38,604 bases of DNA from a virus: IMG/VR virus record IMGVR_UViG_3300013297_000012, positions 1 to 38,604 of that record; one strand, given 5' to 3'. Every line of letters begins with the position of its first letter. The stretch's first letter is position 1. This document shows positions 1 to 38,604 of the stretch, one piece after another. Made by a program: the position numbers and the translations under genes. A model generated the notes under the pieces. That model did no database searches and was not told the origin of the DNA. It saw nothing but the letters and a program-made list of their open reading frames with translations.

Positions 1-378
1 TGCGCTCGGCGTGGGAGCAGGCGTCGGCTGAGGCTGTACAACCGGCTGATCTTGGGGCAGCTTCTGGTCGTCGGGAGCCGGAGGCTGTGCCAACTGAGGC
101 GCAACAACAGGATTGACGACAGCATTCGTCCGCGGCTTGTCGGGCTGAGCCGTTGCCGCAGAATACAAGTCGTCGGTGCTCTTGGGAGGCGTATAGTTGA
201 AGCCACCTTCGGGATTGGCAAAGTACGCATCGAGCGCAGCCTGATAATCTGTAGAGGGTGGGTTGGCCCCGGCAGGGACAGGTAAGGGACCGCCGGAGCC
301 TTCCACGACCGGCAAAGGCTCAGGAGGCACCTCGTCCGGAACGTCTACGAAACCACCGTTAACAAACTTCCATACCAT
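1..378 (-). CDS. Proline-rich protein, 3' end outside window
   Basis: The reading frame opens with an ATG at 378 and runs off the left edge after 126 codons, so the C-terminus is not seen. AGGAG lies about 7 bases before the ATG. The visible part is rich in Pro, Val and Gln and ends in a PQPTPAPTP-type stretch, so it is probably disordered. It is the last visible gene of the leftward virion block, behind three probable ejection or virion proteins, so a virion role is a guess from position only. I do not recognise a family. Confidence 0.75.
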   Translation of the reverse strand, partial: MVWKFVNGGFVDVPDEVPPEPLPVVEGSGGPLPVPAGANPPSTDYQAALDAYFANPEGGFNYTPPKSTDDLYSAATAQPDKPRTNAVVNPVVAPQLAQPPAPDDQKLPQDQPVVQPQPTPAPTPSA

Positions 379-396
379 CACAGACTCCTGTTTTTC

Positions 397-411
397 TGTG
401 TGACTCACACA
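397..411. repeat. Palindrome TGTGTGACTCACACA (exact)
   Basis: Lies between the stop codon of the 237-aa gene and the AGGAG of the leftmost gene. Confidence 0.95.
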
Positions 412-414
412 AGC

Positions 415-1128
415 TTAGCGATACTCGTGATCGCCCGGATCGTCTTCGTCACCGTCGTTTTCTTCGTTGCCTTTGCCGACGTCTTGCATTTCGGCTGCGG
501 CACCCTTGCCCCACTTCCTATCGAATTCGGCGGGACTGATCTTGCCTGCATTCAGAGCATCGATTTCTGCCTGCGTCGGGAAGTTGCCATCCTCCGAAGG
601 ATCACCACTGCCCATACGCTTCGAGATATCGTCAAGCTCCGACTTGGTCTGATCGTACTTCGGATTGCCCGGCCCCTCAGACGGAGGCGTTCTGTCAGAG
701 TACCCGCCTTCATCGTCCTGCTCGTCACCGGGCATGGGCTTGTTTGCGTTAAGGTATGCACCCATATTGCGTTGTCCCGGCATACGACCACTTGCAGGAT
801 CATTCGGAGCCGTACCTTCGGGAACGTCCAAAGCATCATCGGCATAACCGCCCGGCATCTGTTGACGTGGTCCGGTATAGTTCTGGATTGCACGAGCCAT
901 CGGATTGACGGCATCAGCACCAGCATACTGAGGCCCAACAGCCGGGCCGGGCATTGGCGTCTGCGGCATCATCGGCGGTTGTCCGCCACCACCCATAAGA
1001 GCCTTAAGCTGACTCACAATATCAGGTGTCTCAGACACCATATCCGAGGGGCCAGTTGCTGCCATACCTGCTCCCATCGGCTGGCCACCTTGAACCAAAG
1101 AGAGAAGTTGCTGTAGAGGGTTCGCCAT
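415..1128 (-). CDS. Gly/Pro/Met-rich low-complexity virion-region protein
   Basis: This 237-aa protein starts at an ATG preceded by AAGGA. The first half is full of Gly, Pro, Met and Gln (GGGGQPPMMPQTPMPGP), and the C-terminus is very acidic (EENDGDEDDPGD). No catalytic motif or membrane segment is visible. It follows two other Gln/Ala-rich genes at the distal end of the structural operon, which is where podoviruses often keep ejection or minor virion proteins. That role is inferred from position and composition; the sequence itself does not identify it. Confidence 0.8.
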   Translation of the reverse strand: MANPLQQLLSLVQGGQPMGAGMAATGPSDMVSETPDIVSQLKALMGGGGQPPMMPQTPMPGPAVGPQYAGADAVNPMARAIQNYTGPRQQMPGGYADDALDVPEGTAPNDPASGRMPGQRNMGAYLNANKPMPGDEQDDEGGYSDRTPPSEGPGNPKYDQTKSELDDISKRMGSGDPSEDGNFPTQAEIDALNAGKISPAEFDRKWGKGAAAEMQDVGKGNEENDGDEDDPGDHEYR

Positions 1129-1139
1129 TGTTAGTCCTT

Positions 1140-2102
1140 TCAGAACAGGTTGTCAGAGTTACCGCCGTCGATGATCAGTTTCTCGAAGTCCGCATCGCTC
1201 ATGTTGTTTTCGCTATACGGATTTTTCGATTGTGCTTTGGTGTTGCTATTTAACGCCTTGATCAAAGCACTGAAATCGGGCGTCTTTCCTGCGGCGGTTG
1301 TAGCACTTGAGGCCGCCGTGTTAATGTTTCCGTTCGCTGCCTGTAGTGCTTGCAACATACCAGAGGCCTGCTGGTTCTGCACTGCATTAAGCTGTTGGTT
1401 AGTATCGCTGAAACGGGTCGGTGCCGATCCGCCTCCATTATTGATTAGGGACTGCCACTGTTGAATGGCAGGGAGATACGTGTTGTTACGCATCGTATTC
1501 CGCGTGTTGTACTCCTGCAAAGCTTGTTGCCGGGCGTTCAGCAAGTTCTGTGAGACACCTTTGCCCGAGGCGTCGTCAACTCCCTTGATGATGGACTGAA
1601 TGTCCCCACCACGTCCCAACCTCAACGCTTCCTTAATTAGCTCGCCTTTATTCGAAGCGGCTTGGTCGCGCGCTGCAAGTGATCCGAGCGTTGAGAGATC
1701 ATTACGAATTGATCCCTCTGACTGCACAGGATTATTGAGATATTCCTGAACAGCCTGATTGAATGGCGAAACCGCACTCTCGGCCGCATCTGCTTGACGC
1801 TTCCGAGACTGGCGATTACGCTGTGCATCCTCAGTCAGCGAACGGTATTGCTCCGTCTGTCCCGCATCCTGAATAGCCTGTTGCATGGGAGACAGTTGTG
1901 TCTTCCATGTATTGGTAGCAGGATCGTAATATTGCTTATTGCCATACGAGTCAGTCCGAGTAGCTTCGGAGAGACGCTCCTGCTTCTGAGCTTGCTGTCG
2001 TTGAAATGCAAGGTTCTGTGCCGCAATCGATGAACTATTCATCATGTTTTGCAGCGACAATAACGCTTGCACACCGCCGAGAGCTAACGAAAACGGTTCC
2101 AT
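1140..2102 (-). CDS. Probable virion/ejection protein, Gln-Asn-Ala rich
   Basis: This 320-aa protein has a good start: GGAGGG is 4 bases before the ATG. The N-terminus (SLALGGVQALLSLQNMM) is mildly hydrophobic and could form a membrane-active helix. It is followed by a Gln-rich helical stretch around residues 25-50, and the rest is polar with repeated Asn and Gln. There are no enzyme motifs. Composition and place, two genes downstream of the tail fibre group, fit a podovirus internal or ejection protein, but I cannot name a family. The 11-bp gap to the next gene suggests cotranslation. Confidence 0.8.
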   Translation of the reverse strand: MEPFSLALGGVQALLSLQNMMNSSSIAAQNLAFQRQQAQKQERLSEATRTDSYGNKQYYDPATNTWKTQLSPMQQAIQDAGQTEQYRSLTEDAQRNRQSRKRQADAAESAVSPFNQAVQEYLNNPVQSEGSIRNDLSTLGSLAARDQAASNKGELIKEALRLGRGGDIQSIIKGVDDASGKGVSQNLLNARQQALQEYNTRNTMRNNTYLPAIQQWQSLINNGGGSAPTRFSDTNQQLNAVQNQQASGMLQALQAANGNINTAASSATTAAGKTPDFSALIKALNSNTKAQSKNPYSENNMSDADFEKLIIDGGNSDNLF

Positions 2103-2113
2103 TTATCCCTCCG

Positions 2114-2128
2114 TGTGTGACTCACACA
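2114..2128. repeat. Palindrome TGTGTGACTCACACA (exact)
   Basis: Between the 302-aa and 320-aa genes, just ahead of the GGAGGG that serves the 320-aa gene. Confidence 0.95.
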
Positions 2129-2131
2129 GCC

Positions 2132-3040
2132 TTAGAAGATGCTCTCTTTTTGCGTATTCGTGTTGGTGTTGTCGTCGGTATTGTCGTCGATCACACCCGC
2201 TGCTGCCTTCGGATTGTAAGCCGTGTTGCCCGCGCCTTGAGCCGCACCTGCAACCGAAGAAAGGCCGCCTGTCTGGAACAAGTTACCAGATACATTCGAC
2301 TTGATCTGATCACCCAACGACGCAACAAAATCGTTAAAGGCCTGATCCACATTCGTCGAATAGGTCGTCGGATCGAAACTTTGACCGAGCTTGAGGGTAC
2401 CCGCTGTGGTGCGTCCCTGATTGATGATGTCGTTAAGCTTCTGTTGACCACCAGAAATAACCTGATCGCCAATAGTATTAAGCTTCGTGCGAATTCCCGG
2501 CAACTGATTATCAAGGTCAGTCTCCGCTGCTTGACGTCCAGTATCCGTGATCACTCCACGCTTGAGCATGTTCTGAATGATCGCGTCGGCCGAAGACCTC
2601 TGACTGTTGATCAGATCATTAATCACAGGATCATCCATCGTACTCGTGATCCGAGACGAGGCATAGTTCGGAGCAAACAGCTTATCGATTGCCGAACCTT
2701 CTTTCGTCTGGTACTGCTTCGTCAGGTTCCCGTAGACATCTTGTGGTGCCGTCGAGAAATACGAGCCCGGATTGGGGTCCGAAGGATTGATACCACTCAG
2801 AATTTGGTTGATCTGTGCATCGATATCGGACTGATACCCACTCGGATCGAGGCCAAGGTTCTGAAAATACTGCTGCGTGGACGTCAAAGCATTGTTCTTC
2901 GACGTGTTCCGAAGGTCCGCTAGCTTCTGTGCAGCTGCATCGGCATCAGCTTTTTCCTGTTGACGAGCACGTTCAGCCTCTTGAGCTTGGAATTGAGCAA
3001 CTGCAAGTGAGTTGTCCGGGGGTGCGTCGGGTGCCGACAT
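2132..3040 (-). CDS. Probable virion/ejection protein, helical Gln-rich
   Basis: This 302-aa protein is preceded by AAGGAAAG about 8 bases before its ATG. Residues 12-50 form a charged, Gln/Ala-rich stretch (FQAQEAERARQQEKADADAAAQ) that looks like a coiled coil. The remainder is rich in Asp, Asn and Gln, with no Cys and no membrane segment. Like its two downstream neighbours it has the composition of podovirus internal virion or DNA-ejection proteins. This is inference from composition and gene order; no specific family is recognised. Confidence 0.8.
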   Translation of the reverse strand: MSAPDAPPDNSLAVAQFQAQEAERARQQEKADADAAAQKLADLRNTSKNNALTSTQQYFQNLGLDPSGYQSDIDAQINQILSGINPSDPNPGSYFSTAPQDVYGNLTKQYQTKEGSAIDKLFAPNYASSRITSTMDDPVINDLINSQRSSADAIIQNMLKRGVITDTGRQAAETDLDNQLPGIRTKLNTIGDQVISGGQQKLNDIINQGRTTAGTLKLGQSFDPTTYSTNVDQAFNDFVASLGDQIKSNVSGNLFQTGGLSSVAGAAQGAGNTAYNPKAAAGVIDDNTDDNTNTNTQKESIF

Positions 3041-3041
3041 A

Positions 3042-3587
3042 TCACTTTCCTTTCAGTGCGTTAAGTTGCTTGAGAAGATACGTGTTGTCATTTCGGATAG
3101 CATAGATGCTACCGATTGGTTTGAAGCCGTTACGCTTCATGAAAATGTCCATCGCATCCGGTTCATACCCGCCGACACAAGAGCCACGAGTTAGGATGCA
3201 CCCCATAGCGACGGCCCAATCCTTGTAGGCTTTCATCAACAGGTTGGCATTCTTGAGTGTGCGCCAACCCGGAAGAACGAACAAGAAATTGTCGCTCGCT
3301 ATCTTATCGTGTGTAAGGAAGCTTGCCAGAATTTGAGCCGCAAGCCCACCGACTGGTTGATCATCTGAGTTAACCAAAAGCCAGCAAGCGAACGACTGGC
3401 TATTAGTTGCGTGCTGCCGAAGGAGATAAGCCACACGCTCTTTATCAATTGTAATACCGTCATAGTTGGGCAACTCCGGTACATACTTCTCGACAAGGGC
3501 AGCCATGAGAGGAATGTCCTTCAACTGATAATGTCGAAGGGTCGGTTCCTGATCTTGTTTGCTGTCACAGAGTTCTTCAAAGGTCAT
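3042..3587 (-). CDS. GNAT-like acetyltransferase
   Basis: This 181-aa protein starts at the ATG directly after a palindromic repeat. The frame stays open further upstream, but that extension would translate the end of the neighbouring gene. The body matches a GNAT fold in length and layout: N-terminal RHYQLKDIPLMAALVEKYVP, a central strand CWLLVNSDDQPVGGLAA, then NLLMKAYKDWAVAMGCILTR and a C-terminal NGFKPIGSIYAIR, which is the usual G-F-x-x-x-G-x-x-Y ending. Similar acetyltransferase-like genes are often found beside podovirus tail and ejection genes; the substrate is unknown. No Shine-Dalgarno is visible except GAG inside the repeat. Confidence 0.7.
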   Translation of the reverse strand: MTFEELCDSKQDQEPTLRHYQLKDIPLMAALVEKYVPELPNYDGITIDKERVAYLLRQHATNSQSFACWLLVNSDDQPVGGLAAQILASFLTHDKIASDNFLFVLPGWRTLKNANLLMKAYKDWAVAMGCILTRGSCVGGYEPDAMDIFMKRNGFKPIGSIYAIRNDNTYLLKQLNALKGK

Positions 3588-3602
3588 TGTGTGACTCACA
3601 CT
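3588..3602. repeat. Palindrome TGTGTGACTCACACT
   Basis: On the coding strand it begins inside the TAG stop of the 150-aa gene and ends against the ATG of the acetyltransferase gene. The edge mismatch (A for T on the coding strand) is the stop codon. Confidence 0.95.
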
Positions 3603-4053
3603 AGGTATTGGTTGAGGGAATACGGTCGCGAAGATCGTCGAGCTTCTTTTCCATATTCCCCATGCGGGTCTCGATCCGATTGCCAAGAGAGTCAACGATC
3701 TTTGTTATCGTCTCTAGGTCGTCTCGGAAGTCCTCTTTCAGAACGTAGTGTTTCAGTTGATCGCGAATGAAAAGCTCCACTCGCTGAATGTTTTGAATGG
3801 CTGCACTATCGACAGCAGCAACAGAACGATGAAGGCTCTCAGCAACCTCATTGATTTTACGAGCTAAGTCAGCTATTGCCCTGTCTCGTTCTGCAACGGC
3901 ATCACGTAAAGCATCTTGGTTATCCCTACGTGCCTCCTTGTCCATCCCACTCATTCGCCATGATAAGGCCCATGCCGTGCCGCCGACAGTACAGCCAATC
4001 GTGAATAGCAAACCGGCGAATGCTATCCATACCTGTGGGTTTTCCATGTGCAT
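3601..4053 (-). CDS. Membrane-anchored coiled-coil protein (spanin- or holin-like candidate)
   Basis: This 150-aa protein has one clear transmembrane segment at residues 8-31 (WIAFAGLLFTIGCTVGGTAWAL). A long, heavily charged helical region to about residue 145 has heptad-like spacing typical of a coiled coil. That topology (short N-terminal anchor, long periplasmic coil) fits an inner-membrane spanin, though a holin-related or virion role is also possible; the main lysis pair is 11 kb away. The first ATG is 4 bases after the previous stop. A second ATG two codons in is equally possible. No strong Shine-Dalgarno is present. Confidence 0.7.
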   Translation of the reverse strand: MHMENPQVWIAFAGLLFTIGCTVGGTAWALSWRMSGMDKEARRDNQDALRDAVAERDRAIADLARKINEVAESLHRSVAAVDSAAIQNIQRVELFIRDQLKHYVLKEDFRDDLETITKIVDSLGNRIETRMGNMEKKLDDLRDRIPSTNT

Positions 4054-4056
4054 CTT

Positions 4057-4803
4057 TCACAGGGCCTTATAAGCCTCAGCGATTTCATCAGTGGTTGTGA
4101 TCTTGCCGTCTTCGATGTCGGCAGCGATTTGCAACTCCTTATTGAAACAACTCTGAACAAACCTAGCAACCTCCCGAGCCAATGCAATAGCTTGGACTTT
4201 CGTAAGCTGTACCCACTCGTCAACACCCTTGTAATTCACGGGTTCGTCAACAAGACCAAGTGTCAGCGTCTGCACGAGGTTCGCGAGCATAGCAGTGCTG
4301 CGATCATCAGTCGTGACTTTACCAAACGTACCTGAGACCATACCGCCAACTTGTCTCAGATAACGCTGATTTGCAGAATAGTCTTTGAGACCATCCTTTG
4401 TTTTATAATAGGCTTCAAGTGCTGCCTTCGTTGCATCTGCTTGTGCCTTTTGAGCAGCCTCTTGTGCAAGCAACATATCACGTGTTGCATTGTCATAATC
4501 AGCCTGTGCTTGAATTGCAGCTTGAGCTTGTGCTTGTGTTTGAGCCGCTATGAACGTGTCAATATTAGCGATTACATTATCGCCAAGTGCCCAGGGCATT
4601 TCACCATTCTCAGAGAAAGCACCATGACCACCAACAATAGCGTGACGAATGCCTGGCTCATAGATACGATATTCTGCACCTGTCGGCAGCTTCGGCAATG
4701 CGCCACCAGCTTCACGCTCAAACGTAGCGATGTCAGCCGAATAAACCTTATCATCAACTGTAATAATAAGATCGCTTTCGGTCTGCTGAATTGTCTTAGC
4801 CAT
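4057..4803 (-). CDS. Tail-fibre-associated protein with DUF4376-like C-terminus
   Basis: This 248-aa protein starts at the ATG preceded by AGGAGAAGACA; an upstream in-frame ATG is ignored because it lies in the preceding gene. The N-terminal 80 residues form a small beta-rich domain (LIITVDDKVYSADIATFE). Residues 95-150 are Ala/Gln-rich and helical. The C-terminus (WVQLTKVQAIALAREVARFVQ, then CFNKE) resembles the DUF4376 segment found in phage tail-fibre and fibre-assembly proteins. It directly follows the tail fibre gene, which supports a fibre-linked role. The family call is from recall of the pattern. Confidence 0.65.
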   Translation of the reverse strand: MAKTIQQTESDLIITVDDKVYSADIATFEREAGGALPKLPTGAEYRIYEPGIRHAIVGGHGAFSENGEMPWALGDNVIANIDTFIAAQTQAQAQAAIQAQADYDNATRDMLLAQEAAQKAQADATKAALEAYYKTKDGLKDYSANQRYLRQVGGMVSGTFGKVTTDDRSTAMLANLVQTLTLGLVDEPVNYKGVDEWVQLTKVQAIALAREVARFVQSCFNKELQIAADIEDGKITTTDEIAEAYKAL

Positions 4804-4813
4804 TGTCTTCTCC

Positions 4814-4828
4814 TGTGTGACTCCCACA
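4814..4828. repeat. Palindrome, degenerate copy TGTGTGACTCCCACA
   Basis: One arm has C for A. It lies between the tail fibre stop and the AGGAG of the next gene. Confidence 0.85.
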
Positions 4829-4831
4829 ACC

Positions 4832-6124
4832 TTAGTAAGCACGAATGTGGAAGTACATTGCTGTCCAAGGTTGCATATTATTATGAGCACCGCCACCACC
4901 CGCAGTAGTTATCGGATGCTGATGTCCTACGTTTACACCAGTCGTATTCGATGTACCACCGCCGGAGTTAATCGAAAAGGCACCACCACCAGTTGTCGAG
5001 TTGTTTAAGTTTGAGAATTGGTACTGATGCGAATGGTCAATAGTTTGGCCACCTGTTAAGGCGCCATGATCATGTGCAGCACTTTCAGCAAGTGTACTGA
5101 TATGTGTTTCCTCACCACCAGTATTGCCGGGATTACGTCCAGTAAGGCCAGCACCAGTACCAACACCGATAATCGCTCGACCAAGTGCTTTAGGTACCGT
5201 GATTGTCTTATTCGCTGCAAAGTCGGCTGCTGCACTAGCCCCTCGACCACCAGATACAGGTGCATCAGCGTTAGAACAGACACTCCAAATCAAACCGAAC
5301 AGTGTTGCCTGATCAGCATTTGCTCTAAGCGTACCACCTGAGATAGCATTACCGATCGTGCCATCGTTCATGACAACCCAACCAGAACGAGGCGTAGGGT
5401 TATAGCTTACTTTGACATCGCCAATGTCCCAACCATCCTTAGCCTGTTGGCCTTGGAGCGTCGAAATCTGTGATGTATGCGTCGCTATCGTTGCTTCGTC
5501 CGCTGTTCGTGAGCTTTCAAGCGACGTCAACCGGGTGTTCTGCGTATCATTAATCGCATCAACTGCGTCGATAGCAGCCTGAACGTTCGTAACACCGAGG
5601 CCGCTCGTTGCCGGATTGAACGAAATCTGTGCTGCTGGTAACGACGTCGGCAGGTTGACGATATAATCCCAGTTAGCTGCGTCGTCGTTAATCGTGCCAG
5701 CGTGGTTACTGATATGAGCATTCTTACAAATGCCAGTGATACCCAACGTCGTGTCATACACGATATCGTTGAGCAAGTATTGAGTGTCATGCGTCCATGC
5801 ACCACGAGGCCGATAGCTGAATAGAAACGCGGTCCAGTAGGTCGGATGCGCAGCACGATCAGCGGCAAACGTCGTAGGAGATACGGCGCTTGTGTGACTC
5901 ACATTGCAAATCCAGTAGCTCGATGGCGTAGTCTGCACATCGATAGCGATCTGTCCCTCGTCCCAATGCGTATTGTTAGCCCAAGGCTCAAAGTTTGCCC
6001 CGGCCATAGCGGCTGCAATCGCACGATCGATGTTGTCAAAGTTGTCGTTGACAAGCGGCGACCAACCCGGATCACGGAAATCCGGCTTGTTCAGTCGCAG
6101 CGTCGTCGTGAATTCCGTTGTCAT
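4832..6124 (-). CDS. Tail fibre protein with phage tail collar domain
   Basis: This 430-aa fibre has an N-terminal virion-attachment region (NKPDFRDPGWSPLVNDNFDNID) and a shaft-like middle with a coiled coil around residues 180-228. From about residue 233 there is a collar-type domain: DIGDVKVSYNPTPRSGWVVMN, Gly/His-rich loops (HDHGALTGGQ, HSHQYQF) and the typical end MQPWTAMYFHIRAY. Such proteins bind the host surface. GAGGG lies before the ATG, one base after the preceding stop. The palindromic repeat is read through in frame at residues 75-78 (VSHT), which is unusual for a structural gene. Confidence 0.88.
   Translation of the reverse strand: MTTEFTTTLRLNKPDFRDPGWSPLVNDNFDNIDRAIAAAMAGANFEPWANNTHWDEGQIAIDVQTTPSSYWICNVSHTSAVSPTTFAADRAAHPTYWTAFLFSYRPRGAWTHDTQYLLNDIVYDTTLGITGICKNAHISNHAGTINDDAANWDYIVNLPTSLPAAQISFNPATSGLGVTNVQAAIDAVDAINDTQNTRLTSLESSRTADEATIATHTSQISTLQGQQAKDGWDIGDVKVSYNPTPRSGWVVMNDGTIGNAISGGTLRANADQATLFGLIWSVCSNADAPVSGGRGASAAADFAANKTITVPKALGRAIIGVGTGAGLTGRNPGNTGGEETHISTLAESAAHDHGALTGGQTIDHSHQYQFSNLNNSTTGGGAFSINSGGGTSNTTGVNVGHQHPITTAGGGGAHNNMQPWTAMYFHIRAY
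5891..5905. repeat. Palindrome TGTGTGACTCACATT inside tail fibre gene
   Basis: Inside the coding sequence, read as VSHT. It falls midway in what would otherwise be a 3.1-kb gap between sites. Confidence 0.9.
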
Positions 6125-6125
6125 A

Positions 6126-7946
6126 TCAGGCCCTCAAATAACCGCCGCGACCAAAGAGGAACGAGAGAGTAGCAATCGTCAGAGGCTTTTTGGTGCTGCC
6201 GAAGATGCGAAACTTGGCCGTCTTGAACTTGACCGGATACTTGAACAATCGCGGATCACGTGACTTGCGAGCGCCATAAGGATCACTCTCGACTTCATCA
6301 CCGAAACCCGGAAAGTCATTACCGATAAATACCATTGACAATGCCGCATTGAATTTCTTCACACCATCGACATCTTTATACAGATTATCGACATAGATTT
6401 CCAACGTGAACTCGGCAAGGCCCTTCGTAGACAGATTGACATACCGGAGCTTCTTATTCTTGCTCGGGTCTTTACCGTCAATCCAAGGCGTTTCGAGTTC
6501 AAAATCAAGTGCTATCCCCTCGTAAAGCTGCCACAAAAGAGGGAATGCAACACGTTGATCTTGGAACGTACCACCGAGCGGGCTCGTGTTATCTATCAAA
6601 CACGTGAAGCTTTCGTTCGTCACACTGTCATAAACAAGCTGTCCCGCAGTGAAATTCGTGGCATTTGCCCATGTGATATCCCGGTCGAGCAACTTGTCGG
6701 CATAGTATTTTTCGCCGAAAGTCGAGTTGCCCATCTGGAAAATCTTGGTCCCCTTCGAGACAAACACACGTCCAAGTAGAGACGAGCATCCACAAGTCCA
6801 GTCCATTCCTTGATATTCGGACCAAGACTTATAACGCATCTTCTCATTATTCGTATAGACGATCACACGCCCGCCCGGAATAAAGAGCATCAGGTCATGC
6901 GTGAGCTTATCATACACGGTGAACGTGTTGAGCTTCTTCTGATTATCCGTAAGCACACCCACTGCGTTCTGATATGCAGGCTCGATTACTGACGAGGCCG
7001 AGGACGATGTCAACTGATCACTGACATACGCATTACGACTTGCACTCGCAAAGCTCTGCAAGCCTGCGAACGTAAAGTCATTTTCGATTTTCGTGATACA
7101 GCGAGACCCGATCAACCCGAAATTCGGGAAGGTGTCAGGGAAATCAGGAGTGTGGTTGCCGCCGCTATCGTAAATGCCAAGCGTGATCTGTAGAGACACA
7201 GCCTGCAAGAATACGATAAGGAATTTACGATAACCGATGATACCACGAATTTCGGCTGAACCTTCCTGTGCATACGCACCCACGTCAATCGAGATTGCAT
7301 CGTTCGGTGCAGGATCAAGTGGAAATGTCCCCGATGTTCCCTTTGACGAAATGACGATTTCTGTGGGAGAGCCATTGATGCCAGCAACACAATGATAGTT
7401 AGACACTGTGCAACCATACTTACCAATGGGCACATTCGTATTGCTCCCTGTGCCAAGGTCTTGCAGATAGGTCACAGCGAATGCCGAACTGATCACAATC
7501 GGCTTATCAGTGCCGTTATGAATAATCAGTGTGTCTTTGAAGGGAACAAATGTAACTATCGTGAGCGCAGTTGACCAACCAGCCGGAGCACCGGGCAAAG
7601 CCGCTGCAATCGCGGGAGACCAGATAAGCGCATTTGCGCCTGCATCAGTAGTCGTGACGATACGACCGTTGACACAAACGCTGATAATACGATTGTTGAA
7701 ATAAATCTGATCGACGATAGGGGAGTTGTTGACCGCCTTGATGTCAACAAAGAACTGATTGCCATACCTCAAAGTCTGCGAGCCAGACGAAGTACGACGG
7801 AAGTTCTTCAACGTGACAGCGAACTGCGGTCCCATTGTGATGTCGTCGTCGAGCGCATTCCAGCCACCGCCGAAACCGCGAATAGTCGAGGACTCCATCG
7901 ACCTCGACCGTACCGATCCACGTTTAGCAACTGGAAACAATGACAT
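6126..7946 (-). CDS. Tail nozzle / tail tubular protein B-like protein
   Basis: This 606-aa protein is rich in beta strands and aromatic residues. It carries the start seen in several podovirus tail-tube or nozzle proteins (RGFGGGWNALDDDITMG followed by LKNFRR) and repeated strand-turn units (NNRIISVCVNGRIVTTTDAG). Size, composition and position, after the probable adaptor and before the tail fibre, fit the large tail nozzle component. The ATG follows a palindromic repeat and has no other ribosome-binding sequence than the GAG within that repeat. The family call is moderately confident, since the match is by general features. Confidence 0.6.
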   Translation of the reverse strand: MSLFPVAKRGSVRSRSMESSTIRGFGGGWNALDDDITMGPQFAVTLKNFRRTSSGSQTLRYGNQFFVDIKAVNNSPIVDQIYFNNRIISVCVNGRIVTTTDAGANALIWSPAIAAALPGAPAGWSTALTIVTFVPFKDTLIIHNGTDKPIVISSAFAVTYLQDLGTGSNTNVPIGKYGCTVSNYHCVAGINGSPTEIVISSKGTSGTFPLDPAPNDAISIDVGAYAQEGSAEIRGIIGYRKFLIVFLQAVSLQITLGIYDSGGNHTPDFPDTFPNFGLIGSRCITKIENDFTFAGLQSFASASRNAYVSDQLTSSSASSVIEPAYQNAVGVLTDNQKKLNTFTVYDKLTHDLMLFIPGGRVIVYTNNEKMRYKSWSEYQGMDWTCGCSSLLGRVFVSKGTKIFQMGNSTFGEKYYADKLLDRDITWANATNFTAGQLVYDSVTNESFTCLIDNTSPLGGTFQDQRVAFPLLWQLYEGIALDFELETPWIDGKDPSKNKKLRYVNLSTKGLAEFTLEIYVDNLYKDVDGVKKFNAALSMVFIGNDFPGFGDEVESDPYGARKSRDPRLFKYPVKFKTAKFRIFGSTKKPLTIATLSFLFGRGGYLRA

Positions 7947-7947
7947 C

Positions 7948-7962
7948 TGTGTGACTCACACA
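7948..7962. repeat. Palindrome TGTGTGACTCACACA (exact)
   Basis: Directly upstream (1 bp) of the tail nozzle ATG, taking the place of a Shine-Dalgarno. Confidence 0.95.
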
Positions 7963-7963
7963 A

Positions 7964-8641
7964 TTAGCAACGTTCAAACCATTGATCCGGAATATCCGGT
8001 TGCGAAGACGAGCTAATCGGGTGATCAGCCAAGAGAGCTTTGACGTCTGCGAACCGCGCCTCCATCATCATCCGCTGAGCCTCAGCCGCTTGTGGATTGG
8101 TTTCATCCGACGTTAATGCCTGATAAGCCGTTGCAGCTACAAGCATCAACTTGTCTAGATACATGACGTCTTCCCAAGCCCAATCAACACCCGTCGCCTT
8201 GGGATAGATACGAGCCTGAACGTTGATCGTCCCGGTTGCCGTTGCCGGATAAATCTTGAAACGTTTGGTCTCATAGTCGGCATCAGTCGCTACCAACGTC
8301 TTCCAGAAACGAGGCGTCGTGCCTGTGATATTAAACGGATTTTGCCGCTGACCGAGAACAGGCAGCGGGTTGATCGACTTGTCCATACGCACCGAAATGA
8401 TGTCTTCCGGATCGCGTACATTAGCAAACGGTGTAGTCGTAATCTTACCAGTTACACCGTCCAACGTAAGCGAGAACCAATCGGTGTATTGGTCCCAAGG
8501 ATACTTCTTGAATAGAAGGTCAAAGCCGCGGATACAGTTGTTGAAAAGAATGTCCTCACTAAACGCTTGGACACCTGCACCCGCGACTTCACCGACAACG
8601 GTAAGCGCATCATCCACGACTTGTCGAATGGTAACACCCAT
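7964..8641 (-). CDS. Tail adaptor / tail tubular protein A-like
   Basis: This 225-aa protein has the size and flavour of a podovirus head-to-tail adaptor. It has an N-terminal helical part (IRQVVDDALTVVGEVAGAG, CIRGFDLLFKKYPWDQY), a central beta part with TTPFANVRDPEDIISVRM and RFKIYPATATGTINVQARIYPK, and a C-terminal helical hairpin (KLMLVAATAYQALTS, AQRMMMEARFADVKALL). Tubular protein A homologues share this helix-strand-helix plan. It precedes the nozzle-like gene, as expected for the pair. No catalytic motif is visible. Confidence 0.6.
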   Translation of the reverse strand: MGVTIRQVVDDALTVVGEVAGAGVQAFSEDILFNNCIRGFDLLFKKYPWDQYTDWFSLTLDGVTGKITTTPFANVRDPEDIISVRMDKSINPLPVLGQRQNPFNITGTTPRFWKTLVATDADYETKRFKIYPATATGTINVQARIYPKATGVDWAWEDVMYLDKLMLVAATAYQALTSDETNPQAAEAQRMMMEARFADVKALLADHPISSSSQPDIPDQWFERC

Positions 8642-8654
8642 CGTTGTCTCCCTT

Positions 8655-8669
8655 TGTGTGACTCACACA
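8655..8669. repeat. Palindrome TGTGTGACTCACACA (exact)
   Basis: Between the 343-aa structural gene and the adaptor gene. Confidence 0.95.
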
Positions 8670-8671
8670 GA

Positions 8672-9703
8672 TCAGGCGAAGAAGTGCTTGATGCCGTGAA
8701 GGCCGCCGTTGCCGTTCGCGTTGACCTGATTGTCAGCTACGAGACCCACACGAATTTCCGACACACCGTCGGGCGTCATGAGAGGCTCATAGGAACCACG
8801 CGGCTCGAACGTGGTTGCCGTAGCGGGATCGGTCAAGTCCGGAAGCGAGAAGTGCGTCGGCGTCAACGTGACACCAACGGTATCGCCACCAGCACCAGCC
8901 GCAGCCGCGCCAACGATTTCGATCAGATCGCCAGTACGGAAACGGTTGTTCGAACGATAACCCACCGTCGCAGGCGTACCACGAACGAGTGCCTTGGAAG
9001 CCGTCACCGGAGTCACGGTCAAGCCACCAATCGCTGTACCGCCCAAGTTGACGGTAATGACGGGATTGGTACCACCGCCAGCACCGTAACCGAACGCATA
9101 CAAGTCCTTGACGAAACCGGGGAACGGAGCATCGACAATGACCGAACCACCCGAAATCGCAAGGGCTGCGGGACGAGTAACTTCGTACGTGGTGTCACGC
9201 TTGTAGATCGGGATTTGGATGCCGTTCTCCTTCGCGTAAGCCAGATCACCCTTGTATGGAAGGCCGAACCGCCAGCCAGTGCCAAGGTTGAACGTGACCG
9301 CGTTCGTGGAAGGCGTGATAATCTTCGTGGCAGTCACACGATAGAAACACTTCTTCCCGTACAGAGCACCCGTACCGCCAGAAGCACCCGTGAAGCGTTC
9401 GATCATGGGCTGACCAAGATAGTCATACCCATAGACGTCTACAACATGAGCGTTGCCGGGGTTGCCAGAGATTGCCAGCGTGACGGATCGACCATACGGA
9501 CTGTCAGCCGTATAGCTTGCAGCAACGACGGTATTTGCCGCCGCCTGAGCATTGGTCGCAGCCTGAATGCCGGAAGCTGCAACTGCCGCCGGCGTACCGA
9601 GAGAGAATTCGGTCGGAGCCGACGAGATCAAGGCACTTGAGTAGTTCATGGCCTTGACGTAGGAATTCACGCCCAAAAAGCGTGGGGAACGATCTTGATA
9701 CAT
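8672..9703 (-). CDS. Structural protein downstream of capsid, beta-rich
   Basis: This 343-aa protein is rich in Gly, Ala, Thr and Val with alternating strand patterns (VTLAISGNPGNAHVVDVYGYD, NPVITVNLGGTAIGGLTVTP) and few charges. This is the character of a virion surface or connector component. It starts directly at the stop of the 136-aa gene, so the two are translationally coupled. No repeat lies between them, unlike most neighbouring junctions. Its place between capsid and adaptor suggests a head or collar decoration protein, but I do not recognise a named family. Confidence 0.7.
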   Translation of the reverse strand: MYQDRSPRFLGVNSYVKAMNYSSALISSAPTEFSLGTPAAVAASGIQAATNAQAAANTVVAASYTADSPYGRSVTLAISGNPGNAHVVDVYGYDYLGQPMIERFTGASGGTGALYGKKCFYRVTATKIITPSTNAVTFNLGTGWRFGLPYKGDLAYAKENGIQIPIYKRDTTYEVTRPAALAISGGSVIVDAPFPGFVKDLYAFGYGAGGGTNPVITVNLGGTAIGGLTVTPVTASKALVRGTPATVGYRSNNRFRTGDLIEIVGAAAAGAGGDTVGVTLTPTHFSLPDLTDPATATTFEPRGSYEPLMTPDGVSEIRVGLVADNQVNANGNGGLHGIKHFFA

Positions 9704-10114
9704 TTACGCCGCCTCCGCATCTTCGAGTTCGACGCTCGGGTCGCGAATGAGGGTGATGACCCCACTCTTGGCCTGCGCCAACTGCATGACCTGTTTCTCA
9801 AGGTCTGCATAACCCTTGCGTCGCGTCTCGGCATCCTGACTGCGCATCATTTTGCCGATCTTCGAATTCGGGTCTTGCAGGCCCTGAATGTTCACGATGG
9901 GAGCTTCCTCGCTCACACCGTATTGCTTAAGGGCCTTCCGGTCCTTGAGGCGAACAACGTGTCCGCGCGGGCAGTAGACGAGATAACCAGCCGGTTCCTC
10001 CACGTCCGCCACCACCAGCCCTTTGGCTTTGGTCCACTTGTGAACCGGACGGCGAACAGTGCCTTCCAACTCCACAACCAGATATGCCAAACGGGCGCCA
10101 CTCTGCATCGTCAT
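9704..10114 (-). CDS. Small head-region protein of unknown function
   Basis: This 136-aa protein has a beta-rich first half (ARLAYLVVELEGTVRRPVHKW, PAGYLVYCPRGHVVRLKDRK) and a helical second half (IGKMMRSQDAETRRKGYADLE). AAGGA is about 8 bases before the first of two nearby ATGs. Its place directly behind the major capsid gene is where decoration or head-stabilising proteins are encoded in many phages; that is inference from order. There is no Cys pair to suggest metal binding (only one Cys) and no membrane segment. Confidence 0.7.
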   Translation of the reverse strand: MTMQSGARLAYLVVELEGTVRRPVHKWTKAKGLVVADVEEPAGYLVYCPRGHVVRLKDRKALKQYGVSEEAPIVNIQGLQDPNSKIGKMMRSQDAETRRKGYADLEKQVMQLAQAKSGVITLIRDPSVELEDAEAA

Positions 10115-10137
10115 TGACTCGATCCTTTCTCCTACCG

Positions 10138-10152
10138 TGTGTGAGTCACACA
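10138..10152. repeat. Palindrome TGTGTGAGTCACACA (exact)
   Basis: Between the capsid stop and the 136-aa gene; one of three left-arm copies with C as centre on the coding strand. Confidence 0.95.
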
Positions 10153-10156
10153 GTAA

Positions 10157-11125
10157 TCAGTTGGTGAGATATGCGTGGGTGCGGTACTGCCTCCAAGAGC
10201 AAAGCTGCCCTTCCCACACAACGCGGCGGCCAGTCGCATCCACGTTCCACGGAGCAACGAGCTTCTTGATCTTCATGTTGACGCCTTTCAGGACGTGCAA
10301 CGTGAGATATTCCTCGTTGACGAAATAGCAGGCATTCGGAGCCAGCTTCTCGTCGAACAGGAGGGGCTTTCCGTTGTGCGTGGTGCCGACGATGCCGAGG
10401 TTGATCAGCTTCTTCCCGGTGCCTGTATCAGACAACTGGATGCTGGTCTTGTCGCGCGCTGCGGCCTTGTGCATGCGATAGATGTTGCGACCGGCGAAAA
10501 TGACCGTCGGCTGCGGGGACTTCTGACCATCCGACTGACGGTTCAGATCGAGTTCGAGAATATCATCGAACGCTTCCTCAATGTTCTCCGGTGAGAGGGT
10601 ACCGGCGAAGTTGTACGAGGACGAACGCCACTGCGACTCGGCAGCAAGCGAAATGCCACCGACAGAGCCAGTGGTTGGATCGGCTGGAATGAGGTTGCCG
10701 AGACCATTCGGGTCCGTACCCGCACCGATCGACGTATGATAGGATGCGAACTGACGCGAAATCGACTCGTCCAGAGCCTTGATCTTGCCGGTCAAAATTT
10801 TGAAGATCGCGGCACGACCTTGGTTCTCGTCTTCTTCCTGATCCGAAATGATCAGCGAACCAACGACACGTGACATGAAGTATGAGACGGTCGTGAATTC
10901 GTTGGTCTGATCCACCGGCACAGTATCGTAATACTGCATCGACGTCACGTTCGGGTTGAGGCCGACGATCAGCGGATTGGAAATCTGCGGTCCGCCGTCT
11001 TCGACAACCACACGCTTTTTGGCGTGCAGGTAAGCACTCACAGTGCCGCTGATGGCCGAAGCCATGATCAGTTTGGCACGAGAGCGGGTCAACATAGCGT
11101 TGACAACCGTATCAAGTGTCGCCAT
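10157..11125 (-). CDS. Major capsid protein
   Basis: This 322-aa protein directly follows the scaffold gene, the usual order in podoviruses. It contains features of this capsid group: RVVVEDGGPQISNPLIVG near the start, MQYYDTVPVDQTNEFTTVSYF, a long helical spine (RAAIFKILTGKIKALDESISRQ) and an acceptor-strand region near the C-terminus (FVNEEYLTLHVLKGVNMKIK). The length suits an HK97-fold subunit without a fused delta domain, which agrees with a separate scaffold gene. A GAGGAAG sequence precedes the ATG, and a strong hairpin at 11144-11166 lies in the leader. Confidence 0.85.
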   Translation of the reverse strand: MATLDTVVNAMLTRSRAKLIMASAISGTVSAYLHAKKRVVVEDGGPQISNPLIVGLNPNVTSMQYYDTVPVDQTNEFTTVSYFMSRVVGSLIISDQEEDENQGRAAIFKILTGKIKALDESISRQFASYHTSIGAGTDPNGLGNLIPADPTTGSVGGISLAAESQWRSSSYNFAGTLSPENIEEAFDDILELDLNRQSDGQKSPQPTVIFAGRNIYRMHKAAARDKTSIQLSDTGTGKKLINLGIVGTTHNGKPLLFDEKLAPNACYFVNEEYLTLHVLKGVNMKIKKLVAPWNVDATGRRVVWEGQLCSWRQYRTHAYLTN

Positions 11126-11143
11126 TTTCTTCCTCGTCTCCGT

Positions 11144-11166
11144 GGAGGGGGCAATGCATCCCCTCC
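11144..11166 (-). promoter_or_regulatory. Hairpin in the capsid gene leader
   Basis: A perfect 7-bp inverted repeat, GGAGGGG / CCCCTCC, encloses 9 bases just upstream of the capsid ribosome-binding site. No T run follows it in the coding direction, so it is not an intrinsic terminator. It may stabilise or mark the processed end of the abundant capsid mRNA; this is inference. Confidence 0.6.
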
Positions 11167-11174
11167 GGTGATTT

Positions 11175-11189
11175 TGTGTGAGTCACATA
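11175..11189. repeat. Palindrome TGTGTGAGTCACATA
   Basis: Between the scaffold stop and the capsid leader hairpin. Confidence 0.92.
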
Positions 11190-11198
11190 AGGACTGAA

Positions 11199-12395
11199 TT
11201 ATCCCGTTGCACCCATCACACTACGCACGATGTCGTCATAACTCTCAGTGACAGGAGCAGGCTCATTACCAACTTGCCTACGACCATCACCGTTTCCGCC
11301 ACCACCGGGATTACCCCGACTAGTGGGCAGGCGCGGCTGTCCTTGCCGGTTTCGGAGACGCCCGTTCGGATGACCACCACCGCGTTGACGCTGTTGGGCA
11401 TTCCGTTCGAGGTTTAATTGCAGTCTGAGCCACACCTCGTTAAGAGACATATTGGCAAACTGCGGGTTCTCATAGATTTTTTGGATTGTCGCCAGATGCT
11501 GCCTAGCATCGGGGTTTGCAATCAGGAACTGCGAAAGTTCCCGCTTCGCATCCTCAACTTGCTGCGTGCTATTATTCTGTTGTTCACGCTGTTGAGCGGT
11601 TTGGTCGTTTAGCTGCTTGACGGGAGCCAATCCAGCATCAATCCGCTGTTGGACTAGGTTCATCAAAGCAGCAGGATCAAACCCACCCGGCTGTAGACCG
11701 AGTGAAGTCATATCTATACCACGTGCAGCCGCTCTTGTCAACATTGTTTTTATTGCTTCGACAGGCGACCTTTTGAACATGCTAGCAAGCTCAATTGCCT
11801 CTCTGTTCTCGCTATCAGTCAGTCCAGCACGCTGGTATTCGCTTCCATTCTGCTGCAATTGAGTCAATTGACGGTGCAAAGTGGTCCCGATTTCGACCGC
11901 CTGCTTCAAACGACCATCGATATCGTTGATGATGTTCTGTGCAGACTCCCGGATCGTGCCCAAATCCTGAGTACGCTTGTGCAACGTCGTGAACAGACGA
12001 GCCTCTTTACCCGCCTTGGCAATGATACGCTTGCCATCCGCAGACAGGATATTGCCCTTATTATCCGTCTTGATCTTGTCAACATCGAACTCGCCCTTCT
12101 GATTGGGCTTAGCTGCGAGGTTGTCTGGCTGCTGCTGACGGGGTTGCTGCTGCTGTTGACGCGGCTGCCGTTCCTGCTGTTGACGTGGAGGTGGTTCGTT
12201 GTCCGACAAATCATCATCGTCGTCCTGCGGCTCGTTCTCGAAATCGTCGTCTTGATCGAGGTCGCCCGGATCATCTTCAAGGCCCATCCCGTCAAAGGGA
12301 TTGTCCCTGTCCATACCCAAATCGTCGGCCGTGAGACCAAGCGACTCAGAGACGGTATCGATTGCGGTATTCCTATCAACGTTACGTGGTGCCAT
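11199..12395 (-). CDS. Capsid scaffold protein
   Basis: This 398-aa protein starts at the ATG with AGGAG upstream; an earlier in-frame ATG falls in the repeat and is not used. The N-terminus is strongly acidic (residues 28-70, repeated D and E), followed by a Gln-rich low-complexity stretch around residues 75-95. A long charged coiled coil covers roughly 130-330, and the C-terminus is Gly/Arg/Gln-rich. Acidic and helical composition, together with the position between portal and capsid, is typical of podovirus scaffolding proteins that fill the procapsid and then leave. Sequence alone does not show a protease. Confidence 0.8.
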   Translation of the reverse strand: MAPRNVDRNTAIDTVSESLGLTADDLGMDRDNPFDGMGLEDDPGDLDQDDDFENEPQDDDDDLSDNEPPPRQQQERQPRQQQQQPRQQQPDNLAAKPNQKGEFDVDKIKTDNKGNILSADGKRIIAKAGKEARLFTTLHKRTQDLGTIRESAQNIINDIDGRLKQAVEIGTTLHRQLTQLQQNGSEYQRAGLTDSENREAIELASMFKRSPVEAIKTMLTRAAARGIDMTSLGLQPGGFDPAALMNLVQQRIDAGLAPVKQLNDQTAQQREQQNNSTQQVEDAKRELSQFLIANPDARQHLATIQKIYENPQFANMSLNEVWLRLQLNLERNAQQRQRGGGHPNGRLRNRQGQPRLPTSRGNPGGGGNGDGRRQVGNEPAPVTESYDDIVRSVMGATG

Positions 12396-12413
12396 TTTAG
12401 TCTCCTGCAAGGC

Positions 12414-12428
12414 TGTGTGACTCACACA
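12414..12428. repeat. Palindrome TGTGTGACTCACACA (exact)
   Basis: Between the portal stop and the AGGAG of the scaffold gene; followed by a 2.2-kb gap without a site (portal gene). Confidence 0.95.
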
Positions 12429-12435
12429 AGCCTGT

Positions 12436-14640
12436 TTATTGCGCTACTGGTTGTGCCGATTGCGGCTGTTGAGACGCCGGTGCGCCTTCCGGTGTCCCAA
12501 TTTGTGCGAGCAAGAACTGCTTGATTTGAGCAGGGGGTACGCCTTGCTGTTGCATTTGAACGACCTTTGCCTTTGTCTGCTGAGGCAAGGCCTGTAGTTG
12601 TGCCATCGTATCTCCACCGCCACCACCACCCGGAGCCATTGCACCACCACCCGGCGCATTGTTCCCTTGCTGCATCGACGCTGTAGCTTCCTGTTCCAAA
12701 CTCTCCCAATCATCCGGCTTGATGACAACTTCCGAGAATGCATTCTGCAACACACGCAACATGATCTTGAACGCTGTCATTGGTGCCTTAGAAGCAAATT
12801 GCCCAATGCTCTGAGCAATCTGCACAGCCTCTTTCTTCTTAAATAGGCTGTTCGGCTTCTCCATCGTACCAGCAACACACTCAATCTGATAGTTCGAAGC
12901 AAACTGCTCACGGTCCATCTGCTGCCATTTCTGAGCCTGCTTAGCACCGATCAGTTTCGCCACGTCCTCTTGGGTGTAGTTCTGTACACAAAGTTCCGCG
13001 AGTGCTTGTGTAAGGTCGCTGACAGTGTCTTCAACGCTATCCGTCTTGGCCCCGACTGCCATACGTGCCGCATCTTGGTACGATTGTACTGCGGCCTCAT
13101 TCGTGTTTGTCTTAAATTGCGTACCCCGCAATGCATCGCTCGTATTCGAGATACGGTTGATCGACGCCATAATGGTGTCTTTATTAAATAGAGGGGCAAG
13201 TTGTTGGTCAAACGACGGCGGAACGAAAGCCTGAATAAAGTCGCCAAGTTTGCCTTCGCCCGCACGTACCCCCAGTAGTTTGACATCATTTTGCCCCTTA
13301 CCTCGAATGCCATTGACAAACTTCTCTGCCTCCTTCTGATCAACCTTATCTGAGTTGTAATAGAAGTAATCAAAGACAGTTCGTCGGATTTTCGCCACCT
13401 GTCGATTGATGTCATTCACTTCATCCTGTTGATCGAGGTAATAAGCCGTTTCGCCGACACTGACAACACCGCCAGTGGACATGCCAAACGAGCTAATGAA
13501 GTACGGATAGAACCGTGAAATGTTCAACGGATCATCCCAAACCCAAAGCGGCCACGTCCAATCGTCACGGTGAAAGAGCATGACACGACGCAAAGCTTTG
13601 TCCCACACGAGATAGCATTCCGTGTAATACAGGTTCTGGTATGCTGCACGTTCATCGTTCTGATGCTTCGTGACACTGTTAATCGGATCAGAAGTGCCCA
13701 ACGCATCAAGCACCATTCCCAAACCGTCGTCACGCGTACCACTATTAGTTGTAAAGCTCGCCTTGTGTGTCGGCTTGTAAACATACACACGAGCCTTATC
13801 GTCTTCCTCGTCCTCGTCTTCGCATGGCTGTGTGTACTGAGCAACGAGTGCAGCCGTCTTGAAGAAAATCTTTTCGATCATCCACTTACCATCAAGACCA
13901 TCATCATCCTCTGCATACGGATCGACAATGAGGTTCTGAGGCAGCACGTTGCCAAGCTTCGGGCCACTCTTTTCGAACACTTCCATCTGAGCTTCAAGAG
14001 CTTCAATCTCGCCGTAAATCTGCTCAGCCTCAACCATATCCTTGGCCTTAACCAGCTTGTCAGACAACTCCTGCATTGTCTGCATAGCCTGCTCAGAGCT
14101 ATCGTCTTTCTTAGTCCAATCCAGCTTGAGGATACCAAAATTGGCAAGCAAAGAGAAGCCAATCATACGTCTGATCTTCGGCTTGGCATTCAACAGATAC
14201 TTGCCACGGATCAGAACATTGACCAGTGACTTGATCACACCAGCCATATCGGCATCGTCTTCGTCAATCGTGTTGACCGCAATATCCGGGTCTTGCGAAT
14301 AGATAGCAGGCAACATGACATTGAGGTTCGAGTAAACGATGTTCTCTGTCGAGTCACCACGCTTAAACAACCCTCTCGGAGTACGCAATTCTCCGGTCTG
14401 ATTGTTGTTGTAATACATGAACGTTTCGTCCCATGCCTTATAGATCAACTCATAAGCAACGAGAGCGGCATCAAGACGCTTTTTCCAGAGCGTACCGACC
14501 GCACGAGAGATCGCAATCTTCGAACCCTTGTAAACACGAAACAAAGGCTCAGGGGTAGCTTCTTCGACTGGTTCCTCAGTCGCCTTATCCAAGTCAAACA
14601 CTTCGCCGTCGTCTTGAGGAATGTCGTCGTCGATTGCCAT
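12436..14640 (-). CDS. Portal protein
   Basis: At 734 aa this has the size of P22-type portals. It has an acidic N-terminus and then the helical region WKKRLDAALVAYELIYKAWDE. Next comes YNNNQTGELRTPRGLFKRGDS and a central part with PQNLIVDPYAEDDDGLDGKW, the motif where such portals name an expected position. A coiled stretch lies at about 195-235. A Gln-rich C-terminal barrel-like tail ends in a Pro/Gln-rich sequence. It forms the dodecameric DNA gate of the capsid. Neighbours (terminase and lysis genes upstream, scaffold and capsid downstream) support the call. Confidence 0.9.
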   Translation of the reverse strand: MAIDDDIPQDDGEVFDLDKATEEPVEEATPEPLFRVYKGSKIAISRAVGTLWKKRLDAALVAYELIYKAWDETFMYYNNNQTGELRTPRGLFKRGDSTENIVYSNLNVMLPAIYSQDPDIAVNTIDEDDADMAGVIKSLVNVLIRGKYLLNAKPKIRRMIGFSLLANFGILKLDWTKKDDSSEQAMQTMQELSDKLVKAKDMVEAEQIYGEIEALEAQMEVFEKSGPKLGNVLPQNLIVDPYAEDDDGLDGKWMIEKIFFKTAALVAQYTQPCEDEDEEDDKARVYVYKPTHKASFTTNSGTRDDGLGMVLDALGTSDPINSVTKHQNDERAAYQNLYYTECYLVWDKALRRVMLFHRDDWTWPLWVWDDPLNISRFYPYFISSFGMSTGGVVSVGETAYYLDQQDEVNDINRQVAKIRRTVFDYFYYNSDKVDQKEAEKFVNGIRGKGQNDVKLLGVRAGEGKLGDFIQAFVPPSFDQQLAPLFNKDTIMASINRISNTSDALRGTQFKTNTNEAAVQSYQDAARMAVGAKTDSVEDTVSDLTQALAELCVQNYTQEDVAKLIGAKQAQKWQQMDREQFASNYQIECVAGTMEKPNSLFKKKEAVQIAQSIGQFASKAPMTAFKIMLRVLQNAFSEVVIKPDDWESLEQEATASMQQGNNAPGGGAMAPGGGGGGDTMAQLQALPQQTKAKVVQMQQQGVPPAQIKQFLLAQIGTPEGAPASQQPQSAQPVAQ

Positions 14641-14653
14641 TGCCCTGATCCTT

Positions 14654-14668
14654 TGTGTGAGTCACACA
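14654..14668. repeat. Palindrome TGTGTGAGTCACACA (exact)
   Basis: Between the holin stop and the portal ATG. Confidence 0.95.
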
Positions 14669-14671
14669 GAC

Positions 14672-15280
14672 TTACTTTGACTTGATTGCCTTCGCGAGTG
14701 ACTTGATCACACCGTCAGGCTGCTGACCCGTAACCGCTGCTACCTTCTCCTGTGTGGACTGGTTATGAATGTACCCAAGTAGGCCAAAACGGAGACCGTA
14801 CCACGACAGAAAAAACGACAAGCTCTCACTAACCGCCTTAAAGATATTCGGATCGAACACAATCGAGTAGAGGATAACCCAACTCGTTGCCGTAGCTTCG
14901 AGGCCCACCGAATAGCCATAGATGTTCCTCCATGCCCACCACTTCTGTCCCGTAGCAAGCTCTGCACGCATTGTCGCATTGATCGACTCAGACTGTGCCG
15001 AGTTTGCCTCATAATAGGCTTTCGCCATGTCAGCGAGACCTTGCCACTTCGATGCAGCTTCTCGTTCCGCTGCCTCAATCTTCTCTGATGCACTCGGATC
15101 GTTCGTGATCGCAGTAGCAATTGCTCCCGGATCGTTCTCAACGCCCAATGCATCAGCGAGAATTTGACCGGCTTGCTTACCGATAAAACTCCCTGCTGGA
15201 ATAGGCAATAGACCGCCTACGATACCACCGATTGTCGGGGCAAGCGGTCCAATCATCTTTCCAATTGCAGCCCAATCCAT
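14672..15280 (-). CDS. Holin, GTA-type three-helix family
   Basis: This 202-aa protein starts at the ATG of MDWAAIGKMIG, two bases after the endolysin start block ends; longer versions would run into the endolysin gene. Hydrophobic segments lie at about residues 11-30 (PLAPTIGGIVGGLLPIPAG), 120-142 (RNIYGYSVGLEATATSWVIL) and 148-170 (SLSFFLSWYGLRFGLLG). The WWAWRN-YGYSVGLEA region resembles the three-helix holins first noted with gene transfer agents of alphaproteobacteria. It would make the membrane holes that release or activate the endolysin encoded directly upstream. Confidence 0.72.
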   Translation of the reverse strand: MDWAAIGKMIGPLAPTIGGIVGGLLPIPAGSFIGKQAGQILADALGVENDPGAIATAITNDPSASEKIEAAEREAASKWQGLADMAKAYYEANSAQSESINATMRAELATGQKWWAWRNIYGYSVGLEATATSWVILYSIVFDPNIFKAVSESLSFFLSWYGLRFGLLGYIHNQSTQEKVAAVTGQQPDGVIKSLAKAIKSK

Positions 15281-15281
15281 C

Positions 15282-15923
15282 TTACTTTTCCTCGTGAAAC
15301 TTTTGAATGAGAACATGAATAACAACCCCAATCACAATACCCACTGCAAGGATTGCGAGGATTGTCCAAGGGCTGGCATGACCGGCTGCGGCAGTCGTGG
15401 CAACTGCGGTCGTGCTGACCACAACCGACGAACCTGCAACCGTCTTAACCGTTGTCTTCGCGGGCGTTGGCTGCGTCCCATGAAAGACCATTGCCTGAGC
15501 CTGTGCCCATTCGGCATCAGTCATAGGATACGGTTCACCAGACTCATGCCAAGCCTGAGCCTTCATCAACTGTATGCCACGAGCCGACGAAAGGAATGCA
15601 GCATTGATCGTTGTGTCCGCAGTCAAACCCGGTACGCGAGCACACAAGAAATCAACATACTGCTGCCACGAATTACCACCAGACCAAGTCTTAATGGCAA
15701 CTGCGAGTGGCTTATTTCTATAATGACCACTATTCAACCAACGATCAAACTGACATGCAGCCCCTTGAACCTTCGTCGGGAAGTACGCAATACGATTACC
15801 CTGTCCCAAACCATCATTCAATGCCTCAGCTTTCGTGCTTCCCCACTTACGGGTAAAAGCATCATCCCATGAAGCACCGGGATTGTTACTCCGGATTGGA
15901 GCCGGAATACGTACCATCATCAT
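15282..15923 (-). CDS. Endolysin (muramidase/transglycosylase-like) with C-terminal membrane anchor
   Basis: This 213-aa protein has AGGAGG 7 bases before the first of three consecutive ATGs. The N-terminal domain carries the IRSNNPG motif and QGAACQFDRWLNSGHYRNKP with LAVAIKTWSGGNSWQQYVDFL. I know this pattern from phage lysozyme-like cell-wall hydrolases. After a Thr/Val-rich linker the protein ends with a clear transmembrane helix (residues about 186-207, WTILAILAVGIVIGVVIHVLI) and a charged tail. A C-terminal anchor is uncommon for an endolysin. The gene is one base away from the holin gene, making a lysis pair. Confidence 0.68.
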   Translation of the reverse strand: MMMVRIPAPIRSNNPGASWDDAFTRKWGSTKAEALNDGLGQGNRIAYFPTKVQGAACQFDRWLNSGHYRNKPLAVAIKTWSGGNSWQQYVDFLCARVPGLTADTTINAAFLSSARGIQLMKAQAWHESGEPYPMTDAEWAQAQAMVFHGTQPTPAKTTVKTVAGSSVVVSTTAVATTAAAGHASPWTILAILAVGIVIGVVIHVLIQKFHEEK

Positions 15924-15935
15924 TTCCTGTCCTCC

Positions 15936-15950
15936 TGTGTGACTCACATA
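15936..15950. repeat. Palindrome TGTGTGACTCACATA
   Basis: Between the terminase stop and the AGGAGG of the endolysin gene. Confidence 0.92.
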
Positions 15951-15957
15951 GACCTTA

Positions 15958-17496
15958 TCATGCGTCTTCGGTTTCGTCAACCTCCCGCCAAAACATCCAT
16001 TCGGGCGGTAATGCACTCGAAGGCACCTCGATATCGCTTGCTTTCGGCAAATGACTGAGCAAATATTTAGTCATATCCATAGCGTGATCGTTCTGATGGT
16101 CAGCCGGTTCGTCGATAGCTTGTCCTGCTGGATTGCGTTTCCAGTAGTAATTAGTGATTTCACTCTCGAAAAAGTCGTCTTCGAGGTCGTCAACCACATA
16201 AAGAAGCGACGATTTCAACTCTCCCGTGATCGGATGCGGGATATCAAACCGTCCATTTAGGTAGCCACTTACCTTTGCTAGCCCCTGAACGATGTCATTA
16301 TTCGCTGGCCGCATGTGCAAATGATACTCGTCACGATAGATTTTCGCGATAGTAGCACCTGTATCCTTCAATCCCGCAATGACAACAGGCTTGAAAATGG
16401 CCGGATCAGCCTCGATAGCACGCGAAAAATCAAGATCGTAATGGGTATATTTCTCCCTGATCTCTGCGATAGCGTCCGGTTGCTCTGTGTAATGGAAGTT
16501 TCGACGATAGAAACCATCGAACAAAATCACACGTCCCCAATCGTCCACCATCGATAGCCCATAACATGACGGGCTTGTGAGACCAAAATCGTATGCTTCA
16601 ACGATCTTGATCCTAACATGACGCTTCAAGCACTCAGTCAAATGGTGCAAGAACTGTTCACGAGTAAGCACATTTCGCTCACGAGAATACTCGCTGTAAA
16701 CGAGACCCTCATAAGCGACATACTTACCCTCTAGATACCTCTCCTTCTGCTGCCCACGATACAAGCTCTCCAACGTCGCCATGTAGTCGCGAGTAAGGTT
16801 CGCCGCATTAGTGTACGTGCTCCCTTCAAACAACTCAATCAGAGGCGTGCCAGTGTCCGGATCAACCAAGAGATTAGGCTTCTTAACACCCGACTTCTTC
16901 CAAATGAGGTATGGCTGGACCACTTCTTTAAAGAACCAATTCGGGGAGGGGTTCGCAGTAAGGACAAGCCAACGAGGCCCCGAAGAAGGCATCGAAGGGT
17001 CTTCCTGTTCACCCGCAGGAGGTCGATAAGGAGTAGTTCCACGAAGTCGGCCAGCCAAATCAAGGAAGTCTTTATGAGTAATGCCGGGGTCTTCAATCTG
17101 ATCCACCACAATCCAGTCATAAGTAGCAGACAGAAGATTTGAGCTTGTAGTGCCATCAGCCGTCATTTTTCCGCGTTGTGCAATGTACCGGAAGTTAATA
17201 ATGGAACCATTGGTCAGATAAAGAGTGTTGTCCTCCTGCGTTGGCATCTTCTTGATCCAATGCTTCGGGCACCACTTGTACACTTCCTTTCGGATAGTGT
17301 CGTTGAGTTTCGGGTACGTCTCGCGAGCAATCAAGCCGTTGCTTCCCGGATAATCTTTGGCGAGGCGCAATGCCTTGGTCACGACAGCGGCAGTAGTCTT
17401 GCCGTTCGCAAAGCCACCGCCAAATATTTGTATCTTCGCACGACTCTCCGAGAATTGCCATTGGAGACTCCCACGCTCAAGACGATAATTAGGCAT
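15958..17496 (-). CDS. Terminase large subunit
   Basis: This 512-aa packaging motor has an ATPase domain with a Walker A-like loop at residues 26-34 (GGGFANGKT), a Walker B at 129-135 (IVVDQIE) and a coupling motif around 178-183 (VLTANP). The nuclease domain shows acidic residues at D303 (EAYDFGL), D364 (EADPAIF) and D470/D474 (HQNDHAMDMTKY). It cuts and packages DNA at the portal. The ATG lies 1 base after a palindromic repeat and has no other ribosome-binding sequence. Confidence 0.92.
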   Translation of the reverse strand: MPNYRLERGSLQWQFSESRAKIQIFGGGFANGKTTAAVVTKALRLAKDYPGSNGLIARETYPKLNDTIRKEVYKWCPKHWIKKMPTQEDNTLYLTNGSIINFRYIAQRGKMTADGTTSSNLLSATYDWIVVDQIEDPGITHKDFLDLAGRLRGTTPYRPPAGEQEDPSMPSSGPRWLVLTANPSPNWFFKEVVQPYLIWKKSGVKKPNLLVDPDTGTPLIELFEGSTYTNAANLTRDYMATLESLYRGQQKERYLEGKYVAYEGLVYSEYSRERNVLTREQFLHHLTECLKRHVRIKIVEAYDFGLTSPSCYGLSMVDDWGRVILFDGFYRRNFHYTEQPDAIAEIREKYTHYDLDFSRAIEADPAIFKPVVIAGLKDTGATIAKIYRDEYHLHMRPANNDIVQGLAKVSGYLNGRFDIPHPITGELKSSLLYVVDDLEDDFFESEITNYYWKRNPAGQAIDEPADHQNDHAMDMTKYLLSHLPKASDIEVPSSALPPEWMFWREVDETEDA

Positions 17497-17497
17497 C

Positions 17498-17512
17498 TGT
17501 GTGACTCACACT
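17498..17512. repeat. Palindrome TGTGTGACTCACACT
   Basis: On the coding strand it begins within the TAG stop of the propeller-like gene and ends 1 base before the terminase ATG. Confidence 0.95.
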
Positions 17513-18896
17513 AAGCGCCGAGCCGAGGACGATAAGCAACTCCGACCGCACCTTTATTAAGTGCAAGAGCAGAGCCGATCACGTCCACGATATTATCAGG
17601 CGTCATTGTACCGCGCGTTCCAAGTTGAATATCGTTCGCGCCATTCGCATATGTCGCAGCAAATACTTGACGACTGTAGGTATCACCGAACGTCTTGCTC
17701 GTCATGACACCGTTAAGCAATCGCATCCCCAAATTCTGCGGCGTACCGGGAATTGCCGTCTTGCCTGACCAAGCAATATTGGCCGATAGACCATTAATCG
17801 TAGCGTCACCGTTACGCGTAAAGATCGTAAAGTCCGCAGACGTATTGCCTGCACCACGATCAATCAGCATATGATATGCCTGACGTCCGTAAGGGCCAAG
17901 CAAATCGTTTGCCTTATAGACACGCGAATGCCTCCGATCTGTAACAGCCGGAGTTGCATACACCTGAAAGTCGTTGACGTCGTTGGGAGCTACGGTATTC
18001 GGTGCCGAGCCTGTTGCGTGGTAATGACCATCGCTGACCATTGTAATCGTTGCACCATTCACATACAGACCTTCTGGCGCCATTGCATCATTGAGCAACC
18101 AGCTATTGACAAAACGATCACGCGTCAAATCCCAAGCAACCAACTTGCCCGGTGATCCATTTGCACCTGTCAAAGCCCACAACAATCCTGTGGTCGTATC
18201 GATACTCAAATGATCGAGCGTTCCCGGCCAGTTATTGAAATCCGCATAACCGATGATCGCACCGGCAAGCGTAACCAACCACACATCACCGTTACTATTA
18301 TTGCCAGCCCAAAGCCCCTGACGTACATCATCCCATACAAGAGCATTCGGGGCAAATGAAAGATTAAGCGGTGTACGTGGAATTGCTCCTGTCCTATCCA
18401 CAAAGCAAATACGAGAAGACGCACCATCCACATAGGCAAGCCATCCGTTGCCCGTTGGAATGTACGTCACACCCTGTAAACCGCCAACCGCTTGTGTCAG
18501 GATAACCTGAGTGACATACGTAGAACCATCAGGCGACACACGCACAATACTCGTCGGCGGATTGGCACCACCACCATTACCTTGCTGAGCACCGAAATTC
18601 CCAATCCACCAATCACCGCCGGGGTCTTTCGTCAATCCCGTACAAGTGAAACCGACACCTGCACCACCACCCGGAACGTCAGGCAATAGCTGCCGAGACG
18701 TCGATGCAATACCTGCACCATCCGCAAAGTTACGAGGAATGCCTGCTCCTGTACCACCAACAAGAGAGGCAAACTTCGTCGGGTCTTCTGAGAACGACAC
18801 ATAGTTGAACGGAGGCAAGCCACCAGCCCCCGCAGACATCATACCACGTTGCGGCGTGAACAACTTACGCCGTGTCAGAAGACCCATCGTTTTCAT
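17511..18896 (-). CDS. Probable receptor-binding/tail surface protein, propeller-like repeats
   Basis: This 461-aa protein has repeated beta-blade-like units with W/G turns: KDPGGDWWIGNFG, GNGWLAYVDGASSRICFVDR, DDVRQGLWAGNNSNGDVWLV, TTGLLWALTGANGSPGKLVAWD. The pattern suggests a beta-propeller over residues 80-290, followed by a Gly/Asn-rich C-terminus. Beta-propellers in phage tails usually bind or process host surface sugars. No catalytic residues can be named. The ATG directly abuts a palindromic repeat; there is no other Shine-Dalgarno. It sits in a three-gene surface module with the SGNH esterase. Confidence 0.65.
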   Translation of the reverse strand: MKTMGLLTRRKLFTPQRGMMSAGAGGLPPFNYVSFSEDPTKFASLVGGTGAGIPRNFADGAGIASTSRQLLPDVPGGGAGVGFTCTGLTKDPGGDWWIGNFGAQQGNGGGANPPTSIVRVSPDGSTYVTQVILTQAVGGLQGVTYIPTGNGWLAYVDGASSRICFVDRTGAIPRTPLNLSFAPNALVWDDVRQGLWAGNNSNGDVWLVTLAGAIIGYADFNNWPGTLDHLSIDTTTGLLWALTGANGSPGKLVAWDLTRDRFVNSWLLNDAMAPEGLYVNGATITMVSDGHYHATGSAPNTVAPNDVNDFQVYATPAVTDRRHSRVYKANDLLGPYGRQAYHMLIDRGAGNTSADFTIFTRNGDATINGLSANIAWSGKTAIPGTPQNLGMRLLNGVMTSKTFGDTYSRQVFAATYANGANDIQLGTRGTMTPDNIVDVIGSALALNKGAVGVAYRPRLGA

Positions 18897-18911
18897 TGTG
18901 TGACTCACACT
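18897..18911. repeat. Palindrome TGTGTGACTCACACT
   Basis: On the coding strand it begins in the TAG stop of the 73-aa gene and ends against the ATG of the propeller-like gene, the same arrangement as at 3588. Confidence 0.95.
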
Positions 18912-19131
18912 AGTTCGGAGTGGTAATCGCAACCCAACAGGTGTTCGCCACACCCGTCAACGGATAAACTGCCTTCCAGAGACAGTTATTCGTCGTGTCC
19001 TCAATGATCTCCCCATTATAAAGGGGCGTGATCGACCCATTCGGTTCGCCTGCATTCACCCTGTTCGGCGTGCAGTAACTCACGTCCGGAATGTCTGCCC
19101 CACCAAGGGAAAGATCATGCACAATCGCCAT
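18910..19131 (-). CDS. Small conserved-looking protein in receptor module
   Basis: This 73-aa protein starts at the ATG with AGGATACGTCA upstream. It is mostly polar with an ordered C-terminal strand pattern (NNCLWKAVYPLTGVANTCWVAI) and two Cys residues in that segment. It has no transmembrane helix or known motif. It is flanked by repeats on both sides and lies between the esterase and the propeller-like gene, so it could be a small fibre component or chaperone. This is inference from location. Confidence 0.7.
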   Translation of the reverse strand: MAIVHDLSLGGADIPDVSYCTPNRVNAGEPNGSITPLYNGEIIEDTTNNCLWKAVYPLTGVANTCWVAITTPN

Positions 19132-19145
19132 TGACGTATCCTTTC

Positions 19146-19160
19146 TGTGTGACTCACACA
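19146..19160. repeat. Palindrome TGTGTGACTCACACA (exact)
   Basis: Between the SGNH gene stop and the AGGA of the 73-aa gene; the next site to the right is 2.3 kb away. Confidence 0.95.
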
Positions 19161-19161
19161 C

Positions 19162-20385
19162 TTAGTTGTTGATCATATCCTGCAAGGCGCTACGGATGCC
19201 AAATGCAGCCCGGAAGCTCAGCACATCATGTCCGGTCAATGACGGATGCGTCAAGTCACCATCCACCAGCGTACCGGAGTTGTTCGTGCTCAGCCACGGA
19301 ACGGGATCGGTTGACACAGGAATAAAGCGAATGTCCCGATATTTCAAATCGGCAACACCCTGCTTAATCGCATTCTCACAAGTGATTTGTGATGCGTTCG
19401 GCCCACCTGCACCAGCCTGACAACCGAGCACAAAAATCGGAGCCGTTGGATATAGCGAACGAATACGCTGATAATAAGACCGCACAGCCTGTCTGATCGT
19501 ATCGAACGTATTGGACGCGTCATTGTACCCATAGCATCCGACGAACATGTCGATGCCTTCGGCCGGAACTCGCCAATAAGGGATTTGATTGATTGCTGGC
19601 ACAAGACCCAATGGCCCACTGGCAACATAGCCAGTCTGACCAACACCGAACTGTCTCGGATCGCGGATACCAAGACGTTCACTCGCACGATAAACAAAAT
19701 TGCCATTCGCAACCGGCTGCACAGTGTTACCGCCAGTCTGACCTTCAACATAACTATCCCCGACCCATGCAGCATGGATCACGTCATGTTGCGACGGCTT
19801 CCAAATGTCACAATTCGCAGACTTCTTGATCGACTTGATCAAATTCATACCGGCGGAACTGTTCGCACCATTCAAGATACGGATACGACGCGGCGCTCGA
19901 ACACCCGCAAAATCCAGCAACAAGAAATTGTCCGCCGCACCTGCACCAGCACCAGTATAAACAGTGCCACTGTCATACTGCCCATCCACCTGCACACGGC
20001 ATTGCTTGATATTGCTCATGAACATGCAGAGTTCAACTTTCGGTGCATCAGACATGAACTCAAGACTGGTACACCACTGGTTCGAACCGCCGCCCGCATT
20101 GCCTGACGTGTTCGGCGTCGAAATGCCAATCGTCTCAACACGTGCATAGGCCGACGCTTGAATGACTGGATTGCCTCCATACCAAGCAATCTGGTTCTGA
20201 GCGAACGAAGACAAAGCAGAGCCGTTCGCGACCGACGTACCCGCAGGCAATGTGCCATCCGTCGCAGCCGTCAATGTGATCGTGGGCGGCGTTGCCATAA
20301 AAGGCCGTTCCAGCGGATTGTTATTCAACGCAACGTCAAAGATACGCTGCAAACGGTTCAGGCGCTGCTCACGAGACATCGGCAT
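19162..20385 (-). CDS. Tail protein with SGNH/GDSL hydrolase domain
   Basis: This 407-aa protein starts at the ATG served by GGAG 7 bases upstream and overlaps the preceding gene by 17 bases. The N-terminal 195 residues look like a beta-rich virion-binding or carbohydrate-binding part. The hydrolase follows: block I WVGDSYVEG with Ser211, a Gly block GVGQTGY near 247-253, block III CYGYND with Asn288, and block V DLTHPSLTGHD with Asp377 and His380. The Ser-Asp-His set is complete. Such domains remove acyl groups from host capsule or O-antigen; the substrate is inferred. Confidence 0.85.
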   Translation of the reverse strand: MPMSREQRLNRLQRIFDVALNNNPLERPFMATPPTITLTAATDGTLPAGTSVANGSALSSFAQNQIAWYGGNPVIQASAYARVETIGISTPNTSGNAGGGSNQWCTSLEFMSDAPKVELCMFMSNIKQCRVQVDGQYDSGTVYTGAGAGAADNFLLLDFAGVRAPRRIRILNGANSSAGMNLIKSIKKSANCDIWKPSQHDVIHAAWVGDSYVEGQTGGNTVQPVANGNFVYRASERLGIRDPRQFGVGQTGYVASGPLGLVPAINQIPYWRVPAEGIDMFVGCYGYNDASNTFDTIRQAVRSYYQRIRSLYPTAPIFVLGCQAGAGGPNASQITCENAIKQGVADLKYRDIRFIPVSTDPVPWLSTNNSGTLVDGDLTHPSLTGHDVLSFRAAFGIRSALQDMINN

Positions 20386-21016
20386 CTTGTTCTCCAACGT
20401 TAATAGTAACTTCACTGCTCCTATTACCATCGACGATGATAATACGCAGATCATTCACACTCATGTTTGCACGATGTTCCTGATCTTTCGGCCTTATTCC
20501 TGCTCGATCAAGAATATCCTTTGAAGCTGCAAACTGCGTCTCTTCTTTCTTCGCACTAGACGCAAGCGTTCCGATCTTCTCAACCGCTGTCTGCGCGTAA
20601 GATGCAATTCGGCTCGTGATAAGCGTCGAGTTTGCATTGATGAACTCCCCAAGAATGTTCTCGAAACATTCACCATAAGCGGGATGACTTCGGAGTTCGT
20701 TGATATGCTCGACAGTCGTGCCAAGCGTATCAGCAATCTCACGGTCGCCAACACCCATCATAGTGAACATGAAAACAGCCCCGATGCCTGAAATGACATT
20801 CGGAGCGGCTGGCAGTTCTTTCAAAATCCTTCTCTTGTTCGGCCGATAAAGCGCGGGATCGATTGCCCCATCAAGCTTCATAACCGTTGATTGCCTCTTG
20901 GTTGGCTTGTTCTCAGGCTCAACCTTTTCCCCATTCGCAGCAATCAAAGGATCACCCGGCCGAGCTAATCCTCGACCGGGCTTTGCCTTCACTGCTTTCT
21001 TTGCAGCTTTGACCAT
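20369..21016 (-). CDS. Terminase small subunit-like DNA-binding protein
   Basis: This 215-aa protein has a basic N-terminus (VKAAKKAVKAKPGRG), a helix-turn-helix-like segment near residues 88-112 (GVGDREIADTLGTTVEHINEL, then RSHP) and a long helical part with ANSTLITSRIASYAQTAVEKI. This order is that of many small terminases that recognise the packaging site. The ATG overlaps the previous stop as TGATG; a GTG one codon earlier is also possible. It is separated from the large subunit by three tail-surface genes, which is unusual, so the call is not certain. Confidence 0.6.
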   Translation of the reverse strand: MVKAAKKAVKAKPGRGLARPGDPLIAANGEKVEPENKPTKRQSTVMKLDGAIDPALYRPNKRRILKELPAAPNVISGIGAVFMFTMMGVGDREIADTLGTTVEHINELRSHPAYGECFENILGEFINANSTLITSRIASYAQTAVEKIGTLASSAKKEETQFAASKDILDRAGIRPKDQEHRANMSVNDLRIIIVDGNRSSEVTINVGEQDADVS

Positions 21017-21411
21017 CACGCCTTCTCTTTAACTTCCGGCTTCCACGGCTCCGAGACATCGTAGACCTCGCCGTCATAGTCGTCACCGACTTCCTCAGCA
21101 AGCATTCCACGCGACTGATGCCCCTTGAATTCACCGCGCTTCATGCTGATCACGGTATCCGGGGCGAGGGGATGCAAGTTCACATGATGCACACCAACAT
21201 CGTGCTTCATACGAACAAGGATTTCCTCGTCGTCGTCTTCCTGAGCTTCTTCACTCGACTCAGACACCGTGTCCGGATCATCTTCATCGTCGAGCGTCGG
21301 AGCGTCGTTGACTTCGGAAAGCTCCCTCTCCAAATCGGCGACGTCCTTGTCCGGTGCCTCAGCGATCTTCGGCGCCTCACTCTTCTTCGGGATACTCGGT
21401 TGTCGTGCCAT
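21016..21411 (-). CDS. Acidic protein of unknown function
   Basis: This 131-aa protein has a strongly acidic first half (DDEDDPDTVSESSEEAQEDDDEE) and a more ordered second half (KHDVGVHHVNLHPLAPDTVIS, DYDGEVYDVSEPWKPE). GAGAGG lies upstream of the chosen ATG; a GTG three codons earlier is possible. It is coupled to the terminase-small-like gene by a one-base overlap. Its role is unknown; acidity and position would suit a DNA-mimic or virion assembly factor, but nothing in the sequence proves either. Confidence 0.7.
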   Translation of the reverse strand: MARQPSIPKKSEAPKIAEAPDKDVADLERELSEVNDAPTLDDEDDPDTVSESSEEAQEDDDEEILVRMKHDVGVHHVNLHPLAPDTVISMKRGEFKGHQSRGMLAEEVGDDYDGEVYDVSEPWKPEVKEKA

Positions 21412-21427
21412 TGTCTTCACCCTCTCT

Positions 21428-21442
21428 TGTGTGACTCACACA
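21428..21442. repeat. Palindrome TGTGTGACTCACACA (exact)
   Basis: Between the first and second genes of the leftward operon. Confidence 0.95.
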
Positions 21443-21446
21443 GAAC

Positions 21447-21836
21447 TTAACGGGTTCCCAACGGGTTGCCGTCAAGGTTCGCAGGCGGATTTGCCCCGAA
21501 CGTCGTCTTGCTCGAAAACGTGTTGACGGTCGCCTCGATATGAGTGACGTCCGCCGCCGTCGTCGCGCGATTGATAAGGGTTTCGGTCGTGATGGCTCGC
21601 AGACCACCAAGCTCCGAATTGGCCTCGACAACCGTAAACGTCTTGGTTGCGTTCGCGCCCGGAGCAACACCGTCCAACGCAGTCATACGCGCACGCAGTT
21701 CAAAGGTGCCCTTACCATCAAGAGCCTGACCAGCGATGCGCCGACGGTTTCCGCGCGTGGACATGTTACTCAATGAAGCGACACCATTCGCCTCAAAGAA
21801 GCCACCCGCGACCGTAGCAGTATAGGAGATTGACAC
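21447..21836 (-). CDS. First gene of leftward operon, small beta-rich protein (GTG start)
   Basis: This 129-aa protein starts at a GTG with AAGGA 7 bases upstream; an overlapping ATG is in another frame. The composition (Ala, Thr, Gly, Val; no Cys) and strand patterns (ISYTATVAGGFFEANGVASLS, KGTFELRARMTALDGVAPG) are like small virion or decoration proteins. It is the promoter-proximal gene, about 160 bases from the predicted leftward start site, so it should be among the most strongly expressed. Family not recognised. Confidence 0.75.
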   Translation of the reverse strand: MSISYTATVAGGFFEANGVASLSNMSTRGNRRRIAGQALDGKGTFELRARMTALDGVAPGANATKTFTVVEANSELGGLRAITTETLINRATTAADVTHIEATVNTFSSKTTFGANPPANLDGNPLGTR

Positions 21837-21871
21837 AGTTTCATCCTTTCGTCCCGGTGAGAGAAAGGGAA

Positions 21872-21912
21872 AGGGGATGGATCACCCACCGGAAAGTGTA
21901 TGTCCATCCCCT
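21872..21912 (-). promoter_or_regulatory. Leader hairpin of the leftward operon
   Basis: A perfect 10-bp inverted repeat, AGGGGATGGA / TCCATCCCCT, with a 21-base loop in the predicted leader of the first leftward gene. In the coding direction the stem is followed by TTTCCCTTTCTC, a weak pyrimidine tract, so it could attenuate or stabilise the transcript. Function is inferred. Confidence 0.55.
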
Positions 21913-21916
21913 GCGC

Positions 21917-21931
21917 TGTGTGACTCACATA
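21917..21931. repeat. Palindrome TGTGTGACTCACATA
   Basis: Lies in the predicted leftward leader, downstream of the leftward start site. Confidence 0.92.
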
Positions 21932-22003
21932 AGCGAGACAGCTATCCGGACCATTGAGTGTAATTGCCAAACCACGATCAATGCGGAATAACAGCATGTG
22001 ATA

Positions 22004-22032
22004 AATGTAACACGCGTACACGAGAATGTCAA
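22004..22032 (-). promoter_or_regulatory. Main leftward promoter
   Basis: TTGACA (22032-22027), a 17-base spacer and TACATT (22009-22004) face the virion operon, the only good sigma70-type match ahead of it. A palindrome copy ends exactly 7 bp upstream of the -35 box. Transcription should start near 21997. Confidence 0.65.
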
Positions 22033-22039
22033 TACCCTC

Positions 22040-22054
22040 TGTGTGAGTCACACA
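22040..22054. repeat. Palindrome TGTGTGAGTCACACA (exact), 7 bp upstream of leftward -35
   Basis: Centred near -50 relative to the predicted leftward start. Confidence 0.95.
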
Positions 22055-22264
22055 AACTATTTTCATGATGTGCTATCGGCCTCGTTCACAGATTTCATGG
22101 ACCGATATCGCATGTCCGACGTGTGTTTTCTGTATTTTTCGAGTTGCCCCCGACGCAACGCTTATGTTGCGCAGCGATAGCACCCACACGAACGCGCCGC
22201 CGAAGGCACGGACACCCCTCACCCATACTGCTATCATCACCGCACCCTTGCCAGAAAATAACGC

Positions 22265-22292
22265 TTGACATTTCCCGCAACACGTGTATAAT
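22265..22292 (+). promoter_or_regulatory. Strong rightward promoter in control region
   Basis: CTTGACA with TATAAT after a 16-base spacer: both hexamers are consensus. The predicted start is near 22299. No intrinsic terminator follows in this direction, so the transcript would run through the antisense RNA region toward the rightward genes. Confidence 0.7.
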
Positions 22293-22323
22293 CCTTCTGT
22301 CTTCCCGCAGGGCCCATATACAC

Positions 22324-22391
22324 ACACCGCCCCCTCACCATACCCAAACCGAAGCGCATGTGAGTCACACATCGACCCGAAGGGGCGGTGT
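22324..22391. other. Long-range inverted repeat around a palindrome copy
   Basis: ACACCGCCCC at 22324-22333 pairs perfectly with GGGGCGGTGT at 22382-22391. The 48-base loop contains the palindrome copy at 22357. It lies in the leader of the rightward promoter at 22265 and has no T run. Confidence 0.6.
22357..22371. repeat. Palindrome variant CATGTGAGTCACACA
   Basis: In the loop of the long inverted repeat; left edge diverged. Confidence 0.85.
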
Positions 22392-22421
22392 TGACGAACA
22401 CATATATCCCATACACGCACG

Positions 22422-22455
22422 AAAAAAGCCCCCCGGAAACCAATCCGAGGGGCTT
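22422..22455 (-). terminator. Leftward intrinsic terminator of the small RNA
   Basis: On the minus strand AAGCCCCTCGG pairs with CCGGGGGGCTT (10 pairs, one mismatch, 8-base loop), followed directly by six T. In the plus direction the stem has no T run, so it stops leftward transcripts only. Confidence 0.8.
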
Positions 22456-22546
22456 AATCGTGTGCAGCGATCCACCAACAACGTGCTTCTTAAACTGGCC
22501 GGGAACGTCGGGCAACGTCCAATCCAACCCAAAGCACGATGAATTA
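22422..22546 (-). ncRNA. Probable ~125-nt small RNA antisense to the rightward leader
   Basis: It is delimited by a consensus-like leftward promoter at 22580-22553 and the intrinsic terminator at 22455-22422, with no reading frame between. The RNA can fold: CGTGCTT near its 5' end pairs with AAGCACG about 50 bases on (plus-strand 22532-22538 and 22482-22488), an inner imperfect stem GGACGT/ACGTTCC is possible, and the terminator hairpin closes the 3' end. Transcripts from 22265 cross it in the opposite direction, so it could be an antisense regulator of the early arm. The exact 5' end is an estimate from the -10 box. Confidence 0.6.
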
Positions 22547-22552
22547 ACGCCC

Positions 22553-22580
22553 ATAATACCGAAATGTTCCCGCGTGTCAA
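22553..22580 (-). promoter_or_regulatory. Promoter of the small RNA
   Basis: TTGACA (22580-22575), 16-base spacer, TATTAT (22558-22553). The 50 bases upstream are AT-rich like an UP element and contain the inverted repeat TCACGAAACCGTGA at 22592-22605, a possible operator. Confidence 0.68.
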
Positions 22581-22643
22581 TAGAAAAATGATCACGAAAC
22601 CGTGAAAATCGTAAAAACTCAATAAAATCAATGACTTAAGCCC

Positions 22644-22658
22644 TGTGTGAGTCACCCG
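22644..22658. repeat. Palindrome, degenerate copy TGTGTGAGTCACCCG
   Basis: The left arm and centre are intact; the right arm is eroded. Confidence 0.7.
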
Positions 22659-22869
22659 CCAGAGGCACGTTTGCCCCGAAAGAAGGGTGAATACGAAGCA
22701 AATCTCACGTATGGGTGGCCTCGCTTCGCTCGCTCCCTGTCAAGTCACGAATTGTTACAGCCCCCCTTTTTAAACATGGGGGAGGGTACGGGGACGCATA
22801 TCGGGATTTCCGAACACGTTATCATTCGTCATATCCGAAATCTTCGGGTAAACAGAACACAACCTCATG

Positions 22870-22884
22870 TGTGTGACTCACATA
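22870..22884. repeat. Palindrome TGTGTGACTCACATA
   Basis: Lone copy in the control region, not adjacent to a recognisable promoter. Confidence 0.9.
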
Positions 22885-23050
22885 TTGGGCGAGAGTCAAG
22901 CGAATTATTCACGAAATATGAAAGAATAATGCTTGACAATGGGCAAAAAATCGCGGGCGGCCTCCCCAACGCAATCGCTAGCAACCCCAAAATACGCGAT
23001 GTCAAGCCCAAAATTCACGTGATAGCTCAAATATTTCGCTTGACAGGAAC

Positions 23051-23230
23051 ATGAAAACAGACCGCGAACACGACAAGAACAAAGCGATATCGAAACGCGA
23101 ACACGAATTAGAAGCCCGTGGAGCGATTATTTTCAGAAAAATGACCTCTGATATCAGAATATTTTCCGCTTATGGGTGGCCTTCTAATGCGTTTCTAGAG
23201 GCATATTCCTTAAATGCATGGCTTATGTGA
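23051..23230 (+). CDS. Possible small protein (59 aa), tentative
   Basis: The frame runs from ATG to TGA with a basic, charged N-terminal half (DREHDKNKAISKREHELEARG) and an aromatic C-terminal half (FSAYGWPSNAFLEAYSLNAWL), which looks more protein-like than random sequence. AGGA is only 2 bases from the ATG, too close for good initiation, and the upstream frame ends as ATGA over its start. The short motif YGWP occurs again in an open frame at about 22710. It may be an early gene, or chance. Confidence 0.35.
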   Translation: MKTDREHDKNKAISKREHELEARGAIIFRKMTSDIRIFSAYGWPSNAFLEAYSLNAWLM

Positions 23231-23295
23231 CGCGATATCACGAAAGAATTTTGTGTGAGTCACACGATTTTTCTTGCAACGTGACGTGATATCAC
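23226..23295. repeat. Two copies of GTGACGYGATATCAC
   Basis: The 15-base repeat lies at 23227-23241 and 23281-23295. Each contains a GATATC palindrome, and the second has the 10-bp palindrome GTGATATCAC within the spacer of the rightward promoter. They are operator candidates for a regulator other than the one binding the genome-wide repeat. Confidence 0.6.
23252..23266. repeat. Palindrome TGTGTGAGTCACACG, 7 bp upstream of rightward -35
   Basis: Same distance to the -35 hexamer as at the leftward promoter. Confidence 0.93.
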
Positions 23296-23302
23296 CTATT
23301 AT
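23274..23302 (+). promoter_or_regulatory. Rightward promoter of the small-gene cassette
   Basis: TTGCAA, 17-base spacer, TATTAT. The spacer holds the palindrome GTGATATCAC, and a genome-wide repeat ends 7 bp upstream of the -35. Expected start near 23309. Confidence 0.62.
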
Positions 23303-23495
23303 CGACCTTGCACTGATCGCCGCCCCTAGTTGGCTCTAGGGATATCGGCACAGGCACAGGATGGAAAAGCGGCTTTATTGCGCGCTACGTCCGAAGGTTG
23401 CGCGAAAATCGGGTTCTCCGTTCACCCGCGCAACGTAGGGTTTCCCATGAATATTAGGTATTTCCGCAGTGATGCGCGAATATGTAGGAAAATGA

Positions 23496-23532
23496 GTGGC
23501 AATAACCGTGCCTCTGGCGCGGTTATTGCCAC
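23496..23532 (+). promoter_or_regulatory. Perfect 13-bp leader hairpin
   Basis: GTGGCAATAACCG pairs with CGGTTATTGCCAC. The 11-base loop can extend the helix through GCC/GGC around TCT. No T run follows, so it is not a standard terminator. Confidence 0.7.
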
Positions 23533-23614
23533 GAATGGCGCGGATTATCTCTTTAAGTGGCTCTTATATGGGCCATTTAGAGAGGCAATTAAGCCTCATA
23601 TAAGGGGAATACCA

Positions 23615-23923
23615 ATGACGAAGTTCCAGATTTTCGCCGCCGCTTTCCTTCTCTCCTGCGCTACTGCGGGTTGGCTGACTGGCGCGGCCTATGCGGAGGA
23701 AACGAAGACTGTGCAGCGTACCGTCACGGTCTATTCGCTTTCCGATAACCCGGAACTCGAAAAGAAGGTTACGGCGATTTGCGGTGATACCAACGTCAAG
23801 CTTTCGCCCAAAGCGCGGGCGGCATGCGACACGAAGAATTTTCCGCCCCTCGCCAAGACCAAAGACTTCCGGAATTCGGGCATCGGCGCCGAATTCAATA
23901 CGTTGGCTCGCAATCGCAGCTAA
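23615..23923 (+). CDS. Small exported protein with signal peptide
   Basis: This 102-aa protein starts at the ATG with AAGGGG 7 bases upstream; the frame is open further 5' but without a ribosome-binding site. Residues 1-27 are a signal peptide: a short polar start, hydrophobic FAAAFLLSCATAGWLTG and a likely signal peptidase I site after AYA (residue 27). LLSC at 12-15 could also be a weak lipobox. The mature part is charged with Cys56 and Cys71, which could form a disulphide. It is the first gene of the rightward cassette; a periplasmic role against the host envelope or superinfection is speculation. Confidence 0.75.
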   Translation: MTKFQIFAAAFLLSCATAGWLTGAAYAEETKTVQRTVTVYSLSDNPELEKKVTAICGDTNVKLSPKARAACDTKNFPPLAKTKDFRNSGIGAEFNTLARNRS

Positions 23924-23936
23924 TGTGACTCACACA
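23922..23936. repeat. Palindrome variant AATGTGACTCACACA
   Basis: The two diverged left bases are the AA of the TAA stop of the exported-protein gene. Confidence 0.9.
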
Positions 23937-23939
23937 TAA

Positions 23940-23990
23940 GACGCATTACCGGGCAGTCTCGAAAGAGGCTTACCCGGTTTTGTGCGTTGT
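23940..23990 (+). ncRNA. Conserved intergenic RNA element, copy 1
   Basis: ACCGGG (23948-23953) pairs with CCCGGT (23973-23978). Inside is GTCTC-GAAA-GAGGC with a GNRA tetraloop. ACGCA/TGCGT close the base. Ends with the TGCGTTG form of the common 3' tail. Confidence 0.75.
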
Positions 23991-24083
23991 GAGGCTAGCT
24001 TTGACAACGATAGGTCAAATGGCTGGCGCTGCACGTGCCTTTGGCGTCACGATACTGTGACACCAATGAAGAAAGGGAACCGA

Positions 24084-24338
24084 ATGGCTTACACGCAAGA
24101 TACATGGGTTTTGAATGTCGCGACGCGTCCTAATGGTTACGTTCCTCGCGACCAATGGGATACGGGCTTTCGGCATTTCGCCCGGATCGAATTACCTCCG
24201 GAACTCAATGAAGCAATGGCTTATGAACGGGCTTGCTTGATTGTCGCGGCTTTCGAGCAAGGTTTGCCGGAAAGCAACTGGAAGCTTGAACTAACGCGTT
24301 GGGAGTTGCGTGGTTACAAACGCGAATTCAAATCTTAG
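24084..24338 (+). CDS. Small protein of unknown function (84 aa)
   Basis: The start is the ATG with AAAGGGAACCGA upstream; an ATG 18 bases earlier lies before that ribosome site and is less likely. The sequence is aromatic-rich and globular-looking (DTWVLNVATRPNGYVPRDQWD, NWKLELTRWELRGYKREF), with one Cys and no membrane helix. It is separated from the exported-protein gene by RNA element copy 1 and further inverted repeats (TTTGAC/GTCAAA, GTCAC/GTGAC) and is followed by copy 2. Function unknown. Confidence 0.72.
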   Translation: MAYTQDTWVLNVATRPNGYVPRDQWDTGFRHFARIELPPELNEAMAYERACLIVAAFEQGLPESNWKLELTRWELRGYKREFKS

Positions 24339-24388
24339 GCTTTATACCGGGCGGCATTGCAAAATGCCTACCCGGTTTAAGGCGTTAT
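24339..24388 (+). ncRNA. Conserved intergenic RNA element, copy 2
   Basis: ACCGGG (24346-24351) pairs with CCCGGT (24371-24376). The inner hairpin GGCATT-GCAA-AATGCC has a GNRA loop. The tail is TTTAAGGCGTTA. It ends 25 bases before the DUF3846 gene. Confidence 0.78.
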
Positions 24389-24413
24389 AAGAGCCATTAG
24401 AAAGGGAAACACA

Positions 24414-24743
24414 ATGGCAGATAAACGCGGTTACGTTGTCGTTATCTTTCATGCAAATGGCGTGATTGATAAGACGGTTCAACCGAAAAGACCGGATTAC
24501 GATCAATTGAGTAAGGCGGTTAATGGTCCGATTGAGACCATTCCGTATTTTACTCGCTTTGCCGGTCTTACGCGTGGCATCGCTTATGCGAATGAAGAGG
24601 GAATGTTGAAAGGCCTTTCCTATAATCGCAACGCGTCGAAAGCTTGGTTCGATGATTTGACGGCGATTGGTCAACCGTTTGACTCCCGCCGCGTTCATCT
24701 TTTGGGCGATGTGATCTTTTTTGCAAAGGAACCAAAGCAATGA
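24414..24743 (+). CDS. DUF3846 family protein
   Basis: This 109-aa protein follows the DUF3846 pattern well: VVVIFHANGVIDKTVQP at the start, LSKAVNGPIETIPYF, then IAYANEEGMLKGLSYNRNASK and the closing VHLLGDVIFFAKE. The family is widespread in phages and plasmids and its biochemical role is not established. AAAGGGAAACACA precedes the ATG, close behind RNA element copy 2. It overlaps the next gene as ATGA, so the two are cotranslated. Confidence 0.82.
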   Translation: MADKRGYVVVIFHANGVIDKTVQPKRPDYDQLSKAVNGPIETIPYFTRFAGLTRGIAYANEEGMLKGLSYNRNASKAWFDDLTAIGQPFDSRRVHLLGDVIFFAKEPKQ

Positions 24744-24961
24744 GAACGCGTGAATATATCGAACAGGCCTTAGACGACGGCCGTTTGTCTGTTGTCATGA
24801 CAAATGGTCGCGTTTGGAAGGCACGGCGCAACGGGAAAACGCAAACGTGGAAAACGCGGCCCAATGATTTCCGGATACCGATTAAAATGGGCCTGAAATC
24901 GTATGGGGCGATTGATCACCAAAATATGCAATCGCCCGAAATCGTGATTGAACCTGAATAG
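24740..24961 (+). CDS. Small basic protein coupled to DUF3846 gene
   Basis: This 73-aa protein starts within the ATGA overlap. It is basic in the middle (GRVWKARRNGKTQTWKTRP) and short-stranded, possibly an SH3-like or nucleic-acid-binding fold, but no family is recognised. It is directly followed by RNA element copy 3. Its tight coupling suggests it works with the DUF3846 protein. Confidence 0.72.
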   Translation: MRTREYIEQALDDGRLSVVMTNGRVWKARRNGKTQTWKTRPNDFRIPIKMGLKSYGAIDHQNMQSPEIVIEPE

Positions 24962-25013
24962 CTTTAAAGCCGGGCGCTGTTGCAAAACAGCTACCCGGCT
25001 TTAGGCATTAGTG
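24961..25013 (+). ncRNA. Conserved intergenic RNA element, copy 3
   Basis: The longest outer stem: AAAGCCGGG (24966-24974) pairs with CCCGGCTTT (24994-25002). The inner hairpin CTGTT-GCAA-AACAG has a GNRA loop. The tail is TTTAGGCATTA. It ends 20 bases before the next ATG. Confidence 0.8.
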
Positions 25014-25033
25014 AAGCATGAAAGGGGAAACAA

Positions 25034-25357
25034 ATGCGGTTCACTGATAAAGAGTTACAATCGGTTCCCAAGCTCTTTAAAATCGGTTATGAAGCCGGTT
25101 TTCGAGCGGGTTGGGATGAAAGCCCGAAAGCCTTGCCCCTCTCGACTAGTGGGTATGGTTCCTGTCAATCCGCTGTGATCGTTCTCTATGCGGATACGAT
25201 TGTGCAATTGGCTCATGAAATCAAAGCGCGGCGTTGGTACCGTTCAAGTGGTCCGGGGCAATGTTTTGGCGGAACGTGTAAGCCAATCATGATTCATAGG
25301 GGCGATGGAACTCAACTCGAAGCGATTTGCGTGGTAAGCTCGCTTTGGGATGTTTAA
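25034..25357 (+). CDS. Small protein of unknown function (107 aa)
   Basis: AAAGGGGAAACAA serves the ATG. The protein has a helical N-terminus (KELQSVPKLFKIGYEAGFRAG) and a Ser/Gly-rich middle. Its C-terminal strands contain Cys residues (CFGGTCKPIMIHRGDGTQLEA, ICVV). The CFGGTC pair could bind metal or be structural. No known family or membrane helix is seen. It lies between RNA elements 3 and 4 in the small-gene cassette. Confidence 0.7.
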   Translation: MRFTDKELQSVPKLFKIGYEAGFRAGWDESPKALPLSTSGYGSCQSAVIVLYADTIVQLAHEIKARRWYRSSGPGQCFGGTCKPIMIHRGDGTQLEAICVVSSLWDV

Positions 25358-25419
25358 GAAGCGTGGCGGAATTCGCTTTATCCGCATCGGCAGACTAAAC
25401 ATTCAATGGAGCATCCGAC

Positions 25420-25677
25420 GTGCCAATACAAGCAATCCTAGTGCGGTTTCATGGGCCGAGTCAGTTTCGCGGTTCCAGAGTCACTGCAATGTGCCAAGCA
25501 AAGACGATTACCAAATCGCGCGTTTACGAATTGAACGATTATGCGAACGCGCAAAAAATCGTGTCTGAGTTGTGTAAAACTTTAGACTGGCATGGCAAGT
25601 TGCATTGTGGTATAACGCGGCTTGGCGAATATGTCTTTGTTTTCGAGACCAACGAAGACAATAGCTTGACAGTCTAA
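25420..25677 (+). CDS. Small protein of unknown function (85 aa, GTG start)
   Basis: The start is a GTG with GGAG 8 bases upstream. The alternative frame starting at 25350 overlaps the previous gene, has no ribosome-binding site and ends mid-gene. The product has a helical middle (SRVYELNDYANAQKIVSELCK) and a C-terminal strand pattern (KLHCGITRLGEYVFVFETNED). RNA element copy 4 begins directly after the stop. Function unknown. Confidence 0.65.
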   Translation: MPIQAILVRFHGPSQFRGSRVTAMCQAKTITKSRVYELNDYANAQKIVSELCKTLDWHGKLHCGITRLGEYVFVFETNEDNSLTV

Positions 25678-25723
25678 CCTTATGCCGGGCGGCCTTAATT
25701 GGCCTACCCGGCTTAAGGCGTTA
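25675..25723 (+). ncRNA. Conserved intergenic RNA element, copy 4
   Basis: GCCGGG (25684-25689) pairs with CCCGGC (25707-25712). The inner hairpin GGCC-TTAATT-GGCC lacks the GNRA loop. The tail TTAAGGCGTTA merges into the next stem. Confidence 0.75.
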
Positions 25724-25804
25724 GGAACGGTGATTAGGTGGGTCTTTGACCGCGATCTAGCTACCTGTGCCACAAGGTACAGGATAGAAGCAGCACCGTC
25801 CTAA
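25721..25804 (+). promoter_or_regulatory. Three-way-junction-like leader of the next gene
   Basis: TTAGG-A-ACGGTG (25721-25732) pairs with CACCGTCCTAA (25794-25804), leaving one bulged A. Inside are GGTC-TTT-GACC (25741-25751) and CCTGTGCC-ACAA-GGTACAGG (25764-25783). The closing strand ends 1 base before the GGGAG ribosome-binding site. The 5' strand overlaps the tail of RNA element 4, so the two folds may compete. Confidence 0.55.
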
Positions 25805-25818
25805 TGGGAGATTATACT

Positions 25819-26046
25819 ATGGCGAAACGTGGTCCGGCTGATAAGAAGTCGGGTTATCGTGCGGTTGCGGGAGGCATCGCGACCAACAGTTACATGCGGG
25901 ATATGGGACGTTTCACGCTGCGTTTCGATCCCCGCTCAGTTGAGCAAGCGGACCAAACCCGTTCAATGGTCAATATGAAGGGTGGAAGTGAAGCGGAACG
26001 GCGCCGTGCCAACCATCACAGGGGCATACAGGCCCAATCTGATTAA
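25819..26046 (+). CDS. Small basic protein (75 aa)
   Basis: The start is the second of two in-frame ATGs, because GGGAGA lies 7-8 bases before it. The protein is rich in Arg, Lys, Gly and Ser (AKRGPADKKSGYRAVAGG, GSEAERRRANHHRG) with no membrane segment. It could bind nucleic acid; this is inferred from charge. It is the last gene of the RNA-element cassette and is followed by an exact palindrome copy and a different hairpin. Confidence 0.68.
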   Translation: MAKRGPADKKSGYRAVAGGIATNSYMRDMGRFTLRFDPRSVEQADQTRSMVNMKGGSEAERRRANHHRGIQAQSD

Positions 26047-26049
26047 CCT

Positions 26050-26064
26050 TGTGTGACTCACACA
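26050..26064. repeat. Palindrome TGTGTGACTCACACA (exact)
   Basis: Ends the small-gene cassette; extended to TTGTGTGACTCACACAA. Confidence 0.95.
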
Positions 26065-26073
26065 ATAGACTTG

Positions 26074-26125
26074 ACGGCTAGCCTTAAATGTGCTAGCCGT
26101 TAGGCCTGTTGTAATGATGCAACAG
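26074..26125 (+). promoter_or_regulatory. Double hairpin, possible diverged fifth RNA element
   Basis: ACGGCTAGC (26074-26082) pairs with GCTAGCCGT (26092-26100), followed by TAGGCCTGTT, which resembles the tail of the four elements. A second stem CCTGTTG/CAACAGG follows. The CCGGGC/TACCCGG core is absent, so membership is uncertain. Confidence 0.5.
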
Positions 26126-26150
26126 GAGAACCAAAGGGAAACACCGGAAA

Positions 26151-26573
26151 ATGGCCCAACCCACAATTAAACGGACGCAATCGGCATCGGACCTGCCATC
26201 GTTCCTCGCCCCTCCGACGACGGACGCAAACCAAGCCGAAACTTTCGGTAGCGGGGCGGAAACAACTGGCATGGCGGAACCTGACGAATTGTCACAGCAT
26301 GTTAACGAAGCTGTGCAACAGGTTTTCCCGAAAGCCGATATGTCCAATCTTTCGGATATGGACGATCATGCGGCAACTGTTCAAGATCAAATCAACCGCT
26401 TGGATATGGAGCGGTTGAAGGTTGCGGCTCAGTTGGTCAATACGTTCAATCGGGCAATTCAGGTTCAAGCCGGTCGCAGTGACTGGAATGAACATGATTA
26501 CGCGTCGTTTATCGTCGCGTTGCGTTCGATTGATCGTATCGGTTACGACGCGAAACTGAATATCAAGAAGTAG
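26151..26573 (+). CDS. Helical protein of unknown function (140 aa)
   Basis: The N-terminal 50 residues are polar and probably disordered (TQSASDLPSFLAPPTTDANQA). From about 55 on it is helical and charged (MDDHAATVQDQINRLDMERLK, VAAQLVNTFNRAIQ). It has no Cys, no membrane segment and no known motif. A GGAAAA sequence precedes the ATG. It stands alone between two palindrome copies, behind a double hairpin. Confidence 0.72.
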   Translation: MAQPTIKRTQSASDLPSFLAPPTTDANQAETFGSGAETTGMAEPDELSQHVNEAVQQVFPKADMSNLSDMDDHAATVQDQINRLDMERLKVAAQLVNTFNRAIQVQAGRSDWNEHDYASFIVALRSIDRIGYDAKLNIKK

Positions 26574-26606
26574 TTATGCGCTAGACGCATACCAGCTATG
26601 CATTTG

Positions 26607-26635
26607 CGCCCGTTGTGTGAGTCACACAGCGGGCG
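26607..26635 (+). promoter_or_regulatory. Extended hairpin built on a palindrome copy
   Basis: CGCCCG and CGGGCG flank the repeat so that the whole 29 bases fold into one 13-bp stem (one G-T pair) with a 3-base loop. No T run follows. As RNA it would be very stable. Confidence 0.65.
26614..26628. repeat. Palindrome TGTGTGAGTCACACA (exact)
   Basis: Core of the extended hairpin ahead of the 309-aa gene. Confidence 0.95.
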
Positions 26636-26685
26636 TAGTCTTTGATTGTTGCAAACGAGCTACGGCTCAAACAGGAGATTACCAA

Positions 26686-27615
26686 ATGTCGAAAGCAGCG
26701 AAGAAAGCCACCCCGGCGAAGGGCAAGAGCAAGCCGGAAACCGAAGTTCAGTCGGGCGACGATACCGGCATGAACCTTGTGCCGACGATTAAGACCGGCG
26801 CACTGTCGAAAGACGTCGGCCCGATGGTCATTGCCGGATTGGCAAAGGCTTACGAGGACGAAAAGAAGGCAAACGAGCTTATCGATGCCGTCAAGGCAAA
26901 GCGGTATGACTTGCTTGCCGCAACCACTGCTGCGATTGTCAAGGCGGCAAAGGCGGATGACTCGATTGATCTTTCCGCCGCGTTCAAAGACAACAAAAAG
27001 GCAATCAATCTGATGAACGCTCAGATTGGGCTTGCGCTCGGTTTCCGTGAAGTCGAGACGTCGGGCGAGGGTGATAAGGCGAAGTCGCGGCTTGTCTATG
27101 CGAAGTCGGTTTCCAAGTATTTCCCGACTGCGAAAGACCCGAAAGATGCGCCTGCGACGATCCAGAAGGCGACCACGCGCAGCAACTTTATGCATCTGGT
27201 CAAGAAGTGTGCAATGGCTGCACATGCCATTGTGCTGAAAGACTTGGACATCAAGAAAGATGCCAAGACCGGAACCCTTCAGATCACCGGCCCGGCTGTG
27301 AACAAGACTTTCGGCGCCGAAAGCGTGTTGCTTGACGAAAAGATCACCGTCGGCGAGGGTGAGAACAAGACCAAGCTCAAGAAAAAGCCGTCATTTACGG
27401 CGCTGGCCGAAATGGCTGCCGAAAGCGAGGGTAAGGTTGTCGCCAAGCGTGGCCAAACGGGTACCTCCGGAACTGCTATCGATCCCTCGGTTGCAATCCA
27501 GAGTGTCTGCACAAGCCTCTTGAGCATCCTCCCGAAGCTCAAAGCTCTCGATCCCAAGACGACCGAAAGCCTCAAGGCGGCCCGAACCGCTATTGACAAC
27601 GCCCTGAAAACCTGA
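26686..27615 (+). CDS. Conserved-looking early protein of unknown function (309 aa)
   Basis: AGGAGATTACCAA serves the ATG. The N-terminus is Lys/Ala-rich and basic, then mostly helical (MVIAGLAKAYEDEKKANELID, LLAATTAAIVKAAKADDSID). The middle holds a conserved-looking stretch (TRSNFMHLVKKCAMAAHAIVL) and the C-terminus is helical again (IQSVCTSLLSILPKLKALDP). There are no catalytic motifs. It has its own strong terminator, so it is a single-gene unit behind a repeat hairpin. A DNA-binding or structural role in takeover is possible but not shown. Confidence 0.75.
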   Translation: MSKAAKKATPAKGKSKPETEVQSGDDTGMNLVPTIKTGALSKDVGPMVIAGLAKAYEDEKKANELIDAVKAKRYDLLAATTAAIVKAAKADDSIDLSAAFKDNKKAINLMNAQIGLALGFREVETSGEGDKAKSRLVYAKSVSKYFPTAKDPKDAPATIQKATTRSNFMHLVKKCAMAAHAIVLKDLDIKKDAKTGTLQITGPAVNKTFGAESVLLDEKITVGEGENKTKLKKKPSFTALAEMAAESEGKVVAKRGQTGTSGTAIDPSVAIQSVCTSLLSILPKLKALDPKTTESLKAARTAIDNALKT

Positions 27616-27641
27616 TATAACAGTCAGGCTAGAAGGGAATG

Positions 27642-27673
27642 ACCCCCGGTAGCAATACCGGGGGTTTCTTTTT
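27642..27673 (+). terminator. Rightward intrinsic terminator
   Basis: Perfect 10-bp stem ACCCCCGGTA/TACCGGGGGT with a GCAA loop, followed by TTTCTTTTT. Ends the 309-aa gene transcript. Confidence 0.92.
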
Positions 27674-27678
27674 GACTG

Positions 27679-27693
27679 TGTGTGACTCACATA
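27679..27693. repeat. Palindrome TGTGTGACTCACATA
   Basis: Between the terminator and the AAGGAGG of the next gene. Confidence 0.92.
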
Positions 27694-27707
27694 AGGAGGC
27701 CCCGCAT

Positions 27708-28070
27708 GTGAACATTCATCAAGTCGGACGCAATATCGAGCGTATGGAGTGGCGGCTCGAACGGATTGAAAGATTGCTACTCCGCATTCTGAAAGAGGAC
27801 GTTGACATGAAACAGAGCACTCAGGACTTGGTCGATGCTGTGACGCAGCTTTCGGCGACGACGGACGAAATCGGCGCTGCGATCGATGCGCTGGTTGCGG
27901 CTCAGGGCGAAGACGACTCGGACGCAATCGAAGCTCAGGTCGAAATCCTCAAGGGACTCGCGCCCAAGCTCAAGTCGCATCTGCCGGCGGTCGCTGCGGC
28001 TGGTACGGCTGTGGCTCAGGCCCCGTCCGATCCGGCTGCGAACGTCGCGGCGGACATTCCGCAGTCCTGA
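27708..28070 (+). CDS. Coiled-coil protein (120 aa, GTG start)
   Basis: The start is a GTG with AAGGAGG 8 bases upstream; the ATG overlapping it is followed at once by a stop in its own frame. The N-terminus forms an amphipathic, Arg/Glu-rich helix (GRNIERMEWRLERIERLLLRI), followed by DLVDAVTQLSATTDEIGAAID and an Ala/Pro-rich tail. This looks like a small oligomeric coiled-coil protein. A terminator follows the stop. Function unknown. Confidence 0.72.
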   Translation: MNIHQVGRNIERMEWRLERIERLLLRILKEDVDMKQSTQDLVDAVTQLSATTDEIGAAIDALVAAQGEDDSDAIEAQVEILKGLAPKLKSHLPAVAAAGTAVAQAPSDPAANVAADIPQS

Positions 28071-28088
28071 TAGCGGACCCAACGATCG

Positions 28089-28123
28089 GCCCGTCGCTAG
28101 AGATAGCGGCGGGCTAATTTTTT
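28089..28123 (+). terminator. Rightward intrinsic terminator
   Basis: GCCCGTCGCTA pairs with TAGCGGCGGGC (one mismatch-tolerant stem around GAGA) followed by TAATTTTTT. Confidence 0.85.
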
Positions 28124-28145
28124 GCCTATTGTTTTGCGCTTTTTG

Positions 28146-28176
28146 CTTGACAAATGTATGGGTTTCGTGATACCTT
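28146..28176 (+). promoter_or_regulatory. Rightward promoter of the replication-side operon
   Basis: CTTGACA is consensus; the -10 is weaker (TACCTT at 18 bases or ATACCT at 17). It lies directly after a terminator and about 80 bases before the next gene, which supports it. Confidence 0.55.
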
Positions 28177-28248
28177 GTAACCCTTCTTCGCGCAGCCCAC
28201 ATAGGCCAAACATGTGTGCTCGCTATCATATAAAAGGACACCGGACTC

Positions 28249-28602
28249 ATGACACCTAAAGAACTACGCCAATTCAAAGAGCTTGGGGTAAATATCGCAC
28301 AACAGGCCGATTACCTAAGCAATAACATTCATGGCGGGCGTGTGACTCACACAGAGAGCACGCTACAGAAGCTGATCAATCACATATGCCAGATCAATAA
28401 GCATATCCGCGCCAAACGTGGTTATGCCAATCTGTTCGAGCGTATGCTATTCCAGTGCCAAGCTGGTCCGCTCGAAGTGACGATCCAAAAGGACGTGATC
28501 TATATTCAGGGCGTTGTGTCAATCGATGCCTTGAAGGAATTCTTTATCGTGAATGAGCCTCCCGGCTTCAAAGCTCTTGAGATAGCGGAGGCAGGCGAAT
28601 GA
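28249..28602 (+). CDS. Protein of unknown function (117 aa) containing an in-frame repeat
   Basis: First gene after the promoter at 28146. It is helical in the first 75 residues (KELRQFKELGVNIAQQADYLS, LQKLINHICQINKHIRAKRGY) with short strands after that (LEVTIQKDVIYIQGVVSIDAL). The palindrome copy is translated at about residues 31-34 as VTHT. The stop overlaps the next start as ATGA. AAGGACACCGGACTC upstream is only a loosely spaced ribosome site. No family recognised. Confidence 0.72.
   Translation: MTPKELRQFKELGVNIAQQADYLSNNIHGGRVTHTESTLQKLINHICQINKHIRAKRGYANLFERMLFQCQAGPLEVTIQKDVIYIQGVVSIDALKEFFIVNEPPGFKALEIAEAGE
28339..28353. repeat. Palindrome CGTGTGACTCACACA inside the 117-aa gene
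   Basis: Full core kept within coding sequence, read as VTHT. Confidence 0.93.
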
Positions 28603-28919
28603 CAAAATCCAGAGCAAAGCACAAGATAGCACTCGAAGAAGAGGCCGTGATTATCACGGATCGAGTCATGCCGCACATTGCGCGTAAAGCTATCAAGCGT
28701 GAAGTCGTTGAAATCAAGTCTTCCGGCCAACCGATTTTGGCCGAAAGGCGCGAGTTGGGCAGTCCACCCAAATGGATTATATGGCTCAGCTACAACGAGG
28801 ACCGTACCGAAGGCACCTATTTGATACTCAACCAAGACGGTAGCATCTGGCGTGAGACTACGCACGGTGACGGTTCTACTTCTGTGGTCAAAATCAAGCC
28901 AGCGGACAAGATAGCATGA
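28599..28919 (+). CDS. Small beta-rich protein (106 aa)
   Basis: Coupled to both neighbours by ATGA overlaps. It has a Lys/Arg-rich start, then strands with aromatic residues (KWIIWLSYNEDRTEGTYLILN, GSIWRETTHGDGSTSVVKIKP). There is no Cys or membrane helix. Function unknown; the operon position suggests a joint role with the 117-aa and 67-aa proteins. Confidence 0.7.
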   Translation: MTKSRAKHKIALEEEAVIITDRVMPHIARKAIKREVVEIKSSGQPILAERRELGSPPKWIIWLSYNEDRTEGTYLILNQDGSIWRETTHGDGSTSVVKIKPADKIA

Positions 28920-29119
28920 AGACGCACATGGTCATTTTGTATGTCCGCTCGCCTGATAGAAGCCAAAAAGATGCTCAGTTGCGTGTGCATCGCTACTTTA
29001 TGAAGCAAAGAGGGTTGCTAGCACAGGAAGGTTTTCACGTTATCAGCACCGGACGCGTGACAAACTTCAATCTAAAGGGCTCAGATCACCCCTCAATGCA
29101 GCCAAAAAATAAGGCTTGA
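28916..29119 (+). CDS. Small protein (67 aa)
   Basis: Starts in an ATGA overlap. It opens with a hydrophobic strand (MVILYVRSPDRSQKDAQLRVH) and has a helical basic middle (RYFMKQRGLLAQEGFHVIS), a plausible small alpha/beta fold. A CTTGACA promoter box overlaps its stop codon. Function unknown. Confidence 0.68.
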   Translation: MKTHMVILYVRSPDRSQKDAQLRVHRYFMKQRGLLAQEGFHVISTGRVTNFNLKGSDHPSMQPKNKA

Positions 29120-29144
29120 CACCGATAGCAATTTGTGGTAGTGT
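29115..29144 (+). promoter_or_regulatory. Possible rightward promoter
   Basis: CTTGACA, 17-base spacer, TAGTGT. The -35 is consensus and the -10 is poor. It stands at the start of a 160-base gene-free leader. Confidence 0.45.
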
Positions 29145-29152
29145 TACTTATA

Positions 29153-29184
29153 CTATGCTAGCGTATCCCCACACTAGCATAGTG
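29153..29184 (+). promoter_or_regulatory. Leader hairpin
   Basis: Perfect 10-bp stem ACTATGCTAG/CTAGCATAGT with a 12-base loop, near the expected transcript start from 29115, followed by CCCGTCGGG and CCCGGCGGG. No T run. Confidence 0.65.
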
Positions 29185-29250
29185 CCCGTCGGGATTGGCT
29201 TCTTTGCCCCCCTAAGCTGCGTACCCGGCGGGAACTTAATTGCCAGTAAC

Positions 29251-29265
29251 TGTGTGAGTCACATA
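29251..29265. repeat. Palindrome TGTGTGAGTCACATA
   Basis: Just ahead of the GGAG of the 154-aa gene. Confidence 0.92.
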
Positions 29266-29281
29266 ACACCGGAGCATTACA

Positions 29282-29746
29282 ATGTCCACTACTTCTACGA
29301 GGTCAACAGTGACCAAGCTGACTGCCCACCGTGAGGTTACGTTCCAAGCAACGATCCTCAAGTTCCTTATGCTCATTGCCGACACGGTTATGCCGTTAAG
29401 TCAAGACAAGAGCAACACAGGCGGCCTCATTGCACGTGCGTTCATGTGGGATAAGGTGCAGGAGTATGCGAAGAAGCAGTCTGACGACGCATGGGATAAG
29501 TTGGAAGAAGAAGAGATTATTGACGAGTATAAGAACTTGGAAGAAGGCGAGTACCATCTTGGGGAAAGCCCACATTTCGTTGTCATGGTTAAAGTCTCGA
29601 AACCCCGTCGGGAGCGTGACGACGACAAGCTTGCCGCAGAGTTGAAGAAGCGGTACAAAGTCCCCGAAGCAATCACAAAAGACTTGATCGAGAAATCGAA
29701 AAAGGACGGTTCACGCAACCGTACCTTGAGCATTGTGGAGCGGTGA
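29282..29746 (+). CDS. Charged helical protein (154 aa)
   Basis: GGAG lies 7 bases before the ATG. After a Thr/Ser-rich start there is a hydrophobic helix (FQATILKFLMLIADTVMP) and then a very charged helical body (DDAWDKLEEEEIIDEYKNLEE). A strand (PHFVVMVKVSKPRRERDDDKL) and a basic C-terminus follow. No family recognised. The next gene starts directly at its stop. Confidence 0.72.
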   Translation: MSTTSTRSTVTKLTAHREVTFQATILKFLMLIADTVMPLSQDKSNTGGLIARAFMWDKVQEYAKKQSDDAWDKLEEEEIIDEYKNLEEGEYHLGESPHFVVMVKVSKPRRERDDDKLAAELKKRYKVPEAITKDLIEKSKKDGSRNRTLSIVER

Positions 29747-30010
29747 ATGCAGGTAATACCTTTCACGAGCACTCGTGATCGAATTGCGCAGGGACACAAG
29801 CGGTCCCTGCCGCTATTGACGGCAGCTAAGGGTCAGAAGCTTTATGCGATCCGCCGTCGGGATGGAAAGTATTTCCATTCGTGCTATGTCAACCCCGACG
29901 TGGCACATGTTGTGATGATTAAACTGTTCTCGGCCGATGACGCGAACTTTGTGAAGTCGGTGGACCAGACAGTTTTGTCGCGTATCTGTAAACCCGAACA
30001 TCTTGTGTGA
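29747..30010 (+). CDS. Small basic protein (87 aa) ending within a repeat
   Basis: GGAGCGGTGA precedes the ATG. It is basic and beta-like (GQKLYAIRRRDGKYFHSCYVN, HVVMIKLFSADDANFVKSVD). Its TGA stop is the TGA in the left arm of the palindrome copy at 30004, so the repeat supplies the stop codon. Function unknown. Confidence 0.7.
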   Translation: MQVIPFTSTRDRIAQGHKRSLPLLTAAKGQKLYAIRRRDGKYFHSCYVNPDVAHVVMIKLFSADDANFVKSVDQTVLSRICKPEHLV

Positions 30011-30018
30011 GTCACACA
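30004..30018. repeat. Palindrome TGTGTGAGTCACACA (exact), holds a stop and touches a start
   Basis: Its TGA (30008-30010) ends the 87-aa gene and its last A is the first base of the ATG of the 44-aa gene. Confidence 0.95.
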
Positions 30019-30152
30019 TGGACATTGATCCAGATCGTGTAGGCGGCTGCTTTCAAGTTGCTTGTCTTGTGCTTGCTCTGATCGCTGCATTGGTCTTGGC
30101 ATGTCTACTCTACGGAGAAACCTCATGGATACACGACTTAAACAGGCCCTAG
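30018..30152 (+). CDS. Small membrane protein (44 aa)
   Basis: The ATG shares its A with the end of the palindrome. After an acidic start (DIDPDRVGG) there is a single transmembrane helix (residues 11-32, CFQVACLVLALIAALVLACLL), then a short tail. It overlaps the next gene, whose ATG lies at 30125. There is no Shine-Dalgarno except GAG in the repeat. Small one-helix proteins are common among phage early genes; the role is unknown. Confidence 0.6.
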   Translation: MDIDPDRVGGCFQVACLVLALIAALVLACLLYGETSWIHDLNRP

Positions 30153-30313
30153 AGAAGATGATCAATAAGCACTATTCGGCAGTACAGACTGACACGGCTT
30201 TAGAGCATTCAGATAGCTGGAAGCTCGAAAAGAAGGCTAAACAGTTTTGGGCTGACTTCTCCGAAGCGAAGAAAGAATTTGAAGGGTTACTGGAAAAATG
30301 CCACTTGTCCTAG
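30125..30313 (+). CDS. Small helical protein (62 aa)
   Basis: The ATG is served by GGAG 7 bases upstream, inside the 44-aa gene. It is almost all helix and charged (LKQALEKMINKHYSAVQTD, LEKKAKQFWADFSEAKKEFEG). It overlaps the next gene by 16 bases. No family recognised. Confidence 0.68.
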   Translation: MDTRLKQALEKMINKHYSAVQTDTALEHSDSWKLEKKAKQFWADFSEAKKEFEGLLEKCHLS

Positions 30314-30627
30314 CGCCGTCGTTCGATGATCACACTCGCGAACAAATCGAAACACACATTGCGGAGGTTCAGGCGAGGCGTATGTCTGCCGCAGTCGAGT
30401 ACCATACTGGCAAGGATGCTAAGCTGGCTCATGAGAGCAGTAAGATACAGCAACGTATTGCTCGTCAGTATGACATGCTCGGCAAAGAATTAGAGCAACT
30501 GGATAAGGTCATGGAGAAGGTTGAGAACCGTCTTGCTGGTCTTACCCATTTGAAGAATGAATTGGGCATGGTCGAAGAAATGCGCGAAATGCACGTTCTC
30601 GATGAAGAGGAAGAAGAGAATGAATGA
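30298..30627 (+). CDS. Coiled-coil protein (109 aa)
   Basis: After a short start it is a continuous charged helix (EQIETHIAEVQARRMSAAVEY, RQYDMLGKELEQLDKVMEKVE), with a very acidic end (LDEEEEENE). It starts 16 bases inside the previous gene and overlaps the next by 8 bases. It is probably an oligomeric coiled coil; function unknown. Confidence 0.7.
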   Translation: MPLVLAPSFDDHTREQIETHIAEVQARRMSAAVEYHTGKDAKLAHESSKIQQRIARQYDMLGKELEQLDKVMEKVENRLAGLTHLKNELGMVEEMREMHVLDEEEEENE

Positions 30628-30934
30628 CAAGAAGATTTTGGCACTTAACACGACCCCATTGGAGACATTCGTTCACAATCTAGTCTCTACAAATATCGAG
30701 AACATTCAACATTGCTTTCGCATTGACAGTGTCAGTTATGTTGCGGTGCTCGGTGCGGCTCTTGGTGAAATGCTTGCTGCGGCTGATGCTGGCAGTGAGA
30801 AGAGGCTTGGAGACTTGACAGAAGAACAACTTGAGCCGTTGAAGCAGACGTTCCTGCTCAATTTCGATGCTGCGTACAATCGTATCCGCAGTGAACTTGT
30901 TGAACCCGTTACACCAAAGAAGGAAGTCCCATGA
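30620..30934 (+). CDS. Helical protein (104 aa)
   Basis: GAAGAG precedes the ATG. The product has a mixed helical pattern (FVHNLVSTNIENIQHCFRIDS, YVAVLGAALGEMLAAADAGSE, LKQTFLLNFDAAYNRIRSELV) without a membrane helix or motif. It couples to the following gene by an ATGA overlap. Function unknown. Confidence 0.7.
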   Translation: MNDKKILALNTTPLETFVHNLVSTNIENIQHCFRIDSVSYVAVLGAALGEMLAAADAGSEKRLGDLTEEQLEPLKQTFLLNFDAAYNRIRSELVEPVTPKKEVP

Positions 30935-31212
30935 GCCTGACATTCAATCAGTTTCAAGTCGAGTTGCGTAAGCGTGGCATCGATGGCAACATTGCCGTTG
31001 TGCTTACGCAGATGTATGAGCAACAGCGGGAAGGCATCGAACAGCTTGATCAGGCCATGAAAATTCTTGTGGCTTTGACTGAGACTGTGCAGAACTTTGT
31101 CGCGCTCAATGAGTCGATGGGTGGGCAGCTTGCACAGTTGCGTCAGCGTGTCGGGCTGCAAGAGGTTGTCGGTAGCGAACCGTTGACCGACGAGGGTGAT
31201 TATCATGGGTAA
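30931..31212 (+). CDS. Helical protein (93 aa)
   Basis: Begins in an ATGA overlap. It is mainly helical with heptad-like Leu/Val spacing (LTQMYEQQREGIEQLDQAMKI, VALNESMGGQLAQLRQRVG). Overlaps the next gene by 8 bases. Function unknown; part of a tightly packed run of small helical proteins from 30125. Confidence 0.7.
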   Translation: MSLTFNQFQVELRKRGIDGNIAVVLTQMYEQQREGIEQLDQAMKILVALTETVQNFVALNESMGGQLAQLRQRVGLQEVVGSEPLTDEGDYHG

Positions 31213-31771
31213 ACCTGTGTCTGGCTTCCTCGCGAATGACGGTTCATTCCACGAGACAGAAGCCGAAGCTGACTTCCGCGATGCGGAAGATGAAATACGC
31301 AATTGGTGTGTGAGTCACACAGTCAACGGTGTGCCCTACCCAGTTGATGACAATGCTCTCTTGGAGTATGTCGAGGCCTTGGCCGATCCCATTTATCGTT
31401 ATCTCAACGCCAAGGATCGGATCGATGTCGAAACTGCCCGCAAGGAAACCAACGCAACGGTCGGTGGTATCAACCACGAAGAAAGCGAAAACTGGCAAGG
31501 CTCTCGTCACAAGTCCCTCGCTGATTACATTGCAGAGGTTTCCAAAACTGACGCACATTCGGCTGACGACGAAAGAGCAGAAAACGTCCCTGCATCCATA
31601 CTCGAACAGCCGACTGACGGACATGAACCAGTGCCCGACGTGGGGAGTAGTCCACCCGCAGAAAGTGTACTCGACCAACGCCCGAGCGATGGCTCTCGAA
31701 GCCGGAAGCGCCATGCACGAGGTATTCGCGGCGGTTCGGCTGTGGCAACTGATGCAGAGGATGGGTCTTAA
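31205..31771 (+). CDS. Protein of unknown function (188 aa), 3' end overlaps nuclease gene
   Basis: GAGGGTGATTATC precedes the ATG. The first 140 residues look ordered and acidic (HETEAEADFRDAEDEIRNWC, ALLEYVEALADPIYRYLNAKD). The last 45 are Ser/Arg/Gly-rich and lie over the start of the nuclease gene in another frame, so the tail may be a by-product of the overlap. A palindrome copy is translated as VSHT near residue 36. No family recognised. Confidence 0.65.
   Translation: MGKPVSGFLANDGSFHETEAEADFRDAEDEIRNWCVSHTVNGVPYPVDDNALLEYVEALADPIYRYLNAKDRIDVETARKETNATVGGINHEESENWQGSRHKSLADYIAEVSKTDAHSADDERAENVPASILEQPTDGHEPVPDVGSSPPAESVLDQRPSDGSRSRKRHARGIRGGSAVATDAEDGS
31307..31321. repeat. Palindrome TGTGTGAGTCACACA (exact) inside coding sequence
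   Basis: A perfect 15-bp copy within the 188-aa gene, read as CVSHT. Confidence 0.95.
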
Positions 31772-32612
31772 GAGACATGCAAAGGTTAATGGTGAGAGGC
31801 TATTTGGCCGTACCCGGTGGAATGAGGTCATTGGAGCAGTTGATTGGGAACTCGATGAACGCGAGCAACTTCTGCAATTTGCCTTTGCGGTTCTACACAG
31901 CGGAAAGTTCTTTGATGATCCATCGGATGACGTCCGAACCATCAGCAACATGGAAATGGCCACCATTGTCTATGTGGATGAACAGCTTCCCAAAATGGAC
32001 AATTGGCCGATATGGGTTGCTGACAAGAAAGACCCCAATTGCCTCGTCGGAGTTGAGCAGGTCTTTGACGTTGTCCTCTATTACGAGGATGGACGAGCCA
32101 TTCGTTTCGCGGGTACGATCGACGGATTGGTGTTGGACCTGCATCGGGGCGGAAGACCTACACTTGATGAGAACAAGACTGCTTCAAGGCTTGATGACGG
32201 ATGGATCATGTCTTTCGATATGTCACATCAAGTCACGGGTTATCTTACCGCTGCTTCTACTTACTTCGGATTTGGCATCGCTCATTCCCGTATCCAAGGA
32301 TTGAAGGTCAAGCCGAGCGGAAGGGGAGACGATAAATATGTCAAGGTCGTATCGCGAACAGCCGACTCTGTACGTACTTGGGCTGCTTGGTTCAGACACA
32401 CCGTTGAGCTTTTCGAGGCTTACAAAGACGATTGGGAGCACGCGCCAAGATACACCCATTCGTGCAACCGTTATTTTCGTCCATGTTCGCTCGTCCAGTT
32501 TTGTGGCGATACACCGGATGGTCGCATCGAGCAATGGGCTTCGATGGAAAAACCTCCGGGCTCACCTACAGAGCAAGCGATTGCTGGCGAACGATCCGTG
32601 AGAGAACTATGA
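31623..32612 (+). CDS. PD-(D/E)XK nuclease with Fe-S cysteines (RecB/Cas4-like)
   Basis: This 329-aa nuclease is placed at the ATG of MNQCPTW because Cys4 is expected at this point. It then shows ALEAGSAMHEVFA (His32), VEQVFDV (Glu145), GTIDGLVLD (Asp167), the catalytic E-x-K at LDENKTA (Glu183, Lys185) and MSHQVTGYL (Gln203). Three Cys follow at 283, 290 and 296 (SCNRYFRPCSLVQFC). Four Cys around a nuclease core are typical of Cas4/AddB-type 4Fe-4S nucleases. It probably processes DNA ends with the ATPase and helicase downstream. It overlaps the previous gene by 149 bases. Confidence 0.82.
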   Translation: MNQCPTWGVVHPQKVYSTNARAMALEAGSAMHEVFAAVRLWQLMQRMGLKRHAKVNGERLFGRTRWNEVIGAVDWELDEREQLLQFAFAVLHSGKFFDDPSDDVRTISNMEMATIVYVDEQLPKMDNWPIWVADKKDPNCLVGVEQVFDVVLYYEDGRAIRFAGTIDGLVLDLHRGGRPTLDENKTASRLDDGWIMSFDMSHQVTGYLTAASTYFGFGIAHSRIQGLKVKPSGRGDDKYVKVVSRTADSVRTWAAWFRHTVELFEAYKDDWEHAPRYTHSCNRYFRPCSLVQFCGDTPDGRIEQWASMEKPPGSPTEQAIAGERSVREL

Positions 32613-32689
32613 CCGAGGCGTTATATTACGTTGGTCTAGTCATTGGGCTGTGCATACTGTTCGCTATGTTCGCTCGTCTGTTCCGCTAA
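32609..32689 (+). CDS. 26-aa membrane peptide
   Basis: ATGA overlap with the nuclease stop, GAGAGAACT upstream. The whole peptide is one hydrophobic helix (ALYYVGLVIGLCILFAMFARL) with a basic end. It is too short to assign; its tight coupling to the nuclease gene suggests it is real. Confidence 0.5.
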   Translation: MTEALYYVGLVIGLCILFAMFARLFR

Positions 32690-32692
32690 CAT

Positions 32693-32707
32693 TGTGTGAG
32701 TCACATG
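32693..32707. repeat. Palindrome TGTGTGAGTCACATG, last bases form a start codon
   Basis: The final ATG of this copy is the start of the 66-aa gene. Confidence 0.9.
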
Positions 32708-32905
32708 AAACGAGATAAGCTGGTTGATCTCAAATACTTCTCAGTGGTGCATGAGACTGATGATGCCTATCTGATCTGCTTTGATGCAGACAAAGAGTCA
32801 GTGTGGCTCCCGAAGTCTCAGTGTCAGCTTGACGAAGACGATAACATTGCCACGATGAAAGAGTCGTTGGCGATTGAGAAGGAAATCGAGGAATACGCAA
32901 TATGA
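32705..32905 (+). CDS. Small protein (66 aa) starting inside a repeat
   Basis: The ATG is the end of the palindrome copy; the only upstream SD-like bases are GAG in the repeat. The product is acidic and beta-like (DLKYFSVVHETDDAYLICFDA, DKESVWLPKSQCQLDEDD), followed by a short helix. It overlaps the next gene as ATGA. Function unknown. Confidence 0.66.
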   Translation: MKRDKLVDLKYFSVVHETDDAYLICFDADKESVWLPKSQCQLDEDDNIATMKESLAIEKEIEEYAI

Positions 32906-33351
32906 AAATGCAGGAAGTCGTTAAAGAGAAGGTCTCTTTTTGGTTGGAATGGCGTTCAATGGGCAATGCCTATTACGCTACGATGCAGATAGAGGAAGCG
33001 GATAGCGTCGCCAGTCGCAATCCCTCCTGTGTAAAGCGTGTTAAGCTTACCAAAGAAGAAGCGAACATGCCTCTTACCGATCTGATGAACAGATATCCCC
33101 GCCTCGACATCACTCTGGTTAACTATGAACGCCGTGTAGTCATGCCCGTTTATCGATACGGAAAAAAAGTTTTCGCTATCGCAATTTATGGCTTGACAAG
33201 GGCAGACATATCTGGTAGGGATGGCTATGAACCATTCGAAATTGTCCTAAAGCGGATGGGTCTCGACACTACTCGGTATCAGATATCGCCTCACGATGTC
33301 TTTGAGTGTGAGTCACACAACTACCAACCGCCGGAAAATACCAGAAAGTAA
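32902..33351 (+). CDS. Protein of unknown function (149 aa) with in-frame repeat
   Basis: Coupled by ATGA to the previous gene. It is alpha/beta-like (SFWLEWRSMGNAYYATMQIEE, YGKKVFAIAIYGLTRADISG, PFEIVLKRMGLDTTRYQISP). The palindrome copy lies near the C-terminus and is read as CESHN, in a different frame from the VSHT copies. No family recognised. Confidence 0.7.
   Translation: MKMQEVVKEKVSFWLEWRSMGNAYYATMQIEEADSVASRNPSCVKRVKLTKEEANMPLTDLMNRYPRLDITLVNYERRVVMPVYRYGKKVFAIAIYGLTRADISGRDGYEPFEIVLKRMGLDTTRYQISPHDVFECESHNYQPPENTRK
33305..33319. repeat. Palindrome AGTGTGAGTCACACA inside coding sequence
   Basis: Intact core in the 149-aa gene, read in the frame GAG TGT GAG TCA CAC. Confidence 0.93.
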
Positions 33352-33354
33352 GTC

Positions 33355-34236
33355 ATGGCGAAAGACAAGCCAAAGCATCCTACAAGCACACTAGCAGGTG
33401 GTATCAATGTCGTTAAAGGCCCAGAACTTCAAACTCGTATGGCAATCCTTCTTTGGGGAGCAGCCACTTGTGGTAAGTCAACTTTTGCTGCAACGGCTCC
33501 CGGTGATAAGCTGTGGCTTAGCTTTGGCGACAATGAGCATGTCTCTGTTGCTGGCCGTGATGATGTTTTCGTGGCCAATGTTAGCGATATGCGTTACGAC
33601 GATCTTTTTAAGCACGCTCAGTCTGATAACCCTTTTGGACTGGATCAGTACCTCGCCGAACATACCAACATCGCAACTGTGGTCGTTGACAGTACAACGG
33701 CTATCGAATACAAGGCACTCCAAAAAGCTGTGGGAACCGGAGTTGGAGCAGGCCGAGGCTTTACACCTACTATGGAAACGCCGGGGCTATCTGCCTACGG
33801 AGGAAGAAACGCTATTCTACTCGAAGTCATTACAGGCTTACTGCGTGTTACAGCCAAGCACGGAGTTCACATTATCTTCACCGCACACGAAGCAGACCCC
33901 GTGCTTGTTCCGGGTCAATCAGATACTATCGACTACATCGCAGTACAGTTGGGCGGAAAACTTGTTAATGGTGTTACATGGCGACTGTCCGAAATATGGT
34001 TCATGTCTCAAGAAACTACAGGAGACAGGGTTCGCAAGCTCGCTGTGCGCCCTACACGAAAGAGGCGCCCCATGAAGTCGCGCATGTTTGCGCAGAATGG
34101 AGACCCTGAGTTTACGCTGGACTACGACAACACAAAGCCCGACAAAGGGCAGATGACAATTGCCAAGTTTTACGACGAATGGGTTGACTCGGAATATTCG
34201 AAAATCCCTGTCCCCAAGACCGAGCGTAAGAAGTAA
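33355..34236 (+). CDS. Sak4-like RecA-fold ATPase
   Basis: This 293-aa protein has a P-loop at residues 35-43 (GAATCGKST), a Walker B strand at 107-112 (ATVVVD followed by STT) and a sensor-like strand (VHIIFTAHE). The pattern and length fit the Sak4 group of phage recombination ATPases, which help single-strand annealing together with an SSB. Neighbours support a recombination and replication role: nuclease upstream, possible ssDNA-binding protein and RecD-like helicase downstream. The ATG follows AGAAAGTAAGTC. Confidence 0.8.
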   Translation: MAKDKPKHPTSTLAGGINVVKGPELQTRMAILLWGAATCGKSTFAATAPGDKLWLSFGDNEHVSVAGRDDVFVANVSDMRYDDLFKHAQSDNPFGLDQYLAEHTNIATVVVDSTTAIEYKALQKAVGTGVGAGRGFTPTMETPGLSAYGGRNAILLEVITGLLRVTAKHGVHIIFTAHEADPVLVPGQSDTIDYIAVQLGGKLVNGVTWRLSEIWFMSQETTGDRVRKLAVRPTRKRRPMKSRMFAQNGDPEFTLDYDNTKPDKGQMTIAKFYDEWVDSEYSKIPVPKTERKK

Positions 34237-34257
34237 TCCGTGTGACTCACACACGGA
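34237..34257 (+). promoter_or_regulatory. Extended hairpin on a palindrome copy
   Basis: TCCGTGTG pairs with CACACGGA around ACTCA. The helix is shifted by one base from the repeat's own centre. Confidence 0.5.
34239..34253. repeat. Palindrome CGTGTGACTCACACA
   Basis: Between the ATPase stop and the next gene. Confidence 0.93.
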
Positions 34258-34274
34258 GTAACGGAGAGAGAACG

Positions 34275-34688
34275 ATGGATAGGTTTAAGGGTAGTGGTGC
34301 TATTGACGAACCGAAGCTGTCTCTTGATCAAGCCAAGGAAGCTGCGGCTGCGGGCAAGTTCCCGAAGGTTACGGAGCGTTCGATCAAGGACAAGATTGCT
34401 CACGTGGAGTTCATGGAACATCATGCGTCAACGACCGAAGGCGTCCTAACGATCTGCATCATCGAAATGTCGAATGGTTTCATGGTGCATGGTGTGTCGG
34501 CTGCGGCTGATCCGCGTAACCATGTGCTGGAAATCGGTCAGCGTTATGCGTTCGAGAATGCGTTCAAGAACCTTTGGCAGCTTGAAGGCTATCTGCTTCG
34601 TCAGCGTATCATCGAAGGTATGCCGACACCCGCCAATGGCGAAACTGATACGCGCACGACTGGAATTCAGGGCGGCGAGTCCTTCTAG
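34275..34688 (+). CDS. N4 gp49 / Sf6 gp66 family protein
   Basis: GGAGAGAGAACG serves the ATG. The 137-aa product contains the family core: LTICIIEMSNGFMVHGVSAAA, ADPRNHVLEIGQRYAFENAF, KNLWQLEGYLLRQRI. This family occurs in many phages next to recombination genes; its function is not established. The start further upstream within the repeat is rejected because it lacks a ribosome-binding site. Confidence 0.82.
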   Translation: MDRFKGSGAIDEPKLSLDQAKEAAAAGKFPKVTERSIKDKIAHVEFMEHHASTTEGVLTICIIEMSNGFMVHGVSAAADPRNHVLEIGQRYAFENAFKNLWQLEGYLLRQRIIEGMPTPANGETDTRTTGIQGGESF

Positions 34689-34867
34689 TCTGTGTGAGTC
34701 ACACTGAGGTCGCAGCGCGGTAACGTCTCGGATAACAAGTGTGCGCTTTCAAGGAACCGAGAGACCTAGTCTGATCCCTGTGTAGAGGGTCTAACGGGCA
34801 CGTGCCCAATACGGGATAGCTACACCTATCCCCCCAACTGGCTAAGCCAGAGAAAGAGTAACTACCT
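34689..34867 (+). promoter_or_regulatory. Multi-hairpin leader, no gene
   Basis: After a palindrome copy this 179-base gap holds several stems: CTCGG/CCGAG (around 34767-34811), CCCT-GTGTAG-AGGG, GGGCACGTGCCC, GGGATAG-CTACAC-CTATCCC and CTGGC-TAA-GCCAG. The last lies just before the next gene. No promoter or T run is seen. The density of hairpins suggests a regulatory leader. Confidence 0.55.
34691..34705. repeat. Palindrome TGTGTGAGTCACACT
   Basis: Start of the multi-hairpin leader, two bases after the TAG stop of the gp49/gp66-family gene. Confidence 0.93.
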
Positions 34868-35461
34868 ATGTCGATCCACAAACTGATCGTTGCCAGCCGT
34901 TACGCACTTGCTTCGTCCCTGCTCTCCGCATTTGCTGTGCGTATGGCCGATGACGAGGACGGTGAGACCTTGGGCATCATCGAGCTTGAAGACAATCTGG
35001 CCGATGCTGAGAAGCCCCCGGAACTCCCGGCTGGCAACTACACCGGCGAAATCCAGTCGGTGGAAGTCGCGACCTCGCAGAAGGGCAACGAGTATTTTGC
35101 AATTGCCTTCAAGATTGCTCCGTCGGAAATTCCCGCTGACATGCAGGATGACTTCGAAGACGGTGCGACCCTGTACTACAACCGCATCGTGAAGCCGAAG
35201 AAGGGTGATCGTCGCGGTCTGTACAATCTGCGTCAGTTCATCGAAAAGATCGGTCTCGACTCGAACACGACCACGATCGATCCGAACCAGTGGATGGGTC
35301 AGGAAGCTCGCCTCAAGGTTGTGCATGAGAAGTATCAGGGTGAGTCGCGTGCTCAGATCAAGAGCATCGAGTCGGCTGAGGGTCGTGCTCCGTCCAAGGC
35401 TCCGGCCAAGGAAGATGCTCCGGCTCCGAAGAAGGCTGCGGGCGCTCGCGGTCGTCGCTAA
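34868..35461 (+). CDS. Possible ssDNA-binding protein (DUF669-like)
   Basis: This 197-aa protein has the layout of phage SSB-like DUF669 proteins: PPELPAGNYTGEIQSVEVATS, KGNEYFAIAFKIAP, TLYYNRIVKPKKGDRRGLYNL and LRQFIEKIGLDS. It ends in a disordered Ala/Lys/Arg tail (KKAAGARGRR) rather than the acidic tail of bacterial SSB. A Sak4-type ATPase usually works with such a partner. The ATG has only a distant AAAGAG. An internal ATG at 34943 is an alternative start. Confidence 0.5.
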   Translation: MSIHKLIVASRYALASSLLSAFAVRMADDEDGETLGIIELEDNLADAEKPPELPAGNYTGEIQSVEVATSQKGNEYFAIAFKIAPSEIPADMQDDFEDGATLYYNRIVKPKKGDRRGLYNLRQFIEKIGLDSNTTTIDPNQWMGQEARLKVVHEKYQGESRAQIKSIESAEGRAPSKAPAKEDAPAPKKAAGARGRR

Positions 35462-35497
35462 GGGTTAGCGTTAACCATATTCGTTAACCATAACTAC

Positions 35498-35528
35498 CCC
35501 CGTGTGACTTTGTGTGAGTCACACGGGG
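35498..35528 (+). promoter_or_regulatory. 12-bp hairpin built from a palindrome copy plus a half site
   Basis: CCCCGTGTGACT pairs perfectly with AGTCACACGGGG around TTGTGTG. An extra half site duplicated upstream changes the fold, so the repeat's own symmetry and this stem exclude each other. No T run. Confidence 0.65.
35511..35525. repeat. Palindrome TGTGTGAGTCACACG
   Basis: Within the 12-bp hairpin ahead of the 68-aa gene. Confidence 0.93.
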
Positions 35529-35585
35529 TCTACGCAAATAGCGTGAGGCCTAGGCCGAAACCCCAATCAGCAAAGGAACAACCTC

Positions 35586-35792
35586 ATGTCTATTGATAAA
35601 GTGCCTATGGTTCTCATTGATCTCACTCAGAAGTTTGAGACTGGCGACGCCTCGTTAATTCTTCGTTGCGAGGGTGATTATGCCACGTTGATCAATACTG
35701 CGGCGAGTATCATGGGGATGCGTCAAGCTGAACTTCTCCGTACTTTGGCGATCGGCGGTGCGAAGAAGATTATAGAAGAAGCCGCTCGCTAA
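35586..35792 (+). CDS. Small helical protein (68 aa)
   Basis: AAAGGAACAACCTC precedes the ATG. It is mostly helical (TLINTAASIMGMRQAELLRTL, GGAKKIIEEA) with a short N-terminal strand (VPMVLIDLTQKFE). No family recognised. It is followed 12 bases later by the RecD-like helicase, so the pair is probably cotranscribed. Confidence 0.7.
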   Translation: MSIDKVPMVLIDLTQKFETGDASLILRCEGDYATLINTAASIMGMRQAELLRTLAIGGAKKIIEEAAR

Positions 35793-35804
35793 AGGGCGAA
35801 TACT

Positions 35805-37055
35805 GTGGCGAATGAAGGCAATGATAGTCTGGAACAAACTCATGCAATTGAACTTTGTGCAGACTTACAAATACGAATTGTCGGTGTCACCGGAGGGGCT
35901 GGCACCGGCAAAACCCGTACTCTTGGTAAGGCATTTGCCGAAGTGCGACGACAAGTGGGACGAGACAAAGTGGCTCTCTGCGCTCCAACAGGACGGGCCG
36001 CAAAACGAATACAAGAACTTACTGGCATCCCGGCAAAGACTGTTCATCGTCTATTGGAATTTCCTACGCCCGAGGATCATGAGGAAGCACGAATTGAAGG
36101 TGAGCCGCCTCCTGAAAATAAGCCTAAACGAAATCGACAATTCCCCCTCAAGGAACGAGTTGTCTTCGTTGATGAAGCTTCTATGTTGGGACCAACCCTA
36201 TACCAGCAACTCATGGAAGCACTTCCTACAAACGGGTGCATTCGTTTCTTCGGCGATAATAATCAGCTTCCCCCAGTTGAGTCCGACGGAGAAAGTGAGT
36301 CGCCATTCCTCAAGGTACTCAATAGACCCGACGGAAACGTTACCCTCACGCACAATTATCGAAGCGATGACTTCATTGTCTCTAATGCGTTGAGAATTCT
36401 AGAGGGGCGTGTTCCGATCCAGAACGAACGCTTTCGGATTATCTATGACGATAACCCGATTAAGCGCCTGATCCACTTCGCGACTAAAGACTTTATGGAC
36501 ATGGACCATCAGATCATCATGCCCACGAGACGAGGCAAGTACGGGACAATTCGAGTGAACCCGAGTTTGCAAGTCAAGTGGAATGGTCGTGGTCCTTGTT
36601 TGTTGCTTGAAAGGCATGACGATGGTGGGAAAGAACCGCAAGCCGATCTTGCCGTCCGTGGGCAGGATAAATTTCTCTGGACCAAAAACGACTACCAACT
36701 CAATCTGTTCAATGGCGAAATCGGGCAGATCGAATGGGTCAATGACGAAGATGGATCAATCGGCTTGCTTACACCTGATAGATCGCTGGTTGTGCCTCCA
36801 TCTGTTAGAGCCTACTCCCCATATCACGGACATGCAATTTCTTACGATCCGAGGAAAAGCATCGAGTTGGGGTACGCTATTACTACACACAAGTCACAGG
36901 GGAGTGAGTTTAAGACGATCATATACTGTATCACAGGCGGACAGTCGTGGCTTCTTAACCGTAAAAACTTCTACACTGCGGTTACAAGAGCAAAGCATAT
37001 GGTCGTATTGATCTGCGACCGTAGTGGAATGTTCCGGTCATTGAAGAAGTATTAG
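35805..37055 (+). CDS. RecD-like superfamily 1 DNA helicase
   Basis: This 416-aa protein starts at a GTG with AAAGGG upstream. Motifs in order: Walker A VTGGAGTGKT (residues 28-37), CAPTGRAAKRIQE (59-71), Walker B VVFVDEASML (119-128), GDNNQLPPVE (150-159), LTHNYRS (181-187), THKSQGSEF and YTAVTRAKHMVVL near the C-terminus. All SF1B core motifs are present; it is shorter than RecD2, lacking a large N-terminal domain. It should unwind DNA 5' to 3' during replication or recombination, next to the polymerase and nuclease. Confidence 0.9.
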   Translation: MANEGNDSLEQTHAIELCADLQIRIVGVTGGAGTGKTRTLGKAFAEVRRQVGRDKVALCAPTGRAAKRIQELTGIPAKTVHRLLEFPTPEDHEEARIEGEPPPENKPKRNRQFPLKERVVFVDEASMLGPTLYQQLMEALPTNGCIRFFGDNNQLPPVESDGESESPFLKVLNRPDGNVTLTHNYRSDDFIVSNALRILEGRVPIQNERFRIIYDDNPIKRLIHFATKDFMDMDHQIIMPTRRGKYGTIRVNPSLQVKWNGRGPCLLLERHDDGGKEPQADLAVRGQDKFLWTKNDYQLNLFNGEIGQIEWVNDEDGSIGLLTPDRSLVVPPSVRAYSPYHGHAISYDPRKSIELGYAITTHKSQGSEFKTIIYCITGGQSWLLNRKNFYTAVTRAKHMVVLICDRSGMFRSLKKY

Positions 37056-37057
37056 CC

Positions 37058-37294
37058 ATGATCATTCTTAGCGATCTTGAGTTGATCATCCAAGCGTTCA
37101 ACAATGTCGCTAAGACGTATGGTGGACGTACTGAGACCTTGCTCAAGAGCGTTGCGAAGGAAATCAACCGCCTTCATACCGCTCAAGAGCGAGGTAAGTC
37201 ACGAGAAATGACAAGGCGATATAGGGCAAATGATGCAGCCAGACGCGTCGGAGCCGAGTTGCCTTATCCTGAACTAGACGATATCCCATTCTAA
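37058..37294 (+). CDS. Small protein with SSB-type C-terminal tail (78 aa)
   Basis: The ATG is 2 bases after the helicase stop. The protein is helical and basic (DLELIIQAFNNVAKTYGGRTE, KEINRLHTAQERGKSREMTRR). It ends in PELDDIPF, the acidic tip with terminal Phe that bacterial SSB uses to recruit replication and repair proteins. No OB-fold is present. It could tether host SSB-binding proteins to the helicase or polymerase; this is inference from the tail. Its stop codon forms part of the next palindrome copy. Confidence 0.72.
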   Translation: MIILSDLELIIQAFNNVAKTYGGRTETLLKSVAKEINRLHTAQERGKSREMTRRYRANDAARRVGAELPYPELDDIPF

Positions 37295-37307
37295 TGTGAG
37301 TCACACA
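37293..37307. repeat. Palindrome variant AATGTGAGTCACACA
   Basis: The two diverged bases are the AA of a TAA stop, and the zinc-ribbon ATG begins 1 base after the copy. Confidence 0.9.
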
Positions 37308-37308
37308 G

Positions 37309-37473
37309 ATGCTAGAATGTCCAAGATGTAAATCATACAACACCGAACCCGGTTATGGACTTGCTGGCGGTGGTGGTATTGGACTGTATATGTACTGCAA
37401 CGATTGTGGGAACGTATACGCTAAGGCAGTTGAAAAAGACGAGAAAGACGACAATGGCCAAACCGAAGAATAA
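37309..37473 (+). CDS. Zinc-ribbon protein (54 aa)
   Basis: The short frame has two Cys knuckles, ECPRC (residues 4-7) and YCNDCG (30-33), with a Gly-rich spacer (GLAGGGGIGLYM) and an acidic/polar tail. This is a typical small zinc ribbon. The ATG is 1 base after a palindrome copy and has no other ribosome-binding site. It overlaps the polymerase start by 20 bases. Zinc ribbons of this kind often bind nucleic acid or partner proteins; the specific role is unknown. Confidence 0.75.
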   Translation: MLECPRCKSYNTEPGYGLAGGGGIGLYMYCNDCGNVYAKAVEKDEKDDNGQTEE

Positions 37474-38604
37474 ACAAACACCGGAGTATGATCGTGATGC
37501 TCTTCAAGTGGAATTCGAACAACACGCTTTTCAACAGGGCCTCGAAGTCGAGGTCTTCTCAGATGGACCGATCAATTCGCGTATTGCAATCGTCGGTGAA
37601 GGTCCGGGCGAGAGTGAGGTACGTCAGGGTCTACCTTGGGTTGGTAATGCTGGCAAGTTGTTATGGGACTCTGTGCGTAAGTATGGCCTTCATCGTGCTA
37701 ACACTTATGTTACCAATGTGGTTAAGCGACAAATTTCACTGTCGCGCAAAGGCAACGAGCGAAACATTGTGCATCGGGATGAGCTTGATCAATGGATCGG
37801 ACTTGTCCGGTGGGAACTTGAGCAGCTCAAAGATGTTCGTATCATCTTCGCAATGGGAAACTATGCACTCGAAGCCTGTACCGACGAGGTAGGTATTTCG
37901 AACTGGCGTGGGTCGGTACTCAAGCGTAAGCTTCCCAATGGCGAGCTTGGGTATATCGTCTGCACGTTTAACCCGGCCTATGCTCAACGTGAGTTGAAGA
38001 TGGAGCCGATCTTTATCTCCGATTGCCACAAGCTTGACATGGTCAACCGTGGCGTATTCAAGGAGTACCAAATTGAGCACATTATTAATCCTTCTTTTCG
38101 TATGGCCCGTGATTTCATACGTGGTCTTCGCGCTAGTAGTGAGGCCCCGGCTCTTGACATCGAGACGATTAATGGCGAGACGGCCTGCATCGGGTTGGCC
38201 AACGATCCACACCTTGCCATGTGTCTTAACTGGCGTGACGGGATACGCAATCGATATAGCGTTCAGGAGGAAGCCGATCTATTGTTGGACCTCCAAGACT
38301 TGTGTGACTCACATAGAGTTATTGCACAGAATGGGCAGTTCGACGCCTACTGGCTACGACTTAAAGATTGGCTTTCGATCACTGTCGGCTTCGATACTCT
38401 CCTTGCACATCACACTCTTTATCCACAATTGCCGCATAGTCTGGCGTTCCTCGTCTCTCAATATACCACGCATCCATTCTACAAAGACGAGGGAAAGAAA
38501 TGGAAAGAGGGGGATGATATCGATGCGTTCTGGCGTTACAACTGTAAAGATGCTGCCATTAAGTATGCTGTTAAAAGACGAGAACAAAAGGAACTTGAAC
38601 AGCA
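37454..38604 (+). CDS. UDG-like domain fused to family A DNA polymerase (3' end outside window)
   Basis: At least 383 codons. Residues 44-185 resemble a family 4 uracil-DNA glycosylase: GEGPGESEVRQGLPWVGNAGK and YVTNVVKRQ, then CTFNPAYAQ where HPS is usual. The Fe-S Cys residues are missing, so activity is doubtful. From about 233 a polymerase 3'-5' exonuclease follows: Exo I ALDIET (Asp235, Glu237), Exo II AQNGQFDAYW (Asn293, Asp297), Exo III YNCKD (Tyr362, Asp366). The polymerase domain must lie beyond the edge. Fused UDG-like domains are known in other phage polymerases. A palindrome copy is translated at residues 284-287 (CDSH). Confidence 0.85.
   Translation, partial: MAKPKNKQTPEYDRDALQVEFEQHAFQQGLEVEVFSDGPINSRIAIVGEGPGESEVRQGLPWVGNAGKLLWDSVRKYGLHRANTYVTNVVKRQISLSRKGNERNIVHRDELDQWIGLVRWELEQLKDVRIIFAMGNYALEACTDEVGISNWRGSVLKRKLPNGELGYIVCTFNPAYAQRELKMEPIFISDCHKLDMVNRGVFKEYQIEHIINPSFRMARDFIRGLRASSEAPALDIETINGETACIGLANDPHLAMCLNWRDGIRNRYSVQEEADLLLDLQDLCDSHRVIAQNGQFDAYWLRLKDWLSITVGFDTLLAHHTLYPQLPHSLAFLVSQYTTHPFYKDEGKKWKEGDDIDAFWRYNCKDAAIKYAVKRREQKELEQ
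38301..38315. repeat. Palindrome TGTGTGACTCACATA inside polymerase gene
   Basis: In coding sequence, read as CDSH, between Exo I and Exo II. Confidence 0.9.

Follow-up and report, generated by a model that had tools for sequence, protein, structure and literature searches.

What do similarly built hairpins do when a phage places them, copy after copy, between one small gene and the next? The window, by which we mean the whole 38,604-nucleotide stretch of viral DNA analysed here (IMG/VR record IMGVR_UViG_3300013297_000012), raises this question on its plus strand, where an earlier note, made from the letters alone, had described four copies of a structured RNA element. All four are present where that note placed them, and the pattern CCGGGC-N(8-36)-CCCGG, which matches the window four times, is expected 0.44 times from shuffles. 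The copies, the small genes that follow them and a second structured leader part are arranged as follows:

23941..23987, plus strand: element copy 1, with lower stem, ACCGGG/CCCGGT middle stem, C/UA internal loop, 6-bp inner stem and GAAA loop
24084..24338, plus strand: small gene of 84 aa 3' of copy 1, no family match
24339..24383, plus strand: element copy 2, architecture as in copy 1, GCAA loop
24414..24743, plus strand: small gene of 109 aa 3' of copy 2, weak match to phrog_3777 (no assigned function)
24963..25005, plus strand: element copy 3, GCCGGG/CCCGGC middle stem, GCAA loop
25034..25357, plus strand: small gene of 107 aa 3' of copy 3, no family match
25678..25718, plus strand: element copy 4, 4-bp inner stem, UUAAUU loop
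25720..25810, plus strand: second structured leader part with a predicted branched fold, between copy 4 and the gene at 25819
25819..26046, plus strand: small gene of 75 aa 3' of copy 4, no family match

Each copy folds as a single hairpin of about 26-28 kcal/mol with z scores from -4.5 to -5.4 (copy 1, -26.2 kcal/mol and z -5.1; copy 2, -27.4 and -5.4; copy 3, -26.5 and -5.0; copy 4, -28.0 and -4.5), and none of 200 shuffles equalled the stability of a window copy. From bottom to top, the architecture comprises a lower stem, a 1x1 mismatch (a position that is paired in copy 3), a 6-bp middle stem, a 1x2 internal loop (C/UA), an inner stem and a loop. Much of this had been seen correctly: the outer stem does covary between A-U and G-C (ACCGGG/CCCGGT against GCCGGG/CCCGGC), the inner stems are unrelated in sequence and still pair, and three of the four loops are GNRA tetraloops (GAAA, GCAA, GCAA), the remaining one being UUAAUU. 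The lower stem had been missed. The earlier note had given a tail TTNAGGCRTTR, which copies 2-4 carry and copy 1, reading TTTTGTGCGTTG, does not; its TTNAGG part is mostly the 3' strand of this third stem, whose 5' strand is formed by the bases that precede CCGGGC. Every one of the four copies keeps the same register here. The lower stem covaries too, and among the window copies alone changes on both sides occur in 9 of the 17 pairs, a number that none of 500 shuffles reached. Nor are the hairpins ordinary terminators, as had likewise been claimed: intrinsic terminators combine a GC hairpin with an immediate T run, no run of five or more T follows any window copy, and none of the four appears in the terminator scan list.

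The modelled ends of copies 2 and 3 (24388 and 25011) lie 25 nt and 22 nt from the ATG codons at 24414 and 25034, respectively, and gene 24740-24961, which overlaps the stop of gene 24414..24743, carries no element. The leader part at 25720-25810 (-37.5 kcal/mol, z -4.2) has no Rfam match; in relatives, a smaller second hairpin often occupies the corresponding position behind the element.

On either side of the four elements lies a copy of a palindrome that the phage repeats, at 23924 and at 26052. This palindrome, TGTGTGASTCACACA (core TGTGASTCACA), is scattered over the entire phage genome, before and after the strand switch, with 35 sites from 399 to 38303 (e.g. 2116, 10140, 23924, 26052 and 33307) and about 2 chance matches expected for its looser pattern. 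It also occurs in the relatives L009, L010, L012 and L089-L091, and is similar to the 17-bp palindromes repeated in Cluster O mycobacteriophages (PMC4351075). Two further hairpins adjoin it: a strong one at 26060-26115 (-30.9 kcal/mol, z -7.7), right behind the palindrome at 26052, whose tail TTAGGCCTGTTG is similar to the element tails and which has no CCGGG core, and a strong terminator-like hairpin with a T run at 27641-27675, directly upstream of the palindrome copy at 27681.

Is the element peculiar to this phage? A pattern scan of IMG/VR returned 21 contigs, the majority with a real element, and two further scans returned 46 and 27 contigs. Covariance models were built from the window copies only (R1), from 18 copies (R2) and from 109 copies (R3). 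R1, the check that the earlier note had proposed, recovers the same element in other phages and in prophages, among them copies of the CCCGG/CCGGG type, which the first IMG/VR pattern could not select. R3 yields 114 matches, of which 103 are distinct, mainly in soil-phage contigs and also in 8 bacterial genomes; window copy 1 scores 31.9 bits, and a weak copy in L198 at 12224 (21.7 bits with R2) is absent from the R3 list. The terminase relatives of the window phage carry no copy (37 whole records searched with R1, 82 loci with R2); a protein query with gene 26686-27615 found no relatives, and one with 33355-34236 found three related fragments that have the same palindrome and lack the element. 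Likewise, the Bradyrhizobium phages ppBjS10J-1 and BDU-MI-1 have no copy, and blastn of the consensus element against phage and plasmid collections gave chance-level matches only. A match in Caulobacter phage Sansa, inside a CDS, was discarded as chance level, as were two matches to the pattern TACCCGGYTTWAGGCRTTR, in which the hairpin is absent; pattern matches in genome contigs were mostly chance as well, the sole clear copy by score being that of PARB1.

Rfam 15 gave no match at the gathering score in the window and in seven element-bearing loci. At E values up to 5, it gave none in the window region and sub-threshold matches only in L188 and L213, the best of which sit at the L188 terminator; literature searches found no such motif. 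By sequence and predicted fold, these hairpins represent a new, cis-acting RNA family with no entry in Rfam 15, which phages and prophages of Bradyrhizobium-type bacteria position between successive genes of short operons. The family is new by Rfam, but its kind is known: cis-acting phage hairpins at gene starts include ESAS, the T7 processing sites and put. Cluster K mycobacteriophages each carry several SAS and ESAS repeats, which have no known function, ahead of their start codons; SAS, linear and 13 bp long, reads 5'-GGGATAGGAGCCC and lies at translation starts, and ESAS are 17-bp imperfect inverted repeats with a consensus for each genome (PMC3203893). The present element shares with them the multiple copies per phage and the place upstream of starts, but its inner and lower stems change freely while pairing, its core is a C/UA internal loop, and it has another sequence, occurs in other hosts and is spread over unrelated phages. 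The SAS sequence is absent from the element leaders examined.

With more copies, the case for a conserved structure becomes stronger. In an alignment of 98 distinct copies, compensatory changes occur in 16 of the 17 pairs, compared with 11 among 17 distinct copies, and 95.1% of the cells are paired, a fraction inflated by the fitting of this alignment to the model. Two-sided cells number 284 against 78.8 in shuffles; covariation scores 0.445, compared with 0.155 for shuffles, and collapses when the partner is slid by 1-3 columns. MAFFT alignments of the 4 and of the 17 distinct copies agree with this picture. Free variation in the length of the inner parts (8-17 nt) speaks against a coding sequence, and that reading was rejected. 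Given this pattern of substitution, the hairpin is almost certainly an RNA structure under selection, as had been proposed from the four copies. Neither of the outcomes that the earlier note had named as refuting, a lack of covariation in additional homologues or a match to a known Rfam family, was observed.

Which part of it is constant? The middle stem varies, being CCGGG/CCCGG in some copies, CCCGG/CCGGG in others and of the CGGGC type in a few. Nearly constant are G13-C38 and C14 (98/98), A37 (95/98) and U36 (94/98), that is, one G-C pair and the 1x2 internal loop with C opposite UA. Among the 98 parsed loops, GAAA occurs 37 times, GCAA 31 times and UUCG 6 times; the inner part is most commonly 10 or 12 nt long, and its stem can be as short as 3 bp. 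Since GNRA and UUCG loops can replace one another and the inner stem can shorten, what is kept constant is the internal loop and not the tetraloop, which seems to serve stability. The lower stem follows the consensus YTYA/TRAG, and the linker 3' of the hairpin ends in KUAG, with T at column 52 in 41 of 98 copies (GCAUUAG-like, about two fifths) and G in 53.

The positions of the copies are regular as well. A stop codon lies 12-16 nt upstream of the element in 79 of 103 distinct contexts, with a C/A-rich, G-poor stretch in between, and a start with a Shine-Dalgarno sequence follows within 8-50 nt in 79 of these contexts, compared with 6 antisense controls. The window copies 2-4 differ from this in that only 0 or 1 nt separates them from the stop codon before them. 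Behind the hairpin come the linker, often a second, unrelated hairpin, and then a mostly unpaired Shine-Dalgarno sequence of the AAGGGGA type; the second hairpin lies within a few nt in many leaders and is absent or weak in many copies. Where a locus has more than one copy, they share a strand, and as many as five occur within 2 kb. Judged by comparison of the copies, the element is a structure at the RNA level, in sense orientation, located after a stop codon and shortly before a Shine-Dalgarno sequence and start.

Elements usually sit between the genes of short operons. Before the upstream gene, a further element was found in 17 cases, a strong promoter with no element in 12 and neither of the two in 59, so that the operon picture rests on the resolvable minority; the promoter pattern has a background of 0.7% of 150-nt stretches. 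Within 1.5 kb, an intrinsic terminator (ACCCGCC..GGCGGGT-T(n) type) was found downstream in 35/82 cases compared with 15/93 upstream, where it should be borne in mind that these terminator and promoter statistics use simple patterns and that some loci include close relatives. Most of 13 inspected terminators are then followed by a TTGACA-type promoter and an element-free gene, the exceptions being L220 and L224. In L203 (by scan) and L179 (by eye), both lineage-A records, a promoter directly precedes the element, which is thus not strictly intercistronic. The proteins encoded downstream of elements gave no informative Pfam or PHROG family. As a whole, the context points to an intercistronic role.

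Some of these operons show further regularities. In L203 and L192 (lineage A), very short frames with a Shine-Dalgarno sequence (e.g. ATG GTC TAG) lie between element and main gene and are possible leader peptides. The promoters upstream of lineage-A operons in L183, L195, L203, L206 and L179 are overlapped by an operator-like repeat, ATCACGAAAATGTGATTTGAC. A repeated module follows terminators in L197 (11361-14560), L255, L227, L234, L208 and L272; it consists of an intrinsic terminator, a TTGACA promoter with an inverted repeat in its spacer (such as ATCCAATTTATTTGGAT) and a gene with an AAGGGGA Shine-Dalgarno sequence, and looks like a set of co-repressed phage promoters.

The carriers include unrelated phage lineages. 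Clustering of the ORFs of carrier records gives several groups, in which the window phage stands alone in its own:

G038, G040, G043, G047, G049, G052, G053 and G056: one carrier group
G041, G044, G054 and G057: a second
G042, G050, G051 and G424: a third
G244, G277, G278 and G437: a fourth

No protein family in this clustering spans all groups, although a small, fast-evolving phage protein would escape it. Of the bacterial loci with copies, L208 has genes for a recombinase, a terminase and a portal protein, and integrase- or phage-type genes were seen by inspection in L209, L213 and L214. In all, 8 of 392 sampled genomes in the family of Bradyrhizobiaceae PARB1 have copies (7 by R2, plus G198 by R3), whereas outside this family, with the query genome excepted, none was found in a class sample of 384 or a phylum sample of 397 (0/781 jointly; Fisher p 4e-4 for 7/391 against 0/781); as only 15-17 candidates per genome were scored, these counts are lower bounds. 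The combination of one host family with the lack of a shared phage protein suggests that a host factor may read the element.

What, then, might the hairpin do? We put the chance of an intercistronic, post-transcriptional role at about one half, and the best reading, with a probability of roughly 0.5, is an mRNA punctuation element between cistrons that is recognised by a host factor and would help adjacent genes to be expressed separately. On a polycistronic mRNA, the hairpin would fold just beyond a ribosome halted at the stop codon of the upstream gene. Judged by the footprint of a stopped ribosome, a spacing of 12-16 nt would place it just outside, so that it could stay folded during upstream translation, but this geometry is not universal, given that window copies 2-4 lie within 1 nt of the stop. 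A host factor, either a nuclease or an RNA-binding protein, would read the C/UA internal loop and the flanking G-C pair, perhaps together with the 3' linker, and, either by cleavage or by protection from decay, would separate the messages, or else would insulate downstream initiation; as a result, neighbouring cistrons would be expressed at different levels. Most predicted folds leave the Shine-Dalgarno sequence unpaired, which favours an ON or constitutive element over a start-masking switch. Only tentatively do we propose a narrower version, a sequence-specific punctuation mark whose C/UA loop is read by a host factor, so that the message is cut, protected or restarted, in unrelated phages of one bacterial family. 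Among the options listed in the earlier note (processing site, translational operator, new cis-regulatory RNA), the last fits best; sequence alone cannot choose one mechanism, and each single biochemical mechanism is, taken alone, unlikely.

One concrete form of the punctuation reading is a processing site for a host nuclease of the RNase III or RNase E type, at which an early polycistronic mRNA would be cut into separate messages. In phage T7, the early RNase III sites lie between genes as irregular hairpins, each with an internal loop, and punctuate the early polycistronic mRNA. Our element, known here as a predicted fold, is likewise an irregular intergenic hairpin with an internal loop, and its copies punctuate small-gene operons, several per operon. 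There is no phage trans factor in common, and 15 carrier records gave no RNase III domain, which would imply a host enzyme, and the GCAUUAG-like linkers also agree with such a site. However, compared with the T7 sites, the helix is short (5 + 6 + 3-4 bp, with two interruptions), the tetraloops are exchangeable and the loop sequence is strongly constant, which RNase III does not need; the remaining linkers, with G at column 52, are unlike an AU-rich RNase E site. Taken by itself, a nuclease site is conceivable, if unlikely.

Antitermination without a phage protein, in which host RNA polymerase, once bound by a nascent leader with two hairpins, reads through terminators, is known from phage HK022, whose put RNA measures about 70 nt, has two stem-loops, needs no phage protein, serves early genes and occurs in two copies per genome downstream of early promoters (PMC9378689). 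Like put, our element would be a cis-acting phage RNA that uses host machinery only; a second stem-loop stands a few nt behind it in many, not all, leaders, unrelated phages have it in common, and terminators lie 0.3-1 kb downstream. Yet put lies behind promoters, whereas the first genes behind promoters usually lack the present element, which instead precedes internal genes, up to five times in 2 kb; its second hairpin is variable, weak or missing in many copies, and the inspected terminators, mostly followed at once by a new promoter, resemble operon ends. This layout speaks for processing, decay blocking or insulation of initiation over antitermination, which we consider unlikely.

We regard a translational operator as equally unlikely. 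Here, a small phage- or host-encoded protein would bind the hairpin and repress or activate downstream translation, and the constant internal loop with its flanking pair, 8-50 nt 5' of the start, could form such a binding site. The Shine-Dalgarno sequence, however, lies outside the hairpin, unpaired in most folds, the hairpin does not overlap the start, and no phage protein in common was found.

Finally, hairpins at the gene borders of unrelated phages could be DNA-level or mobile elements that merely resemble RNA. REP hairpins also have GCCGG/CCGGC stems, together with a GTAG foot, and the REP/BIME elements of enterobacteria are, like ours, intercistronic GC-rich hairpins behind stop codons, some of which stabilise the upstream message. 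A REP/RAYT hairpin or attC-like recombination site is nevertheless highly improbable: the element is strictly sense-oriented and spaced to a start codon, its inner stems differ among the copies of one genome, its NNKTAG tail lies 3' and not 5' of the hairpin (unlike a REP foot) and is not GTAG in the window copies, and the RAYT (Y1) transposase domain is absent from the 15 carrier phage records searched, some of them fragments. Integron attC sites were considered as well and rejected, as such sites have R boxes, RYYYAAC/GTTRRRY, that pair at the base, and the lower stem of the element has no AAC/GTT pair.

The 114 matches, 103 of them distinct, add a well-supported structured RNA family to the phages of ecologically important soil bacteria, and it is a surprise that one element is common to phages without any detected shared protein. 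The small constant core makes the putative host factor findable by pull-down. Finally, the layout of promoter, plain first gene, element before later genes and terminator offers a testable case of phages setting separate expression levels within one message.
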